Shown: piece by piece, positions 1-64,000 of the stretch
Layout of the letters: each line of letters starts with the position of its first letter
How positions within the stretch are numbered: position 1 is the first letter of the stretch
DNA from: Candidatus Baltobacteraceae bacterium
GTDB lineage: Bacteria > Vulcanimicrobiota > Vulcanimicrobiia > Vulcanimicrobiales > Vulcanimicrobiaceae
Reading direction: 5' to 3'
Assembly: GCA_036488875.1 (NCBI GenBank)
Contig: DASXGW010000004.1
Location: 372,001 to 436,000, forward strand
DNA length: 64,000 nt
The notes under the pieces: generated by a model
The model's input: the letters and a program-made list of their open reading frames with translations, nothing else
Database searches by the model: none
What the model was told of the DNA's origin: nothing
Program-made: the position numbers and the translations under genes

Positions 1-2
1 GC

Positions 3-2909
3 GGCGCGACGTGGGACCCGGTCTTCGAAAAACAAGACGTCTCCGCGATCGGTGCCGTGGCAATCGATCCCACCGACGAAAACGTCGTGTGGGCCGGCAC
101 CGGTGAAGCCAATCCGCGTAACGACGTCAGTTACGGCAACGGCCTTTACAAATCGACCGACGGTGCGAAGACGTGGACGCGCGTCGGATTAAACGGCGTG
201 TGGAGTATCTCGCGGATCGTCGTCGATCCGAAGAATCCCAAGCACGTCGTTGCCGGCGGCTTCGGCGATCCGTTCAAAGATTCGACCGAACGCGGCGTCT
301 ACGTGACGTTCGACGGCGGAAAATCGTGGAGCAAGACGCTCTACGTCGGTCCGTCGACCGGCGCCAGCGATCTGGCGATGGATCCCAAGCATCCCAACGT
401 CGTGTACGCCGGCATGTGGCAGTTCCGGCGCGTTCCGTGGAACTTTTCGAGCGGCGGCCCCGACGACGGACTCTACAAATCGACCGACGGCGGCAAAACC
501 TGGAAGCGGCTGACCGGTAACGGTTTGCCCGAGGGGTACACGGGGCGCATCGGTTTGGCGATTGCGCCGAGCCGCCCGAACCGCGTCTTTGCACTGATCG
601 AAGCCAAGGGCGGAATCCTGTGGCGTTCCGACGACGCGGGCGCGCACTGGACGATGGTCAGCAGCGACACGCTGGTCGATCAACGGCCGTTCTACTTTTC
701 GCACATCGACGTCGACCCGAAGGACCCCAATCACGTTTTTGCCGTTTCGGAGATGCTCGCCGAGAGCAAAGACGGCGGCAAGAAGTTCAAAGAGATCGCG
801 AAGGAAGTCCACGTCGATTATCACGCGATTTGGATCGCACCCAACGATCCCAAGCGCATCATCGTCGGAGAAGACGGCGGCTATGCGCTCACGCGGGATC
901 TCGAGCACTGGTCGTTCGCGCGCAACTTGACGATCGGGCAGATCTATCACGTCGGACTGTCGAACGAAAATCCGTATCAGGTTTGCGCGGCGCTGCAGGA
1001 CAATAACGGTTTCTGCGGCCCGTCGAACTCACTCGACGGCGACGGCATTCTCAACCGTCACTGGATCGACGTGATCGGCGGCGACGGTGAATGGACCGTG
1101 CCCGATCCCGCCGATACGCGCTACGTGTGGGCCGACCTCGAAGACGGGTTGGTTTCCGTCTTCGATCGCCAGAGCCAGACGTTCCACTTCGTGCGTCCGT
1201 ACGACGCGTTTCCGGGCAGCTTCGTCGGACCGTTCGATCTGAGCAAATCGGCGTATCGTTTCAACTGGGATTCGCCGATCGCGTTTGCGCCGTGGGATCC
1301 GAAGACCACGTGGTACGGCGGCAACGTCGTGTTCCAGACGACCGACAAAGGACAAACGTGGACGCCGATCAGCCCGGATCTCACCCGCAACGATAAGTCG
1401 CATCAGCAGCCCACCGGCGGACCGCTCGCCAAAGACGTTTCGGGCGCGGAGTACTCCGATACGATCTTGGACATCGAGGGCTCGCAAATCAACAAGGGCG
1501 AGATTTGGGTCGGCACCGACGACGGGGTCGTGCAAATGACGCGCGACGGCGGCGAGCACTGGACCAACGTCACGCCGCCGGGCACCCCGCAGTACGCGCG
1601 CATCCCGACGGCCGCACCGTCGACCCTGGTCGCGGGTACCGCTTACGTGACGGCCGACGATCATCGCATGGGCGACTACGCACCGTACGCGTTCGTCACG
1701 CACGACTACGGTAAAACGTGGGCGAAGATCGTCAGCGGTTTCCCGAACGACCAGTACGTGCGCACCGTCCGGTCCGATATCCGCAATCAAAATCTGCTCT
1801 TTGCCGGTACGGAGAACGGCATGTGGGTTTCGGTCGACGGCGGATCGAGCTGGCAAGACATGCGCTTGAATCTGCCGCACGTCAGCGTGCGCGACATCCG
1901 ATTCCAGCCGCAGTTCGACGACATGGTCATCGCGACGCACGGCCGCGACGTCTGGATCCTCGACGACATCGCGTCGATTCAGGATCTCGGCAACGCCGAA
2001 CGTTCCGGCGAGTACCTGTTCGAGCCGCGCACCGGCTACGAGTACCATTATTTCTCCAGCTCCGGAAACGAAGGCACGTATACCGAGTTCTCCGGTGAGA
2101 ATCCGCCGCGCGGCGCGGTCATCGATTACTACCAGGCGGGCGCACAAAAGACGGCGCCCAAACTCGAGATCGTCGATGCGGCCGGCAAAGCCGTTCGCAC
2201 CTTCGAAGGCACGCACGAGATCGAGGTCAAGGGAAAAAAGACGAAGGAGCCGTGGGTTTCCAACAAGGCCGGCGTCAATCGCTTCCTATGGAACTTCACC
2301 GAAGATCCGCCCACGAAGTGGCTCGGCGCGGCGCGCGAGGAGTATCAAGGACCCAAGAGCGGCCCGGCGGTCGTTCCCGGAACCTACACGGTGCGTTTGA
2401 CCTTGGCCGGTAAAACGCTCGAACGGCAGTTGACGGTCAAGTCCGACCCGCGCTTCGACTGGACGCAAGCCCAGTATCAAGCCGGATACGATTACGCCAA
2501 GAAATACTCGACGATCTACGGCAAGATCGACGAGGCGCTCAACAACCTCGACGCCATTCGTAAGTCGCTCGATTCCGTCAAGGCGAGCGGCGCGCTCGCG
2601 GCACAAGTGAAGTCGTTACGCGACGCGTGGCAGCCGATCTTCGATGCGTTCACGGCAAACTATCACAACGACGAAGACTCGATTCAGCGCGGCGGATCGC
2701 TGCGCGAATCCGTGCCGGGCTCCGGATTCGGCGGCGTGCAATGGCCGCCGACCGCCGCGCAGCTCGACTACTCCAAACGCTTCGACGACGCGTACAACAG
2801 CGCGATGACCAACTACAACTCGTACGTAACGACTCTGCAGAAGCTCGACGGCGCGCTCAAGGCGGCGGGGCTCAAACCGATCGAAGGAGCGCGGCCGCTT
2901 ACACCATAG
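3..2909 (+). CDS. Sortilin (VPS10)-like BNR-repeat protein, 5' truncated
   Basis: The reading frame is open from base 3 and already codes for family sequence (TWDPVFEKQDVSAIGAVAIDP), so the true start, with any signal peptide, lies before the window. The GTG at 57 is internal. The protein carries repeated Asp-box/BNR motifs of the form S-T-D-G-G-K-T-W (for example near bases 150, 480 and 1345), which build sortilin-like beta-propellers. The last ~250 residues hold a PGTYTVRL beta-sandwich segment and a helical tail. Relatives are usually ~1000-1100 aa, secreted, and labelled glycosyl hydrolase, but no catalytic activity is established for this type. It is a paralog of the protein at 14664-17786. 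The exact substrate is unknown. Confidence 0.85.
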   Translation, partial: GATWDPVFEKQDVSAIGAVAIDPTDENVVWAGTGEANPRNDVSYGNGLYKSTDGAKTWTRVGLNGVWSISRIVVDPKNPKHVVAGGFGDPFKDSTERGVYVTFDGGKSWSKTLYVGPSTGASDLAMDPKHPNVVYAGMWQFRRVPWNFSSGGPDDGLYKSTDGGKTWKRLTGNGLPEGYTGRIGLAIAPSRPNRVFALIEAKGGILWRSDDAGAHWTMVSSDTLVDQRPFYFSHIDVDPKDPNHVFAVSEMLAESKDGGKKFKEIAKEVHVDYHAIWIAPNDPKRIIVGEDGGYALTRDLEHWSFARNLTIGQIYHVGLSNENPYQVCAALQDNNGFCGPSNSLDGDGILNRHWIDVIGGDGEWTVPDPADTRYVWADLEDGLVSVFDRQSQTFHFVRPYDAFPGSFVGPFDLSKSAYRFNWDSPIAFAPWDPKTTWYGGNVVFQTTDKGQTWTPISPDLTRNDKSHQQPTGGPLAKDVSGAEYSDTILDIEGSQINKGEIWVGTDDGVVQMTRDGGEHWTNVTPPGTPQYARIPTAAPSTLVAGTAYVTADDHRMGDYAPYAFVTHDYGKTWAKIVSGFPNDQYVRTVRSDIRNQNLLFAGTENGMWVSVDGGSSWQDMRLNLPHVSVRDIRFQPQFDDMVIATHGRDVWILDDIASIQDLGNAERSGEYLFEPRTGYEYHYFSSSGNEGTYTEFSGENPPRGAVIDYYQAGAQKTAPKLEIVDAAGKAVRTFEGTHEIEVKGKKTKEPWVSNKAGVNRFLWNFTEDPPTKWLGAAREEYQGPKSGPAVVPGTYTVRLTLAGKTLERQLTVKSDPRFDWTQAQYQAGYDYAKKYSTIYGKIDEALNNLDAIRKSLDSVKASGALAAQVKSLRDAWQPIFDAFTANYHNDEDSIQRGGSLRESVPGSGFGGVQWPPTAAQLDYSKRFDDAYNSAMTNYNSYVTTLQKLDGALKAAGLKPIEGARPLTP

Positions 2910-2948
2910 GCGTGCCTACGCTCGCCTTGCCGCCCCGCGCGTTAACGT

Positions 2949-3512
2949 ATGGGTATATCCGCCCGTATGTTAACCATCTACTATGTCGTCGCCGCGATCG
3001 TCGCAATCGCGATCGTCGTGGCGATCGTATACGCTATACGAGCCGCTCGCTCGCGCGAGCTCGTAAAGCGCTTCGGGCCTGAATACGAGCGTACGCTTCG
3101 CGAACGCGGTGATCGGGCTGAGGCCGAACGCGAGTTGGCCACTCGCCAGGCGCGCGTGCGCAAGTTCCATATCGAGGAACTCCCGGCGGGCGCCAAAGAC
3201 CGGTACGTGGAGGAATGGCGGACGGTTCAGACGCGTTTCGTCGACGAGCCGCGCGCGGCCGTCGTCGACGCCGATCACCTGGTCGTAGCCGTGATGCGCG
3301 ACCGGGGGTATCCCATGGAAAACTTCGAGCAGCGGGCGGCGGACATTTCGCCCGATCATCCCCATGTGGTCGAAGACTATCGCGTCGCGCACGGCATCGC
3401 CGCGCGCAGCGAGCGCGGTGAGGTTTCAACCGAAGATCTGCGCCAAGCCATGCAGCATTACCACACCCTTTTCGACGAACTCCTCGGCGCCGAGGAAAGG
3501 AGAACTTCATGA
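2949..3512 (+). CDS. Single-pass membrane protein with a C-terminal helical domain shared with the next gene
   Basis: 187 aa. Residues ~9-30 form one strongly hydrophobic segment, followed by basic residues (N-out/C-in or signal anchor) and a charged helical region. The C-terminal ~90 residues (EEWRTVQTRFVDEPRAAV, then STEDLRQAMQHYHTLFDELL) match the next protein segment by segment (W..IQ..FVDDPR..V and TENLRVALRRYRAFFNRLL). The stop overlaps the next start by 4 bp (ATGA), so the two are translationally coupled. ATG at 2967 is an equally plausible start; neither has a clear ribosome binding site. I do not recognise a named family. Proteins of this kind are usually annotated only as hypothetical secreted or membrane proteins. 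Confidence 0.75.
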   Translation: MGISARMLTIYYVVAAIVAIAIVVAIVYAIRAARSRELVKRFGPEYERTLRERGDRAEAERELATRQARVRKFHIEELPAGAKDRYVEEWRTVQTRFVDEPRAAVVDADHLVVAVMRDRGYPMENFEQRAADISPDHPHVVEDYRVAHGIAARSERGEVSTEDLRQAMQHYHTLFDELLGAEERRTS

Positions 3513-3889
3513 ACGATCGTACCGATCGCGACGATAGCATCGACGTTCGCGAACGTTCGGTTCGCGACACCGTCGAACCACGCGACACCGCCCAGTCACG
3601 CGACACCGCCGAGTCACGCGAAACCGAAAGCTTCCTCCCGCCCGATCGTATGGAAGAGTTTCGCGAGCGCTGGGACGACATCCAGGCCGGATTTGTCGAT
3701 GACCCGCGTAACTCGGTGCAGAAGGCGCACGGACTGGTAAGCTCGCTCGTCAACGATCTCAACGATGTCTTCACGCGGGAGCGGTCCGGATTAGAGAGCC
3801 AATGGAACCGCGGCGAAGAGGCGGACACCGAGAACCTGCGCGTCGCGCTTCGGCGCTATCGCGCGTTCTTCAATCGACTATTGCGTTAG
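3509..3889 (+). CDS. Small soluble helical protein, paralogous domain to upstream gene
   Basis: 126 aa with no membrane segment. The first ~45 residues are highly charged, with a repeated RDTA(Q/E)S unit encoded by an 18-bp direct repeat. The remaining ~80 residues are the same domain as the C-terminal part of the upstream membrane protein (ERWDDIQAGFVDDPRNSVQ...). An AAAGGAG sequence at about 3496-3502 lies just before the ATG, which overlaps the upstream stop (ATGA). The operon layout suggests a membrane-anchored copy and a soluble copy of one domain, which may pair. The function is unknown. Confidence 0.8.
   Translation: MNDRTDRDDSIDVRERSVRDTVEPRDTAQSRDTAESRETESFLPPDRMEEFRERWDDIQAGFVDDPRNSVQKAHGLVSSLVNDLNDVFTRERSGLESQWNRGEEADTENLRVALRRYRAFFNRLLR
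3579..3632 (+). repeat. 18-bp tandem direct repeat inside CDS
   Basis: Two near-identical 18-bp units (3579-3596 and 3597-3614, differing at one base) are followed by a decayed third copy (3615-3632). They encode the hydrophilic RDTA.S repeats at the N-terminal end of the small helical protein. The unit length keeps the frame, so copy number could change without breaking the gene. Confidence 0.8.
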
Positions 3890-3906
3890 CGGGTATAACG
3901 TGATGC

Positions 3907-4104
3907 ATGTGGGGAATCACGATTTTCGGTCTCGTCGTCGTCATCGTCGCGATCGTCGTCATTGCAGCGATCGGCGCGGCGCGGCTCGGCCGGCGCTCCA
4001 GTCCCAGTGCCATCAGAGATGAAACCGAACGAGAGCTCGGCGTCCGCGAGACGACCTTAGGTGAAGAAGAGAGCCCGCTCAAGCGTCCGAAAACAGGCGC
4101 TTGA
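3907..4104 (+). CDS. 65-aa single-pass membrane protein
   Basis: Residues 4-25 are one hydrophobic segment rich in V and I, followed by a short charged tail (SAIRDETERELGVRE). It starts 17 bp after the preceding small gene on the same strand, so it probably belongs to that operon. Its 3' end overlaps the convergent serine hydrolase gene by 26 bp. The hydrophobic helix, proper start and operon position support a real gene. There is no recognisable family, and the function is unknown. Confidence 0.6.
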   Translation: MWGITIFGLVVVIVAIVVIAAIGAARLGRRSSPSAIRDETERELGVRETTLGEEESPLKRPKTGA

Positions 4105-4903
4105 GCAGCGGCTCGTGTTTGTACGAAGCGCTCTTGCCGAAGTGCACCGCCACGACGTCGTGCGACGGCACCACGTAGAGCGCCTGACCGCCGGATCCGC
4201 TCGCATAGAACAGATCGTCGGGCGCCCCGGGCGCGCGTAACCACCAGCCCAGTCCGTAACGCGCGTTTGCCTTTGATCCGGCAAAGCACTGCGCAAGGGT
4301 CGCGCGTTGGGTCAGCACGAATTTTCCGTACGCGAGCCAATCACGCACCGACAGCGACGCGCCGGTAGGAAGCGGCTGCGTTCCGTCGGCGAGCTTTCGC
4401 CACGACGCGATGCGGACGCCGGCCGGTTCGAGCACGCGCGTCTGCAGATACTCGTGCGGCGTCTTCGGCGAAAGTTTCTGCGCGAGCACGGCGCCGAAGA
4501 CTTGAAGCGGAATGCCGCCGTACGTAAACGTCGTTCCAGGCTCGTTCTTGAGCTCCATACCGAGGGCCCGCGAATAGGGGGGCACCGCGCTGCCCAATCC
4601 GCCGAAACCGAAACCCGACGTGAGCGAAAGCAGCATGCGCAGGCTAACGCGGCGCTTCCACGGATCGTCGCGCCAGACGGGAATCGTGTCGGCGACGAGC
4701 TCGTCGAGCTGCAGCAGGCCGTCGCGCTGCGCGTAGATCGCGGCAACGCCCCAGAAACTCTTCGTTCCGCTGTATAACCGATGCGCGTCGTCGGCGCGAA
4801 ATCCGCTGCCGTACTCCTGCGCCAGCGTCTCCTCGCCGCGCACCACGCTGAAGGCCTCCAGCGCGTGCTTACGCGCGTAGTCACGTGCCGCTTCGACGTT
4901 CAT
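4079..4903 (-). CDS. Serine hydrolase, beta-lactamase/penicillin-binding-like family
   Basis: 274 aa. The SxxK catalytic motif is SGTK at residues 45-48, followed by the typical helix and the 'LRMLLSLTSGFGF' segment of class C-like serine hydrolases. The usual second-motif tyrosine appears as FTYGG (Y-x-N replaced by Y-G-G), and the third motif region reads YASGSGGQ. No signal peptide is visible, so the protein is probably cytoplasmic or exported without a classical leader. The family covers esterases, D-aminopeptidases and carboxypeptidases, so the substrate cannot be named. It is shorter than many members (about 350-400 aa). It is divergently arranged with the sugar transporter, 38 bp apart. 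Confidence 0.85.
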   Translation of the reverse strand: MNVEAARDYARKHALEAFSVVRGEETLAQEYGSGFRADDAHRLYSGTKSFWGVAAIYAQRDGLLQLDELVADTIPVWRDDPWKRRVSLRMLLSLTSGFGFGGLGSAVPPYSRALGMELKNEPGTTFTYGGIPLQVFGAVLAQKLSPKTPHEYLQTRVLEPAGVRIASWRKLADGTQPLPTGASLSVRDWLAYGKFVLTQRATLAQCFAGSKANARYGLGWWLRAPGAPDDLFYASGSGGQALYVVPSHDVVAVHFGKSASYKHEPLLKRLFSDA

Positions 4904-4941
4904 GGCAGGGGCGTTCGAGGCGCGGCCACAACTCCGCCTTC

Positions 4942-6285
4942 ATGAGGCCATTCGTCTTTTTGGTCGCGTCTGTAGGTGCGCTCGGCGGATTGCTCTTCGG
5001 CTACGACACCGGCGTGATTTCGGGCGCCATTCTCTTCATCAATCGAGACTTCGCGCTGCCCACACAGCTGCAAGAGTTCACCATCAGCGTCGTGCTGATC
5101 GGGTGTATCGCCGGTGCGGCCGCGGCCGGCTGGCTGGCCGATCGCGTCGGGCGTCGCCGCACGCTTTTGCTCGCCGGAGTGATCTTCATTCTCGGCGCGC
5201 TCATATCGGCGCTTACGCCCGACGAGACCATCTTGCTCGTGGGTCGTTTCGTCGTCGGCCTTGGTATCGGATTCAGCTCGGTGGTTGCGCCGCTCTATAT
5301 CTCCGAAGTAGCGCCGAAGGACGTGCGCGGCGCGCTCGTCTCGCTTTACCAGTTTGCCATCACCATCGGAATTCTCGGGGCGTACGTCGTCGATTACGCG
5401 TTGGCTCTCAGCGGCAACTGGCGGCTGATGCTCGGAATCGCAATCGTCCCCTCGCTGGTGCTCGTCATCGGCATGTTCGTGATGCCCGAGACCGCGCGCT
5501 ATCTTTTCAAAATTGGGCGCGACGCGGCTGCGCGCGACGAGCTCTCGCGCATGTACGGCGCGGGCGACGGACCGGCGGAAGAAGAGAAGTCGATTCGGGA
5601 AAGCTTGGCGTTGGAGGGCGGCGGCAAACTGAGCGATCTCTTTAGCACGCGCGGGGTTCGCCTCGCGCTCTTCATCGGCGTGACGCTGGCCGTGCTGCAG
5701 CAAGTCACCGGCATCAATACCGTCATTTACTATGGCCCGCAGATCTTCCAGCTGGCGGGAATCTCTTCGAACTCGGCGTCGATTCTTGCCGAAACGCTGG
5801 TCGGTACCGTGAACTGCCTGTCGACCTTGATTGCAATTTTCTTCGTCGACCGGATCGGTCGCAAGCCACTGTTATACGCCGGCGTTAGCGGCATGTTCGT
5901 GGGACTTGCCGCACTGGCGTACGCGTTCGCGCAGCCGCGCCTCTCCGGCTCCCTCAGCACGATCGCACTGTTCAGCATGATGCTCTACGTGGGCTGCTTC
6001 GCGTTTTCTCTGGGGCCGATTCTCTGGCTGCTCATCTCCGAAATCTTCCCGCTGCGGCTGCGCGGGCTCGGCATGTCGGTCTCGACCTTGGCGAATTGGG
6101 TAGGAAACTTCGTCGTCTCTCAGTTCTTCCTCACCATGCTTGCCAAGCTCGGAACGTCTTTGACTTTTGCGACGTATGCGGTGTTGTGCCTCGTAACGAT
6201 TTTCTTCGTGCGTACGACCGTGCCCGAGACAAAGCAAGAGCTGCTCGAGCAAGTCAGCTTCAACGTAGCCTCCGAGGCCGGATAA
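4942..6285 (+). CDS. MFS sugar porter (XylE/GalP-type)
   Basis: 447 aa and 12 predicted membrane helices. The sugar-porter signatures are present: GGLLFGYDTGVISGA in helix 1, RVGRRR after helix 2, PETARYLF at the start of the central loop, QQVTGINTVIYYGP in helix 7, DRIGRKP after helix 8, and PETKQ at the C-terminus. The family imports hexoses or pentoses by proton symport across the inner membrane. The substrate here cannot be told from sequence alone. An in-frame ATG at 4885 would add 19 basic, non-homologous residues and run into the divergent gene, so ATG 4942 is preferred. It heads an operon with the alcohol dehydrogenase, whose start is 1 bp after this stop. Confidence 0.93.
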   Translation: MRPFVFLVASVGALGGLLFGYDTGVISGAILFINRDFALPTQLQEFTISVVLIGCIAGAAAAGWLADRVGRRRTLLLAGVIFILGALISALTPDETILLVGRFVVGLGIGFSSVVAPLYISEVAPKDVRGALVSLYQFAITIGILGAYVVDYALALSGNWRLMLGIAIVPSLVLVIGMFVMPETARYLFKIGRDAAARDELSRMYGAGDGPAEEEKSIRESLALEGGGKLSDLFSTRGVRLALFIGVTLAVLQQVTGINTVIYYGPQIFQLAGISSNSASILAETLVGTVNCLSTLIAIFFVDRIGRKPLLYAGVSGMFVGLAALAYAFAQPRLSGSLSTIALFSMMLYVGCFAFSLGPILWLLISEIFPLRLRGLGMSVSTLANWVGNFVVSQFFLTMLAKLGTSLTFATYAVLCLVTIFFVRTTVPETKQELLEQVSFNVASEAG

Positions 6286-6286
6286 A

Positions 6287-7288
6287 ATGCTGGCGGCCGT
6301 GCGGCGCGCGGGCGACGCGCGCGGCCGCCTAGCGCTCGACGAAATCGCACCCCCGCAGCCGGGCGCGGGCGAAGTGCTCCTGCGCGTCCGCGCGTGCGGC
6401 GTCTGCCGGACCGATCTCCATATCGTCGACGAAGAGCTGCCGCCGCACCGCGACCGCGTCGTGCCGGGACATCAAATCGTGGGCGAAATCGCCGCGGCCG
6501 GCGACGGTGTCGACCGGTCGCGTATCGGCGAGCGCGTCGGCGTGTCGTGGTTGGGCGGTACCGACGGAACGTGCGCGCAATGCCGCGCGGGGCGCGAGAA
6601 TCTCTGCGACGCGCCGGTCTACACCGGATACGATCGAGACGGAGGATACGCGGAGTACGCCTGCGCGCGGGCGGATTTCACCGTGCCGCTTCCGCCGCAG
6701 ATGGACGACGCGGACGTCGCGCCGCTGCTATGCGCGGGCATCATCGGTTTTCGCGCGCTGCGCGTTGCCGGCGTCGAGCCCGGCGAGCGGGTCGGGCTCT
6801 TCGGCTTCGGCGCGTCGGCACACTTGGCGCTGCAAGTGCTGCGCGCGTGGGACTGCCAAGCGTATGTCTCGACGCGCGGCGCGGAACACCGTGCCTTCGC
6901 GCAGCGATTGGGCGTCGCGTGGGTGGGCGACGCGACCGAAAGGCCGCCCGTCGCGCTCGATCGCGCCGTAACGTTCGCCCCAAGCGGCGACGTCGTCGTC
7001 GCGGCCCTGGCGTCGCTGCGTAAAGGCGGCGTCGTCGCAATCAACGCGATCCACCTCGATCGAATGCCGCAGTTCGATTACGATTCGCTGCTCTGGGGCG
7101 AACGGCAGATTCGCAGCGTGACGAACATGACGCGCACGGACGCGCGCGACTTCATCGAGCTTGCCGCTCGAGCGAACGTCCGCGCGCAGACGACGGTCTT
7201 TCCGCTCCACGCCGTCCAATCGGCGCTCGACGCCGTGCGCGGCGACGCCATCGACGGAGCCGCGGTGGTGCGATGCAACCTCAACTAA
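6287..7288 (+). CDS. Zinc-dependent alcohol dehydrogenase (MDR family, AdhA-like)
   Basis: 333 aa. The GroES-like N-terminal domain has catalytic-zinc ligands C40 (GVCRTD), H62 (PGHQIVGE) and C149 (PLLCAGI). The Rossmann NAD(P)-binding site is GFGASAH at about residues 173-179. The structural-zinc lobe reads D93-x2-C96-x2-C99-x7-C107, so the first of the four usual cysteines is Asp. The enzyme should oxidise an alcohol or reduce an aldehyde with NAD(P) in the cytoplasm. The start is 1 bp after the sugar-transporter stop, and the 3' end overlaps the glycosyltransferase by 16 bp, so the three are one transcription unit. Confidence 0.92.
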   Translation: MLAAVRRAGDARGRLALDEIAPPQPGAGEVLLRVRACGVCRTDLHIVDEELPPHRDRVVPGHQIVGEIAAAGDGVDRSRIGERVGVSWLGGTDGTCAQCRAGRENLCDAPVYTGYDRDGGYAEYACARADFTVPLPPQMDDADVAPLLCAGIIGFRALRVAGVEPGERVGLFGFGASAHLALQVLRAWDCQAYVSTRGAEHRAFAQRLGVAWVGDATERPPVALDRAVTFAPSGDVVVAALASLRKGGVVAINAIHLDRMPQFDYDSLLWGERQIRSVTNMTRTDARDFIELAARANVRAQTTVFPLHAVQSALDAVRGDAIDGAAVVRCNLN

Positions 7289-8808
7289 GCGTCGTCGTTC
7301 CCGTCTACAACAACTGGTGGATGACTGCACGTCTGCTCGCCGAGCTCGACCGGTTGCGCGACGCGGTCCCCTTCGAAACCGTCGTCGTCGACAATGCCTC
7401 GACCGACGAGACGCAAACCGAAATCGCGCGCTACGCATGGGTGCGTTACGTGCGCAACGCGACGAATCTCAACTTCGCCGGTGCCTGCAACGCCGGTGCG
7501 CGCGCCGCGCAAGCGCCGCTGACCTTGTTTCTCAACAACGACGCGTATCCGCTCGGCGACGCTCTAAGCCCGCTGGTTCGCGCGTTCGATCGCGAAGAGG
7601 TCGCGATCGCCGGCGGCGCGCTGTTCTTCGAAGACGGCGTGACGCAGTGCGCGGGGTTCGTCGTTCTGCCCAACGCGCACTGGCACTACTCGTACCGAAA
7701 TCTGCCGCCCGACCTGCCGGGGGTAACGCAGTCGCGCGCCGCCGCCGGTGTGTCCGGCGCCGCCATGGCCGTGCGCACGCAATGGTTCCTCGACGCCGGC
7801 GGATTCGACGAATCGTTCGTCAACGGTTTTGAAGACGTCGATCTCTGCCTGCGCGCGCGCGAAGCCGGGAACGCGATTCATTACGTCGCCGAGTCGCGAT
7901 TTGCGCACTACGAGGGCGCGTCGGAGGGACGCTACGATCGCGAGACGCAGAACGAGCGGCGCTTTTACGAACGCTGGTCGAAAGCGTTTGCGAGTATTCC
8001 GCGGATTGCGCGCGGCAACGCCGGCGCGATATCGATCGACGTGCCGTCGAACGCGTCGAAGTGGAGCACCGCCGCGCTCGGCGATCTCGAAACGGCTTTG
8101 GGATCGTTCGGACATCCGGTCGTGCGCGGCGGCATCAAGCCGTGGCAGTTGATCGACGACCGCTTTCGGCGCGCGGCGACGCTCTGCTGGTTCGGCGCCA
8201 AAGCACCCAGCGGTGCGGCCGTCGCGATGGAGCGCACTTTTGGCGGTGCGGAGATGCGCGTTCGCGGTGCGATCGAGCTGAACGTGCCGTGGCTGCCGTG
8301 CGCGGCCCCCGAGCGCGCGGACGCGATTCCGCTGCGCCGTTCGGCCGATCCCGATTGCCGGCGGGTCGCCGTTGCCGGCGCGAACCGGGGCGAGTTTGCC
8401 CAAGGGCTACGGGATTGCGAAATTATCGACGTGCCCGACGGACGATTTCCGCACGCGGAAGTTGCGTGCGTTATCGTGGCCGGCTTTACCGACGAGGCCG
8501 CGTTCGGCAACGTCGCGCTCGCTCAGACCGGACTGCCCACGGTCGTGATCGCGGATCGTGGAATGGAGCGCCTCTACGCAGCCGACGTTACGGTCGCCGT
8601 CGGGCGCGGCGGTTTATCCGAAGCCGTGGCGCGCTTTACTTCGAGCGTCGAGGAACGCGAGCGCTTCGGACGGCTGCTGCGCGCGGATGCTGTGCGCCGG
8701 TTCAACCCGCGCCGCACCGCGATTCGTGTGGTCGACTTGCTTTGTGCGGCGCGCTTCGGACTGGAGCGATCCGCGCCCGCCAAAACCAACGCGCCGATAC
8801 GACTGTGA
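7273..8808 (+). CDS. Family 2 glycosyltransferase with extra C-terminal domain
   Basis: 511 aa. Residues 5-225 are a GT2 (GT-A fold) domain: SVVVPVYNN at the start, VVVDNASTDET for nucleotide binding, the acidic metal motif FLNNDAYPL, and the acceptor-side motif GFEDVDLCLRA. This order is typical of rhamnosyl- or polysaccharide-building transferases. From ~250 on there is no second GT2. The last ~90 residues (PTVVIADRGMERLY, VGRGGLSEAVARF, then an Arg-rich helix) resemble the nucleotide-binding half of a GT-B enzyme without the catalytic half. The start ATG overlaps the dehydrogenase gene. It probably adds sugars to a surface glycan; the acceptor is unknown. Confidence 0.9.
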   Translation: MQPQLSVVVPVYNNWWMTARLLAELDRLRDAVPFETVVVDNASTDETQTEIARYAWVRYVRNATNLNFAGACNAGARAAQAPLTLFLNNDAYPLGDALSPLVRAFDREEVAIAGGALFFEDGVTQCAGFVVLPNAHWHYSYRNLPPDLPGVTQSRAAAGVSGAAMAVRTQWFLDAGGFDESFVNGFEDVDLCLRAREAGNAIHYVAESRFAHYEGASEGRYDRETQNERRFYERWSKAFASIPRIARGNAGAISIDVPSNASKWSTAALGDLETALGSFGHPVVRGGIKPWQLIDDRFRRAATLCWFGAKAPSGAAVAMERTFGGAEMRVRGAIELNVPWLPCAAPERADAIPLRRSADPDCRRVAVAGANRGEFAQGLRDCEIIDVPDGRFPHAEVACVIVAGFTDEAAFGNVALAQTGLPTVVIADRGMERLYAADVTVAVGRGGLSEAVARFTSSVEERERFGRLLRADAVRRFNPRRTAIRVVDLLCAARFGLERSAPAKTNAPIRL

Positions 8809-9237
8809 TTAGTGCGAGCTTTCCTTCGAGCCGATTTCCACGAAGCGCTTCGTGAGAATCACGAGGCCGAGCATCTGCACCCATTCCGACACGATGTTGC
8901 CGGTGACTTGACCCCATTTGCTATTTGAATCCTGATGCGCGTACAGGAGCGCCCATCCAACGCCGGTGATGACGAGCACGAGCGACAGCGAGTGATCGTA
9001 GAGCAACTGATGCCACTTGTCGCGCTTGGGCGGCGGCTTCTTGCTTTCGCTGGAATGCCTCTCGTAGAGAAACTTCGTCAGCACGATAACGGCAGTCGAG
9101 CCGCTCCAGTCCGCGATTGCGTTTCCGAAGAACGCGCCGATATGCGTGTTCGGATTGGCGAACGAGTAGAGGACGATCCATAGCGCGAGGATACCGAGAA
9201 CGATCAGACTTAGGCCGTGGCGTTTGAGAAAAGGCAC
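8809..9237 (-). CDS. Four-helix membrane protein with internal duplication
   Basis: 142 aa from GTG 9237. Upstream in-frame sequence is an arginine-rich shadow of hyuB and was left out. Two similar halves of ~55 residues each contain two membrane helices: 'LSLIVLGILALWIVLY ... AIADWSG ... VIVLTKFLYE' and 'LSLVLVITGVGWALLY ... IVSEWVQ ... LVILTKRFVE'. A basic linker (KKPPPKRDK) joins them. This looks like a tandem duplication of a two-helix hairpin. It abuts the glycosyltransferase stop and follows hyuB by ~20 bp on the same strand. No family is recognised. Confidence 0.75.
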   Translation of the reverse strand: MPFLKRHGLSLIVLGILALWIVLYSFANPNTHIGAFFGNAIADWSGSTAVIVLTKFLYERHSSESKKPPPKRDKWHQLLYDHSLSLVLVITGVGWALLYAHQDSNSKWGQVTGNIVSEWVQMLGLVILTKRFVEIGSKESSH

Positions 9238-9256
9238 ACCGCCGTTGTACCCGCGG

Positions 9257-10831
9257 CTACACCGCGCCGTATCCGCCGCCGCCCGGCGTCTGGATGACGA
9301 GCACGTCGCCCGGCTGCAGCGGCAAGGTCGTCTTAGCCGGGATCGCGGCTTCCGCCCCGTTGCGAACGAGCGTATGGCGTCCGCACGCACCGGGTTCGCC
9401 GCCGTTGTGGCCGGGCGGCGGCAGCGTGTGCCGGTCGGCCAGCAGCGACGCTTGCGCTATGCCATCGGTCAGTTCGATCGCGCGAATCAATCCGTCGCCC
9501 CCGCGATATTTGCCCCTGCCGCCGGTTCCGGTTGCAAACTCGTAGCGTGTGACCCGCAGCGGATAGTCGCGTTCGATCGCTTCGATCGGCGTGTTGAGCG
9601 TGTTGGTCATGTGACACTGAATGCCGTCGAGACCGTCGGCGCCGGGACGCGCGCCCATGCCGCATCCGTTCGTCTCGTAAAACGCCCACGCGGTGCCGTC
9701 GGCGCGCGTGCCGCCGAGCATGACGTTGCTCATCGTGCCCCCGCTCGACGCCGGAACGCGATCGGGCGCGGCTTGCGCGAGCGCCTGCAGCACGACGTCG
9801 GCGTTGCGCGTGCTGGTTTCGACGTTGCCGCCGGATACGGCCGCGGGACGATGCGGATTGAGCAAGGTGCCTTCGGGGACGAAGACGTCGACGGGCACGA
9901 AACAGCCGTCGTTCATCGGAATCGTGGGATCGGTGACCGCGCGCAGCGCGTAATGCACGCCCGAAAGCGTCACGCCCAGCACGGCGTTGAGCGGCAGCGG
10001 CACTTGTTGCGAGGTGCCCGTATAGTCGAAACGGACGCTGCCGTCGCCGCGCAGCTCCAGCGACAGCGCGATGCGCAAAGTCGGTTCGCCGTTGCGATCT
10101 TCCAGAAAATCCGCGCTCTTGAACGTGCCGGTTCCAAGCGCGCGCAGTGCGAAGCGCATGCGCCGTTCGCTGTCGCGCAGCGCGCGTTCGACGGCCGCGT
10201 CGACGGTGACCTGGCCGTAGCGATCGTAGAGCTCGAGCAGGCGCCGTTCGCCGGTGTAGTTGCCGGCGATCTGCGCGCGCAAGTCCCCGCCGCGCGCGGC
10301 CGGCGTCCGCGAATTCGACGCAAAGAGTGCGATGGTTTCGGCGTTGGGCTCGTCGCCTTGGAGCAGCCGCAGCGGCGGAACGACCACGCCCTCGGCGAAA
10401 AGATCGGTCGCGTCGGCCGGCATCGATCCCGGCGCCGCACCGCCGACGTCGGTATGGTGCGCTTTGTTGGCGGCGTAACCGACCAGCATCCCGTGGGAGA
10501 ACACCGGGCGGACGACCGTGACGTCGTTGAGATGCGTACCGGTGATGTACGGATCGTTGGCGACCCACATCTCGCCGGGCCGCATGCCGCCGTACTGCTG
10601 CTCGATGGTCTCGATCATCCGTCGCAAACCCCACGGCAGCGAGCCGAGATGAACGGGAATGTGCTCCGCTTGCGCGATCAGGCGCGCTCGCGCATCGAAC
10701 AGCGCACACGAGTGATCGAGCCGCTCCTTGATGTTCGGCGAGTACGCGCTATTGCGCACCGCAATGCCCATCTCTTCGCTCGCGTACACGAGCGCGCTCT
10801 TGATAACCTCGATGGTAATCGGATCGATCAC
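9257..10831 (-). CDS. hyuB: Hydantoinase B / 5-oxoprolinase beta-type subunit
   Basis: 524 aa, the normal length for HyuB. Recognisable blocks are DPITIEVIKSAL at the start, AQAEHIPVHLGS, NDPYITGTHLND, HHTDVGG, and the Gly-rich C-terminus PGGGGYG. With HyuA it forms an ATP-dependent cyclic-amidase complex acting on N-methylhydantoin, hydantoins or 5-oxoproline in the cytoplasm; sequence alone does not separate these. The start is GTG 10831, which overlaps the hyuA stop as GTGA. The open frame continues upstream inside hyuA but is non-homologous there. The 4-bp overlap implies coupled translation and equal subunit dosage. Confidence 0.93.
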   Translation of the reverse strand: MIDPITIEVIKSALVYASEEMGIAVRNSAYSPNIKERLDHSCALFDARARLIAQAEHIPVHLGSLPWGLRRMIETIEQQYGGMRPGEMWVANDPYITGTHLNDVTVVRPVFSHGMLVGYAANKAHHTDVGGAAPGSMPADATDLFAEGVVVPPLRLLQGDEPNAETIALFASNSRTPAARGGDLRAQIAGNYTGERRLLELYDRYGQVTVDAAVERALRDSERRMRFALRALGTGTFKSADFLEDRNGEPTLRIALSLELRGDGSVRFDYTGTSQQVPLPLNAVLGVTLSGVHYALRAVTDPTIPMNDGCFVPVDVFVPEGTLLNPHRPAAVSGGNVETSTRNADVVLQALAQAAPDRVPASSGGTMSNVMLGGTRADGTAWAFYETNGCGMGARPGADGLDGIQCHMTNTLNTPIEAIERDYPLRVTRYEFATGTGGRGKYRGGDGLIRAIELTDGIAQASLLADRHTLPPPGHNGGEPGACGRHTLVRNGAEAAIPAKTTLPLQPGDVLVIQTPGGGGYGAV

Positions 10832-12906
10832 GCTCGCACCAGCACCAGCGTCTCGCGAACCTCGCACTTCCAGCGCGGCGGAACGTACGTGGTCGCATCG
10901 TACTGCTCGACGATCGCCGGTCCCTCGACGGTCTTCTGCGGCTGGAGCGCGTCGCGTTGATAGACCGGAACGTTCGCATAGGCGTCCCCGACCCAGACAC
11001 GGCGCTTCACGCCGCTGTTGGTGGGATGCGCCTGCCCTTCGACTTCGCGCCCCTCGGGCGCTACGCTCAGGATGACATGCGTTGCAGAAGGCAATTTTCC
11101 GCTTCCCGTTACGCGTGCGTTGACGAGTTCGATGCGTTCGTTGGGGACGTGATAGCCGTAGCGGGCGCGATGCGCGCGATGGAAATGCGCGGCGACGTCG
11201 TCGAGCGAGGCAGCGTGCGGGATCGAGAGTTCGAAGCTTTGGCCCGCGTATCGAGCGTCGTACGTCCGTCTGAACTCGATCGTCGCCGCGTCGACGCCTT
11301 GTTCGAGCAGTTCTTCGCGGCCGCGCGCCTCCAGCGACGAACACGTTTTTTCCAGCTCGTCCAACGACGCGCCGTCGATGTCGCAGAGCAGGGGCTCGAC
11401 GAAGTGCGCGGCCACGCCGGCGACCAGCAAGCCTTGCGCGGAAAAGATGCCGGGATGCGCCGGAACGAGCACGCGTGCGATGCCCAGCTCGAGTGCGAGC
11501 GCGCACGCGTGCAGCGGGCCGCCGCCGCCGTAGGCGACCAGCGTAAACTCGCGCGGATCCTCGCCGCGCTCGACGGTGACGATGCGCAGCACTTTGGCCA
11601 TCTCGGCGTCGATCAACGTGACGATGCCGGCGGCCGTTGCTTCGACGCTCAACTCGAGCCGGCTCGCGAGCGCTTCGATTGCCGCGCGCGAGCGCGACGC
11701 GTCGATCGGAAACGTACCGCCGAGCAAGTGCGTTTGATGTAATCGTCCCAATACGACGTTGGCGTCGGTGACCGTGGCCTTGTCGGATCGCCCGTAACAC
11801 GCGGGACCCGGATCGGCGCCCGCCGAGAGCGGACCGACGCGCAGCGAACCCGCCTCGTCGATCCACGCGATCGTCCCGCCGCCCGCGCTCACTTCGGCCA
11901 GATCGACGAACGGAAACCGTACCGGGTAGCCGCTGCCCTTGATCGCGCGGCCGCTATGCGTTCTTCCCGCCGCTTCGAACTCCGTAGCGAGCTGCACGCT
12001 GCCGTCGACGATCGTTCCCGCTTTGGCCGTGGTGCCGCCCATATCGAAGGCGAGGAGTTTTCCGTCGCCCGACGCCGTCGCCAACGCGGCGGCGGCAATC
12101 ACGCCGGATGCCGGCCCGCTTTCAATCATCGCCGCGGGCGATGCGGCGACGCGCGTTGCCGAGGACATGCCGCCGTCGCTGCGCATCACGTACGGCGTTG
12201 CGGCGACGCCGCGTCGATGCAACTGCTCCGAGAGACTTTCCAAATAGCGCGCGACGATCGGTGCGAGCGCCGCGTTGACGACGGCGGTCGAGAAGCGTTC
12301 GTACTCCCGATACTCGGGATCGACCGCGGCAGAGCGCGTGATCGGAACGCCGGGAATCGCCGCAGCGATCGCTTCGGCGACGCGCCGTTCGTGTGCGTCG
12401 TTGACGTATGAGTTGAGCAGACAGACGGCCACCGCATCGGGGCGGTCCGCCGCGAGCGCCGCGCAGGTCTGCGCGAGCGACGGTTCGTCGATTGGGACGA
12501 GCACGTTGCCGCCCGCGTCGATACGTTCGACGACCGTGAAGCGATCGGCGCGCGCGGCGAGCGGCCGCGGCCGCTGCACGAACAGATCGTACACCGCGCT
12601 GCGATTCTGCCGGCCGATTTCGATGACGTCGCGAAATCCGTGCGTCGTGACCAGCGCGACGCGCGGCAGCTCGAGCCCCATTTGGCCGAGCAGGGCGTTG
12701 GTCGCTATGGTGGTCGAGTGACCGACGAACGCGACGTCGGCGCTCGTGTAGTCCTTGGCGAGCAGCTCCTCGAGCGCCGCGATCACGGCGCGCTCGGGCG
12801 CGCTGGGCGTCGACGGAACTTTCAAACGCAGCACCGCGCCGTTGCGATCGTCGATCGCGGCGAGATCCGTGAACGTTCCCCCGACGTCAATACCGACGCG
12901 AAGCAT
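10828..12906 (-). CDS. hyuA: Hydantoinase A / 5-oxoprolinase alpha-type subunit (ATP-hydrolysing)
   Basis: 692 aa, full length for HyuA. The ASKHA ATPase fold shows GIDVGGTFTDL (phosphate loop, residues 5-15), HSTTIATNALL, DMGGTTAKAG, and AYGGGGPLHACALA near the C-terminal third. The subunit couples ATP hydrolysis to ring opening of a cyclic amide together with HyuB. It is the first gene of a minus-strand unit (hyuA-hyuB, then a small membrane protein). Substrates in this family include hydantoins, 5-oxoproline and (as acetone carboxylase relatives) acetone. The lack of a gamma subunit argues against the last. Confidence 0.94.
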   Translation of the reverse strand: MLRVGIDVGGTFTDLAAIDDRNGAVLRLKVPSTPSAPERAVIAALEELLAKDYTSADVAFVGHSTTIATNALLGQMGLELPRVALVTTHGFRDVIEIGRQNRSAVYDLFVQRPRPLAARADRFTVVERIDAGGNVLVPIDEPSLAQTCAALAADRPDAVAVCLLNSYVNDAHERRVAEAIAAAIPGVPITRSAAVDPEYREYERFSTAVVNAALAPIVARYLESLSEQLHRRGVAATPYVMRSDGGMSSATRVAASPAAMIESGPASGVIAAAALATASGDGKLLAFDMGGTTAKAGTIVDGSVQLATEFEAAGRTHSGRAIKGSGYPVRFPFVDLAEVSAGGGTIAWIDEAGSLRVGPLSAGADPGPACYGRSDKATVTDANVVLGRLHQTHLLGGTFPIDASRSRAAIEALASRLELSVEATAAGIVTLIDAEMAKVLRIVTVERGEDPREFTLVAYGGGGPLHACALALELGIARVLVPAHPGIFSAQGLLVAGVAAHFVEPLLCDIDGASLDELEKTCSSLEARGREELLEQGVDAATIEFRRTYDARYAGQSFELSIPHAASLDDVAAHFHRAHRARYGYHVPNERIELVNARVTGSGKLPSATHVILSVAPEGREVEGQAHPTNSGVKRRVWVGDAYANVPVYQRDALQPQKTVEGPAIVEQYDATTYVPPRWKCEVRETLVLVRA

Positions 12907-13038
12907 CGAGGCCCCCGTTCAATTCTTTGCATACCTTATCCCGCGGCAAAGCCTTCATCAAGGGATGCGTAAGCGCGCTGCGGTTGGCCGATATTCTTGA
13001 AAGCTCCACTCCCTAGGAGCCTTGCGCGAACGGGAGGG

Positions 13039-13065
13039 CCTTCGTGGTTGGTTTTACCACGAAGG
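13039..13065 (-). terminator. Perfect 10-bp stem-loop between convergent-side gene ends
   Basis: Stem CCTTCGTGGT (13039-13048) pairs exactly with ACCACGAAGG (13056-13065) around a 7-nt loop. It lies 7 bp beyond the stop of the minus-strand membrane protein gene. The flank on the minus strand is not T-rich (CCCTCCCG), while the plus-strand side has TCTTT. It may therefore act as a 3'-end stabiliser rather than a strong intrinsic terminator. The 165-bp interval up to hyuA holds nothing else I can identify. Confidence 0.5.
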
Positions 13066-13071
13066 TCTTTC

Positions 13072-13464
13072 CTAATTATGGGGCGGCGTTGGAAACAGGG
13101 ACGGTTGTTGGGGTACGGTCGAGGCCGCACTCGTATCGGCAACCTGGGTGGCCGTGAACTGGCCGTCCGGCGCGATCTGCACCTGGTACCACCAGCCGTA
13201 TCCTTTTCCGTCGCAGTAGCAGACGAGATCGCTCTGAGTGTCGCGTCGCGCAATACTCCAGTGAAAGCCGAACCGCTTGTGCTGCGCGTCGAACTGTTGG
13301 CGCATGTATCCAATGAGCTGCGCCTCGGCATCGGTTTGCGCGCCGGCGTCTTGGTCGTGGCGCGTCTGTTCGACGTTCCACACGACGAGATACCCGATGA
13401 TCGGCACCAGCAGCACGAGCAGCATCGTAGGGATCCATTGCGGAAGCTGGATCTTCGCACGCAC
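13072..13464 (-). CDS. 130-aa single-pass membrane protein, unknown function
   Basis: Residues 11-30 form one membrane helix (WIPTMLLVLLVPIIGYLVVW) after a short basic N-terminus. A ~95-residue extracytoplasmic or periplasmic domain follows, containing a paired cysteine motif (VCYCDGKGYGWWYQVQ) and ending in a Pro-rich tail. The pattern 'WWYQV...DGQFTA' suggests a small beta-rich domain. The gene begins 20 bp after the stop of the upstream lipoprotein gene on the same strand. No family is recognised. Confidence 0.7.
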   Translation of the reverse strand: MRAKIQLPQWIPTMLLVLLVPIIGYLVVWNVEQTRHDQDAGAQTDAEAQLIGYMRQQFDAQHKRFGFHWSIARRDTQSDLVCYCDGKGYGWWYQVQIAPDGQFTATQVADTSAASTVPQQPSLFPTPPHN

Positions 13465-13484
13465 GACCTTGACCTTCGAGGAAG

Positions 13485-14504
13485 TTAAGGCGCTATCCGG
13501 CCGATGCGATTGGCCGCCGACTCGACGAACCAGATCGAGCCGTCGCCGCCGCGCGCGATGCCTTGCGGCTTGGCGCCGGGCGTCGGCAGCGGATACTCGG
13601 TGAACGCGCCGGCGGTCGTCACGCGACCGACCTTATTGCCGGCCCACTCCGTGAACCACAGCGCGCCGTCGCGTCCTCGCACGATTCCCCACGGCTGCGA
13701 ATTCGGCGTCGGAATCGTATAGACGTGCACGATGCGTCCCCGCAAATCGGTTGCCCAGATCGCATTGCTCTCGAATGCCGTCCACCACAGGTTGCCGTCG
13801 GGGCCGGCCGCGACCGCGCTGGCGATATCGTTGTATTTCGATTCGTAGTAGAGCCCGTTGAAGGTCGTGAGCTTTCCCGACCGGTCGATGCGGCCGATGC
13901 GCGCGCTGCCGTCTTGCGAAAACCACACCGTTCCGTCGGGCGCGCGCACGATCGCGGCGCTTTCGCCGGTGATGCCGGGAAGGACGTATTGTTTGAGCTT
14001 GCCGTGCGAAAGCAGGCCGAGGCCGCCGCAGCTTTGCGTGAACCAGATCGAGCCGCCGGCGCCGCGCGCGACGCCCATCGGCGCCGCGTTGGCGTCGTTC
14101 CACTCGGTAACGTGGCCGCCGGGTGAGATGCGCGCTACGTGCGTGCCCAAGTACGGACCGGCGTGCTCGGCAACGTATACGCTGCCGTCGCGATCGACGA
14201 AGAGTCCCTGCGGGTTGGAGCCGGGGGTGGGAAGCCGATACTGCCGGATGGTGCCGTGAACGCCGATGCGCCCGACTTCGCCGGTACCTTGCTCGCTGAA
14301 CCACATCGAGCCGTCGCGCCCGGCGACCACGGTGAACGGTGCCGCGTCGATGCCGCCCGCGATCGCGAACTCGGCGATGGCGCGGCTGGCCGCAATCGTG
14401 CTTAGACCGGGGGTTGGAGGAGGCGGAAGCGTGCCCGGACCCGCGCTGCACGCGGCCAGGCTCAAGCCCAGAAGTACCGCCGCTGCTCGCACGCGACCCT
14501 CCAT
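13485..14504 (-). CDS. Streptogramin-lyase-like (Vgb family) beta-propeller lipoprotein
   Basis: 339 aa. A lipoprotein signal peptide ends at LAAC (C19), so the protein is probably anchored to the outer or inner membrane. The rest is a beta-propeller of repeated 'DGS(I/M)WF(S/T)E...(K/R)IGR(I/V)...G.(I/F)..Y.LPTPG..P.GI' units, six or seven in all, the pattern of virginiamycin B lyase and related NHL-type propellers. True Vgb enzymes open streptogramin lactones. Environmental lipoproteins of this pattern are far more common than antibiotic resistance genes, so a resistance role should not be assumed. Its start lies next to CTTAA direct repeats. Confidence 0.85.
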   Translation of the reverse strand: MEGRVRAAAVLLGLSLAACSAGPGTLPPPPTPGLSTIAASRAIAEFAIAGGIDAAPFTVVAGRDGSMWFSEQGTGEVGRIGVHGTIRQYRLPTPGSNPQGLFVDRDGSVYVAEHAGPYLGTHVARISPGGHVTEWNDANAAPMGVARGAGGSIWFTQSCGGLGLLSHGKLKQYVLPGITGESAAIVRAPDGTVWFSQDGSARIGRIDRSGKLTTFNGLYYESKYNDIASAVAAGPDGNLWWTAFESNAIWATDLRGRIVHVYTIPTPNSQPWGIVRGRDGALWFTEWAGNKVGRVTTAGAFTEYPLPTPGAKPQGIARGGDGSIWFVESAANRIGRIAP

Positions 14505-14511
14505 AAGCCCA

Positions 14512-14538
14512 CTTAAGAATCCTTAAGCTTGTCTTAAT
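14512..14538. promoter_or_regulatory. Three CTTAA direct repeats with 10-11 bp period
   Basis: CTTAAG at 14512-14517, CTTAAG at 14522-14527 and CTTAAT at 14533-14538 repeat once per helical turn in the divergent promoter region. They sit 8-34 bp upstream of the propeller lipoprotein start. Same-face direct repeats are typical of OmpR/PhoB-type response-regulator sites, and the sequence resembles the cyanobacterial Pho box. The regulator is not identified. Confidence 0.35.
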
Positions 14539-14663
14539 CATACCCGCTTTCCGCGAAAATAGCCTGCCGGAATCCACTATGGAAACCTAAGTAATCGCCG
14601 TTGAACCTTTTTTGAGCGGCTCGCGCGAGGACGCGCGCATTTTAAAGAGGTAACGCCTTTAGT

Positions 14664-17600
14664 ATGAATCGTTGGATTGTAGCACTGCTTCTTACCGTCT
14701 TTCTCCCGGCGGCAGCCGGCGCGGCGGATCCGTCGCAAACGCTCACCGATAAGCTGGCCTGGCGCAGCATCGGACCCTATATCGGCGGTCGCGTCGTCGC
14801 GGTTACCGGAGTACCGAGCGAGCCCGACCTGTTTTACATGGGCGCCGTCGACGGCGGCATTTGGAAGAGCACCAACTATGGGTTGTCGTGGGCCAACATC
14901 TCCGACGGCACGTTACCCGGCGACAGCAATAGCATCGGCGCGATCGCGGTCGCACCGTCGAACTCCAACGTGATCTACGCCGGAACGGGCGAGGCCGATA
15001 TTCGCGGCACGCTCGTCACCGGCGACGGGATCTATCGTTCGAGCGACGCGGGCAAGACGTGGCAGTACGCCGGCTTGCGCGACACGCACACGATCAGCGC
15101 GATTGCGATCGATCCGCACGACGCAAATGTCGTGTACGCGTCGTCGCTGGGCCACGTCTTCAAAGACAACCCCGAGCGCGGCGTCTTCAAGACGACCGAC
15201 GGCGGCAAGACGTGGAAGAAAATCCTTTACGTCGACGACGCCACCGGCGGCGTCTGGCTGTCGATGGACGCGCGGCATCCGCAGACGCTCTACGCGGCGA
15301 TGTGGCAGGAAAACCGCTCGCCGTGGAAGCTCGTCAGCGGCGGTCGCGGCAGCGGTCTCTACAAGACCACCGACGGCGGCGCGCACTGGACGAATCTCAC
15401 GCACAATCCGGGGTATCCCGAAGGCGTGCTCGGAAAGATCGGCGTCGCGCTGGCGCCGAGCAATCCGAACGTCGTCTATTCGATCGTGCAGGCGAAAGAG
15501 GGCGGCATCTTCCGCTCCAACGACGGCGGCGCCACCTGGAAACGCGTCAACGATCAGATGGAGCTGCGCCAACGCGCGTTCTATTACATGGCCATCTTCG
15601 TCGATCCGACCAATCCCAACACACTCTTCGTTCCCAACGTCGCCGCGGTGTGGAAATCCACCGATGGCGGCGTCACGTTCCGCGGACTGCGTCCGCCGCA
15701 CGGCGACAATCACATCGTCTGGATCAATCCGCGCAACCCCAAGATTTTGCTGGAAGGCAACGACGGCGGCGCGACGGTGTCGACCGACGGCGGCAAGACG
15801 TGGAGTCCGGTGCGCAATCAGCCGACGGGTCAGTTCTATCACATCTCGATCGACGATCAGTTCCCGTTCCGCGTGTACGGCGCGCAGCAAGACGAAGGCT
15901 CGATCTCGGGCCCGAGCGCGGCGTTCGGGGGCGCCATCACCAGCGACGATTGGCAGCCGGCCGCCTACGGCGAGAGCACGTTCGTCGCCCCGCAGCCCGG
16001 CAATCCGAACGTGACGTACGGCAGCGGATACTTCTCGATCTTCCTGCAATACGACGCGACGACGGGAGAGTATCGCAGCGTCTCACCGTATCCGTACTAT
16101 AAAGAAGGCGGTACGTCCGAAGAGATGCGGTATCGCTGGAGCTGGACGCATCCCATTCTCTTCTCGCCGGCGAATCCCAAAGAGCTGTTGCTCGCTTCGC
16201 AATACGTGCAGGTCAGCGACGATTACGGCCAGACGTGGAAGACGATCAGTCCCGATCTCACGCGCAACGATAAAGCCACGGAAGGGCCCACCGGCGGTCC
16301 GGTCGATCTCGATCAAACCAGCGCCGAAGTCTTTCCCGATATTTCGGCGCTCGCCGTGTCGCCGCTCGACGGCAACGTGATCTGGGCCGGCTCGGCTGAC
16401 GGGCTCGTGCACGTCACCACCGATCACGGGACGAACTGGAAAACGATAACGCCGGAAGGGCTGCCGAAGTGGACGCAGATCAGCTCGATCGAGCCGTCCC
16501 ACGTCGACAAGGGCACGGCGTATCTCACCGCGTCGCGGTACATGTGGGACGATTTCCATCCGTACGTTTACAAGACCAGCGACTACGGCGCGCACTGGGC
16601 GGGGATCGACTCGGGCGTGCCGAGCGATCAATACGCGTTCGTTATTCGCCAAGATCCCAACGACGCCGGCTTGATGTTCCTCGGCACCAAGAGCACGGTC
16701 TACACGAGCTTCGACGGCGGCGCGCACTGGCAGAATCTCACGCTCAACCTTCCGAAGGTGCAAGTGCGCGACATCGCGATCGATACGCGTCAAGGCGGCG
16801 TCGCAATCGCCACGCACGGCCGTGCGTTCTGGATCCTCGACGATCTGTCGCTGCTCGAGCAGCTGCAGAAGTCGTCGGGGGCTGCCGGATCCGGCGGAGC
16901 GCAGGTCTTCGCGCCGCAATCCGCATGGCTCACCAATGCGTACGGCGGTCCGGCGTTCCCGCGGACGGGCGCGGGCGCGAATCCGCCGTTCGGCGCGACC
17001 GTGTTCTTCAACGTTCCGAAATCGTACGACGGCAAGACGCAGGTCACGCTGACGTTTGCCGACGCCAACGGTAACGTCGTGCGCCGCTTCGAGCTGCACG
17101 AGAAGACGAAGCTGCCCAAGGATTTCGAACATCCGACGGCCGCGTACGAACCCACCGAGCGTCAAGCCATCCAAGAAAACGTGCATACCGGCATCTCGGG
17201 CGGCCCCAATCGCTTCCAGTGGGATCTGCGCTACACGCCGGCAACCGAAGTACGCGGTTACGAGCCGCCGGTGGCCGCCGGTGGTGAGGAAGACGGCGTC
17301 GACGGACCCGCCGTCGCGCCGGGCAAGTACACCGTCACGCTCGACTACGGCGGCGACAAGACGTCGGCGGCGTTCGACGTCGCGCTCGATCCGCGCATCA
17401 AGGTCGCGGCCGGCGCGCTCGAAGACCGTCTCGCGCTGCAGCAGAAGATCGTGGCGCAACTCGACGAGCTCGACCGTTCGGTCAACGCCGCGTTAACCGC
17501 GCGCGATAAGCTCGAGCGTCGCGGGGGAAATAAAGCGCTGCTCGCATCGCTCGACGAGCAGATCGCCAACCTCGTGCAGTTCAAGCAGAAGTCGTCGGAA

Positions 17601-17786
17601 GGCGCGCTGCTCTACGAAACGAAGTTGCGCGACCACCTGGCGTATCTCAACGCCGACATCGATTTGGCCTACGACAAGCCGACGCAGGCGCAGTACGACG
17701 TGTGGAACGAGATGCAGGCTCTCGCGAAATCTTCGATCGCGAAACTGCAGGCGACTACCGCGAGCGCCGAAGCCGCGGCTCGATAA
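14664..17786 (+). CDS. Secreted sortilin (VPS10)-like BNR-repeat protein
   Basis: 1040 aa. A signal peptide spans residues 1-20 (cut after AAGAA/ADP). The body has many Asp-boxes (GLYKTTDGGAHWTNL, VSTDGGKTWSP and others) forming one or two large propellers. It starts with the family block 'AWRSIGPYIGGRVVAV' and ends with a PGKYTVTL beta-sandwich and a helical tail. A clear AAAGAGGT ribosome binding site lies ~12 bp before ATG 14664. It is a full-length paralog of the truncated gene at the window start. These proteins are widespread in Acidobacteriota and relatives, and their biochemical role is not settled despite the glycosidase label. Confidence 0.92.
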   Translation: MNRWIVALLLTVFLPAAAGAADPSQTLTDKLAWRSIGPYIGGRVVAVTGVPSEPDLFYMGAVDGGIWKSTNYGLSWANISDGTLPGDSNSIGAIAVAPSNSNVIYAGTGEADIRGTLVTGDGIYRSSDAGKTWQYAGLRDTHTISAIAIDPHDANVVYASSLGHVFKDNPERGVFKTTDGGKTWKKILYVDDATGGVWLSMDARHPQTLYAAMWQENRSPWKLVSGGRGSGLYKTTDGGAHWTNLTHNPGYPEGVLGKIGVALAPSNPNVVYSIVQAKEGGIFRSNDGGATWKRVNDQMELRQRAFYYMAIFVDPTNPNTLFVPNVAAVWKSTDGGVTFRGLRPPHGDNHIVWINPRNPKILLEGNDGGATVSTDGGKTWSPVRNQPTGQFYHISIDDQFPFRVYGAQQDEGSISGPSAAFGGAITSDDWQPAAYGESTFVAPQPGNPNVTYGSGYFSIFLQYDATTGEYRSVSPYPYYKEGGTSEEMRYRWSWTHPILFSPANPKELLLASQYVQVSDDYGQTWKTISPDLTRNDKATEGPTGGPVDLDQTSAEVFPDISALAVSPLDGNVIWAGSADGLVHVTTDHGTNWKTITPEGLPKWTQISSIEPSHVDKGTAYLTASRYMWDDFHPYVYKTSDYGAHWAGIDSGVPSDQYAFVIRQDPNDAGLMFLGTKSTVYTSFDGGAHWQNLTLNLPKVQVRDIAIDTRQGGVAIATHGRAFWILDDLSLLEQLQKSSGAAGSGGAQVFAPQSAWLTNAYGGPAFPRTGAGANPPFGATVFFNVPKSYDGKTQVTLTFADANGNVVRRFELHEKTKLPKDFEHPTAAYEPTERQAIQENVHTGISGGPNRFQWDLRYTPATEVRGYEPPVAAGGEEDGVDGPAVAPGKYTVTLDYGGDKTSAAFDVALDPRIKVAAGALEDRLALQQKIVAQLDELDRSVNAALTARDKLERRGGNKALLASLDEQIANLVQFKQKSSEGALLYETKLRDHLAYLNADIDLAYDKPTQAQYDVWNEMQALAKSSIAKLQATTASAEAAAR

Positions 17787-18347
17787 TTACTGGTCGACGC
17801 GTTTGGCGTGCGCCGGCGCCGGGATCGTCACGGATGGGTCGTCGTAACGCCCGTACGTGACGGTCTTTCCGGCGTTGGCGCAGGTCAGCGGCCGATACGT
17901 GGCCTTATCGTACGTGCACGAGAGGGTATCGCTCTCGCTGCGTCCGAGCGCGTCGTGCATGACGAAGGTGCCGTCGCCGGCGGAAACGATCCGCACGTCG
18001 AAGACGCCTTCTTCAAAACCCGTGACGAGATGGTCGTCCCAGGTCTGCACGTCCCACGCGCCGTGCTTGTTGCCGTAAACGTCGCGGCCGATGATAATCG
18101 TATCGTCGTCGCCGCTGGGATCGCCGTGCGTGACTTGCCGGAAACGATTCGGTGCGACGACCGTCCATTCGAGCGACGCGCCTAACGGCGCGACCGGCAT
18201 CGGTTTAATCTTCACGTCGACGACGAACGATTTCGCCGAGCGAAGTGCCGCTCGCACGTTGCTCTGAAGCGTTGCGGTATCCGCAGCCGATGCGGGAAGC
18301 GCGAGAATCGCGACGGCCAAAAACGCCACGGTCACAAACGTACGCAT
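17787..18347 (-). CDS. Secreted LolA-like protein, unknown function
   Basis: 186 aa with a clear Sec signal peptide (cut near ASA/AD, residues 1-22). The mature part has the alternating pattern 'FVVDVKIKP ... WTVVAPNRFRQV ... TIIIGRDVYG ... WDVQTWDD', recalling the half-barrel of LolA/LppX-type periplasmic proteins, plus two cysteines (LSCTYD, LTCANAG) that could form a disulfide. The LolA resemblance is a pattern-level impression only. It is convergent with the sortilin-like gene, the two stops directly adjoining. Confidence 0.75.
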   Translation of the reverse strand: MRTFVTVAFLAVAILALPASAADTATLQSNVRAALRSAKSFVVDVKIKPMPVAPLGASLEWTVVAPNRFRQVTHGDPSGDDDTIIIGRDVYGNKHGAWDVQTWDDHLVTGFEEGVFDVRIVSAGDGTFVMHDALGRSESDTLSCTYDKATYRPLTCANAGKTVTYGRYDDPSVTIPAPAHAKRVDQ

Positions 18348-18350
18348 GGT

Positions 18351-18363
18351 TGGTATTGTACCA
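18351..18363. promoter_or_regulatory. Short palindrome TGGTA-ttg-TACCA in divergent promoter region
   Basis: A 5-bp inverted repeat with a 3-bp spacer lies 4 bp upstream of the LolA-like gene's start, within the 73-bp region shared with the divergent secreted-protein gene. It could be an operator or chance. No other element is obvious here. Confidence 0.25.
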
Positions 18364-18420
18364 TTAAAAATCCGTTACCGCTCGTTTCGGCAAGCAAGGG
18401 TGCAGGGTACTCAGAATCAT

Positions 18421-18804
18421 ATGAAACTCATCACACGAACGTTCATAACAGCTGCGGCATTCGCGGCGACGATTGGTATGGGCTTTACCGGCGGTCCTGC
18501 GTCCGCGCAGGGATATCCGTACGGCGAAGGTCCGCAATACGTCCCGCCGTACACGACGTGGCAGCCGGATTGGGACCAGAACCGTTATGACAAACATCAC
18601 GTGATGCTCGGCATCGTTACGGGATTTTCTCCTTATCGACTCACCATCCAACGCCGTAACGGCGCCGTTCAAACGGTCGACCTCAAGAACGGCACGACGA
18701 TCTTTCCTAACGGCGCGACGCCGCAGCAGGGCGAGCGCGTAGCGCTCCTCGGCTACTACAGCAACGGAACCTTCATCGCGAACCGCGTGGTTCTGCGAGG
18801 GTAA
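18421..18804 (+). CDS. Small secreted protein with DUF5666-like beta domain
   Basis: 127 aa from ATG 18421. An upstream in-frame extension to 18346 lies before the signal peptide and overlaps the divergent gene's start, so it was rejected. Signal peptide residues 1-29 end at ASA. The mature N-terminal part is rich in Tyr and Pro, followed by ~60 residues 'GIVTGFSPYRLTIQRRNG ... VDLKNGTTIFPNG ... GERVALLGYYSNGTF.ANRV', the pattern of small OB-like DUF5666 domains. It is probably periplasmic or extracellular. The role is unknown. Confidence 0.75.
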   Translation: MKLITRTFITAAAFAATIGMGFTGGPASAQGYPYGEGPQYVPPYTTWQPDWDQNRYDKHHVMLGIVTGFSPYRLTIQRRNGAVQTVDLKNGTTIFPNGATPQQGERVALLGYYSNGTFIANRVVLRG

Positions 18805-18835
18805 TCCGACCACCTAAACACCGTTAAGCGCAAGG

Positions 18836-18882
18836 GGGCGGGCGGTCGCCGGCTAACAAGATAGCCGATGCACTGCCCGCCC
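18836..18882 (+). other. Two-tier stem-loop directly before the next gene
   Basis: Outer arms GGGCGGGCGGT (18836-18846) and ACTGCCCGCCC (18872-18882) pair over 11 bp with one G-U wobble. Inner arms CGGCTA (18850-18855) and TAGCCG (18862-18867) pair perfectly around a 6-nt loop. There is no T-tract, so it is not a classical terminator. It ends 2 nt before the TTG start of the next gene and could govern its translation, or mark the end of the upstream transcript. Confidence 0.5.
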
Positions 18883-18884
18883 AG

Positions 18885-19538
18885 TTGACGTTACGGACGG
18901 CCCTGACCCCCCGACGCGCGTTCCTCGCTATTATCGGGGTTGCGTTGGCCGTGCTGGTGTGGCTCTCGATCGAATACCACGACGCAAACGCGGAAAGCGA
19001 CGCAAGGGCGTTCGTCGACCGGGTGCGTCCGGTGCTGATGGCCAGGTACGGTACCGTCGATCGCGCGCAATCGGCGGGTTTCTCCCAGATGACCTACCTG
19101 GGTTGGGACGGCACCGCCGTCTACTTCAATCACACGTTCGACGGCGTCGATCCGATGCACCCAAACTTCTTATGGTACGACCGTAACGGCCGGCTCGCCG
19201 GCGCGGATTACGAACTGCCGATTTCGCAGTTTCCGATGAATCCGCCGGGGCGCGATCTCTTCCCGGTGCGGCGCATGCGCTGGTCGGTCGTCTACGCGCA
19301 CGTGCACGTTGCGTACTTTCTCGACGGACAAACGGTGTTAACCCAAGCCGACGCGCAGCCGAGGTTCGCCGAAATCGATCCCGTGACGAGCGACGCGCTG
19401 CGCGGCGTCGGATTGCTGCCGGCCAACGCGGAGTTACAGTGGTTTTCGTTTCATCCGCGCTGCTGGGACCTGTCGCTCTGGCTCGTTCCCAACCCGTTCG
19501 GCGCGTCGGCGAACTTCAACCCGTACGTGTATTTTTAG
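18885..19538 (+). CDS. Membrane-anchored protein of unknown function
   Basis: 217 aa from a TTG start at 18885. One N-terminal membrane anchor (FLAIIGVALAVLVWLSI, residues ~14-30) is followed by an extracytoplasmic domain rich in aromatic residues (VYFNHTFDGVDPMHPN, NPFGASANFNPYVYF). No family is recognised. There is no visible ribosome binding site, and a strong hairpin sits immediately upstream. The true start could differ, but the anchor segment argues that it is close to this position. Confidence 0.65.
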   Translation: MTLRTALTPRRAFLAIIGVALAVLVWLSIEYHDANAESDARAFVDRVRPVLMARYGTVDRAQSAGFSQMTYLGWDGTAVYFNHTFDGVDPMHPNFLWYDRNGRLAGADYELPISQFPMNPPGRDLFPVRRMRWSVVYAHVHVAYFLDGQTVLTQADAQPRFAEIDPVTSDALRGVGLLPANAELQWFSFHPRCWDLSLWLVPNPFGASANFNPYVYF

Positions 19539-19542
19539 CGCG

Positions 19543-19662
19543 CTAGTGCGAGTTGAACGCCCAGACGATCGCCAGCGCGATAACGGTAACGACGCCGAGT
19601 ACCAAAAAGAACCCCCTGCCCGGTGTCTTCTTTTTTTCTTCCGGCGGCAGTTGATCGAGCAT
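19543..19662 (-). CDS. 39-aa single-pass membrane microprotein
   Basis: Reads MLDQLPPEEKKKTPG, then a hydrophobic helix (FFLVLGVVTVIALAIVWAF), then NSH and TAG. The start codon overlaps the stop of the OmpA-type lipoprotein gene by one base (TAATG), a classical translational-coupling arrangement. The layout (short acidic/basic cytoplasmic head, one helix, almost no tail) resembles many bacterial membrane microproteins. It may associate with envelope complexes; the function is unknown. Confidence 0.6.
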   Translation of the reverse strand: MLDQLPPEEKKKTPGRGFFLVLGVVTVIALAIVWAFNSH

Positions 19663-21116
19663 TATTTCTGAATGGCTACCTCGACTCGGCGGTTGAGCGC
19701 GCGGCCCGCCTCGGTAGAGTTATCGGCGATCGGACGCGTCAGGCCGTACCCCTTCGCGGTCAGGTCGCCTGCGGAGACGCCGTGCTGCACGAGCCATGCC
19801 ACCACCGAGCGTGCGCGGGCCAAAGAAAGACCCATGTTATAATCCGCACCGCCTTGATTGTCGGTATGGCCGGCGATGATCCAACGCGATCCCGGACTGC
19901 TCCTCACGAGCTCCAGTATCCGATTGAGCGACGGCAGGCTGTCGGGACGAATCTTGGCCGACGCCGTGTCGAAATGAATGCCGTAGATCGCGACGCTGCC
20001 GTTTTCTTGAATCTGCTTTTTGAGATCGGCAACGGTTTCCTTATGACGCTTGAGCTGGAAATCGGCCGTGCCGAGTTTCCCGGCGGGCAGATCGAGAAGC
20101 TGCACGGCGCCGTCGTAACCGACGGCGTTCGCGCTGACGGAAACTAAACCGGCGGGCACGTTGCGCAGCGCGCAATGTCCCGATGCATCGGTGCGCGCCG
20201 TAACGCCGGCCGCCTCGACGTCGGCGCGTGCGATCGGCTTTTGATCGGCCGCGTCGATGACGTTGCACGAGATCGTTACCGCGTAGCGCCACGGTTTCGG
20301 ATTGACGAGGATACGCGCGAAATCGACCGCGTAACCGTCGGCCTTACCCGTGGTGGGATCGTCGAAAAGCAGATTGACCGTGCCCGATTTTACGATCGGC
20401 CAGTATTCCGGCAGCAGCTGCAAGGTGAGCAGCTTTCCGATCGGGCCGGTCTGATCGAGTTGATTGATGGTGTCTTCGAACGTGGGAATGCGCGTGCCGT
20501 TGAGCGTTACCTGGAAGCGCGAGTGCATTGGAACCGGTTGGAAATCGTCGACGAAGACTTGCAAAAAGATGCTGTGAACGTTCGCGGGCAGCGAGCCGAT
20601 TTGAAGCACGATCGGCACTGGCAAGTCGTCGGGACGTTTAGCGCAACCCGAGTAACCCTCGAGCGGAGACTTGGCAACGCCGTCGGGACCGACCGGAACG
20701 CCGCTGCCCAGCATGATGCGATCGGTTCCCGGTGCGGCGCCGGGACGCACCTGGCAGGGCCATGGATGCGCGGGTGTCGATTCGCCCGAGAACGGCGTGA
20801 AGTGCGGCGGCCAGCCGAATCCGAGATTATCGATCGAACCGGTACGGACGAGTAAAGCGGCTTCGCGACCGTTGACGGCGCGCTCCGACTGATCCGACCA
20901 CCCGGGCGGCAAACCCGGAGGCGGCGTCGGCATCGTCGGTTCCGGCGACGGCGACGCCGTCGGAGGCGCGGACTCGAGCGGCGATGCGGATTCGAGCGGT
21001 GATGCGGTGGGAGCGACAGTTGGAGCCGCCGAGGGGCTCTCGGCTGCTTGTTGCGATTTCGCGCACGCCGCGAAAAGTATCGCGCAGACCAAGGCGGCGA
21101 TCGTCCGTACGCGCAT
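19662..21116 (-). CDS. OmpA-family outer membrane lipoprotein
   Basis: 484 aa. The lipoprotein signal ends at LFAAC (C18). Residues ~20-70 are a Pro/Ser/Thr/Ala-rich spacer with a repeated SPLESA unit. The middle region is a unique beta-rich domain. Residues ~285-350 look like a carboxypeptidase-regulatory beta-sandwich (VIDAADQKPIARADVEA ... GHCALRNVPAG). The last ~115 residues are an OmpA peptidoglycan-binding domain (IHFDTASAKI, IAGHTDNQGG, LSLARARSVVAWL, NRRVEV). It probably tethers the outer membrane to the cell wall. The stop overlaps the microprotein start (TAATG). Confidence 0.92.
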   Translation of the reverse strand: MRVRTIAALVCAILFAACAKSQQAAESPSAAPTVAPTASPLESASPLESAPPTASPSPEPTMPTPPPGLPPGWSDQSERAVNGREAALLVRTGSIDNLGFGWPPHFTPFSGESTPAHPWPCQVRPGAAPGTDRIMLGSGVPVGPDGVAKSPLEGYSGCAKRPDDLPVPIVLQIGSLPANVHSIFLQVFVDDFQPVPMHSRFQVTLNGTRIPTFEDTINQLDQTGPIGKLLTLQLLPEYWPIVKSGTVNLLFDDPTTGKADGYAVDFARILVNPKPWRYAVTISCNVIDAADQKPIARADVEAAGVTARTDASGHCALRNVPAGLVSVSANAVGYDGAVQLLDLPAGKLGTADFQLKRHKETVADLKKQIQENGSVAIYGIHFDTASAKIRPDSLPSLNRILELVRSSPGSRWIIAGHTDNQGGADYNMGLSLARARSVVAWLVQHGVSAGDLTAKGYGLTRPIADNSTEAGRALNRRVEVAIQK

Positions 21117-21123
21117 GGATGGA

Positions 21124-21133
21124 AGTATTAGTG
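21124..21133 (-). promoter_or_regulatory. AGTATTAGTG element, possible extended -10
   Basis: On the minus strand this reads CACTAATACT and ends 8 bp before the OmpA-lipoprotein ATG. The identical 10-mer occurs in the leader of the first beta-helix gene (33123-33132). TAATAC(T) resembles a -10 hexamer. If it is one here, the transcript would be almost leaderless, which would agree with the absence of a Shine-Dalgarno sequence. Confidence 0.3.
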
Positions 21134-21215
21134 GGCGCAGGGCGGACGGCCTGGCGCTTAGGCTGTTGCGCGCGGTTAAAGAGGTCTGCCGTTCGCCGCT
21201 AGGTAAGCTCCGGAC

Positions 21216-23123
21216 ATGACCAGACGAGCAAGCGTTTTAGCGACGCTGCTTTTAGCGTTTTTAGGGCTGTCACTCTTACACGCCGCGCCCGGCGCCGCAA
21301 AAGCCCCGCATACGCCGTCGCCGTGCGGCGAACCGCTAATGGGCGCCTTTACCGAACCGCAACGGGTGGACGTGTGGAGTCTGCCCAAAGACGCCGGCGG
21401 CCGTAACGAGCTCGTGCTCGGCGTGCACAAAGAGCGCGATCGTTACTGCTATCGCTATAAGCTCGACGGCGTCTCACGCGCCGTCGCCCCGGTGATCGTC
21501 GTGCGGCGCGGCGAACGCTTCGATTTGCGCATCGCCAACGACATTTCATCGCAGAGCCGGGGGGAGTTCGTCGCATCGAACGTTTTGCCGGAATGCATGC
21601 CGATGGCGATGCCGCCGGCCAAGGTCGTCCATTACGCTGGTTACCTCAATCACGAAATCGACGACACGTGGATGCCCAAGCTCGCGGTCGATACGAACGT
21701 TCACCTGCACGGCTTTCAAGGTCCGGCGCTGCAAGAGAATATTTTTCTCTCGACCTTGAGCACGCCGATGCAGGCGTGCGAATACCACATCGACATTCCA
21801 CCGTCGCAGCCTCCGGGAACGTACTACTATCATCCGCACGTGCACGGGGGCGCGGGCGAACAGATCGCGGGCGGACTGGCCGGCGTCTGGATCGTCGAGC
21901 CCGATACGCCGCAAATCGCCCCGTCGGCCGATCATCTCGTGTATTTGGCGTACGACTGGCCGGCTAAAGTCGACTATCAATACATGCCTGACAACACCGC
22001 GCTGTATATCGCGGGCATGCTGCACGAGGCGGCGCTCAAAAACGTCAAGCCCGTTGCCTACGATCCGTTCCATCCGCCCGCGTGGCCGCTGGGCTTTCCG
22101 CTGAGCGCGGCCGGAGTCGCGATGGATCCCAACGCGTGCGACGGTATCAACACCGAAGCGGTGTTGAGTGTCGACGGTCACGCGGTTCCCGCGACGCTTA
22201 CGGTTCCGGGCGGACGAGATCAACTTTTGCGCATCGTTAACGGCACGTCGGATTCGCCGAAAGCGCTCAAGCTGCGCGACGAGAGCGGCAACACGGTGCC
22301 GATGCACGTCGTCGAGATCGACGCCAATCCGCTCAGCGGCGATGCCGCGCATCCGCTCGCGCGCTATCTCGCCGTCGACAAGCTGATGGTTTCGTCGGCG
22401 AATCGCAGCGATATTCTGCTCGACGTGCCGGCCGGACGTACCTACACGCTGTGGTCGACGCATTACTGCGAAGGATCGATGGCGTTCTTACAGCTCCCGC
22501 ATCCGCTGCTGCGCGTCACCGGAACGGCGGTAACGCAAGACGATCCGGCTCCCGCCGTCGCGTCGCAGCCGGTCAACGTTGCCGACACTCCGGCGGCCAA
22601 GCTCGTCGCGTACGCGCGCGCTCATCCGGCGCTGGTGCGCAAGCGCGCGATCACCTTTACCGAGTATCTCTTTCCCGCAACCGGCAAGAAGATCCCGATT
22701 CATTCCTCGTACTTCATCACCGATACGACGAATGCGAACTTTCACGAGCACGCCTTCTATCCGCAGTTTGCAAAAGGCCAAACGGTTCCCGCGCACGCCG
22801 ACATCACCGTCAAGCGCGGATCGGTCGAGGAGTGGTACGTATTCAATGCGACGATGGAGTCGCACACGTTCCACATCCATCAAATGTCCTTCGTGCAGCT
22901 CGACGGCGGCCCCGACGGTGCGCCGGTTACCATCGACGATATGTGGGATCCGGTCGGCACCCTGTTACCGAATCCCAAAGATCGGCAATATCCGCTCGTC
23001 AAGCCGAGCCTCGTGCGCGTGCTGATGGATTTTCGCAACGTGCCGCGCGGCACGTTCGTCTTCCACTGTCACATGCTCTTCCACGAAGACCGGGGCATGA
23101 TGGGCATCATTCGGGTAGAGTAA
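21216..23123 (+). CDS. Multicopper oxidase, secreted
   Basis: 635 aa with a signal peptide (cut near residue 28, PGAAKA). All four copper-binding clusters are present: NVHLHGF (163-165), YHPHVHG (205-210), HTFHIHQMSF (~550), and HCHMLFHEDRGM (617-628). The last gives the type-1 Cys618, two His ligands and axial Met628. The enzyme should oxidise phenolic or metal substrates with reduction of O2 to water in the periplasm or outside the cell. The laccase, bilirubin-oxidase or CueO type cannot be decided, since no Met-rich CueO insert is visible. Its last 17 bp overlap the convergent beta-helix gene. Confidence 0.93.
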   Translation: MTRRASVLATLLLAFLGLSLLHAAPGAAKAPHTPSPCGEPLMGAFTEPQRVDVWSLPKDAGGRNELVLGVHKERDRYCYRYKLDGVSRAVAPVIVVRRGERFDLRIANDISSQSRGEFVASNVLPECMPMAMPPAKVVHYAGYLNHEIDDTWMPKLAVDTNVHLHGFQGPALQENIFLSTLSTPMQACEYHIDIPPSQPPGTYYYHPHVHGGAGEQIAGGLAGVWIVEPDTPQIAPSADHLVYLAYDWPAKVDYQYMPDNTALYIAGMLHEAALKNVKPVAYDPFHPPAWPLGFPLSAAGVAMDPNACDGINTEAVLSVDGHAVPATLTVPGGRDQLLRIVNGTSDSPKALKLRDESGNTVPMHVVEIDANPLSGDAAHPLARYLAVDKLMVSSANRSDILLDVPAGRTYTLWSTHYCEGSMAFLQLPHPLLRVTGTAVTQDDPAPAVASQPVNVADTPAAKLVAYARAHPALVRKRAITFTEYLFPATGKKIPIHSSYFITDTTNANFHEHAFYPQFAKGQTVPAHADITVKRGSVEEWYVFNATMESHTFHIHQMSFVQLDGGPDGAPVTIDDMWDPVGTLLPNPKDRQYPLVKPSLVRVLMDFRNVPRGTFVFHCHMLFHEDRGMMGIIRVE

Positions 23124-26100
23124 TCCGTATCGGCGCAATATGCGGCAGCGGGATCGGCGTTTTGCCCGTATGGTGGGACGACGCCGGTTTCCGATGCCCG
23201 GGCCGGTGTGCGATAGCCGACACGATGCCCGCGAGTTCGTAAGCACCCGAGTCGCAAACGTTGCCGTGGCCGCGGGTGTACCCGCGCTGATCGGCAGTAA
23301 TCGAGACGCTTCCGCACATCGAGCCGGAGTACGGGATGTGGGCTTTTCCGGGACTCGTCGATTGATCGGCGTTCGTGTACGTCGAACCGCCGTTCTCGGC
23401 GAGCGGAAGCAGCTTCGGGTCGGCGGTCAGATCGTGCGACATCGTCGTGATTGCCGTACCCGCGACCGCCGTCTGGATGATGTTGTAATCGCCTGACGTG
23501 ATCGTTCCCGGATTGTCGATGTCGGGACCGGTCAAACCCGTTCCGCCGCCGACGACGCTCTGGGTTAGCGTGAACGAGCTGCTGTCGTTGTAGATGTTGC
23601 CGCCTTGTTTGGTCGCCGCGTTCTTGAAGAGCGTGACGTTCTCTAACGTGGCGCTGCTTGCCGATGTGCTTGCGATGCCGCCGCCCACCAGCGACGAGGT
23701 GTTGTTGCTGATCGTGCTGTTGGTCGCCGTGATTGAGGCGGAGGAGAACAGCCCGCCGCCGCCGGCTTCGGTCGCGCTCCCGAGCACCTTGTTGCCCGAG
23801 ATCGTGCTGTCCGTCAACGTGAAGGGGGCAGTGCTGAAAACTCCCCCGCCGCCGGTTGGTCCTGCGCCGCTTACCGTAATGCTGTTGCCGGACACCGTCG
23901 ACGCGTCCAAAGTAAGGCCGCCCGCGTTGCCGATACCGCCGCCGCCCAATGTAAAATTCGCTTTGGGGACCACGTTGCCGTTGACGCTCGACTCGAAGAC
24001 CACTTCAGCATTCGTCTCGATGAGGATTCCGCCGCCTGCCGAGGTTGCGCTGTTTCCCGAGATCGTGCTCTCGTAGATCGTCGCGCCGGCACTATCGATC
24101 ACCGCACCGCCCGCGCCGATCGTCGTACCGGTCGCGCTGTTCCCGGTCGCGACGAGGTGAAAGAGCGTACCTCCCGTGGTGCCGGTTAGTGCGAGCGCGC
24201 CGGCTTCACTCATTTTGCCGCTTGCGGAGTTGGACGTCATGGTTGCGAAAAACATCGTGGGGGCGCCCGTAGCGTAGACCGCTCCCCCGATCGCCGTACC
24301 GGCGGCGGTCGTGACGGAGTTCTTCGAGAACGTGTCGCGGGTCGATGCCAGCGATGCCGACGATGTGGCAACCACGACGGCGCCGCCGGCCGCGATCCCC
24401 GCCCCCGTCTTAACCGCCGCGGTATTTGACGTAAACGTGTTTCCGGTCGACGCGACCGTGGCGCTGCCGGCAACCACGAGCGCGCCGCCGAGCCCTTCCG
24501 TCCCGACGGAACCTTCGGCCGTTGCGCTATTGCTCGTGAACGTGCTGCCGCTGATCGTAGCGCCCGTACCGGCGACTACGGCGCCGCCCTCACCGGCAGA
24601 AGCGGTCGCACCAGCGGTACCGGTTCCCGTCGCGGCGTTCGAGGTGAACGCGCAGTTGGAGAGCGTCACGCTTGTCGCGAAGATCGCGCCCGCTGCGCCC
24701 GTTTGGGCACCCACCGCGGCGTTGCCGGAAAACGCGCTGCTCGTAAGCGTGACCGGGCCCCCGGCGTAGATCGCGCCGCCGAACCCGGTGGCGCTCGTGG
24801 TGCAGGGGCCCCCGGTTCCGGTCGCTTTGTTGCCCGTGAAGGTATCGCCGGTGCCCGTGAGAGTAACCGCCGACACGACGGCACCCCCGGCGCCGATCTG
24901 GTCGCCGGTTGCCGCGTTGGTATTGAACGCATCGCTGTCGAGCTCGGCAGAGTTTTGCGCGTAGATCGCGCCGCCGACCCCGGACGAGCATGACGCCGTA
25001 CCGCCGCCGGCGAGATTGCTGGTGAACGTGCTGTGCGTGATGCTGGGAAATAACGAGTCGAGATAAATCGCTCCGCCTTCTCCCAGCGAGCCCGCCGTCT
25101 TACCGCCGGCGACGTTGCCGGTGAAGGTGGTATCGGTGACCGTGACGCCGACACCCGCGTCGTAAATCGCGGCACCCAAGCCCTCGGCGTGGCTGGTGCA
25201 GCTGGTTGCGCCGCAACTGGTCGTCGGACAGCCGTTGGCAGCCGTGCATCCAGTGTTGGCGGAAAACGTATCGGCGGTGAACGTGGCCCCTCCAAGGCTG
25301 GTCGAATACACCGCGCCGCCTTCAGCCCCGGCGTTGCCGGTGTACGTGTCGTGCGTGGAGCTCAGGTTTCCCGTTGCGGTATTGTAGATTGCGCCTCCCT
25401 CGCCGACGATGCACAGCGCGGCATCGTTCGAGACCTTGTTGCCGGTAAACGTCGTGAGCGACATCGTCAGCGTGCCGCCGTTGAAGATTGCTCCCCCTTC
25501 TGCGGGTGTCGTAGAGCAATGCGGATGCAGTCCGAACATTTTCAGTGAATGCATGTTCACCGACACGCGCCGGAACGATGCGGTAGACGTATTGCTCCCG
25601 ATCGTGTCGCTCGCGAGGGTCAGGTTACCGATGTTAAAAATCGCGCCACCCGGCTGTCCCGGCGTTGCGGCCTTGCCCTTCGTGAGCGTGAGCCCCGAGA
25701 TCGTTACGTTGCCTTGAATCTTAAAGAGCTGATGCGTCCCGCCGCCGGAAAGAACAACGTCGGCTGCGCCGGGTCCCGCAATCGTCAGCGCTCCGCTGAT
25801 GAGGATCGGTGACGCGAGCGTGATCGTCGACGGTTTGGGGAGTGAAAACGTGATCGTGTCGCCGCTGCCGGCAGTTTGCACGGCGTAGCGCAGCGATCCG
25901 GTGCCGGTATCCGCGACGGTCGTTACGAGCGGACCGAGCTTGATCGCAACGTGATTGGCTTTACCTTTGGAGATCGGAACCTTCAGCGCGATGCCGCGGT
26001 CGAGTGCCGCGCCGGTTGCGTTGACGCCGCTGTAGGTCGTTACCGTAAAGGTGTCGGTGCCGGCCGGTGCGTGCGCGGCAAACGTGCACGTCGTACCGGT

Positions 26101-26454
26101 GCTTCCGGTCGTGCAGTCCGGCGAGGTGGCCGTCGTGTTGAAGACTTGCGCCTTCGCCGTGTCGATCGCGATCGAGACGGAGTGCGTCAGCGGCGAGATC
26201 GTCGCCGGATGCAGGCCGCTCCGCCGGCTCGTGCGCCGCGGAATCCGAATCTGCATCAAAACTCGGACGCTGCCCGCGCCGGAGCGATCCGGCGCCGCGC
26301 CGTCCCCGGCTCGGGGGGCCGAGAGCTCTGATGCGCCTCCCGGAACCGCCGGGAGCAGGCGACTGCTCGCGCTGCAGCCGGCAATCAGGGCGCCGGTAAG
26401 AGTAAAGGCGGCCACTCGGGCGGCCAGAGAGAGTCCGATCGCACGCTTCTTCAT
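23107..26454 (-). CDS. Choice-of-anchor-Q parallel beta-helix lipoprotein, copy 3 of 3
   Basis: 1115 aa. The lipoprotein signal ends in ALIAGC. An N-terminal Ig-like domain shared by all three copies (ATISPLTHSVSIAI ... CTFAAHAPAGTDTFTVTTYSG) follows. Next come ~750 residues of right-handed beta-helix coils ('GGAI', 'TFTGN', 'SSTFTSN' ladders) rich in Asn, Ser, Thr and Gly, and then a C-terminal segment (DPKLLPLAENGGS ... ADQRGYTRG ... CDSGAYE) typical of choice-of-anchor-Q proteins. Such proteins are surface adhesins or glycan-binding. It starts 9 bp after the stop of copy 2, so the copies are co-transcribed. Confidence 0.85.
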   Translation of the reverse strand: MKKRAIGLSLAARVAAFTLTGALIAGCSASSRLLPAVPGGASELSAPRAGDGAAPDRSGAGSVRVLMQIRIPRRTSRRSGLHPATISPLTHSVSIAIDTAKAQVFNTTATSPDCTTGSTGTTCTFAAHAPAGTDTFTVTTYSGVNATGAALDRGIALKVPISKGKANHVAIKLGPLVTTVADTGTGSLRYAVQTAGSGDTITFSLPKPSTITLASPILISGALTIAGPGAADVVLSGGGTHQLFKIQGNVTISGLTLTKGKAATPGQPGGAIFNIGNLTLASDTIGSNTSTASFRRVSVNMHSLKMFGLHPHCSTTPAEGGAIFNGGTLTMSLTTFTGNKVSNDAALCIVGEGGAIYNTATGNLSSTHDTYTGNAGAEGGAVYSTSLGGATFTADTFSANTGCTAANGCPTTSCGATSCTSHAEGLGAAIYDAGVGVTVTDTTFTGNVAGGKTAGSLGEGGAIYLDSLFPSITHSTFTSNLAGGGTASCSSGVGGAIYAQNSAELDSDAFNTNAATGDQIGAGGAVVSAVTLTGTGDTFTGNKATGTGGPCTTSATGFGGAIYAGGPVTLTSSAFSGNAAVGAQTGAAGAIFATSVTLSNCAFTSNAATGTGTAGATASAGEGGAVVAGTGATISGSTFTSNSATAEGSVGTEGLGGALVVAGSATVASTGNTFTSNTAAVKTGAGIAAGGAVVVATSSASLASTRDTFSKNSVTTAAGTAIGGAVYATGAPTMFFATMTSNSASGKMSEAGALALTGTTGGTLFHLVATGNSATGTTIGAGGAVIDSAGATIYESTISGNSATSAGGGILIETNAEVVFESSVNGNVVPKANFTLGGGGIGNAGGLTLDASTVSGNSITVSGAGPTGGGGVFSTAPFTLTDSTISGNKVLGSATEAGGGGLFSSASITATNSTISNNTSSLVGGGIASTSASSATLENVTLFKNAATKQGGNIYNDSSSFTLTQSVVGGGTGLTGPDIDNPGTITSGDYNIIQTAVAGTAITTMSHDLTADPKLLPLAENGGSTYTNADQSTSPGKAHIPYSGSMCGSVSITADQRGYTRGHGNVCDSGAYELAGIVSAIAHRPGHRKPASSHHTGKTPIPLPHIAPIRITLPE

Positions 26455-26463
26455 GCGTCCACT

Positions 26464-29400
26464 CTACAGCATGCGGCGTCCCCCAAGCGTCCATACCCCT
26501 GGACGCGCATGCCGGAAGGCGTGTTTCGGAAGGATCGGACGGCGGGCGATTGCCGTCGGGACGCCCGCATACTCGAAGGCGCCGGCGTCGCAGTGACCCC
26601 CGGCGCCCCGCGTATAGCCCCGCTGGTCGGTGGGAACCGGAACGCCCGCGCAAGCCGAACTCGAAAACGGAATGCGACCGCGTCCGGGGCTCGTCGCTTG
26701 ATCGGCGTTCGTGAAGGTCGGGCCGCCGTTGTTCGAGAGCGCTACCAGTTTTGGATCCGTGATGAGATCGTGCGTGGTCGTGCCGGTGATTGCCGTACCG
26801 GCCGGCGTGGTTTGGATGATGTTGTAGTCGGCCGAGGTGATCGAGCCGGGATTGTCGATGTCCGGGCCGGTCGACGCGGTACCGCCGCCGACGACGGTGT
26901 TCTGCAAGCTAAGCGCGCCCGCGGCGATATTCATGATGTTGCCGCCGGCCTTCGCCGCGTTCTTGAAGAGCGTGACGTTCATGAGCTCGTTGACCGCGTT
27001 GTCCGCGTTGTAGAGTCCGCCGCCGTCGCCCGACGAGCTGTTATTACTGATCGTACTGTTGAGCGCGATGATTTGATCGAGCGAAAAGATGCCGCCGCCG
27101 CCGCTTTGCGGTGCGGTTCCAAGCAGCGTGTTGCCGGACACCGTGCTCTCGTAGAGTACGAGGCCGCCGCTGTTGAAGATGCCGGCGCCGCCGGCGGGTC
27201 CCGGGCCGCTCACCGTGAGCGTGTTGCCGGCAACGGTTGAATAGGCGAGGCTGAGACCGTTCTCGGCAAAGATCCCGCCGCCGCCCGCCGCGGCGAAGTT
27301 GGCCTTCGTCACGACGTTGTCGTCGATCGTCGAAGAAAGGATCGTTTCGCTGAGGTTTGCCGCGAAGATGCCGCCGCCCGCCGACGTCGCGCTATTTTGC
27401 GAAAACGTGCTGTCGGAAATCGACGAGCCGGCGACGTCGAACAGGCCGCCGCCGGTTGCGAGCGTTCCGGTGGCGACGTTTTTCGTTGCGATCACGTGCG
27501 TGAGCGTACCGCTCGTGCCGATCGCGATGCCGCCGCCCGACGCTTGCGGTGCGATCGCTTCGTTCGACGTCACCGTGGCATTGCTGATCTGGGCGCCGCT
27601 CGTTGCGGCCACCGCGCCGCCCGTGGCCCCTAAGACGCCCGTCGCGGAGTTTGACGCGAACGTGTCGCCGGTCGAAAGGAGCTGGTCGTTGAGTGCGGCG
27701 ATCGCGCCGCCGATCGCGCCCTGGGGAGCGTTCTTTTCAATCGCCTTATTCGACGTATACCTGTTGTTCGTCGAAACGAACGGTCCGGTCGCGACGCTGA
27801 CGGCGCCGGCGAAGACGCCTTGTGCGACGGAACTGTCAACCGTCGCGGTATTTCCGGTGAACGTGCTGCTGCCGATCTTGCCGTACGTATCGAATGCAAC
27901 CGCGCCGCCGCCGCCGTAGGCTTGCGTCGCACCGGCGCCGTTGGCCAACGTCGTGTTCGACGCGAACGTGCAGTCGCTGACGATACCGTTTTCGCCGCCG
28001 AGCGCGCCGGCAGCGGCGGCACGGCCGCCAAAGGCGGAGTTGCCGGTGAACGTGCTGCTCGCGAACGTCACGTTGTCGGCTGCGGAGTAGACCGCTCCAC
28101 CGGCACCGGTTGAGTTAGCCGAGCACGGACCGCCCGTCGATGAGGCAACGTTGCCGCTAAACGCGTCGCCGGTGCCCGTGATTGAGTCGCCCCCGGCAAC
28201 GGCGCCGCCCAAGCCGTTCTGGTCGCCGATTGCGGCGTTGTTCTTAAACGTATCGCCGTCGATTTCGAACGCGTTGGTGGAGTAGATTGCGCCACCCGCG
28301 CCGCCCGAGCACGACGTGGTGCCGCCGCCGGCGAGGTTGCCGGTAAACGTGCTTTTCGCAATGCTTGGAACGTCGGAGTTGAGATAGATTGCGCCGCCCT
28401 GACCAATCGCGCCGGCCGACTTGCCGCCGGCGACATTATTGGTGAAGGAACTGCCCACGACGGTAATGCCGCTGCCGGCGTCGTAGATCGCCGCACCTTC
28501 GCCGAGCGCGTAGCTCGTGCAGGCGGTCGCGCCGCATCCGATGTTCGGGCAACCGTTGCCGGCGTTGCATCCGTAGTTGGCGGTAAACGCGTCGTCGGTG
28601 AACGTCGCGGCGCCCGTTCCCGCGTTGTACACCGCGCCGCCTGCCGCAGCTGCATTGGCGGTGTACGTATCGTCGGTCGAGCTCAGCGTTCCGTCGACGT
28701 CGTTGTAGATCGCGCCGCCGTTGGCTTGCACGCAGGTTGCAATGTCGCTCTTGAGGACGTTGGCGTTGAACGTCGTGTGCGAGACGGTCAGCGCACCGTC
28801 ATTGTACACGCCGCCGCCTTCGACGTAGGTGACGCTCCCGCAGGTATGCGGATGGAGCGTGTGCGCGTGCCGCCGGCGATCGTTGCCGGGCGCGCGGCGA
28901 AGGGCTTCGATCGACGTGCTGCTGCCGATGTAATCGTAGGCGAGCGTCAGGGTGCCGGTGTTCTGGATTGCGCCGCCCGGCGTAGCCGGCTGCGCGGCCT
29001 TACCGTGCGCGAGCGTGAGTCCCGAAATCGAAGCCGTGCCGGCGATCTGAAAAATCTGATGCGCGTTGCCGCCCGAAATCGCAAGGTCCGTGGCGCCCGG
29101 TCCGGCGATGTTGACGTTGCCGTTGATGGCGATCGGCGACGCGAGCGTAATCGTCGTCCCCTTCGCGAGCAGGAAGGTAATCGTGTCGCCGTCGTTCGCA
29201 CTGCCCACCGCGTAGCGCAGCGAGCCGATGCCGGTGTTCGCGGCGTTCGTGACCAGCGGCCCTAACGTCACCGCGACGCGATTGGCTTTGCCGCTAGCGA
29301 TCGGCACCTTCGCGACGATGCCGCGATCGAGCGGAGCACCGGTTGCGTTGACGCCGGCGTACGTCGTGACGGTGAACGTGTCGGTGCCGGCCTTGGCGTG

Positions 29401-29718
29401 CACCGCAAACGTGCACGTAAGCCCCGTGCTGCCGATCGCGCATCCGGGCGACGACGGCGTCGTATTGAAGATTTGCGCTTTAGCGGTATTGACCGCGATC
29501 GCGACCGACTGCGTAAGCGGCGAGATCGTCGCCGGGTGCATCCCGGGCCGGCGGCCGGTCCGGCGCGCAATCCGCATCCGTACGAGCGCCGTCACGCCGG
29601 CGCCGTCGGGCGCCACGGCGGGAACGCTCGAAAAAGTTGACGGAAGTAGCCGGTTCGTGCCGCTGCAGCCAGCCAGGAACGCGACGGTAAGAACGAGGGC
29701 GATCGTACGCATCTTCAT
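26464..29718 (-). CDS. Choice-of-anchor-Q parallel beta-helix lipoprotein, copy 2 of 3
   Basis: 1084 aa. Lipobox LAGC at the end of a 17-residue signal. Domain order is as in the neighbouring copies: N-terminal ATISPLTQSVAIAV Ig-like module, the long GSLRYAV...GDTITF entry to the helix, beta-helix coils, the Cys-rich insert (YGCNAGNGCP ... CGATACTS), and the C-terminal DQRGYTRGAGGHCDAGAFE block. It differs from copy 3 most strongly in the coil region and has a longer basic C-terminus ending near GRRML. The gene lies 42 bp downstream of copy 1. Predicted location is the cell surface; the ligand is unknown. Confidence 0.85.
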   Translation of the reverse strand: MKMRTIALVLTVAFLAGCSGTNRLLPSTFSSVPAVAPDGAGVTALVRMRIARRTGRRPGMHPATISPLTQSVAIAVNTAKAQIFNTTPSSPGCAIGSTGLTCTFAVHAKAGTDTFTVTTYAGVNATGAPLDRGIVAKVPIASGKANRVAVTLGPLVTNAANTGIGSLRYAVGSANDGDTITFLLAKGTTITLASPIAINGNVNIAGPGATDLAISGGNAHQIFQIAGTASISGLTLAHGKAAQPATPGGAIQNTGTLTLAYDYIGSSTSIEALRRAPGNDRRRHAHTLHPHTCGSVTYVEGGGVYNDGALTVSHTTFNANVLKSDIATCVQANGGAIYNDVDGTLSSTDDTYTANAAAAGGAVYNAGTGAATFTDDAFTANYGCNAGNGCPNIGCGATACTSYALGEGAAIYDAGSGITVVGSSFTNNVAGGKSAGAIGQGGAIYLNSDVPSIAKSTFTGNLAGGGTTSCSGGAGGAIYSTNAFEIDGDTFKNNAAIGDQNGLGGAVAGGDSITGTGDAFSGNVASSTGGPCSANSTGAGGAVYSAADNVTFASSTFTGNSAFGGRAAAAGALGGENGIVSDCTFASNTTLANGAGATQAYGGGGAVAFDTYGKIGSSTFTGNTATVDSSVAQGVFAGAVSVATGPFVSTNNRYTSNKAIEKNAPQGAIGGAIAALNDQLLSTGDTFASNSATGVLGATGGAVAATSGAQISNATVTSNEAIAPQASGGGIAIGTSGTLTHVIATKNVATGTLATGGGLFDVAGSSISDSTFSQNSATSAGGGIFAANLSETILSSTIDDNVVTKANFAAAGGGGIFAENGLSLAYSTVAGNTLTVSGPGPAGGAGIFNSGGLVLYESTVSGNTLLGTAPQSGGGGIFSLDQIIALNSTISNNSSSGDGGGLYNADNAVNELMNVTLFKNAAKAGGNIMNIAAGALSLQNTVVGGGTASTGPDIDNPGSITSADYNIIQTTPAGTAITGTTTHDLITDPKLVALSNNGGPTFTNADQATSPGRGRIPFSSSACAGVPVPTDQRGYTRGAGGHCDAGAFEYAGVPTAIARRPILPKHAFRHARPGVWTLGGRRML

Positions 29719-29760
29719 GCGTACACGCTAGCGCCTGGGGCGTCCGAGTTGCGTCCCGCC

Positions 29761-32700
29761 CTACAGCGGAATGCCTTTCAGCTTCATCGGCTTGAGGTTC
29801 GCGAACAGGGCCGAAGCGGCAATGGCTCCTCGGACGTGCGGTTTGACCTTCACGTGCAACGGCGGGCGCCGCCCGATCGCGGTCGCGACCCCGGCGTGCT
29901 CGTAAGCGCCGACGTCGCATTTTCCGCCGGCGCCGCGCGTGAAGCCCCGCTGATCGACCGTGGTTGAGATGGTTCCGCATTTGCTGCTGCTAAACGCGAT
30001 GTGCTGCGTCCCGGGACTCACCCCCGCCGCCTGGTCCGCGAACGTGAACGTTGGGCCGCCGTTATTCGTCAACGGCAGCAGCTTCGGATCGGTATCGGCG
30101 AGATCGCCCGCCGCAGGCGTATATCCGGTGACCGCGCTGCCGACGATGTTGTCGCCGTTGGACGTAAACGTGCCGGCGTTGGCGGCGTCCTTTCCGGTTG
30201 GTGCCGTCCCGCCGGCTAGGATGCTGTTCACGAGCTCGATCGTGGCCGAGGCGCCGACCAGCGCGTTGCCTCCGGCGTGCGTGGCGGCGTTGGCATAGAT
30301 CGTCGCGTTCTCGAAAAAGGTTACTGCCGATCCGGCAACGTCAACGCCGCCGCCGTTTTCCGACGACGAATTGTTCCCGATCGTATTGTCGAGGGAGATG
30401 ATGCCGGCATTCGTATAGATTCCACCACCACCGCTGTTGGGTGCGGTGCCGAGCACCTTGTTGCCGGAAATCGTCGTGTAAACGTCGCCGATGCCGGCGG
30501 CATCGAAGATTCCGCCGCCGCCGGCGGGCCCCGGCCCGGAAATCGTCACGGTGTTGTTCGCAATCGTGACATCATTGAGGTTCACGCCGCCGGCGGAATA
30601 GATGCCGCCGCCGCCTGCATTTGCAGCGCTTGCGCTGGTGACGGTATTTCCGCTAATAACGGAGTTGGTGATCGTCTCGGTATTCGTCATTTCGATGATG
30701 CCGCCGCCTTCGGTTTTTGCGGTGTTGCCGGTAATCGTGCTGTTGAGAATCGTCGACCCGCCGGTATCGTACAAGCCGCCGCCGGCGCCGAATCCAACGG
30801 CACCCGAAGGGGTGGCCGTATTTCCGCTGATGACGACGTGCGTGATATTGCACGCGCTGCCGACGGCGATGCCGCCGCCCACGCCGCCTAGGCTTGCTCC
30901 CCCGCGCACGAGGTTCGACGTGACAGTGTCGTTGCTAATGATGCACGTACCAGTTGAGACGATTCCGGCACCGCCCCCCGCGGTTCCGGGTGCCGTCACC
31001 GAGTTCGACGTGAACTTTTCACCGTCGGAAATCCACGTGCCCGATAGCGTGCCCACGGCACCGCCGGCTGCGGTGCCGGCGGTGCCCGACGTCTGCTTGA
31101 TGGAGTTCGACGTGTACGTACTGCCCGTCGATACGAGCGCGGTTCCGGCAACGATCGCACCGCCGATTGCGCTCGACGGCGACGTGCCCGCAAGCGAGAT
31201 GGCGTTCGACGTGAACGTGCTGCTCGTGACCTTTACCACGTCGGTAGCGTAGAGCGCTCCACCGGCCGCCTCGTTGGAGGTCGCACCGTTGATCCCGGTG
31301 CTCGTCGCAGTATTCGACGTAAACGTGCCCTTATCGATCGTGATGTCCATGGCGCCGGCGATCGCGCCGCCCGCGCCTTCGAAGTTCGCGCTTCCCGCGT
31401 TGGTTGAGAACGTGCTGCCGTTGAACGTGACGTTGCCGAGGGAAAACACGGCACCGCCGTAACCGTCGCCGTTGGCCGTGCAGTGGCCGCCCGAACCGAC
31501 GGCCTTGTTTCCGGTGAAAATGTCGTTCGAACCCGTAACGCCCATCTCGGCGAAGACGGCACCGCCCTCTCCCGTTTCGTCGCCGGTTGCGGAGTTGTTT
31601 TTGAACGTGTCGTTATCGAGCTCGATCGGGTTAACGGCAACGATGGCACCGCCCGCGCCGGTGGAGCAGGACGACGTTCCGCCGCCGGCACGATTGCCGG
31701 TAAAGGTACTGCCGGTGATCGTTGCGAGGATCGAATTCGTGTCGAGCGCGATCGCGCCGCCCTCTCCCACCGATCCCGGCACCGGTCCGCCGGCGACGTT
31801 ATTCGTAAACGTGCTGTTGACGACGGTGATACCCGTGCCGTGATCGTAAATGGCAATACCCTCACCAAAGGCGCTACTCGTGCAGGTGGTCGTGCCGCAG
31901 CCGGTCGTCGGACAGCCGCTCGACGCGTTGCATCCGGTATTGGCGGTAAAGGAGTCGTTGGTGAAGCTGGCCTCGCCTATCGCGGCGTTATAGACCGCGC
32001 CGCCGGACTGCGCGGAGTTGCCGTTGTACTGGTCGTTCGTGGATGTCAACGTTCCGAGCGCGTCGTTGAAGATTGCGCCGCCTTGAGCGGTGACGCAGCC
32101 TGCAACGCTATGAATGACGTTGTTACTAAAGATCGTGCCGCTGATGACGAGCGTACCGTTGTTGTAGACGGCCCCGCCGTCCGCGGTGGTCGCAGTACAA
32201 TGCGGGTGCAGCCCATTGGCAACGATGCGGAGCGTCGGTTTTGGGCTGCGTACGCGCCGTATCGCGACGGTCGATGTGCTGCCGCCGATAACGTCGCCGG
32301 CCAGCGTCAAGGAGCCGGCGTTGTAGATGGCCCCGCCGGGTGTGCCGGCCGCGGCCTTTCCGTGCGTCAACGTGAGACCGGAGATCGTCGCCGTTCCGGC
32401 GATCGAGAAGAGTTGATGCGCGGCGCCGCCTGAGATGGTCAAGCCGGTCGCGCCGGGTCCGGCGATCGTGACGGTGCCGCTGATGGTAATCGGCGTTGCG
32501 AGCGTAATCGTCGAGCCTGCCGGGAGCGAAAACATCACGGTATCGCCCGCGCTGGCCGTTGCGACGGCGTAGCGCAGCGATCCCGTGCCGGTGTTGGCGG
32601 TGGTCGTAACGAGCGGCCCGAGCCTCACGGCAACGTGATTGGCTTTGCCTTTGGCGATCGGAACCTTCGCCACGATGCCGCGATCGAGCGGAGTTCCGGT

Positions 32701-33087
32701 TGCGTTGACGCCGCTATACGTCGTGACGGTAAACGTATCGGTGCCCGCCTTAGCGTGCGCGGCAAACGTGCACGTCGTACCCCCGGTGCCGGCCGTACAT
32801 CCCGGCGACGCCGGCGTCGTATTGAAGATTTGTGCCTTAGACGTATTGACCGCAATCGACAGCGATTGCGTCAGCGGCGAGATCGTCGCCGGATGCACGT
32901 CGTGCCGACCCCGGCTGCGCCGCGGAATGCGGACGCTCACGAACACGCGCATTTCGCCCCGATCGGGCGCAATGGCGAACTGCGGCGCGCTGACGCCGGG
33001 TGCAGTCCCCGGAAGGATGCGGCTCGTGCCGCTGCAGCCGGCGATCAGAGCCCCGGCAAGTAGAAGGGCAATCGTGCGACCCAACAT
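29761..33087 (-). CDS. Choice-of-anchor-Q parallel beta-helix lipoprotein, copy 1 of 3
   Basis: 1108 aa, the first of three tandem paralogs. Signal peptide with lipobox ALIAGC, then the shared Ig-like module (HPATISPLTQSLSIAV), beta-helix coils, the Cys-rich insert (NTGCNASSGCP ... CGTTTCTS), and the DQRGFTRGAGGKCDVGAYE end block. A GGAGG ribosome binding site lies 8 nt before ATG 33087 and is part of an inverted repeat in the leader. As the promoter-proximal copy it may set expression of all three. Tandem high-identity modules make recombination between copies plausible. Confidence 0.87.
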   Translation of the reverse strand: MLGRTIALLLAGALIAGCSGTSRILPGTAPGVSAPQFAIAPDRGEMRVFVSVRIPRRSRGRHDVHPATISPLTQSLSIAVNTSKAQIFNTTPASPGCTAGTGGTTCTFAAHAKAGTDTFTVTTYSGVNATGTPLDRGIVAKVPIAKGKANHVAVRLGPLVTTTANTGTGSLRYAVATASAGDTVMFSLPAGSTITLATPITISGTVTIAGPGATGLTISGGAAHQLFSIAGTATISGLTLTHGKAAAGTPGGAIYNAGSLTLAGDVIGGSTSTVAIRRVRSPKPTLRIVANGLHPHCTATTADGGAVYNNGTLVISGTIFSNNVIHSVAGCVTAQGGAIFNDALGTLTSTNDQYNGNSAQSGGAVYNAAIGEASFTNDSFTANTGCNASSGCPTTGCGTTTCTSSAFGEGIAIYDHGTGITVVNSTFTNNVAGGPVPGSVGEGGAIALDTNSILATITGSTFTGNRAGGGTSSCSTGAGGAIVAVNPIELDNDTFKNNSATGDETGEGGAVFAEMGVTGSNDIFTGNKAVGSGGHCTANGDGYGGAVFSLGNVTFNGSTFSTNAGSANFEGAGGAIAGAMDITIDKGTFTSNTATSTGINGATSNEAAGGALYATDVVKVTSSTFTSNAISLAGTSPSSAIGGAIVAGTALVSTGSTYTSNSIKQTSGTAGTAAGGAVGTLSGTWISDGEKFTSNSVTAPGTAGGGAGIVSTGTCIISNDTVTSNLVRGGASLGGVGGGIAVGSACNITHVVISGNTATPSGAVGFGAGGGLYDTGGSTILNSTITGNTAKTEGGGIIEMTNTETITNSVISGNTVTSASAANAGGGGIYSAGGVNLNDVTIANNTVTISGPGPAGGGGIFDAAGIGDVYTTISGNKVLGTAPNSGGGGIYTNAGIISLDNTIGNNSSSENGGGVDVAGSAVTFFENATIYANAATHAGGNALVGASATIELVNSILAGGTAPTGKDAANAGTFTSNGDNIVGSAVTGYTPAAGDLADTDPKLLPLTNNGGPTFTFADQAAGVSPGTQHIAFSSSKCGTISTTVDQRGFTRGAGGKCDVGAYEHAGVATAIGRRPPLHVKVKPHVRGAIAASALFANLKPMKLKGIPL

Positions 33088-33145
33088 GTAGCAACCTCCA
33101 AGCGTTCGCCACCCCGCTCGGGAGTATTAGTGCTCCAGGTTGCTT
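33088..33145 (-). promoter_or_regulatory. Leader of beta-helix operon with inverted repeat covering the RBS
   Basis: Read on the minus strand, AGCAACCT (33144-33137) pairs with AGGTTGCT (33097-33090). The second arm adjoins GG of the Shine-Dalgarno GGAGG and ends 2 nt before the ATG. Two shorter stems fit inside (GGAG/CTCC and AGCG/CGCT), giving a three-way-junction fold. The CACTAATACT element lies within the first inner loop. It could be a translational switch or, as DNA, an operator with a promoter between its arms. It matches no riboswitch class I know. Confidence 0.4.
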
Positions 33146-33159
33146 TCTCTAAGCACGCG

Positions 33160-34134
33160 CTAGCCTGCTTCGTCGATATTCGTTGCGGCGTCCCAGGCGA
33201 AGGTCGCGAGCCAGTGGGTCGCGAGGTAGTCTCCGTCGACCGCGCGATCGGCGCTCGCGGCGTAGAGACGGCGGCCCGCGGCAACGAGATCGGCGTCGTC
33301 GAGCGCGGTCGCGATGCGCGCCAGCGCTCCGGCCCGCGAGAGATTGAGTCCGTGAAGGTGCACGATCTGTCCGTCGAGGACGTCGGGCACGTCGACGGGC
33401 GCGAGGATGCGCGCGTCGCTTGAAAGGTCCGGCAGAAACGCGTTCCACCACGAGACGAAAGCGTCCCGCGGCAAGACGCGGCGCATGAGGTCGGCTTCCG
33501 CGAGGCCGGGCGAAAGAAAGTCGTGTCCGCTGCGCTCCCATTGCTCGGGCCAGTCGCGATCGTTTGCGAACCAGTCGCGAGCGCGCGTTTCGATGGTCTG
33601 CTTCAAGTCGTCGAAATCCAGCACGCGTGCCGCGTCGTGCATGAGTCCCAGTGCGAACGCCGTGTTGGAGTGCACGCCGTGACGTACCGGCTCGGGCATC
33701 GCGGTCATCCACGCGATCGCCGACGTCGCGATCCAGTCCGCCATGTCGTGGAGCGAGCGCGCGCACGTCGCGAGCCGCATCGCCCACGCCCAACCGTAAG
33801 GCCGTTCGTAGGTGCGATGGCTTTGCAGATACGCGGTTTCGACCGCTAGCTTCTTCGCGCTCAAGTGATCGATGATGGCGCCGGCGAGCTGCGAAAGCGT
33901 GCCGGGCTCGTGCAGCGGATGCAGGCTGAAATGATCGACGAGCTGCAGCCCCGTCCAGTGCGAATGGACGCTGGAGTGCCAATCGTAGGAGTTACCGAAC
34001 GACGGATGTGCCACGGCGGGATCGCGTGGGCGGTCGCTCGCCGTGCTCAAGTGCGCGTCGTGATAGGGATAATGCGTCGTGACGTTCGACAGCACGACCG
34101 GCAGAATGCGCGCCGCCAGCTCGTCGCGCATCAT
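33160..34134 (-). CDS. DUF2891 family protein
   Basis: 324 aa, full length for the family. Conserved blocks seen: NSYDWHSSVHSHW, ERPYGWAWAMRL, HSNTAFALGL, SGHDFLSPGLAEADLMRRV, HLHGLNLSRA and GDYLATHWLATFA. The many conserved His, Trp and Asp residues and all-helical character suggest an alpha/alpha-barrel enzyme, but no activity is established for DUF2891. No signal peptide, so it is cytoplasmic. Its start overlaps the DUF979 stop as ATGA, tying it to the DUF969/DUF979 membrane pair in one operon. Confidence 0.92.
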   Translation of the reverse strand: MMRDELAARILPVVLSNVTTHYPYHDAHLSTASDRPRDPAVAHPSFGNSYDWHSSVHSHWTGLQLVDHFSLHPLHEPGTLSQLAGAIIDHLSAKKLAVETAYLQSHRTYERPYGWAWAMRLATCARSLHDMADWIATSAIAWMTAMPEPVRHGVHSNTAFALGLMHDAARVLDFDDLKQTIETRARDWFANDRDWPEQWERSGHDFLSPGLAEADLMRRVLPRDAFVSWWNAFLPDLSSDARILAPVDVPDVLDGQIVHLHGLNLSRAGALARIATALDDADLVAAGRRLYAASADRAVDGDYLATHWLATFAWDAATNIDEAG

Positions 34135-35096
34135 AAGAACGGGAAAACCAGCAAGAAGACGATGTTGACGATCAGCAGCGCGATCGCGGTCGGTATTTGC
34201 ACTTTGATCTGCCCGTACTTGTCGCGCATTTCGAGCAGCGCCGGCGGGACGAGATTAAAGTTGGCGGCCATCGGCGTGCAGAGCGTGCCGCAGAAACCCG
34301 ACAGCATTGCGATGGCAAAGAGCGGAGCGGGATGTGCACCCATCTGCTGCACGAGCACCGGCCAGCCGACCGCGGCCGTCATGATCGGAAACGCGGCGAA
34401 CGCGTTCCCCATGACGATGGTGAAGCACGCCATGCCGAGCGCGTAGATGATGACCGCGAGCACGCGCGAGTGGCCGGGCAGAATGTCGTGCACGATCGTA
34501 CCGACTTGCGTGCCGACGCCGGCCTGCGCGAAGAGCAGACCCAACGTCGCGAGCATCTGTGGCAACAGCGTGGCCCAGCCGATCGATTCGAACAATCGCC
34601 GGCCTTCGGTGAGCGCGACGCCGAGATGGGGCGGCCGCAGCACCAGCCACCCGACCAGGAGCGCAACGATCGTGGCGATGCCTAAGCCGACCAAGGTCGC
34701 CGATCCGGCCGCGAGCAGCGGCTTTCCGTGAATGTCGATCTTGCCGCCGGCGACGGAGACGAAGATCGTCACCGCCGGAATGGTGAGCGCCGGAACGAAC
34801 AGCCAGTGTTTCTTGCGCGCGGCGTGCGCTTCGCGTTCGTCGTCGCTGCTCGTGTGCACGCGATCGGCCCCGGTAAAACCGAAGCCCGCGAGACATGCCA
34901 TCGCGATGACCGCGAGACCGAGCAGCCACGCCGGCGCCTTCGGAACGAAGCTTCCGTAGCACATCGACGCGCCGAACAAGCACCAGAAGGCCGCGTTCGT
35001 CCAGCGCTTTTTGTGATGGGGATCGAGCGCGATTTGGACGCCGGAGACGAACAGGAACGCGCCCAGCAGCCAGTAGATCCACTCGGCCGAGATCAC
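34131..35096 (-). CDS. DUF979 membrane protein (transporter-like subunit)
   Basis: 321 aa from GTG 35096, about nine membrane helices. Characteristic blocks: EWIYWLLGAFLFVSGVQ at the start, NAAFWCLFG, GNAFAAFPIMTAAVGWP and GFCGTLCTPMAANFN. The open frame upstream of 35096 runs antiparallel to family similarity and was excluded. The start overlaps the DUF969 stop (GTGA). DUF969 and DUF979 occur as a fixed pair of integral inner-membrane proteins. I recall them next to pyroglutamyl-peptidase genes in Firmicutes, which suggests a peptide or pyroglutamate permease, but this is unproven. Confidence 0.93.
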   Translation of the reverse strand: MISAEWIYWLLGAFLFVSGVQIALDPHHKKRWTNAAFWCLFGASMCYGSFVPKAPAWLLGLAVIAMACLAGFGFTGADRVHTSSDDEREAHAARKKHWLFVPALTIPAVTIFVSVAGGKIDIHGKPLLAAGSATLVGLGIATIVALLVGWLVLRPPHLGVALTEGRRLFESIGWATLLPQMLATLGLLFAQAGVGTQVGTIVHDILPGHSRVLAVIIYALGMACFTIVMGNAFAAFPIMTAAVGWPVLVQQMGAHPAPLFAIAMLSGFCGTLCTPMAANFNLVPPALLEMRDKYGQIKVQIPTAIALLIVNIVFLLVFPFL

Positions 35097-35770
35097 GCTG
35101 CGTGCTCTTTCATCATGCGTGCGAGCCGGCCGTCGAGCCGCAGCAAACGAAATCCGTGAATGAGGAAGGCGGCGATCGCCGTCGGAACGGCCCAGATCGC
35201 CAACTGCAGCGGATCGAGCTTCGTGTGGTAGCTCGCGTTGACGTAACCGGTGATGAGCAAGATCGAGCCGATCGCGACGAAGCAATCCTCGCCGAAGAAC
35301 GCGCCGATCGTATCGGCTGCGGCGGCGTGCGCTTTGACGGTCTCGGTGACCCGGTCGGGCGTATGGCCGTGCGCGCGCATCACCGCGCCTTCGGCCATCG
35401 GATAGATGACCGGACGCACCATCTGCGCGGCCCCGCCGATATTGAGCCCGAACGCGATCGTCACTTGCCGAATGGCGAGATAGAGGAGCAGCAATCGTCC
35501 CGCGGTCATGCCCGCCGCCTGCGCGATGAGCCGCTTGGCGTGCTGACGCAAACCGTAATGCTCGAGCAATCCGATGACGGGCACCACGATGAACGCGAGC
35601 GTCACCGACCGGCTGCTTGCAAAACCCGAGCCGAACGCGTCGAGAATGTGCAGCGGACTGATGCCGCCCAGCAACGCCGAGACGATTCCCGCGACCATCA
35701 CCACGAGCAGCGGATTGAAGCGCAGCGCGAAGCCAATGACGACTACTGCGACGCCCAGGAGAACGATCAT
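35093..35770 (-). CDS. DUF969 membrane protein (transporter-like subunit)
   Basis: 225 aa with six or so membrane helices. Family blocks: GFALRFNPLLVVMVAGIVSA, VTLAFIVVPVIGLLEHYGL, FGLNIGGAAQMVRP and the conserved FFGEDCFVAIGSILL. It forms the partner of DUF979 in the inner membrane. The gene lies 9 bp downstream of the phospholipase-type gene and overlaps the DUF979 start by 4 bp, so stoichiometric synthesis of the pair is expected. The helix pattern recalls carboxylate or gluconate-type ion transporters. The substrate is unknown. Confidence 0.93.
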   Translation of the reverse strand: MIVLLGVAVVVIGFALRFNPLLVVMVAGIVSALLGGISPLHILDAFGSGFASSRSVTLAFIVVPVIGLLEHYGLRQHAKRLIAQAAGMTAGRLLLLYLAIRQVTIAFGLNIGGAAQMVRPVIYPMAEGAVMRAHGHTPDRVTETVKAHAAAADTIGAFFGEDCFVAIGSILLITGYVNASYHTKLDPLQLAIWAVPTAIAAFLIHGFRLLRLDGRLARMMKEHAA

Positions 35771-35779
35771 GGCGCGACG

Positions 35780-37366
35780 CTAATCGCCGTCGTCGCGGGG
35801 CGCGATCTCCCGCACCCAGCGCGACGCGCCGCGAACGCTCGCCGGAATGTCCGCCTTGCCGGGCAGGTAGTTGCAGCGCAAGTAGCTCGGGAAGGGAATC
35901 TTGGTAAATTTCTGCGGCGCCTGATTGAAGTTGAAGAAGCCGTTGAGATTGTTGAGGTACGGCGAAGCATCGGTGGCGCCGAGCGAGCCGAGATTGAACG
36001 TCTGCTCGACGAACTTGTTGAGCGTCGCGAACTCGACGTTGGTGTGCACGACTTGCCCGCTATTGACGTAGGGCGAGATCACGAGCAGCGGCACTCGGAA
36101 GCCCGGGCCGACTTGATCGCGCACGACGTACGGCGCAACGTGATCGTAGAAGCCGCCCCAGTCGTCCCAGAAGACGAATATGGCGGTCGACTTCCAATCG
36201 GGACTCGCACCGATCGCATTGATCGCCTGCGCGACCCACGTTGGTCCGCAGTCTCCGAACGGAATGCCCGGATGATCCGACGTGTACGGTCCCGGCAGAA
36301 TCCACGTGATACTCGAGAGCGGTATGCCGCCGCTTTCGTCGCCGACGAACGTATATTGCTGCGCGCGGAAGTGCGTGCTGTTCGCGAGCAGCGGCGAATA
36401 GAGACCATAATCGGAGTAGCAGTCGGCCATCTTAGAGGCGTCGGGCCAGATCGACGGTTTGGCGTGGCGGATCGTATAGTTCGCGTCGAGACCGACGATG
36501 CTCGAGCACATCGAGTAGGCGTAGAGCTTCCAGCTGACGTTCTTTGCCAAAGCGAGATCGGCGATCGACGGATAGCCGCCGTGCTGACCGAAGCACGGCG
36601 CCGGGCCGGCCGGCTGCGCCGGCGGCGCGGTGTAAGCTCCCGTCATAGAATTTAAACTGTAGGTCATCGTGCCGGCCGGCGAGTCGCATCCCCACGGCGT
36701 GTAGACGCAGAAGTCGTGCAGCAATCCGCAAGAGATCTTCTTTGATGGAAACACCGGCGCGTCGACCGTGCCGTGCGACTGCGACGAGAAGATGTATTGG
36801 TGCGCCGTGTACGACTCGCTGTTGTGGCCCATAAAGAAATGGTCGCCAAGCGCGTAGTGCTTGGCGATGAACCAGTACGGCGCAACTTCGGAGCGATTGA
36901 CATACGAATAGATCGTGCCCACGCCGACCGGTTTGGGGTAGCCCTTTTGCTGGATGGCGTTTTGATCGAAGCCGTTCATGCGGCACGGCGACGGCTGTCC
37001 GACCTGCCAGGGCGGCGGCGACGGCGCGTTGCACGCCGTCATCCATTGAAAATGGTAGTTGTTGGGGTCGCCGCCGGAAAACACCGGCTTCTCGAGGTTG
37101 ACCTCGTTGAGCGCGAGCTGCTTGCCGCTGCTCGTCTGCCCGAACGATACCGCGTCGGCTCCGGGAAACGGATTGGGCCCGCCAAAGATGTTATCGAACG
37201 TCCGATTCTCCTGAACGATGAACACGACGTGCTGAATTTTATTGTCATCCTGACCGTGGCGAAGCAAAGTCGAAGGACCACTCGCCGGCACGACCGGCGA
37301 CGTCGGACTATGCGAACAGCCAACGACCAGTAGCGAAGCAAAAACAGCGAGCAACGAGTTACGCAC
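35780..37366 (-). CDS. Phospholipase C / acid-phosphatase-type phosphoesterase lipoprotein
   Basis: 528 aa. GTG 37366 is chosen because a perfect AGGAGG lies 7 nt upstream (overlapping the stop of the carboxypeptidase gene) and because it opens a lipoprotein signal ending LLVVGC. The longer ORF is non-homologous. Phosphoesterase-family (PF04185) blocks: HVVFIVQENRTFDNIFGG (metal-binding Glu-Asn), GHNSESYTAHQYIFSSQSHG, and FVFWDDWGGFYDHVAPY with metal-binding Asp and His. Members hydrolyse phospholipids or phosphomonoesters outside the cytoplasm. Phosphate or lipid scavenging is a reasonable guess. It is in an operon with the cell-wall carboxypeptidase upstream. Confidence 0.88.
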   Translation of the reverse strand: MRNSLLAVFASLLVVGCSHSPTSPVVPASGPSTLLRHGQDDNKIQHVVFIVQENRTFDNIFGGPNPFPGADAVSFGQTSSGKQLALNEVNLEKPVFSGGDPNNYHFQWMTACNAPSPPPWQVGQPSPCRMNGFDQNAIQQKGYPKPVGVGTIYSYVNRSEVAPYWFIAKHYALGDHFFMGHNSESYTAHQYIFSSQSHGTVDAPVFPSKKISCGLLHDFCVYTPWGCDSPAGTMTYSLNSMTGAYTAPPAQPAGPAPCFGQHGGYPSIADLALAKNVSWKLYAYSMCSSIVGLDANYTIRHAKPSIWPDASKMADCYSDYGLYSPLLANSTHFRAQQYTFVGDESGGIPLSSITWILPGPYTSDHPGIPFGDCGPTWVAQAINAIGASPDWKSTAIFVFWDDWGGFYDHVAPYVVRDQVGPGFRVPLLVISPYVNSGQVVHTNVEFATLNKFVEQTFNLGSLGATDASPYLNNLNGFFNFNQAPQKFTKIPFPSYLRCNYLPGKADIPASVRGASRWVREIAPRDDGD

Positions 37367-37376
37367 GAGAATCCTC

Positions 37377-38912
37377 CTAATAGTCGCGCCAGAGCATGGC
37401 AGAGATCGTGCCTTCGTCTTGGAAAACGTGAACGACGTCGGGAATACCGGTGATGGCGACGTTATTAACGACGACCTCATACGTTAAGTGTCGGCCGCTC
37501 TTGGTCGTGATGTAACCGGCGAAGGCTTGGCCTTTGAGGACCGGGCGTCCCGACGCGTCGGCGTCGACCCACGTTCCGGTTTTCGCGTGCACGTTGCCGG
37601 CAGCGCCGGCGAGCGTCGGATCCTTTGCAAAGTCTTTGACGAAGGCGAGCGATCCGTCGACGCCGAGAATCGGCAGAGCGTTATAGAGCGTGGAAAACGC
37701 CGGGCGGCGCTGCAGTGCCTGCAGCATCTGGATCACGGCGCCGCCGCTTGCCGACGAGTCGCCGCCGCCGCTGCCGTCGACGAAGTGATATTGACTGCTC
37801 GGAATGCCGAATCGCGCTGCGAGATTCTTGCGTTCCGCGACGAGCGCGTTGGGCATCGAGTCGACGTGCTTGGTGAGTCCCCACAGCACGAGGCTCGTGT
37901 CGGCGCCGATGTTGTAGCTGATCTTCAGCACCAGCTTCGCGTTGTCGGACTCCGGCAGGCCGTTGAGCCGTGCGACTTGACTCGTTGCGAGGTACGACCC
38001 TCGCAGCGGCAGCAGCGCAACGGGATTCGGCTCGACGTTGCGCGCGTCGACGCGCACGCCGGCGGCGCCGAGCTGCTCGATGAAGACCGTGCGCGCGTAG
38101 TTGCCGGGTTGCACGATGCGCACCATCCGCACGAGCTGCGGCGTACCGGTGAGCGGCGGAACGAAGGTGCTCGGAAGCGACCCGGTCACGGCAACGTTGC
38201 AGTTCGGCGCGCCGATGCAGGCGGGAAACTCGGGCCCGATCTTGAGCGTATCTTTCGATCCGGGCGCGCCGACGCGCAGCTCGTTCGCGACGTGCAGCGC
38301 CGCGGAGACCGGTCGCGTCGCCATCTGTGCCGGGCTGCCCGGCGTGCCGCCGGGGGTGATCGAAACGTCGACCGCGTCGTCGTTGACGAAGATCGGCGCA
38401 ACGCGAAACTCGCCCCGAAAGTCGAACGGTTTGAAGAGCCGGTCATCGACGATGATCTCGCCGGTGACGCGGCGAATGCCGGCGCTGCGCACTTGCTGGG
38501 CGAGCTTCGCATAGCCCGCTAGCGGGTTCGGCGGCGTAAGCACGGCGTTGCCCAGACTATCGGCTTCGTTGTGATCCCAGTTGCTGATCGCGATCGAGCC
38601 GTCGGGATTGGTGCGGCCGCCCATCGTCAGATCGCCCGACGCGACGAGGATCAGATTGCCGTGCAGCACGCCTTTTACGATCGGGCCCGTGCGATAGACC
38701 GGCGTGTCGTAGGTTTTGTTGGGGCCGACCGCGTCGAGCAGCTCGCCGAGCGTGAACACCTTGCGCACCGACCCGATGAAGAGCTGTTTGCTCGAGTTGA
38801 CGTTGAGGAGCACCTTCGAGCCGTCGAGCACGCGCAGCCCCCACGTCGCATGTGCGTAACGCGGCTGATGCATAACGGAAAATAAGGAAATCGCCAATAA
38901 TAGTCCGTGCAT
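37377..38912 (-). CDS. dacB: D-alanyl-D-alanine carboxypeptidase/endopeptidase (PBP4, peptidase S13)
   Basis: 511 aa from ATG 38912, which has AAGGAG 5-6 nt upstream. The longer frame to 38966 was not used. S13 motifs: SVRK at residues 48-51 (SxxK nucleophile), SYNIGADTSL (SxN), and HAKTGTW (KTG). A domain insert between the first two motifs, usual for PBP4, is present (~residues 75-320). The signal peptide is weak (MHGLLLAISLFSV). The enzyme trims or cleaves peptidoglycan cross-links in the periplasm. It is the first gene of the long minus-strand run and is divergent from the borosin-like operon, 115 bp away. Confidence 0.9.
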   Translation of the reverse strand: MHGLLLAISLFSVMHQPRYAHATWGLRVLDGSKVLLNVNSSKQLFIGSVRKVFTLGELLDAVGPNKTYDTPVYRTGPIVKGVLHGNLILVASGDLTMGGRTNPDGSIAISNWDHNEADSLGNAVLTPPNPLAGYAKLAQQVRSAGIRRVTGEIIVDDRLFKPFDFRGEFRVAPIFVNDDAVDVSITPGGTPGSPAQMATRPVSAALHVANELRVGAPGSKDTLKIGPEFPACIGAPNCNVAVTGSLPSTFVPPLTGTPQLVRMVRIVQPGNYARTVFIEQLGAAGVRVDARNVEPNPVALLPLRGSYLATSQVARLNGLPESDNAKLVLKISYNIGADTSLVLWGLTKHVDSMPNALVAERKNLAARFGIPSSQYHFVDGSGGGDSSASGGAVIQMLQALQRRPAFSTLYNALPILGVDGSLAFVKDFAKDPTLAGAAGNVHAKTGTWVDADASGRPVLKGQAFAGYITTKSGRHLTYEVVVNNVAITGIPDVVHVFQDEGTISAMLWRDY

Positions 38913-39027
38913 AGGGGCTCCTTCGCCATGCCGCAAGCGGACGCCCGGCGCGGCAGGCATGCGCACGTTTAGCGGCTAGGAGATTGGGCTATCGCTCGGG
39001 GAGCATAGCGAGCACAAGGGGACAGCC
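38913..39027. promoter_or_regulatory. 115-bp divergent intergenic region between dacB and borosin-like operon
   Basis: Holds the ribosome binding sites of both flanking genes (AAGGAG for dacB, AAGGGGA for the 91-aa gene) and presumably two divergent promoters. No palindrome or convincing -35/-10 pair stands out. Confidence 0.4.
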
Positions 39028-39303
39028 ATGCCGCATCCGCGACTCACACACTATCTCCTGAAGCTCGCGACCGATCCCGACGAACTCGAGCGGTACAACG
39101 CTGCCGATGAAGACGAGCGTCGTGGTCTGTTGAAGGCCGCCGGCCTCACGCCCGAACAATGCGATGCATTGGCGAGCGCCGATTCCGCTCGCATCACCGA
39201 TGAAGTGATGCTCGAGATGCGAAGCGGACCCAATCCGGCCGGCGGCATGCATTACACGATCCAAGTGCTGCTGGATCTTCACCCGTGCAAAAAGCCCAAG
39301 TAG
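39028..39303 (+). CDS. Candidate split-borosin precursor peptide (LigA-like/BBD helical leader plus C-terminal core)
   Basis: 91 aa with an AAGGGGA ribosome binding site 8 nt before ATG. Residues 5-55 are a compact helical domain (LTHYLLKLATDPDELERY, then LLKAAGLTPEQCDALAS). This has the same layout as the borosin-binding domain of bacterial split-borosin precursors, which are often mis-annotated as LigA-like. A Gly/Pro linker (SGPNPAGG, 66-73) leads to a hydrophobic, beta-branched tail MHYTIQVLLDLHP (74-86), the likely core that would receive backbone N-methyl groups, and then a basic end CKKPK. The 3' 19 bp overlap the methyltransferase gene. Assignment rests mainly on that neighbour. Confidence 0.75.
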   Translation: MPHPRLTHYLLKLATDPDELERYNAADEDERRGLLKAAGLTPEQCDALASADSARITDEVMLEMRSGPNPAGGMHYTIQVLLDLHPCKKPK

Positions 39304-40082
39304 CGAGCGGTTCGCTATGTGCCGTCGGTATCGGGATTCGCGCGCCCTTGCAAACCACCAACGAGACCGCGGAGCGCATCGCACGGGCCGATAAAGTCTT
39401 TTCACTCGTCGCCGATCCGGTTGCGGAACTGTGGCTGACGAACCTCAACGCGAACACCGAGTCGCTCTCGGTTCTGTATCGTACCGGAGTCGAGCGCAGT
39501 CGTACCTACGCCCAGATGGTGGATCGCATCCTCGATGCGGTTCGTGACGGGTTGCGCGTGTGCGCGGTATCGTACGGCCACCCCGGCGTCGCAGCCTATC
39601 CGCTGCACGAATCCGTCAGGCGTGCGCGCGGTGAAGGCTTTGCCGCCGAGATGCTCGCCGCCGTTTCCGCCGAGGATTGTCTGTTCGCCGACTTGGGCAT
39701 CGATCCGATTCACGGCGGCTGCCGCAGCTACGAAGCCACGGACTTTCTGGTGTTCGGGCGCGCAGCCGATCCCGCGAGCAACCTGGTGCTCTGGCAGATC
39801 GGTGCGATCGCCGAACTGTCGTACCAAACCAGTCGCGACGCGTGGAATCCGCACGGCTTAGCGGTGCTGACCGACGTGCTGCTGCAAACCTATCCGGCGG
39901 AGCACGAAGTCGTGGTGTACGAGGCGGCGCGCTTTGCGGCGTGCGCGCCGAAGATCATGCGCGTGCCGCTTGCGCATCTAACGCGAGCCGGCGTCACGCC
40001 GCTGAGCACGCTTTTCGTGCCCCCGTGCGAGCTTTCCACCGTCGACCAAACGATGCTGCGCCGATTGCGGATGCACGCATGA
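39285..40082 (+). CDS. Borosin-type peptide alpha-N-methyltransferase (SAM-dependent, tetrapyrrole-methylase fold)
   Basis: 265 aa from GTG 39285, the only usable start nearby. It aligns throughout with the SonM/OphMA type: GSLCAVGIGI (SAM loop), FSLVADPVAELWL, TYAQMVDRILDAV, CAVSYGHPG, AEMLAAVSAEDCLFADLG, DP...GGCRSYEATDFL, LVLWQIG, EHEVVVYEAA and PLSTLFVPP. The four active-site residues known from OphMA map to Y65, R71, Y75 and Y97. The loop between Y65 and R71 is three residues shorter. The enzyme should methylate backbone amides of the preceding peptide using S-adenosylmethionine. Cobalamin or siroheme methylases share the fold but lack the SAED...FADLGIDP block. The stop overlaps the next start (ATGA). 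Confidence 0.88.
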   Translation: MQKAQVASGSLCAVGIGIRAPLQTTNETAERIARADKVFSLVADPVAELWLTNLNANTESLSVLYRTGVERSRTYAQMVDRILDAVRDGLRVCAVSYGHPGVAAYPLHESVRRARGEGFAAEMLAAVSAEDCLFADLGIDPIHGGCRSYEATDFLVFGRAADPASNLVLWQIGAIAELSYQTSRDAWNPHGLAVLTDVLLQTYPAEHEVVVYEAARFAACAPKIMRVPLAHLTRAGVTPLSTLFVPPCELSTVDQTMLRRLRMHA

Positions 40083-41809
40083 ACCGGTTGCTGCGCATCG
40101 CCGTGGTCCTCGTCGTGGGTGTCTGGATGCTCGGGACGGCGGCACCGCACGTGGCGTGCGTGTGGAGCGCGTGTCCGTCGATCGGCCTTACGCCCAACTT
40201 CGACGGCGTGGTAGGCGCCGTCGACGACGGATCGCCCGCGGCCAAAGCGTCGATACAGCCGGGCGATCGTATCGCGGTTCCGATTCCGCGCGACCTCTAT
40301 CGCGATCCGCCGGTGACGGTAACGTTCGGCGTGATTCACAACGGCGTCACGCGCACGGTTACGCTCGTGCCGGAGGCGCAGTGGCTCGGCGTCGACCTTC
40401 GCCTGCTCGCGCTCAGCGCATCGTACCTCCTGTTTTTGGTGGTCGGGTCTGCGGTGCTCTTGATGCGCCCGAGCGCGATGACGTGGATATTCTACTTGTA
40501 TTGCGTCGTGCGGCGCTTCGGCGACCTCGGCCTGTATTTGCCGGGGCCGGACGACTGGTATTGGGCAAACTACTTTCTGCTGGCCGCCATCGGCGGCGCC
40601 GGTTGTCCGCTGGTTGCCATGTTCGCGCTGCGCTTTCCCAACGATCGGATGGACGGCTGGCGCAAACCGGTCAACGCCGTTGCCGTCGTATTGGCGATCG
40701 TGCTGCCGATCGCGTGGTTTTCGATTTTTTGGCAGTTGAACGGGCGGGGCTTGCCGGTGGGGACCGCAGAAGCGCGGCTCGCGTTCTTTACGTCGATCCT
40801 ATACCTCGGCGCTGCGGCGATCTTCGTCGTGACCTTGCTGCGCAGTCACGGCGACGAACGCCAGCGGATTCGCTGGATCCTCGTGTTTCCGATCGTGCTG
40901 GTCATGCGCGTGATTGCCATCGATTTGCCCTACGGACTGCCGGAATGGTATTCGGGTTTCTTGACCGCACTCGGCGCGCTGATTCCACTGACGGTCGCCT
41001 ATGCGATTATCCGGCGGCGCGTCTTCGATATCGAGTTTGCGATTAGCCGCGCGGTCATTTACGGCGCGATCACGTCGATCGTTGCGGGAACGTTTATTCT
41101 GCTGGACTGGGTCATGTCGGCGCAGTTCAGCCAGTCGCGGCTGACCTTGACGGCGGAGATCATCGTGGCGCTGGCGTTGGGATCGTGGCTGAACATGCTG
41201 CACAAAAGCGTCGACCGGTTCGTGGACGGCACGTTCTTTCGTGCGCGGCACCTGTCTGAGAAGCGTTTATCGCGCGCCGCCTCAGCGGTAATGCGCGCGG
41301 AAACGCACGAGGCGGTTGACCGGTTTCTCGTTCACGAACCGGTCGAAGCGCTGAAGCTAACGTCGGCCGCGCTCTTCCATCGCGCCGGCGACGAACCGCG
41401 TTTCCTGCGCGACATGTCGGTGGGCTGGAACGACGCCGACGTGACCGAGCTGACCGGCGACGATCCGCTCGTGCTGCATTTGCTGGCCGAAGGCGAGCCC
41501 GTGCGCCTGGCCGACGTCGCGTGGTCGACGGGCAGTATGCCTAGCGTCGGTCATGCCGTACTGGCGACGCCGGTGATGCTGCGCGATGAGCTGGTGACGA
41601 TCGTCCTCTACGGACCGCACCGTAACGGCGCCGACATCGATCCCGACGAAGTGCGCAGCCTCACGCACCTCACGCAAAGTGCGGGCGCGTCGTACGATCA
41701 CATCGACGCGCGCGCCTTGCGCGAGGAGCTCGAGGCGCTACTGCTGCAGTGCCAGATCAAGGATCGCGAGCTGGCGGCGCTGCGAACGAAGGCGGGCTCG
41801 ATCGCCTAG
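40079..41809 (+). CDS. PDZ / multi-TM / GAF-like sensor without kinase domain
   Basis: 576 aa. An N-terminal membrane anchor is followed by a PDZ domain (VVGAVDDGSPAAKASIQPGDRI, residues ~42-63), a bundle of about 7-8 membrane helices, the linker RRRVFDIEFAISRAVIYGA, and a cytoplasmic region (VDRFVDGTFFRARHLSEKRL) leading into a GAF-like domain and a coiled coil. The linker resembles that of histidine kinases, but no DHp or ATPase domain follows. Start ATG overlaps the methyltransferase stop by 4 bp, so it is translationally tied to the borosin-like pair. It may sense or export-control the product, or act as a signalling partner; this is inference. Paralog at 52995-54815. Confidence 0.75.
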   Translation: MNRLLRIAVVLVVGVWMLGTAAPHVACVWSACPSIGLTPNFDGVVGAVDDGSPAAKASIQPGDRIAVPIPRDLYRDPPVTVTFGVIHNGVTRTVTLVPEAQWLGVDLRLLALSASYLLFLVVGSAVLLMRPSAMTWIFYLYCVVRRFGDLGLYLPGPDDWYWANYFLLAAIGGAGCPLVAMFALRFPNDRMDGWRKPVNAVAVVLAIVLPIAWFSIFWQLNGRGLPVGTAEARLAFFTSILYLGAAAIFVVTLLRSHGDERQRIRWILVFPIVLVMRVIAIDLPYGLPEWYSGFLTALGALIPLTVAYAIIRRRVFDIEFAISRAVIYGAITSIVAGTFILLDWVMSAQFSQSRLTLTAEIIVALALGSWLNMLHKSVDRFVDGTFFRARHLSEKRLSRAASAVMRAETHEAVDRFLVHEPVEALKLTSAALFHRAGDEPRFLRDMSVGWNDADVTELTGDDPLVLHLLAEGEPVRLADVAWSTGSMPSVGHAVLATPVMLRDELVTIVLYGPHRNGADIDPDEVRSLTHLTQSAGASYDHIDARALREELEALLLQCQIKDRELAALRTKAGSIA

Positions 41810-41850
41810 TTTGGACGCTTCCTGGACGCGGCCGAAGCTAGCATAGGGTC

Positions 41851-43539
41851 ATGAACGGAAGGTACGTCTTTGCGACGGCGCTGGCCGCCGCTTGTCTTTT
41901 GGCGGCCTGCGGAGGCGGCGGCTTCGCTCCCGCGGCGCATCAGGCGCCCAGCGCCATGCGCGCGCACGCTGCGGCGCCCACGCCGTATCCCTTGCCGAAG
42001 AAGACGCCGGACTTTACGACCGTCGAGAAGCCCGTGCCGTGGGACTACACCTCGACCGGACCCGATCGCAGCGCGTGCCGCGCGAACGAAGGGTTGACGT
42101 ACCGCGTCGGTCCGGGACAAGCGTATCCCGAGCCGCACGACGTGCCATGGCTGCGACTGCTGCCGTGCGACACGGTCTTGATCTATTGGCGCGCGCAGGC
42201 GTACACCGACGCGATTTACATTGCGGTGCGCGGCAAGAACCATAAGGCGATCGCCGTCGAAGGCGTCATGAATAAATCCGGACAGCGCCCGCTGTTCGAC
42301 GGAAGCCACGCGATGCAGTACGCGTCGCAAGGTATGGATCCGTACGAGATCTGCGCCGGCATGATCAGCATCGGTCTGCCGTCGTCGACCGCCGTGCCGC
42401 AGCAAGTCTACGGCTATACGCCGGGGTACATCATCGTCGAGAACTTCGAGGTCGAAAACGCGTTCGGCAAGTATCCCGGCAGTAACCAGCCGGTATACAC
42501 GTGCACGGTGAGCGGTCAGCCGGTCAAACCGTGGGCGGAGTTCGTCGCCGGATTGTACATCGATCCGGCGCAGCATCTGCTCATCAAGAACAACTACTTC
42601 CACAACAACGGGCTCGGCGCGTTCACCAACTCGCTGGACGGATCGCACCATCAATCGCGCGATTTCTACGTGACCGACAACACGATCACCGACAACGGGA
42701 ATGGCGAGGCGAGCCAGCACAACTACTACTTCGAGCTGGTCGGCGAGCGCGTGATCCACAACTACTTCGGGCCGCCGATCGCGCACACGCAGGGCGAAAA
42801 CATCAAAGATCGCTCGGTCTGCGTGGAGTACGCCGATAACTACATCGACAGCGGCAACAACCTCATCGCGTTTCGCGACCCGCAGTCCAACGGCGACTAC
42901 GAGTGGCATCAGATGGACGCTTACGGCACGCAGTGCGCCAGCCAGCTCTACGTGCACGATAATACGTTCGTCTCGCGCGGGCCGACCGAGTTCCAGGCGA
43001 TGAGCGTGATCGACGGGTTTGGCGACGGCGTCGTGGAGGGCGATCCGCAGAACAACCGGTTCGGCGTGGTGTATTTCTACAACAACGTCGTGATCGCGAT
43101 CGGCAACAAGGACCCGTACGGTCTTAAGTCGGCGCCGGTCTTCCAGAACGCCAACCAGCTTAAGCCCACGACGTTCTACGCCATCAACAATCTGTTCTAT
43201 TCCGCGCCCCAGACCAAGGGCCATCAGGGGCCCCCGTTCGCCGCGTGTTATTGGCAGCAGTACGTGAACTTCACCTCAGACTGGGCTAGCCGGAAGATCC
43301 AAACGAAGTACGCGACGGCGACCGACGGCAACGATGCGGTGGGAACGCCGTGCGACGGCTCGGGCATGAGCGGCATCAACGTGAGCAAAGCCAATCCGGG
43401 CTTCGTCGACTTCGCGCACGGCGATTTCCACCTCACGCCGTCGTCGCCGTTCTACACCTTAAAGGGATCGCTGCCGGCCCCGATCGCGCAGCGTCACCTG
43501 CAGCCGACTAACGGATCGTATCCGACGCCGAGTCCGTAA
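41851..43539 (+). CDS. Parallel beta-helix lipoprotein
   Basis: 562 aa. Lipoprotein signal ending LLAAC (C20) followed by GGGG and a Pro-rich spacer. The core has pectate-lyase-like coil patterns: IIVENFEVENAFG, LLIKNNYFHNNG, FYVTDNTITDNGNG, QLYVHDNTFVSRG and VYFYNNVVIAIG. These define a right-handed helix of the type found in polysaccharide lyases and surface proteins. The usual lyase catalytic Lys/Arg set cannot be confirmed. It is probably exported and membrane-tethered. The gene stands alone, 41 bp after the PDZ sensor gene, and might share its transcript. Confidence 0.8.
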   Translation: MNGRYVFATALAAACLLAACGGGGFAPAAHQAPSAMRAHAAAPTPYPLPKKTPDFTTVEKPVPWDYTSTGPDRSACRANEGLTYRVGPGQAYPEPHDVPWLRLLPCDTVLIYWRAQAYTDAIYIAVRGKNHKAIAVEGVMNKSGQRPLFDGSHAMQYASQGMDPYEICAGMISIGLPSSTAVPQQVYGYTPGYIIVENFEVENAFGKYPGSNQPVYTCTVSGQPVKPWAEFVAGLYIDPAQHLLIKNNYFHNNGLGAFTNSLDGSHHQSRDFYVTDNTITDNGNGEASQHNYYFELVGERVIHNYFGPPIAHTQGENIKDRSVCVEYADNYIDSGNNLIAFRDPQSNGDYEWHQMDAYGTQCASQLYVHDNTFVSRGPTEFQAMSVIDGFGDGVVEGDPQNNRFGVVYFYNNVVIAIGNKDPYGLKSAPVFQNANQLKPTTFYAINNLFYSAPQTKGHQGPPFAACYWQQYVNFTSDWASRKIQTKYATATDGNDAVGTPCDGSGMSGINVSKANPGFVDFAHGDFHLTPSSPFYTLKGSLPAPIAQRHLQPTNGSYPTPSP

Positions 43540-43540
43540 C

Positions 43541-44554
43541 CTACGGTGGATCTTGAACGGGCAGCATCGTGATGTAGCCCGAGATACCGCTGCCGGGATT
43601 GTAGACGCCGATGACGTCGCGAACGCTGACGGAGTTGGCGCTCAATTTGCCGATGACGATCGGCGGCCACGCGATCCAGTTGCGAATCTGCATGTAAAAA
43701 CCGTAGACCGCTTTATCGCGCGGCTTGGTATAGTCTCCGACGACGTTGTAGTTGCCGGGACCGCCGGCGCCGGTGATGCCTTCGAAGTGCGTGAGCGCGG
43801 CTTTGGGATAGTCGTAGGTCAGGAAATCGTTTCCTCCGACGATGTCGCGGACGTAGGCGTGCCGCCCTTTCTTGTCGGCATAGCCGCCGGCGACGGCGAC
43901 GGTCTTGCCGTCGATCCAAATGCCGTATGCCGTGGTGCTGACCGCATTTTTGACGTCGATCGTCGAGATTGCCTTCCGGCTGGAGTCGAAGAGGAACGCG
44001 TGGCCGGCGATCGTCGGCGCTTTGGTGCCGGCGTCGTAGTTACCGACGACCAGGTAACGCTTGCCGACGGTATAGACGCTGTGCGCGATCGTGTAGTTGC
44101 ACGATTGCGGATCGCAGAGAATTGGCGGGACGATAATCGACTTGTATTGCTTCGTGACTGAATTGAAGACGAAGCCGTCGTCGCCTTTTTGGCCGGCGTT
44201 CTTAAAGCTTCCGACGATGAGATAACCGCCCTTGATCGGCTTTGGGCCATAGGCTGCCGTTGACTGCGCGCCGGGATAGGCAATCTGCACCCACGTCTTG
44301 CTGTTGCGGTTGTAGAGTCCGCCCAGCGTCGCGCCCGTATTCAACGTTACCGTCGCGGTGATGTACTGCCCGCGGATGCCGGTGGGCTCGGTCGAAACCG
44401 CGCCGGGAAAAGCGCTCGTGGGCGCGTTGAACGGCGTGACGCCGAAGCTGCGCGCGCGCAACGCACCGTCGGAGGACGAAGGCGCCGTCGGCGTCATTGC
44501 GGATGACGAACAGCCGGCAAGCAGAAGAAGTGTGGCGGCAATGACAGTACGCAT
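43541..44554 (-). CDS. Beta-propeller-like lipoprotein, unknown function
   Basis: 337 aa from ATG 44554. Upstream frame lacks homology and overlaps the divergent gene. Lipobox LLAGC at C15. The mature protein has repeated blades of the form 'GGYLIVGSFKNAG', 'KRYLVVGNYDAGTKAP', 'KTVAVAGGYADKKG' and 'GNYNVVGDYTKP', a kelch- or WD-like pattern. No ribosome binding site is evident, but TTACAAT 7-13 bp before the ATG could be a -10 box, implying a leaderless transcript. It is divergent from the propeller-GGDEF gene. Confidence 0.7.
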   Translation of the reverse strand: MRTVIAATLLLLAGCSSSAMTPTAPSSSDGALRARSFGVTPFNAPTSAFPGAVSTEPTGIRGQYITATVTLNTGATLGGLYNRNSKTWVQIAYPGAQSTAAYGPKPIKGGYLIVGSFKNAGQKGDDGFVFNSVTKQYKSIIVPPILCDPQSCNYTIAHSVYTVGKRYLVVGNYDAGTKAPTIAGHAFLFDSSRKAISTIDVKNAVSTTAYGIWIDGKTVAVAGGYADKKGRHAYVRDIVGGNDFLTYDYPKAALTHFEGITGAGGPGNYNVVGDYTKPRDKAVYGFYMQIRNWIAWPPIVIGKLSANSVSVRDVIGVYNPGSGISGYITMLPVQDPP

Positions 44555-44612
44555 AAAGAAATTGTAACCCGAGCAGTCAATCAGCCGGACGCCGGAGAAG
44601 CTTCCCCGAGCC

Positions 44613-47600
44613 GTGGGCCGTTTCTGCGCCTTCCTTCTGGCTTTTGTCCTGGGCAGCCCCGCCGCTCTCCAAGCCCAGCCGGTTTCCCCATGGGCCGCGC
44701 TTGCCGATCCGGTCTTCATGCGCATCGACATGCGCGGGCTGCCGCACCCGTCGGCGTACGCGGTCGCGCAAGACTCCACGGGATTCGTTTGGATCGGCAC
44801 CTTGAACGGACTCGCGCGCTACGACGGGTATCGTTTCCAAAACTTTCTGCCGAACTCGAACGATCCCAAGGCGCTGCCCGAAGGCTGGATTCGCGAGTTG
44901 ATCTCCGATCCGGCGGGCGCGCTGTGGATCGGCACGTCGTCGAGCGGGCTCGTACGCTTCGATCAAACGTCGCAAACGTTTCGTACCTGGCGACCGCGGC
45001 AAAGCGGAAACAAGGGTCCGCGCAGCGCTAACGTCGTCGCGCTCAACCGCTCGGAAGACGGACGGATTTGGGTCGGCGGCGACGGCGGACTCGATCGTTT
45101 CGATCCCAAGAGCGATACGTTCGAACACTTCGATCTCGAAGCGCACGGGCAAACGCAGCCGCGCGTCGAGGCGCTATTGACCGATCGCTCCGGCGCGGTT
45201 TGGGTTGCCTCCTTGCGCGGCGTCTACGTTCGCACGAAAGGCGCTAAGGCGTTCGTGCGTTCGGGGTTGGCGTCGGCGGCGTATTGCTTGTACGAAGACG
45301 ACGCGGGGCGGTTGTGGGTCGGCGGAACGAACCAAGTCACCGTCTTCGATCCGCAGCGGCGGCGCGTGGCAACCTTTTCCTCGAGCGGCGATCCGTCGAC
45401 GTTAGCCGACGGCGAACAGTGGGCGATCGCGCAGACCGGGCCGAGTACCGTTCTGATCGGCACCGAAGACACCGGGCTCAGCATCGTCGATCTTTCGACC
45501 AAGAGCGTGCGCCGCGTGCAGATCGACGCGCCGAGCGCGAGCGGGGAAACACCCGGGCCGGTGTGGCAACTGTTTCGCGATCGTTCGGGCTTGCTGTGGA
45601 TCGCGAGCGGATCGGGCGGATTGGAAGCCTACGATGCGCGCAGCCGCGGCATCTACAACCTCGCGGCCACCGATACGTATCTCCAACTCACCAACGCGGG
45701 CGTGCAGGCGGTGATCGGCGATCCGCACGGGCGGTTGTGGATCGGCGGCACGGAGGGACAGCTCACCCTTCTCGATCCGCGCACCGGCGCGACGAAGCAC
45801 TACGTTTTGCCCAACCACTTACTGGTCAACGCCTTGACGTTGGTGACCGACGACACGCTATGGATCGGGACGTCGGACGGACTCTGCACGCTGGCCATCG
45901 GACAGCAGAAGATCGTTTGCCCGAGCGGGCCGGCCGCGTTTGCGGGTCAGCGTATGGGAAGTGCCGTTTCCGTCGACGGAACGCTGTGGGTCGAAACGCA
46001 AAACGGCGGGCTCGTCGGCGTACGCGACGGCAAGATCACCGCCCGTTTCGGTGCGGGAAGCGGCCCCAACGGCCTGTCCGATGGGACGCTTACCGCGATT
46101 GCCGCCGATCGCGAACACCGAGTTTGGGCCGGCACCGACAACGGCATCAATCTCGTCGATCCGAAGACGCGCCGCGTGCAGCATTTCTTGTCTGAGGCGG
46201 ACAATGCCAACGCGCTCGGAACCGGCGAGATCGTGTCGATTCTCGAGGATCGTAAGGGCGAGGTTTGGGTGGGCTCGATGGACGGTCCGGTCAATCGGCT
46301 CAACAAACGCAACGGGACGTATGCCATTCGCCGCATGGATGCCGTCAACGGTGTGCCGTTTCAAAACATCACTAACTTGGCGCAAGACGCGCAACACCGA
46401 ATCTGGGCCAGCACGACCAACTCGCTCGTCGTGTTCGATCCCAAGGCCAACTCCGCCGGTTTACTTGGATGGGCCGACGGCATTCCCGACACGTTTTATA
46501 CGCCCGGTGCCGCAGATCAGCTCCCCGACGGAACGATCGTCTTCGGCGGCCGCCACGGTTTGACGGTCGTCACACCCAGCGCGCTGCCGAAATCGCGCGA
46601 CGCGGCGCCGCCGCTGATGGCGTCGCTCAAAATCGGCGGACGCGCGACGTCGACGTGGGGACTCAACGCGGGGCTCGGAACCGTGGAGCTGCCCGCGGCC
46701 CGTCGCGACATCAGCGTCGAGTTCGCGGCGTTGGAGTATCCGGCGTCGCAGTCGGTGCGCTACGCGTACAAGCTCGACGGATACGACAATGGGTGGATCG
46801 ACGCGGATCCCGAATATCGCGTCGCGTCGTATACGAACTTGCCGCCGGGGCAGTACACGTTGCGGGCGCGCGCGACCAACAAACTCGGACAGTGGAGCCC
46901 GCGCGAGTTTGCGCTGGCGGTGCGCGCCGATTACGCGTGGTACGAAACCTGGTGGGCGCGGCTGCTCGCCGCGATCCTGATCGTGGTCGGCGCTTACGCG
47001 TTCTACAAGATTCGCACCACCGTGCTGCGCGGGCAGCAGCGCGAGCTGGAGGCGGTGGTCGCAAAACGCACGCAAGAGCTCGCGTGGGCAAACGAGCAGT
47101 TGTCGCAGGCCAACGTTCGCCTCGAAGAGATGAGCGTTACCGAACCGCTGACGGGTCTGCGCAACCGTCGCTTCCTGATTCAACACGTCGAAGCCGACGT
47201 CGCCGTCTCCCTGCGCCGCTACGAAGATTGGCTGGCGGGCGGCGCGGGCGCGCCCGCTCCGCAGGCCGCGGATCTGCTGTTTTTCATCGCGGACATCGAT
47301 CATTTCAAGTTGGTCAACGATCGCTTCGGTCATCACGCGGGCGACATGGTGCTGACGCAGATGCGCGAACGGTTTCTGGAAGTGTTTCGCGAGTCGGACT
47401 TCGTGGTGCGCTGGGGCGGCGAAGAGTTTCTTGCCGTCGCGCGCGGGTCGCGCCGGGAAGACGCGCCGGAGATTGCCGAGCGCGTGCGCGAAGCGATCGC
47501 GTCGCGGCAGTTCGCGGTCGACGACAAAGGCGAACGCATCGACATGACGGCGTCGATCGGCTTCGCCGCGTTTCCGTTCGTCAGGACTGCGCCGCGCGCC

Positions 47601-47759
47601 GTTTCGTGGAGTCAGACGATCGACGTCGCCGACCGCGCGCTATATTTGGCAAAAGAAGCCGGTCGTAACGCTTGCATAGGATTGGTCGCGGCGCCCAACG
47701 CCCAGAGCGACGACGACGTTGAGATCGTGCGTCCCGCCGGCCTTACGGCGTCATCGTAA
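44613..47759 (+). CDS. Two-component-propeller membrane diguanylate cyclase (Reg_prop, Y_Y_Y, GGDEF)
   Basis: 1048 aa. Signal peptide residues 1-21, then ~600 residues of Reg_prop blades ('D..G.VWIGT..GL.RYD'), a Y_Y_Y domain (YAYKLDGYDNGWID ... GQYTLRARATN), one membrane helix (~785-803), a coiled coil (VVAKRTQELAWANEQLSQANV) and a GGDEF domain with active-site GGEEF at 935-939. It should sense an outside ligand, perhaps a glycan, and make cyclic di-GMP in the cytoplasm. No obvious RxxD inhibitory site is seen. GTG start at 44613. Its 3' end overlaps the convergent serine hydrolase by 17 bp. Confidence 0.93.
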   Translation: MGRFCAFLLAFVLGSPAALQAQPVSPWAALADPVFMRIDMRGLPHPSAYAVAQDSTGFVWIGTLNGLARYDGYRFQNFLPNSNDPKALPEGWIRELISDPAGALWIGTSSSGLVRFDQTSQTFRTWRPRQSGNKGPRSANVVALNRSEDGRIWVGGDGGLDRFDPKSDTFEHFDLEAHGQTQPRVEALLTDRSGAVWVASLRGVYVRTKGAKAFVRSGLASAAYCLYEDDAGRLWVGGTNQVTVFDPQRRRVATFSSSGDPSTLADGEQWAIAQTGPSTVLIGTEDTGLSIVDLSTKSVRRVQIDAPSASGETPGPVWQLFRDRSGLLWIASGSGGLEAYDARSRGIYNLAATDTYLQLTNAGVQAVIGDPHGRLWIGGTEGQLTLLDPRTGATKHYVLPNHLLVNALTLVTDDTLWIGTSDGLCTLAIGQQKIVCPSGPAAFAGQRMGSAVSVDGTLWVETQNGGLVGVRDGKITARFGAGSGPNGLSDGTLTAIAADREHRVWAGTDNGINLVDPKTRRVQHFLSEADNANALGTGEIVSILEDRKGEVWVGSMDGPVNRLNKRNGTYAIRRMDAVNGVPFQNITNLAQDAQHRIWASTTNSLVVFDPKANSAGLLGWADGIPDTFYTPGAADQLPDGTIVFGGRHGLTVVTPSALPKSRDAAPPLMASLKIGGRATSTWGLNAGLGTVELPAARRDISVEFAALEYPASQSVRYAYKLDGYDNGWIDADPEYRVASYTNLPPGQYTLRARATNKLGQWSPREFALAVRADYAWYETWWARLLAAILIVVGAYAFYKIRTTVLRGQQRELEAVVAKRTQELAWANEQLSQANVRLEEMSVTEPLTGLRNRRFLIQHVEADVAVSLRRYEDWLAGGAGAPAPQAADLLFFIADIDHFKLVNDRFGHHAGDMVLTQMRERFLEVFRESDFVVRWGGEEFLAVARGSRREDAPEIAERVREAIASRQFAVDDKGERIDMTASIGFAAFPFVRTAPRAVSWSQTIDVADRALYLAKEAGRNACIGLVAAPNAQSDDDVEIVRPAGLTASS

Positions 47760-49131
47760 TCCCGCTGACTTTCCCCATCGAATCGATGCCGAGGTTCAGG
47801 TTGAACGTCGCCGCGGCAAAGACGCCGCGATAGGTATAGATCGTCACTTTCGCCGTGCTGACCTTGCGCACGTAGAGCAACTGCTGCGGCGCGCCGAGCG
47901 GACCGATCTCGCTTTTGATTCCGGCGAGCATCTTGGGCGAGAAGCGCGCGTTCAGTCGCGGCGTCAACTGCGAGCGGTCGAGAGTGCCGCTCTCCAAGCC
48001 CGCGATCAAGCTGCGCAGCCGAGCCGTGACCGCGGGATCTTCGCCGGCGGCTGACGTCGCAAGCGCCGCCGACGGTTCGAGCGCTTCGAAAATCCGCGTC
48101 GCGGTGGATTCGGGACCCGCCATCGACAGGCCGTTCTGCAGCGCGACGATTGCGACGCGGTCTTTGGGAAACAGCAGGTTCGCGGAGAGAAATCCGAAGG
48201 TTCCTCCGTTGTGCCAGATGCGCTTGTGGCCGTCGACGCTGTCGACGACCCAGCCGAAGGCATACCCAGACCCTTTGTCCCACGCGGACTTGCCCGGCGT
48301 AAACATCGCCGCGAGATCGGTCTGGTTGATGAGTTTGCCGCGCAAGAGCGCGGCGTCCCAGTGCTGCATGTCGTCGACGGTCGAAACGATCGCGCCGGCC
48401 GACCACGCCCAGCCCGAGATCAGGGGCGGGGCGACTTTGACGCCCTTTTTACTGAGGCCGTATCCGGTCGCCATCGGCTTGAGCGATGCTTCGTCGTCGA
48501 TGAACCCGCTGCTCGTCATGCCGGCCGGCGCGAACAGATGCGAGCGCACGTAGCTCTCCCACGGCGTATGCGACGCGCGCTCGAGAATCTCGCCGAGGAT
48601 GATGTAGTTCGTATTGCTGTAGCTAAAGCGCGATCCCGGCGCAAACAGGAGCGGTTTTCCGGAGATCATGCCGAGCATGGCGGCAAACGACGGCGTCTTG
48701 GTGCCGGCGATCTTTTCGAAGCCGTTCGTGTCGGTGTAGTCGGGAATACCGGTCGTCTGCTGCAGCAGCTCGCGGATCGTAATCTTCGCGCCGCGAGCGT
48801 ACTGCGGAATCCACTTGCCGATCGTGTCGTCGAGTGAGAGTTTGCCGGCTTCTTTGAGCTGCAGAATGCCCGTCGCGGTGAACTGTTTGGTGATCGAGCC
48901 GATTTCGTAGTGCGTCTGCACCGTCGCCGGCGTATGGCGCGCGAGATTCGCGTAGCCGTAGGCGTTGCTGTAGACGATCGTTCCGTCGCGCGAAACCGAT
49001 ATCGACATGCCGGGAATATGGCTGGCCGACAGCGCTTTGGTCACGGTGGTGTCGACCCGCGCAACGGTGTCGGGAGCGAGTGGTTGCGCGGGTGCGGCGA
49101 TCGCCGCGACGAGCAGGAGGAAGAAGATCAT
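47743..49131 (-). CDS. Secreted serine hydrolase, beta-lactamase/class C-like family
   Basis: 462 aa with a short signal peptide (MIFFLLLVAAIAAPAQP). Catalytic motifs are complete: S79-I-T-K82 (SxxK), Y171-S-N173 (YxN) and WHNGGTFGF (HxG type) near residue 311. A C-terminal ~100-residue beta domain follows the catalytic part, as in FmtA/EstB-like proteins. It acts in the periplasm or outside as an esterase, peptidase or cell-wall-modifying enzyme. The start overlaps the stop of the stalk-domain gene (ATGA), so the two are co-translated. Confidence 0.92.
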   Translation of the reverse strand: MIFFLLLVAAIAAPAQPLAPDTVARVDTTVTKALSASHIPGMSISVSRDGTIVYSNAYGYANLARHTPATVQTHYEIGSITKQFTATGILQLKEAGKLSLDDTIGKWIPQYARGAKITIRELLQQTTGIPDYTDTNGFEKIAGTKTPSFAAMLGMISGKPLLFAPGSRFSYSNTNYIILGEILERASHTPWESYVRSHLFAPAGMTSSGFIDDEASLKPMATGYGLSKKGVKVAPPLISGWAWSAGAIVSTVDDMQHWDAALLRGKLINQTDLAAMFTPGKSAWDKGSGYAFGWVVDSVDGHKRIWHNGGTFGFLSANLLFPKDRVAIVALQNGLSMAGPESTATRIFEALEPSAALATSAAGEDPAVTARLRSLIAGLESGTLDRSQLTPRLNARFSPKMLAGIKSEIGPLGAPQQLLYVRKVSTAKVTIYTYRGVFAAATFNLNLGIDSMGKVSGITMTP

Positions 49132-50432
49132 CGCAACCGGAGCTGCAGGGTCTGATTGGTCGAACGTCCGGTGACGGGATCGGTCGCGGTGATCTTCAGC
49201 TTAATGGATTGTTGTCCGGGATTGGTCGGGACCGTAATCGTGAGGCTGAAGTTGCCGTACTGTCCAGCCCTGCCGTTTTGGCTCGTCTGACCCGACGACG
49301 CCGGCGGCACGCCGACGGTGACCGCGATGCGTGCGTTGGCGACGGTGTTACCGGCAACGGTAAACGTGCTGCCGACGACCATGCCCGACGGTGAACTGAG
49401 GGTCAGGTGCATTGGCGCGGGCGCTTGCCCCTGCACCGTGAACGACCACGACCGGTCGAAGGCCGAGCCGCCGCTTGGACCGCGTCCGGCGACGCGCACG
49501 GTGTGCGACCCGAACGACAGCGGCGCCGGCGGCTTGAACGAAAAGCCGTTCGCCGAGACGCCGGATTGATTGGTGCGGTCGGCGCCGTCGAGCCACACGC
49601 GCACGCTGCCCGCGTCGACGTTGCGCGAGAAGTTGGCCGAGATCGTTGCGAAGCGATTGGCGATCGTCGTTCCCGCGCCGGGTTGAACGTTGCGCAAATC
49701 GATCGGCGTCGCGGGCGGCGGTGCCGCGCCGTTGACGTAGAACGTCCAGGTGCGATCGAAACCCGATCCGTCGACGGCGATGCCCGTGACGCGGACGCGG
49801 TGCGCGCCGAACGACAGCGGCGCGGGCGGCGTGTAGGAGAATCCGCCGGCGCGGACACCCGCGCGATAGGTGATGTCGTTACCGTCGAGCAGCACGCGGA
49901 CGGTTCCCGGCCGCGCCGCACGCGTAAACTGTGCGGTCACCGGCGCGAACCGATTGGTGATGTAGCTGCTCGGCGCCGGATGCTGCGAGTAGAGGTCGAC
50001 GACAGGCGCGGGCGGCGGCGGTGCCGGATTGTACGGCGGCGGCCCGGGATTGTAGGGCGGCATGTGCGCCATCGTGATCGCGACCACGCGCGTATTGTTA
50101 TTGTAGTCGACGTTCGCGCCGAGGGATTGCGCGATGAAGCGCAGCGGGACGTAGGTTGTCGCACCGACGATGAACGGCGCGACGTCGAGCTGCGTCGACC
50201 GGCCGTCGATGAGCGCGTTCGACGAGCCGATCGTCAACGCCACGGTCGTGCGCCCGCGCGTCGCGTTGATGTTCCCCGACGCGTACACCACCGTCGCGCC
50301 CATGCGCTCGAAAATGCTGCGCATCGGAACGAAAACGCGTCCGGTGCGTTCAATCGGGCCGGGATTGGTGTAGAGCGGGTGTCCGCCGACGAAAATACTG
50401 ACGGCTTGCGCGAGAAGTAGTGCTGCGAACAT
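49128..50432 (-). CDS. Copper-amine-oxidase-N stalk-domain protein with Ig-like repeats
   Basis: 434 aa. ATG 50432 is used because GGAGG lies ~8 nt upstream and it opens the signal peptide (MFAALLLAQAVSIF). Residues ~25-115 are the stalk domain (FVPMRSIFERMGATV, YVPLRFIAQSLGANV). A Pro-rich linker precedes two homologous beta repeats (VRVLLDGNDITYRAGV...F.YTPPAPLSFGAHRVRV and VRVWLDGADRTNQSGV...F.FKPPAPLSFGSHTVRV) and a final Ig-like domain. It is probably exported and bound to the wall or surface. There is no enzymatic copper site. It is co-translated with the serine hydrolase. Confidence 0.88.
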   Translation of the reverse strand: MFAALLLAQAVSIFVGGHPLYTNPGPIERTGRVFVPMRSIFERMGATVVYASGNINATRGRTTVALTIGSSNALIDGRSTQLDVAPFIVGATTYVPLRFIAQSLGANVDYNNNTRVVAITMAHMPPYNPGPPPYNPAPPPPAPVVDLYSQHPAPSSYITNRFAPVTAQFTRAARPGTVRVLLDGNDITYRAGVRAGGFSYTPPAPLSFGAHRVRVTGIAVDGSGFDRTWTFYVNGAAPPPATPIDLRNVQPGAGTTIANRFATISANFSRNVDAGSVRVWLDGADRTNQSGVSANGFSFKPPAPLSFGSHTVRVAGRGPSGGSAFDRSWSFTVQGQAPAPMHLTLSSPSGMVVGSTFTVAGNTVANARIAVTVGVPPASSGQTSQNGRAGQYGNFSLTITVPTNPGQQSIKLKITATDPVTGRSTNQTLQLRLR

Positions 50433-50476
50433 CGGGCGCCTCCGAGACGGCAAGGGTTACGAGGCGCTTTGGCGGG

Positions 50477-52639
50477 CTACACGGTTGCGGCCTGCAGCAT
50501 CCGTTCGAAGTCGGCGCCCGGGACCGGATGGCCCAGCGCGTACCCTTGGCCGAAGTCGCAACCGATCGCGAGCATCGCGTTGGCCTGCGCAGTATTTTCG
50601 ATACCCTCGGCAACGACTTGAAGATCGAGTTCGGCGGCAAGGCGCACGACGGTCGTCGCAACGGTCATCGCTTTATGATCGACGTCGCTGCGATTGACGA
50701 ACGACTTGTCGATCTTGAGGATGTGCGCCGGCACTTCGCGCAAGCGAGCGAGCGATGACGTGCCGCTGCCGAAATCGTCGATCGCGGTGGCGACACCCAT
50801 CGCACGCAGGTCGCTCGCGAGTTGCGTGAACGCGCTCTCGTCGGCCGCGACGGCGCGTTCGGTGATCTCAACCACGAGCAAGTCCGGCGATGCGTCGCAA
50901 TCTTGGAGCGCTTGGCCGATACGCTGCGTGCAGTCTGCTTCGAGAAACTGGCGCGGAAAGAAGTTGACCCAGAGCGTGAAGCCGGGAACGCCCGCGCGCC
51001 ATTGCGCCGCCAATCGCAGCCCTTGCTCGAGCATAGTCCAGCCGACGCGATTAGAGATCGACAAGCGCTCGAGCAAATGAATGAAGTCCGCCGGCGCGAG
51101 CAGACCGCGCTCGGGATGACGCCAGCGCATGAGCATTTCCGCACCGGCGAGTTCCCAGATGCCGCGCCGCGATCGATAGATCGGCTGAAAGAACGGCACG
51201 AACTCGCCGCGCTCGGCGGCTTGGTGGAGCTCGGCGTACAACGGCGGCGGCGCGAGCTGCTCGACGGCGTGCTGGTAGGTGACGGCGCGATGCGACGACT
51301 CTTTGGCGCGCCGGACGGCTAGCGCGGCTTGCCGCATCAGCTCGCCCGCGAACGGCGCGACCGTCGATGCGGTTGCGCCGATCGACACTTCGACGAAAAG
51401 GTGGGAGCCATCGATCGGAAACGGCGTCGTCGTGACGTCTTGGATGGCAGCCGTCAACGCCGCGGCATCGGCGTCGTGCGCGGTGGCGACGGCGAACTCA
51501 CCCGATCCGACGCGCGCGATGAAGGCATCGGCGCTCACGCTCGCGCGCAAGCGATTCGCGAACTGGATCATCAACGCGTCGACCGCGGCGCGTCCGATGC
51601 CCTCGTTGAGCAGCCGCAGATCGCAGACGTCGGCGATGGCCAGCGCTACTGGTCCGCCGTGCGCCTTGGCCAGAAACTCCATCAGGTTGCCGGCGTTGGG
51701 CAAGTCGGTGAGCTGATCGTAGTATGCCGCGTGCTCGAGGCGGTTCATCAGCGCTTCCCGTTCGGTTCGAAACGCACCCAGCAGATACGCGAGCAGGGCG
51801 TTAGCGATGAGGAATCCTTGGTACTCGAGCTGCGAGTCGACCGGAACCGCCAGCGCGACCTGCGCGATCGTCGCCGTGACGTTGGCTGCGAGCAATCCGA
51901 GAACCGCGCCACGCATGCCGTAGCGAATGGCCAGCCACGCGAGCGGCAGCACGGAGAACTCGGTGAAGTTGTGACCGAACCGCAGTCCCAGCAGGTAGTC
52001 GCCGACCACGATGGCGATCGTCGCTTCCAAACCGAGGATGAACGGCCGGTCGATCTTCACGCCGGTTTCGGATCCTTCGGAAACCAGCGGAGCGCGCCAC
52101 GCGAACAGCTGCGTGATGGCCGGAACGAAGACGATAATGGCCGTTGCGTCGGCGCCGGCGCCGCGCAGCAGCTGCGTCAAGAATCCGCTCCACGGCGCGA
52201 GCTGTGGATCGATCAAGCCGTACACGACCAGCGACGAACCGTTGGCGAGCAGCGGTCCGAGCACGCAGAGCACGAGGGTAAACAGCGACACGTCGCGCGT
52301 GGTGCGCAGCGGAAAGCGCACGCCTAACGGCCCGACCGTCACCAAGACGGCGACGAGGTTGGACAGCGCGTACGGGATCTCAGAGAGCTCGTTTATTTGG
52401 AGGTCGCCGAACCGATTGTGCGGCTGGATTTGAAAGGCGACGAACAGAACGATGAACGGGAGCGGCAACGCGCGCCATCCGAACGCCAGGTACGCGAGCA
52501 TTTCGAAGGCCACGTCGATGAACCACACGCCGAAGCCGTTGCCGGCAGCATAGTTCGTCGCGGCGATATCGCCCGCGATCATGAGCGCAAACCAAACGGC
52601 GAGGAACGCGACGGTTGGCCAACCCCGCGGGACGTTCAC
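50477..52639 (-). CDS. MASE1-like GGDEF-EAL membrane protein
   Basis: 720 aa from GTG 52639, preceded by GAAGGG; a TTG at 52678 is the alternative. The N-terminal ~290 residues are eight or more membrane helices of MASE1 type. The GGDEF domain is degenerate (RVGSGEF instead of GGDEF). The EAL domain keeps most metal and catalytic residues: AGAEMLMRW (EML in place of EAL), WVNFFPRQF, VEITER, DDFGSG, KIDKSFV and AEGIEN. So it is probably a cyclic-di-GMP phosphodiesterase with a non-catalytic GGDEF part. The signal sensed is unknown. Confidence 0.9.
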   Translation of the reverse strand: MNVPRGWPTVAFLAVWFALMIAGDIAATNYAAGNGFGVWFIDVAFEMLAYLAFGWRALPLPFIVLFVAFQIQPHNRFGDLQINELSEIPYALSNLVAVLVTVGPLGVRFPLRTTRDVSLFTLVLCVLGPLLANGSSLVVYGLIDPQLAPWSGFLTQLLRGAGADATAIIVFVPAITQLFAWRAPLVSEGSETGVKIDRPFILGLEATIAIVVGDYLLGLRFGHNFTEFSVLPLAWLAIRYGMRGAVLGLLAANVTATIAQVALAVPVDSQLEYQGFLIANALLAYLLGAFRTEREALMNRLEHAAYYDQLTDLPNAGNLMEFLAKAHGGPVALAIADVCDLRLLNEGIGRAAVDALMIQFANRLRASVSADAFIARVGSGEFAVATAHDADAAALTAAIQDVTTTPFPIDGSHLFVEVSIGATASTVAPFAGELMRQAALAVRRAKESSHRAVTYQHAVEQLAPPPLYAELHQAAERGEFVPFFQPIYRSRRGIWELAGAEMLMRWRHPERGLLAPADFIHLLERLSISNRVGWTMLEQGLRLAAQWRAGVPGFTLWVNFFPRQFLEADCTQRIGQALQDCDASPDLLVVEITERAVAADESAFTQLASDLRAMGVATAIDDFGSGTSSLARLREVPAHILKIDKSFVNRSDVDHKAMTVATTVVRLAAELDLQVVAEGIENTAQANAMLAIGCDFGQGYALGHPVPGADFERMLQAATV

Positions 52640-52711
52640 GCCGAGCCCTTCGCAGGCGCGGGCTTGGGGTCCCTTCAATTGTTGATCTAAATACTCTATC
52701 TGGAGGTTGTG

Positions 52712-53032
52712 ATGCCGAAATATCTCGTCGAAGCCACGTACAGCGCCGAAGGCGCGAAGGGCATCCTCAAAGCCGGCGGTACCGCGCGCCGCAAGATCGT
52801 CGAAGAAACCACGGCCGAGGTCGGCGGCAAGCTCGAGGCGTTCTACTACGCCTTCGGCGAGCGCGACGCGATCATCATCGTCGACGTTCCGAGCAACGCG
52901 GCTGCCGCGGCGCTATCGATGGCGGTCAATGCGACGGGCGCGCTGCGCTCGAAGACGACGCCGTTGCTGACGCCCGAAGAAATCGATACCGCCGCTAAGG
53001 ACCACGTCGTGTATCGGGCACCGGGTCAATAA
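52712..53032 (+). CDS. GYD domain protein
   Basis: 106 aa, the family's usual size. Pattern 'YLVEATYSAEGAKGILKAGG ... VGGKLEAFYYAFGERDAIIIVDVPSN.AA.AL' matches the ferredoxin-like GYD fold. A TGGAGG site lies 5 nt before ATG 52712 (GTG 52709 is in frame just upstream). No enzymatic role is established for GYD proteins. It is cytoplasmic and divergent from the GGDEF-EAL gene; its 3' 38 bp overlap the convergent PDZ sensor gene. Confidence 0.88.
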   Translation: MPKYLVEATYSAEGAKGILKAGGTARRKIVEETTAEVGGKLEAFYYAFGERDAIIIVDVPSNAAAAALSMAVNATGALRSKTTPLLTPEEIDTAAKDHVVYRAPGQ

Positions 53033-54815
53033 CCGGCTTCAATCGCTGCGCGATCGCGTCGGGCAGCGATCGCAGCGTCTCGAGGATTTCATGGCTGACG
53101 TCGGTCGCGCGCACGCCGAGAAGATCGAGTGCGATGGCGACGCCGTGTGCGAGCTGCGCGATCGCGACCGACTCGTCGGGCGCGTAGGGTTCGCCGCTGG
53201 TCTTGGGGCCGAGGACGAGCGCGCCGGTGAGGTGTCCGCGCGCCAGCATCGGATAGGCGAACTCGCCGGTCAACGCCGTGTCGGTGAGATGCAGATCGAC
53301 CACCTCGTGCGACGCGCGCAGGGTGACGACGGCGGGATCGTTCTCGCCGGCGTCTCCGTATTTGCCGTTGCGGTCGTGCAGCGCGAACTCGACCGAGGAC
53401 GCATCGGCGTGCCGCTTGAGCGTTTCGGCGGCACGCTCGACCACGACGGCGGCATCGGTGATGAACGTGACCTCGCGCGCGAACTGCTTGAGCGCGCGCT
53501 CGTCTTCGTGCCGTTTGCGGAAGAAGACGTTGTCGACGAACTGATCGACCCGTTTGTGTATCTGATGCAGCGAGAGCCCGAGTCCGAGCGCAATGGCTGC
53601 GCTGACCGCAACGTTGGCGACGCGGCCGGCGGAATGCAGCCAGCCGCCCAGCGCCCATTCGAGTAAGGTGAACACGCCGACGACGAACAGCGAGACGCCT
53701 GCGAATACGGCCGCGCGATTGAGGACGAAACCGACGTCGAGCACGCGGCGGCTGAGCAGCGCGTAGAGCAGCCCTAGCGGCGCGGCAAACCACGCGAAGT
53801 TGAGAATCCAATAATAGAGCACCGCGTTGGTCGTGAAGTACGACTGAAGGGTGGCGATGCCGAAGATGTAGAGAATTGCGAGCGATCCGGTTGCCCAGGC
53901 GACGCGCGTTCGCTCCGCGCCGTTTGCGGCGCGCACGGCGACGATCGCAGACAGCAGCGCCAGCATCGACGGCCCGGCGAAGGCGGCAAACGACGCCACC
54001 GGGTGGTTCGCGAGCCACGCGCGCACGTCGAGCGTGCCAAACCACAAGCCGGCGATCCCCAGCAATCCACCGGGCCCCGGCCCGGCTTGCGCGGCACCGG
54101 TCCACAGCAGCGCCGACAATCCAGCGAGTGCGAACGCGAGCGCAGTGAGCACGCGTCGCGCGCGGGAGATGGGCCTGCCAAACAGCAACGCATACGCCGC
54201 CAGCAGCGCGACGCCGGCGCTGAACGCAAACTGCGCGATGACGTTCAGGATCGCATCCAGCTCTACCCACGGCGTCAGCCAGCCGTTGATCGGAAAGAGA
54301 TTCTCGCTGAGGTTGATGAGAATCAAGGTCAGCGAAAGGAGGCGGACTTCCGGGTTATCGGGACGGCGCGCGATCAAGACGGCCGCGATGCACAGACTCA
54401 ACGCCGATCCGAGCCAAAATGCCCAGTTGAACATCCACTGGTAGATGCGGAAGAACGCAATGTTCGCATACGGCTCGGGCGTAACGGTGAGCCATCGCAG
54501 CACGCCGTTGCGCATGATCGGCAATCGCATCGGCATGCCGGCGAGTGGTTCGTTGCGTAACCAATAGCGCGCCTGGGGCGTCATTGCGCGAAGGTCGATC
54601 GCGTCGCCGGGCCGGACGCCGCTTCGATCCGCAACCGATCCCGGCACGACGGCTTCGAACGCGTCGAGAAACGGCGCGCGCGTAATTGGAGTGGAGAGGG
54701 AGCCGCCGAAAATATCGCCTTCCAGCGCGTACGTCGCCCACGCGCCCTCGGCGACGGCGAGCAGTCCGAGCATACTCAGCGCCAGCAGCACGCGCTGCCA
54801 TATACGCGGTGTCAT
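52995..54815 (-). CDS. PDZ / multi-TM / GAF-like sensor without kinase domain (paralog)
   Basis: 606 aa with the same plan as 40079-41809: N-terminal anchor, PDZ-like region (FEAVVPGSVADRSGVRPGDAI), membrane helices, linker SRRVLDVGFVLNRAAVFAG, juxtamembrane VDQFVDNVFFRKRHEDERAL, then a GAF-like domain. No histidine-kinase, GGDEF or other output domain follows. Unlike its paralog it is not in a biosynthetic operon. The two clearly share ancestry over the linker and juxtamembrane region. Confidence 0.75.
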   Translation of the reverse strand: MTPRIWQRVLLALSMLGLLAVAEGAWATYALEGDIFGGSLSTPITRAPFLDAFEAVVPGSVADRSGVRPGDAIDLRAMTPQARYWLRNEPLAGMPMRLPIMRNGVLRWLTVTPEPYANIAFFRIYQWMFNWAFWLGSALSLCIAAVLIARRPDNPEVRLLSLTLILINLSENLFPINGWLTPWVELDAILNVIAQFAFSAGVALLAAYALLFGRPISRARRVLTALAFALAGLSALLWTGAAQAGPGPGGLLGIAGLWFGTLDVRAWLANHPVASFAAFAGPSMLALLSAIVAVRAANGAERTRVAWATGSLAILYIFGIATLQSYFTTNAVLYYWILNFAWFAAPLGLLYALLSRRVLDVGFVLNRAAVFAGVSLFVVGVFTLLEWALGGWLHSAGRVANVAVSAAIALGLGLSLHQIHKRVDQFVDNVFFRKRHEDERALKQFAREVTFITDAAVVVERAAETLKRHADASSVEFALHDRNGKYGDAGENDPAVVTLRASHEVVDLHLTDTALTGEFAYPMLARGHLTGALVLGPKTSGEPYAPDESVAIAQLAHGVAIALDLLGVRATDVSHEILETLRSLPDAIAQRLKPVIDPVPDTRRGP

Positions 54816-54863
54816 CTAGGTCGCCGATGCCGCTTCATTCCAGCGGCGCTTCGCTAGGCGGCG

Positions 54864-55655
54864 CTACGTTCCATTGGGCACGCAGACGGCGTAGCTGATG
54901 ACGTTCTCGCCGCCGGCAAAGACCCACCACCCGTCGCTGCCGACGACACCCGGCGTGCTGGTGCCGCGATGCTGCTGCACCGGCGGTCCCGGCCACTGCG
55001 ACGTGCCGGTATTGCCGCCGATCACCGAAAACCCGGTGCCGCACGGCGAATAGACCTGCTTGGGATTGAGGCTGGTGTTCCACCTCGGAAACGTCGCGAT
55101 GCCCGCGGCGCCCTTCCCGCACGACGCGCCGGCACTCGCACCGCCCTTGACGAAAAACGCGTTGCCGTTTTGCGTGTAGGTCTGCGAGATTTGCTGGCCC
55201 GAGGCGGTGATTTTCGCAAAGCCGCTGATGAGCACGAAACCGGACGGACACTGCACCGTGGCAACGCCGCCGCCCGACGGGCGCAGCAGCCACTTAAAAA
55301 GGCCCTTTGTCCCGGATTTCACGACGCACGACCCGATCGCGATGGCTTTCACCGAGTTGCTGCTCGGTTGAACCCACCAGGTGTTTTTGGTCGGCTGTCC
55401 CCAGCCGATGCCGACCGCGCTGCCGTCGACGCTGCTCGACGCGCCGCCGATCAAGCGATACCCGTTGGGGCATTTCACGCCGACGGTTTGCCCCGCGGCG
55501 CCCGTGTTCGACACCCACACGAATTTCTTGACGGTCAGGTGCGGCGACAGTGCCGCATTGTTGGCAGCCGGCATCGCGTTGGATCCATTGGATGGACCGC
55601 CGCACGCGTTGAGCACGATCGCCGCCATGAAAAGACCGATGCGCCAGTTTTTCAT
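54864..55655 (-). CDS. Lipoprotein with three Cys-containing repeats
   Basis: 263 aa from ATG 55655 (a TTG 24 bp upstream is the longer option). Lipobox VLNAC. The mature protein contains three copies of one unit: VKCPNGYRLIGGASS, VQCPSGFVLISGFAK and SPCGTGFSVIGGNTG, each followed by a Trp- or aromatic-rich strand (NTWWVQ, NAFFVK, GWWVFAG). The pattern suggests a beta-trefoil or three-bladed beta fold, possibly lectin-like. No family is recognised. It is probably surface-exposed. Confidence 0.75.
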   Translation of the reverse strand: MKNWRIGLFMAAIVLNACGGPSNGSNAMPAANNAALSPHLTVKKFVWVSNTGAAGQTVGVKCPNGYRLIGGASSSVDGSAVGIGWGQPTKNTWWVQPSSNSVKAIAIGSCVVKSGTKGLFKWLLRPSGGGVATVQCPSGFVLISGFAKITASGQQISQTYTQNGNAFFVKGGASAGASCGKGAAGIATFPRWNTSLNPKQVYSPCGTGFSVIGGNTGTSQWPGPPVQQHRGTSTPGVVGSDGWWVFAGGENVISYAVCVPNGT

Positions 55656-55679
55656 GGGCGTCGTACTTCTCCGGCGCAA

Positions 55680-55789
55680 ACGGACATTCCGGCTACCATT
55701 GAGACTAATCTCGCAACGAAACTAATTGGGGTTTTCACGTGTAGTTAGATATGAAAAATGCTTTTCAAAATAGGAAGAAAGGAGGCAAT
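55680..55789 (+). promoter_or_regulatory. AT-rich promoter/leader region of the 48-aa gene
   Basis: Much lower GC than its surroundings. It contains TTAGATAT (55745-55752), a possible -10 box, and a strong AAAGGAGG Shine-Dalgarno (55778-55785) 4 nt before ATG 55790. A small palindrome GAGA-ctaa-TCTC (55701-55712) lies midway to the divergent lipoprotein gene. Confidence 0.45.
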
Positions 55790-55936
55790 ATGAGTTTCTA
55801 CAACGGCATACCGATTACGGCCGTTAGCATCGCGCCCAGCGTGTCGATGCCCACCGACTCGACTTCCCGGCGCTCTGCCGATGAAGACGCGCGTATCAAC
55901 GCGACTAAAGCAGCAGCTCTACGGCTGCGCAAGTAA
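55790..55936 (+). CDS. 48-aa small protein, unknown function
   Basis: Starts MSFYNGIPITAVSIAPSV and ends with a charged helix (SADEDARINATKAAALRLRK). The strong Shine-Dalgarno before ATG 55790 decides the start; an ATG at 55751 in the AT-rich leader would add 13 residues through that site. No signal peptide or membrane helix. It could be a peptide with a regulatory or secreted role. It is followed 40 bp later by the next lipoprotein gene, probably on the same transcript. Confidence 0.55.
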   Translation: MSFYNGIPITAVSIAPSVSMPTDSTSRRSADEDARINATKAAALRLRK

Positions 55937-55976
55937 ACGGTCGAGGAAGGCGCGCCGCGCTCCAGAATCCCGGGGC

Positions 55977-57164
55977 ATGCGGCCGATCATCGTAGCGCTT
56001 GGCACCCTGGCTTTGGTCACGGCGTGCAGCAGCGGTTCTCCCGTTCCCAGCACCTCGCCCTCGGACAACGGCGCGACGTATACGTACGCGAGCACTTCCT
56101 ACGGCGTCACGCCGGGTCTAGGTGGACAGCCGCTGCCGATTCCGACGTCGAGATCGACCGAGCAAAGCGTCATCACGACCAACGCCGGCTTCGGCGGCAT
56201 GCACGGCTTGATCCAAATCGCGCGGACGCCCATAGGCTCCGCTCGCAAATTGACCTCGTATGAGTATTATGCGATGCCGAACGACAACGGCGTCTCGCAG
56301 TTCGAGGAAGTCGCCGCCCGCGGCGTGACCGATTTCGCGTCCGGCAAGGAGCGTTTCGTTGAAAACGGGACGCTGACGTTTACCAAACCGTTCGTCGTGG
56401 TCGAGTTGCCGTTTTCGGCAGGGCGAACGTGGAGCCGCAGCGCGGCCTACGACGGCACAACCGATGAGACGTCCCAACACCCCGCAAACCTGCACCTCAG
56501 CGGTCGGACCGTTTTCAACGCGGACGGTTCGCACTCGTCCGCGGGGTCGGGCGAGGAGTTGGGCAAGGTTTTTAACGGCAGCACCGTGCTTGCGAGCGAC
56601 GGTGCGTATCACGACCAATTCCGCCTCGGCTCGTGCCGGCAGAAGCTCGACGTCGGCGTTCCCGTGATGAAGTCGGGGGCGTACGTCATTCCTTACGCGA
56701 CGTCTGCAAAGGGCTGTTCGTCGGCTCCTACGCCGGTTGCGACGACGCTCCCGGATTGGTATCCGGGCGGCGCGCTGCCGCCGTCACCGCTGCGCAGCGC
56801 CAACGCCAGCGACATGGGGGCGGCGGCGATTCCCGCAAGCTGCGGCGTCGCACCGTCGATTGCGACGCGCGGTGAAAAGATCGTCGTTACGGTAACGGAG
56901 TTCAACCCGTTAGGCAACGTCAACCACAGCGTCGAGACGAGCTACTATGCGACCGGTATCGGCCTCGTGTGCAGCGAGGTCGAGACGATCTCGCAGGAGT
57001 ATGCTCTGCAGCCGCCGGTATACGAGGGACGCGGCGTCATACACACCGTCCGCAGGTTGATCGGCTACACGAAGGGCAGCACCGTGGGCGCGCCGCTTGG
57101 ATTCGGCGGAGTGCTCCAACCGCGTGCCGTGATCGTGGGTGTCGGGGGCGCTCGCGTTCCGTAA
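55977..57164 (+). CDS. Lipoprotein of unknown function
   Basis: 395 aa from ATG 55977; the longer frame to 55881 overlaps the 48-aa gene and precedes the signal peptide. Signal with lipobox LVTAC (C17). The mature protein is Ser/Thr/Gly-rich with predicted beta structure (LTFTKPFVVVELPFSAGRTW, then YVIPYATSAKGCSS) and two or more cysteine pairs. No family is recognised. It is probably outer-membrane-anchored and transcribed with the small gene before it. Confidence 0.7.
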   Translation: MRPIIVALGTLALVTACSSGSPVPSTSPSDNGATYTYASTSYGVTPGLGGQPLPIPTSRSTEQSVITTNAGFGGMHGLIQIARTPIGSARKLTSYEYYAMPNDNGVSQFEEVAARGVTDFASGKERFVENGTLTFTKPFVVVELPFSAGRTWSRSAAYDGTTDETSQHPANLHLSGRTVFNADGSHSSAGSGEELGKVFNGSTVLASDGAYHDQFRLGSCRQKLDVGVPVMKSGAYVIPYATSAKGCSSAPTPVATTLPDWYPGGALPPSPLRSANASDMGAAAIPASCGVAPSIATRGEKIVVTVTEFNPLGNVNHSVETSYYATGIGLVCSEVETISQEYALQPPVYEGRGVIHTVRRLIGYTKGSTVGAPLGFGGVLQPRAVIVGVGGARVP

Positions 57165-57209
57165 TACGTTTCTCATCGTCGGGGCCGGCTTCGGTTGTAG
57201 AATCGCAGT

Positions 57210-58073
57210 ATGCGACCCGCACGCGTCGTCGGACTCGTCGTGTTCGTGCTTGCCTTTGCTCTCGGGCAAGCGCGCGCCCAACAAGCGTCGTCACCTTCGC
57301 CGCAAGCTTTTTATTCCGCCGCCGTGGATTCGATGCGCGCGCTGCCGCAGCCGCATTACCTCACGTACATTATCGAGGGCCAGGGCGACAACTTAGGGAT
57401 CGATCTCACCGTCATCAACCATCTCGTCTGGCTTTGGATGAGGACGGGAACGGATGGGTCTCCCGCACTGTGGTCCATCCGGCACCGGACCGACGACTAT
57501 GCCTCGGAGATCACCGGCGGAGCCGAAGACCGGCTCGTCAGCACGCGCGCGTTCTTCGATCCAACCTGGTATGGTGCGTTTCGCGCGCTGCGTGAGGGGA
57601 TGCTCGATTATCAAAAACCCGATCCGTCGGTATCGAGCTACGCGACGCCGACGCCGGGGCCGCCCAGCGATCTGCGCACGATCGCCGTCGTAGAAGTGAT
57701 GGGCAGCAGCATCTACAGCGTGGTCGACAAAGGGCCCGCGACGTGCAGCGACGGTGCGCCCGGCCACGCGCTGCATTTAATTCCGCGCGACCGCGATCCG
57801 CGCCATCAACTTGCCGACGTCGTCGTCAACTTGCACAACATGCACTTCTGCACGATGCGTTTCAACGCGTCGGCGCCCGGTTTCCGAGGGTCGGTCGAGC
57901 AACACTACAGCACCGTCGGCGGCTATTGGCTGCAGACCGACGGCATCATCGAAAGCGGCGTTCGCACGTTGGGCATCATGACCGGCCACGGCGTGTGGCG
58001 CTACCGTCTCGATCAGATGAGTTTTCCGCGATCGATCCCCGGCGAGGCGTTCGTCCCGCCGTATTATCAGTAA
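57210..58073 (+). CDS. Secreted protein of unknown function
   Basis: 287 aa. Signal peptide residues 1-23 end at ARA. The mature part is beta-rich with DSMRALPQPHYLTYIIEG near the start, a Pro/Thr-rich loop (YATPTPGPPSD), and a second half containing LHNMHFCTMRFN and a likely Cys pair. The 'YLTYIIEG...' opening followed by a later YWLQTDGIIESG strand recalls LolA-type half-barrels, but this is weak. It is 45 bp downstream of the previous lipoprotein on the same strand and convergent with the TonB receptor gene. Confidence 0.7.
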   Translation: MRPARVVGLVVFVLAFALGQARAQQASSPSPQAFYSAAVDSMRALPQPHYLTYIIEGQGDNLGIDLTVINHLVWLWMRTGTDGSPALWSIRHRTDDYASEITGGAEDRLVSTRAFFDPTWYGAFRALREGMLDYQKPDPSVSSYATPTPGPPSDLRTIAVVEVMGSSIYSVVDKGPATCSDGAPGHALHLIPRDRDPRHQLADVVVNLHNMHFCTMRFNASAPGFRGSVEQHYSTVGGYWLQTDGIIESGVRTLGIMTGHGVWRYRLDQMSFPRSIPGEAFVPPYYQ

Positions 58074-58082
58074 ACCTAACGT

Positions 58083-60782
58083 TCAGATACTCGTCCCGCT
58101 GTCGAAGGTGAGGACGAACCGAACGCCGCGGTAGGGCAAGCCGAAAAGCTCCGACGCTTGATCGAAGGCGTTGAGGTCGCGGCCATACTGATTCTCCGGC
58201 TGATATGTGCCTAGGCCGATGTAGCCATAGTTGGCGGCGACACTATTGAAGACGTTGTTGATGCCGAGCGTCAGCGTGAACGGCCGCGAGGTCGCGGAAA
58301 TGCTGGCATCGGCGTACCAGAAGCCGCCGCGGTCGAGCCAGTTCCCGGGACCGACGTAATGCGAATCGAACGAGCCGCTCATCGCGCCGCTGTGAACGTC
58401 TAATCCGACGTCGGCAGTGTGGAGCGGCGATTGCCCCGTTTGCCCACCGTCGATAAGCGTAACGTTATTCCTCATGAGGCTCTTCTCGAGGTTGAAGTAG
58501 AACTCCGACTCCACGTTATAGTCGGCCGAAAGATCGAGAAAACGCGTCAGCCGCGAATCGAGCGAGAGGACGATCCCCCGGTAGTGTGCTTGCGCGGCAT
58601 TGTACGTGGTTCCGACGGCCAGGTTCGCTTCGGTTGGGTTATTGTGGCAGAACGCGTCGATCTTGTTCAGATAGCCGTTGATGATGCTCGCCGGAATCTG
58701 CGAAAAGCCGGTATCGGTTAGCGGCAGCGTGCCGCCGAGTAAGCCGTTCCATTCAGTGGCATCGTACACGTCGGCTTGCAGGTTCGTTCCCGAAGTGAAG
58801 CGGTGCGCGTACGTAAGGTCGGCGTCCGTCGCGGTCTCGGGTTTGAGATTGGGATCGCTCACGCCACCGATTGCGTTTCGTGCGCCCGGACCGCAGACCG
58901 GGTTGAAGCCGGAAACGTCGGAGTTGAGGCTTGGCAGTGCATACAGCAGCGCGGGATCGGGTTCGCTATACGAATGGCCGCCGCTCAAGCGCAGCGTGTC
59001 GTTGTTGGTCGGACGATAGACGTACGCCAGACGCGGATCGAAGTTGGTGACCCGCGTGTTGTTGGAATGCTGGAACCACAAGTCGGCAAAAACCGACGAC
59101 CGCCCGTTGGGGGTCCACTGATCGCTCGCAAAATAGCTCGTGCTGCTCAGGTGAAAGTCTTGGAACGGTACGATCCCCTGCAGCGGATTGCCAAAGATGT
59201 CGGTGGCTTGATTGAATGAGTCGCCGGTGTGCGCCTGATGCTGAAAGTACAGGCCGAACGACAGATTGTTTTTGGACAGCGGCAGTTGATCGGCGACCAG
59301 AAATCCGTGCGTGAGAAATCGATCGCTCGAATAACCCCCGATTTGGGGTCCCGGCGGCGAGAAATCGTCGGTGGCGTAGTTGTCGATGAACCCGTCGACC
59401 AAGAGCTGCGAAATACCGATGCTGCGCGTCAGACGGACGTGATAATCCTGGTCGCGGTTTGCGGTAAAGGAGTTGGGGCCGCCGCCGGCTGGTCCGGCCG
59501 TCATGGCCGCGGCTTGGCTTGCCGTAAAACAGCCGAAGCCGCCCGGCCCGTTATCGAGAAACGCCACCGTATCGTAGCAGACTCCGCGTTTTCCGTCGGG
59601 CAGCACGACGCTCGTCTTTTCGCGCGAGGCGAGTTCGAGCCCATATTCGTAGAGGTTGTACGGATAGGGATTGTAGTCGTTGTCGCCGTTGCCGGTATGA
59701 TCGACCCACGACGTCGCAATGTAGGCTGTCGCCTCAATGCTCGTCTTATTGTCGAGGCGGTACGTGAACTTGGCAAGGTCGTTGCGCAAATCGTAAGCGC
59801 CGCTCACCGCGTAGGTGTTGGCCGCGACATTGCCCGACGTGACGTTGGGATAGCCGTTGGCATCGGCGCCGAGCAATCCGCTTTGCCTGACGAGCTGCGG
59901 GCTGTATAAGCCGCTCGTCCCCTGCACGCCGAACGCGAGCGCATAGCCGAGATTGCCGGTCGTACCGGTCGCCGACCATTCCGTGAGCAGCTGGTCCTGA
60001 TTGCCGATGCCCTGCGCAACGATGGCGCGCGGTTCGCGGGTCGGATCGAGCGTCACGAAGTTCACCGCTCCGGCGATCGTCGAGACGCCGTACAATCCGG
60101 TCGCGCCCGAGCCGAACGTAACGCTCGCATCACGCAGACCCCAGAACGGCGAGACGGCGTAGTTGTAGCCCGCGCCTTGCGCGCCGATCGGACCGATCGG
60201 GTGCCCGTCGAGCAGCGTCGCGGTTTCGGTTGGATCGAAGCCACGGATGCTGATCGTCGCGTCATCACCGACCGACGATGAACTGGCATTGGACGTTACG
60301 CCGGGCAGCGTTCCCAACAGATCGCCGGCGCGCAAGATGTCTTGTTGCTGCATCACCCCCGGGTTGGCGTACTCGGTCACGGTGCTCGAGCTCGCGATCG
60401 TTTTGGCGGCGCTATCGACGTGCGCAATGGTTTGCAACGCGTTCGTTCCGGGTGTCAGCGCGGTGCGAAAGACGAAATCGGCCGTCCCCGGTGCGATCGT
60501 GACGCCGATGACGCGCTGCTGTTGGTAGCCGCGCGCGATCACGGTGATTTGGTAGCCGGCCGGGGCGACGCCGCGGAATTCGAACGAGCCGTCGCCCGCG
60601 GTCGAGGTCTGAGCGATCGTCTTTTGGCTAGACTGCAAGAGGATTGTAGCGCTGGGAATCGGCAGACCGCTGCGCACGTCGAAGACGCGGCCGTGAATCG
60701 TGGTCAGCGTCGCGCCGAGTGCGACTGGTGAAAAGAGGATCACGACAAGCGCCACGCGCGCGACAAATGAGGACGTGCTCAC
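58083..60782 (-). CDS. TonB-dependent receptor with carboxypeptidase-regulatory N-domain
   Basis: 899 aa from GTG 60782. Signal peptide residues 1-23. A carboxypeptidase-regulatory/CNA-B-like domain spans ~27-110 (IHGRVFDVRSGLPIPSATI ... GDGSFEFRGVAPAGY), followed by a plug (~140-245: LGTLPGVTSN, ISIRGFDPTET, ATGLYGVSTIAGAVNF) and a 22-strand-type barrel ending in an aromatic-type C-terminus. It imports large or scarce substrates through the outer membrane using TonB energy. The N-terminal domain is the arrangement frequent in Acidobacteriota-like receptors (carbohydrate or siderophore); the ligand is unknown. No TonB/ExbBD genes are in the window. Confidence 0.93.
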   Translation of the reverse strand: MSTSSFVARVALVVILFSPVALGATLTTIHGRVFDVRSGLPIPSATILLQSSQKTIAQTSTAGDGSFEFRGVAPAGYQITVIARGYQQQRVIGVTIAPGTADFVFRTALTPGTNALQTIAHVDSAAKTIASSSTVTEYANPGVMQQQDILRAGDLLGTLPGVTSNASSSSVGDDATISIRGFDPTETATLLDGHPIGPIGAQGAGYNYAVSPFWGLRDASVTFGSGATGLYGVSTIAGAVNFVTLDPTREPRAIVAQGIGNQDQLLTEWSATGTTGNLGYALAFGVQGTSGLYSPQLVRQSGLLGADANGYPNVTSGNVAANTYAVSGAYDLRNDLAKFTYRLDNKTSIEATAYIATSWVDHTGNGDNDYNPYPYNLYEYGLELASREKTSVVLPDGKRGVCYDTVAFLDNGPGGFGCFTASQAAAMTAGPAGGGPNSFTANRDQDYHVRLTRSIGISQLLVDGFIDNYATDDFSPPGPQIGGYSSDRFLTHGFLVADQLPLSKNNLSFGLYFQHQAHTGDSFNQATDIFGNPLQGIVPFQDFHLSSTSYFASDQWTPNGRSSVFADLWFQHSNNTRVTNFDPRLAYVYRPTNNDTLRLSGGHSYSEPDPALLYALPSLNSDVSGFNPVCGPGARNAIGGVSDPNLKPETATDADLTYAHRFTSGTNLQADVYDATEWNGLLGGTLPLTDTGFSQIPASIINGYLNKIDAFCHNNPTEANLAVGTTYNAAQAHYRGIVLSLDSRLTRFLDLSADYNVESEFYFNLEKSLMRNNVTLIDGGQTGQSPLHTADVGLDVHSGAMSGSFDSHYVGPGNWLDRGGFWYADASISATSRPFTLTLGINNVFNSVAANYGYIGLGTYQPENQYGRDLNAFDQASELFGLPYRGVRFVLTFDSGTSI

Positions 60783-60801
60783 CTCGTGAAGCGTACGCCC
60801 G

Positions 60802-60814
60802 CGACTTTAAGTCG
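60802..60814. promoter_or_regulatory. CGACTT-t-AAGTCG palindrome upstream of TonB receptor
   Basis: A perfect 6-bp inverted repeat with one central base lies 20 bp before the receptor's GTG in the 55-bp gap after the SNF2 gene. It may be an operator for the receptor. No Fur-like consensus is seen. Confidence 0.3.
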
Positions 60815-60837
60815 AGATTATCGCAGCCTAACGGTCG

Positions 60838-63800
60838 TCACGCGCGAGCAAGAAGCCGCTCGATCTCCGCTTCGTCCAACAACTGCGCGGCCGCAGCCGC
60901 ATCGTCGAAGATGCCGGCCGCGAGTGCGCCTTTACGTTCCTGTAGATCGAGAATACGTTCTTCGACGGTGCCGACGGTAATGAGTTTATAGACGAAGACG
61001 GGTTTGTGCTGACCGATGCGATGCGCGCGATCGGTCGCCTGACGCTCGACCGCGGGGTTCCACCACGGATCGTAGTGGATGACGGTGTCGGCGGCGGTGA
61101 GGTTGAGTCCCGTGCCCCCCGCCTTGAGACTAATCAAGAACAGCGGCACCTCGCCGCTTTGAAAGCGCCGTACCGGCGTTTCGCGATCCTTGGTCGTGCC
61201 GCGAATTTCCACGTACTCGATGCCGCGTTCCTCGAGCTCAGGTTTGATCAGATCGAGCATCGACGTGAACTGCGAAAAGAGGAGCACGCGCCGGCCTTCG
61301 TCGATGAGCTCGGGCAGCATCTCGAAGAGCGCCTCGAGCTTGCTCGAGTCGTGCACGTTGCGCGCGGCCGGGAGCTTAACCAGCCGCGGATCGCAGCAGA
61401 CCTGGCGCAGCTTGAGCAACGCGTCGAGTACGACGATTCGGCTGCGCGCCAGGCCGCGGCGCTTCATCTCGGCGCGCACGCGCTCGTGCATCGCCAGGCG
61501 AATCGTTTCGTAGAGATCGCGCTGCGCGCCGTCGAGCTCCACGCGCGTAACGATTTCGGTCTTGGGCGGCAGGTCGAGCGCGACGTCTTCCTTGGTGCGC
61601 CGCATCAAGAACGGCCGCAGCCGCGCCGCCAGCAACGCGCGGCGCGCCGTATCGCCGCGCTTCTCGATCGGCGTGCGAAAGACGCGCGCAAACTTCGTTC
61701 GCTCGCCCAGCAAACCCGGGATGGCGAAGGAGAGGATCGACCACAGCTCGTCGAGATGATTCTCGATCGGCGTACCGGTGAGCGCGAGGCGCTGCACAGC
61801 GCGCAAGCGCGCCGCAGCCTGCGCACCCTTCGAGCGAGGATTCTTCACGAACTGCGCCTCGTCGAGCACGACCATCTGCCACTCGCGTTCGGTCAGGCGA
61901 TCGGCGTCGCGGTGGAGCAGCGCGTAGCTCGTCAGCGCGACGTCGCTGTCGTCGATGTGGGAGTAGCGCTCCGCCCGATCGTTGCCAGAGAGCGAGACGA
62001 CGCGCAGGTGTGGCACGAAACGCGCGATCTCGGCGCGCCAGTTCGGCAGCACGCTGGTCGGCGCGACGATTAGCACCGGTCCGCTCAATCGCCCGCGCGC
62101 CTTTTCGATCGCGAGGTGAGCCAGGAACTGGACCGTTTTCCCGAGGCCCATGTCGTCGGCGAGCACGCCCCCCAAGCCGTGACGCCGCAGCAGCTCCAGC
62201 CACGCCACGCCGTGCGTTTGATAGGCTCTGAGTTCGCCTTTAAAGGTGGCCGGCAGCGTAACCGGTTCGTGCTGCGCGCTCGTCAGCTCGTTCAGCGCGG
62301 CGCGCAACGGTTGCGTTGCCGCCGACCAGCGCAGCGGCAGCGCTGCCTCGATGGCGCCCATCGCAGCGACGTGCGCGGGCGTGAGTTCGAGCCGGCCTTC
62401 TTTATTGAGCGGCGCATCGAACAGCTCGACCAGCGTCGAAACGATGCGCCCGATGCGCTCGGGCGGCAGCGCGGCGAACGCGCCGTTAGGCAGCCGGCCG
62501 TAGAGCGTACGAGCGTGCGGGCCGCTCAGCTCGGCATTGAGTTGTGCGATTGACTGCACGCCTAAGGTTTGCAGCGCGTCGACGACCACCGGCAAGAGCG
62601 AAACGCGTTTGCCTTCGAGATCGATGCCGATGTCGAGTTCGAACCAGCGGTTCTCGCTCGCGACGATCTCGGCGTCCCAGGCCGCGTCGTCGATGTGCAC
62701 GACTTCGTACGGAAAGGTCGGATCGATCTCAATCTGCCAGCCGCGCTCGCGCAACGCCGGAACGGCGTCGTCGAGAAAGCGCACCCAAGATCGTTCCGCC
62801 GCTTCGAACTGCGCCTGCGGCCACGCGATGGAGCGCAAGCCGTACTCGGCCAGCGTCGCGCGCGCGGTCGCTTCGAACGCAAGCCGCCGCGGCCACATCG
62901 TTACGATACCCTGCGCGTTCGTCTCCTGAAACTCGAACGTCGGCTCGTCGGGACGGACAGTCTTGTCGCCGTAGGCGAACGAGAGCTCCGCAATCGCCGG
63001 ATTGCCGCGCAGTAACAAACGCACGATGGGATCGCGTTCGATGACGTTGAGCTGGGCGTCGGACTGCGGCGGCGGAACGGCGTGTGCGATCGGAATGCGA
63101 TGCCACATCGTGTGCGCGCGCCGCGCTTGCCGTGCGTTCAGCGACGGTGCGAGCGCGAGCGCGCTAGCAAGTTCTGGCGTGATGCCGAGATCGATCGTGC
63201 CGGCTTCGTTGTGATCGGGGTCGGCGTACCAAAGCGGATCACTCGGCAACAAGCGCGCCGACGGACGGCCGTGGATGCCGGCTCGCTGCCGCCGGTCGAT
63301 GGGGTCGATGCGCCACGTGAACTTCGCGTCGCCCATGTCGGCACGCTGCAAGGGTGGATTGTTGGGCGAATGCCAATGTACGCGGCCAGTGGCGAGCAGC
63401 AGATCGAGCAGCGTTGCGAAGAGTTTTGGCGAGAGCGTACCGAGGCCGGTCAGGCCGCTGACGCTCGCGAGCCGACCGATGGTGCGATCGACCGGCGTCG
63501 TATAGCGTCCCGTACCTTGGCCGAGATGGGCGAGCTCGATCGCGCGCCCCATCGAGCGCTCGCCGTTTTTGAGCAGCGTCGCGACCCGCGCGATCAACTC
63601 CACGCGCGGAACGTAGTACGACTCGCGCACGTCGAGGAGATAGATGACGTACTCGCGCCGCGGCGCAGTGGACTCGAAACGCTGCGCCGTGATCGCTTGC
63701 AGCCAGCTATCAACGGCCCCGTCGGCGGCATCGCGAGCGCCGCCCTCGGCGGCAAGGATCGCGGCCGCCGCTCCGTGCTTGCAGTTACGGCCGATAGGGC

Positions 63801-64000
63801 AGTCGCAGGTGCTGCGAAGCCGGCGCTCGCCCTCGCGCCACTCGATCACGACTTCGTATGGGAGCGCCGACGTGCCGCGCACCGATGCTTCGATGCGCCC
63901 GTTGCCAGCGGCCGCGTCGAGCCGCACCACCCGTCCGCTGCGCGCGTAACCCATCCCGCGCGTAAACGTCGTCGGATCGAAGGAAGCACGTGCAATGTCA
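60838..64000 (-). CDS. SWIM zinc-finger SNF2-family helicase, 5' truncated
   Basis: The frame is open to the window edge: upstream of ATG 63954 it still reads DPTTFTRG, the family's opening, so the start lies outside. SWIM finger CDCPIGRNCKH (C50, C52, C58, H60 counted from the internal Met). The SNF2 helicase motifs are DDMGLGKT (Walker A), VVLDEAQFVKN (motif II), LTGTPIENHLDELW (motif III), LLFSQFTSMLDL (motif IV) and DRAHRIGQ (motif VI). A cytoplasmic ATP-dependent DNA translocase, probably in DNA repair or transcription recycling (RapA-like). The coding order is unbroken for >1050 residues. Confidence 0.95.
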   Translation of the reverse strand, partial: DIARASFDPTTFTRGMGYARSGRVVRLDAAAGNGRIEASVRGTSALPYEVVIEWREGERRLRSTCDCPIGRNCKHGAAAAILAAEGGARDAADGAVDSWLQAITAQRFESTAPRREYVIYLLDVRESYYVPRVELIARVATLLKNGERSMGRAIELAHLGQGTGRYTTPVDRTIGRLASVSGLTGLGTLSPKLFATLLDLLLATGRVHWHSPNNPPLQRADMGDAKFTWRIDPIDRRQRAGIHGRPSARLLPSDPLWYADPDHNEAGTIDLGITPELASALALAPSLNARQARRAHTMWHRIPIAHAVPPPQSDAQLNVIERDPIVRLLLRGNPAIAELSFAYGDKTVRPDEPTFEFQETNAQGIVTMWPRRLAFEATARATLAEYGLRSIAWPQAQFEAAERSWVRFLDDAVPALRERGWQIEIDPTFPYEVVHIDDAAWDAEIVASENRWFELDIGIDLEGKRVSLLPVVVDALQTLGVQSIAQLNAELSGPHARTLYGRLPNGAFAALPPERIGRIVSTLVELFDAPLNKEGRLELTPAHVAAMGAIEAALPLRWSAATQPLRAALNELTSAQHEPVTLPATFKGELRAYQTHGVAWLELLRRHGLGGVLADDMGLGKTVQFLAHLAIEKARGRLSGPVLIVAPTSVLPNWRAEIARFVPHLRVVSLSGNDRAERYSHIDDSDVALTSYALLHRDADRLTEREWQMVVLDEAQFVKNPRSKGAQAAARLRAVQRLALTGTPIENHLDELWSILSFAIPGLLGERTKFARVFRTPIEKRGDTARRALLAARLRPFLMRRTKEDVALDLPPKTEIVTRVELDGAQRDLYETIRLAMHERVRAEMKRRGLARSRIVVLDALLKLRQVCCDPRLVKLPAARNVHDSSKLEALFEMLPELIDEGRRVLLFSQFTSMLDLIKPELEERGIEYVEIRGTTKDRETPVRRFQSGEVPLFLISLKAGGTGLNLTAADTVIHYDPWWNPAVERQATDRAHRIGQHKPVFVYKLITVGTVEERILDLQERKGALAAGIFDDAAAAAQLLDEAEIERLLARA

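Follow-up and report, generated by a model that had tools for sequence, protein, structure and literature searches.

A probable split borosin operon with a translationally coupled membrane sensor in Candidatus Baltobacteraceae

Genes and translation signals of the locus

The window, the whole stretch of DNA analysed here, comprises 64,000 nucleotides from a Candidatus Baltobacteraceae bacterium (contig DASXGW010000004.1, positions 372,001 to 436,000). A first-pass annotation of these letters had proposed a split borosin operon of three genes, and the three open reading frames exist where it placed them. The precursor frame (39028-39303, forward strand) starts with ATG and is preceded, 5 nt from the start codon, by the sequence AAGGGGA, a good ribosome-binding site. 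The methyltransferase starts with a GTG located within the last codons of the precursor, which results in a 19-nt overlap, and the ATG of the sensor gene at 40079 overlaps the TGA of the methyltransferase, in agreement with the ATGA coupling described there. The features of the locus are the following:

39016-39022, forward strand: Shine-Dalgarno-like AAGGGGA, 5' of the precursor ATG, read from the sequence
39028-39303, forward strand: predicted 91-aa borosin precursor, borosin-binding domain (BBD) leader and tail (profile against SonA, AF2, Foldseek)
39028-39222, forward strand: BBD-like leader, residues 1-65, with five predicted helices in 6-65 (pLDDT ~90; identity 38%)
39223-39300, forward strand: linker and putative core, residues 66-91, ending GGMHYTIQVLLDLHPCKKPK (no predicted structure; identity 19%)
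39285-40082, forward strand: predicted 265-aa borosin alpha-N-methyltransferase, SonM-like (phmmer against PDB; Pfam TP_methylase)
40079-41809, forward strand: 576-aa PDZ-like / ~10-TM / GAF membrane sensor (Pfam, AF2, Foldseek; orthologs in four other borosin cassettes)
40166-40396, forward strand: PDZ-like loop between TM1 and TM2, residues 30-106 (Pfam PDZ_6 9.8e-4, below cut-off; AF2 strands and helix)
41351-41641, forward strand: predicted cytoplasmic GAF domain, residues 425-521 (Pfam GAF_3 0.0025, below cut-off; Foldseek)

On the 5' side of the trio the opposite strand encodes a peptidase S13 and a phosphoesterase, and a beta-helix protein is found on the 3' side; these neighbours look unrelated to it. 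No protease or exporter is recognisable within the trio.

The methyltransferase and its precursor

When compared with all PDB chains by phmmer, the 265-aa protein (METHYLTRANSFERASE) matches SonM (E 5e-58), OphMA (3e-46) and MroMA (1e-35), and the 25 matches at E<=0.01 are all borosin enzymes. The annotation had suggested OphMA and SonM as the reference structures for this protein, and both rank at the top, above any corrin or siroheme methylase. Its residues Y65, R71, Y75 and Y97, pointed out as diagnostic, are aligned with Y58, R67, Y71 and Y93 of SonM, which have been tied to peptide and cofactor handling (PMC8429565); Y65, R71 and Y75 do not vary among 8 aligned relatives. The motifs YGHPG, SAED...FADLGIDP and LWQ are also found in the protein. 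Related to the bottom-lock pair of SonM (F99/W166), the tryptophan is retained as W170, and the position of F99 is occupied by A103 here and by Phe in several relatives. The methyltransferase is single-copy in its 3.7-Mb genome, and a contig scan with a single protein yielded only one distant relative, from Lysobacterales.

It could be argued that the enzyme is a cobalamin or siroheme (tetrapyrrole) methylase of ordinary metabolism, as Pfam classifies it at superfamily level only (TP_methylase, 1.5e-13), a superfamily common to both kinds of enzyme, and NCBIfam matches YabN and a precorrin methylase, both far below cut-off; nevertheless, the exclusively borosin composition of the PDB matches, the active-site Tyr/Arg set and the adjoining BBD precursor make this hardly credible. 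With SonM as the best PDB match and the catalytic set kept, the assignment first given to the middle gene stands: these alignments identify the 265-aa protein as a true borosin alpha-N-methyltransferase.

The 91-aa precursor by itself gave no convincing family match in Pfam, NCBIfam or phmmer against PDB. In the latter search, TAL-effector repeats reached tiny whole-sequence E-values, but the individual matches stayed below 10 bits and were rejected as a repeat artefact; weak matches below cut-off to the Nif11 leader (0.009) and to a DprA SAM-domain were not adopted. A profile built from 8 precursors (that of the window and seven relatives) matches SonA across the leader with an E-value of 1.7e-5. 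The AF2 model contains helices at residues 6-15, 17-25, 28-37, 42-49 and 53-65 (pLDDT ~90) followed by a disordered tail, and the borosin-binding domain of SonA has been described as a five-helix form (PMC8429565). When this model was used as a Foldseek query, ranks 1-8 were all SonA or dbOphMA (6mjf) with probabilities of 0.69-0.97, and the E-values of this very small fold were weak (only 0.23-1.2).

The invariant columns among the eight precursors are all located within the leader, where the mean pairwise identity is 38%, compared with 19% in the tail; across the five cassettes described below the tail identity is 16%. The description of the precursor as a small helical protein with a hydrophobic C-terminal tail is right as to helices and tail and only partly so as to hydrophobicity: GMHYTIQVLLDLHP is aliphatic, but the terminus reads CKKPK. 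The tail of the congener G041 (GGNHFTVQINVELHARKK) follows the same pattern as that of the window; since the pattern is kept between the two (GGMHYTIQVLLDLH compared with GGNHFTVQINVELH), the tail appears to be constrained, not random. From the profile and the model, the 91-aa protein is taken to be a borosin precursor with a BBD-type five-helix leader and a variable tail.

SonM and SonA of Shewanella oneidensis (type IV split, PMC8429565) likewise consist of a separate enzyme and a short adjoining precursor. The enzymes have similar lengths (263 aa in SonM, 265 aa here), and the five-helix BBD leader and the catalytic Tyr/Arg set are also alike. On the other hand, the sequence described here has diverged, with Ala103 in place of the bottom-lock Phe99, the precursor is longer (91 aa) with an unrelated core, and the operon adds a membrane sensor. 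The fungal OphMA/dbOphMA have a homologous methyltransferase (E 3e-46) and the clasp/BBD fold detected via Foldseek (6mjf), but they are fused in one chain whereas enzyme and precursor are separate proteins in this locus. The arrangement is the same as that of class 3 of PMC11395268, in which BBD and core lie in one protein and the methyltransferase in another.

Split borosins are widespread in bacteria and have been sorted into many types, IV-X and 0/XI (PMC11285071, PMC11395268), so that the enzyme and precursor are of a known kind. Thus, the operon reading of the first-pass annotation is upheld for the split type IV-like enzyme, the separate BBD-type precursor and the operon-coupled sensor; its view of a borosin in such a host as a major extension of the class is not, given how widely these systems had already been reported.

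Some related proteins depart from this layout. In family f14 (G134-G138, L045-L049; genomes of 7.7-8.4 Mb from the same phylum) borosin-like methyltransferases with 30-32% identity are found in proteins of 537-579 aa, the C-terminal half of which resembles a further methyltransferase domain that has degenerated, and FPAHPCNSG replaces YGHPG. No BBD precursor was seen near the f14 methyltransferases.

The membrane sensor and the conserved cassette

The AF2 model of the sensor consists of TM1, a strand-bearing loop (30-106), approximately 10 TM helices, a GAF region (425-521) and a long terminal helix; no effector domain follows the GAF, and kinase, cyclase and DNA-binding domains are all absent according to Pfam and NCBIfam scans. 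Pfam GAF_3 matches with an E-value of 0.0025, below the curated cut-off, and Foldseek recovers GAF domains with E-values from 2e-5, so the predicted fold clearly confirms this domain. For the loop, the Pfam PDZ_6 match (E 9.8e-4) is also below cut-off, and the strands of the model fit the PDZ pattern, which suggests a PDZ domain. The PDZ/TM/GAF-like membrane sensor proposed as the third gene is real, its PDZ and GAF scores lying below curated Pfam cut-offs and its GAF being recognised by fold.

Of the 99 genomes in the taxonomic family, 83 contain a relative of this sensor at E<=1e-10; individual genomes have as many as 13 scored places, the number counted in that of the window, and tandem arrays occur in two genomes. 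These arrays, L086 (G083) and L087 (G081), comprise five to seven PDZ/TM/GAF paralogs, mostly with 4-nt overlaps. The paralogs inspected adjoin varied, unrelated genes with no recurrent small ORF, and a peptide link for the sensor family as a whole was discarded on these grounds; as the paralogs are numerous and mostly placed by unrelated genes, family membership alone is uninformative on borosins. The borosin link is confined to one sensor subclade, of which no copy was found away from borosin genes. A plasmid search with the sensor gave only one weak match.

The search for the same gene order in relatives, also suggested at the outset, found the trio in four other genomes: G041, of the same genus as the window, G006 and G010, both of one other genus, and G046, of another, which makes three genera in total. 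Relative to the stop codon of the methyltransferase, the sensor starts at -4 to +13 nt in the five cassettes. In the trees, the five enzymes group as a single clade (support 100/100), as do the five sensors (support 100); the orthologs share 59-64% identity with the sensor of the window, and the next relative 38%. Among these five sensors the PDZ-like loop is the least conserved region outside TM1 (48% identity vs 61% overall). The neighbourhoods outside the trio have nothing in common except some genes with the congener G041, which indicates that the three genes are retained together. The borosin enzyme is detected at E<=1e-10 in only 13 of the 99 genomes of the family, hence the distribution of the cassette is patchy. 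A single joining of the genes in an ancestor may account for its conservation. The SonM match (E 5e-58) and the recurrence of the gene order in four other genomes place the observation far beyond chance.

One objection is that the sensor is a mere passenger, a paralog that became inserted after the methyltransferase gene and is functionally unconnected with it. The sensor family is abundant and occurs in many contexts, tandem arrays included, and all five cases derive from one event; however, the tight coupling (ATGA or <=13 nt) has persisted although the proteins diverged by ~40% and the surroundings became different, and copies of the subclade away from borosin genes were not found, which makes the objection improbable.

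The enzyme family and its catalytic residues, the leader family of the precursor, the gene order, the common descent of the trio and the sensor architecture are computational findings, and the product of the three-gene unit is very probably a borosin, a small peptide methylated on its backbone. The locus can be regarded with good confidence as a type IV-like split borosin biosynthesis functionally linked to a membrane sensor. In the proposed pathway, the SonM-like enzyme would bind the 91-aa precursor by its helical leader, and the variable tail would enter the active site, where selected backbone amides would be methylated at the expense of SAM as in SonM/SonA; the methylation and its sites are predicted by this analogy. 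Export and cleavage of the peptide would follow as presumed steps. The sensor, probably translated by coupling from the methyltransferase, would be a kinase-less receptor-like protein of a lineage-expanded family serving the borosin pathway, and it would either detect the peptide or tie peptide production to another signal.

Signalling genes at borosin loci and possible roles of the sensor

A signalling gene adjoins 17 of the 18 intact borosin loci in the class; due to shared ancestry, these loci do not represent 17 independent events. The neighbours belong to four gene types in several arrangements. In family f3 (L040-L044) an AAA_16-TPR-LuxR (STAND) regulator lies on the same strand, at most ~35 nt after the methyltransferase, in 5/5 genomes (domain scans covered three of these regulators, and the remaining two group with them by BLAST), and each of these genomes has merely 1-4 AAA_16 genes at the threshold used. 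A precursor-like sequence is located 5' of the enzyme at the f3 loci, its frame looking broken in G118 and being cut by the contig end in G127. The AAA_16-TPR-LuxR regulator is placed divergently in G090 and at both loci of G043, a genome whose only two AAA_16 genes above threshold are both at borosin loci. A divergent guanylate cyclase-AAA-TPR protein is found in G068 and G070, an HTH-AAA-TPR protein directly upstream in G093, and in G095 a PDZ-TM-GAF paralog convergent with the methyltransferase.

The sole intact locus of the class without a recognisable signalling neighbour is that of G058. In this locus (L026:8560-9582) the BBD-like leader and the methyltransferase form one 340-aa frame with ~25 residues between them, either a natural N-terminal fusion or the product of a lost stop codon. 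A decayed locus is present in the single-contig genome G086 (L029:10007-10432), where an internal deletion has joined the start of the leader to the second half of the methyltransferase; it still adjoins an HTH-STAND gene.

Outside the phylum, none of the four annotated plasmid borosin loci (two split, from Bradyrhizobium and Legionella, and two in larger fused proteins) lists a signalling neighbour. The Bradyrhizobium plasmid p155_2 (L096:2763-7838) carries in one cluster two borosin-type methyltransferases, a TauD-like dioxygenase, a prolyl oligopeptidase and a BBD precursor whose tail is an Ile/Arg repeat.

Related to the role of the sensor, it may detect an environmental or envelope signal and adjust borosin production or confer immunity without binding the peptide. 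In other loci of the class, borosin genes are paired with typical pathway-specific regulators (AAA_16-TPR-LuxR, cyclase-STAND, HTH-STAND), divergent or downstream, and the sensor family is a general feature of these genomes; nevertheless, the sensor lacks a DNA-binding or other output domain. This role is a serious possibility, although its chances fall somewhat short of even.

A stronger form of the linked-sensor explanation is that the producers sense their own borosin as a peptide pheromone: the N-methylated tail, once cleaved and exported, would bind to the sensor at its PDZ/TM part, as the modified peptide ComX does to ComP. The layout resembles comQXPA of Bacillus (PMC4008528, PMC9620489), where a peptide precursor, its modifying enzyme and a PDZ/ten-TM receptor are encoded in one locus, as the adjacent genes are here. 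In ComP the PDZ is flanked by TM1 and TM2 of a ten-TM region, an order to which that of the sensor may correspond, with a loop after TM1 that has a sub-cut-off Pfam PDZ and AF2 strands, and with ~10 TM helices. This is a likeness of layout only, taken from published descriptions. The modification in Bacillus is prenylation, whereas N-methylation is predicted here, and ComP carries a histidine kinase and is followed by ComA, whereas the sensor has no kinase in the Pfam and NCBIfam scans and its chain ends in a helix after the GAF. Across the five cassettes, the tails of the precursors (16% identity) and the PDZ-like loop (48%) belong to the regions that evolve most rapidly, but loops and tails would be expected to vary even if they did not co-adapt. 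Moreover, the trio includes no exporter or protease, and many unlinked paralogs have the same receptor architecture. The pheromone role is thus considered tentatively, and it is rather doubtful that the peptide itself is the ligand of the sensor.

A literature search revealed no link of borosins to a membrane sensor or to a STAND or LuxR regulator (Imani 2022 and Cho 2022 lay outside its coverage, and priority is not certain), nor any statement on the host role of bacterial split borosins in the papers found. The biosynthetic part of the locus, enzyme and precursor, belongs to the already known split borosins; what is new is the consistent coupling to signal transduction. The presence of a signalling gene almost always beside the borosin genes of these relatives hints at a signalling role of the peptides, and both the conservation of the entire trio in three genera and the other signalling proteins that take the sensor's place in neighbouring lineages point in the same direction. 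A more speculative proposal, which is on balance unlikely, extends this to the phylum: its split borosins would be signals, each methylated peptide being the ligand of a co-encoded receptor, in this case a kinase-less ComP-like sensor and elsewhere STAND-type ATPase regulators.

For backbone N-methylation, the set of loci offers further enzymes of the SonM type and new core sequences, and the locus makes a signalling role directly testable. If borosins do act as signals, this would provide a native role for bacterial split borosins and a new chemical class of peptide pheromone.
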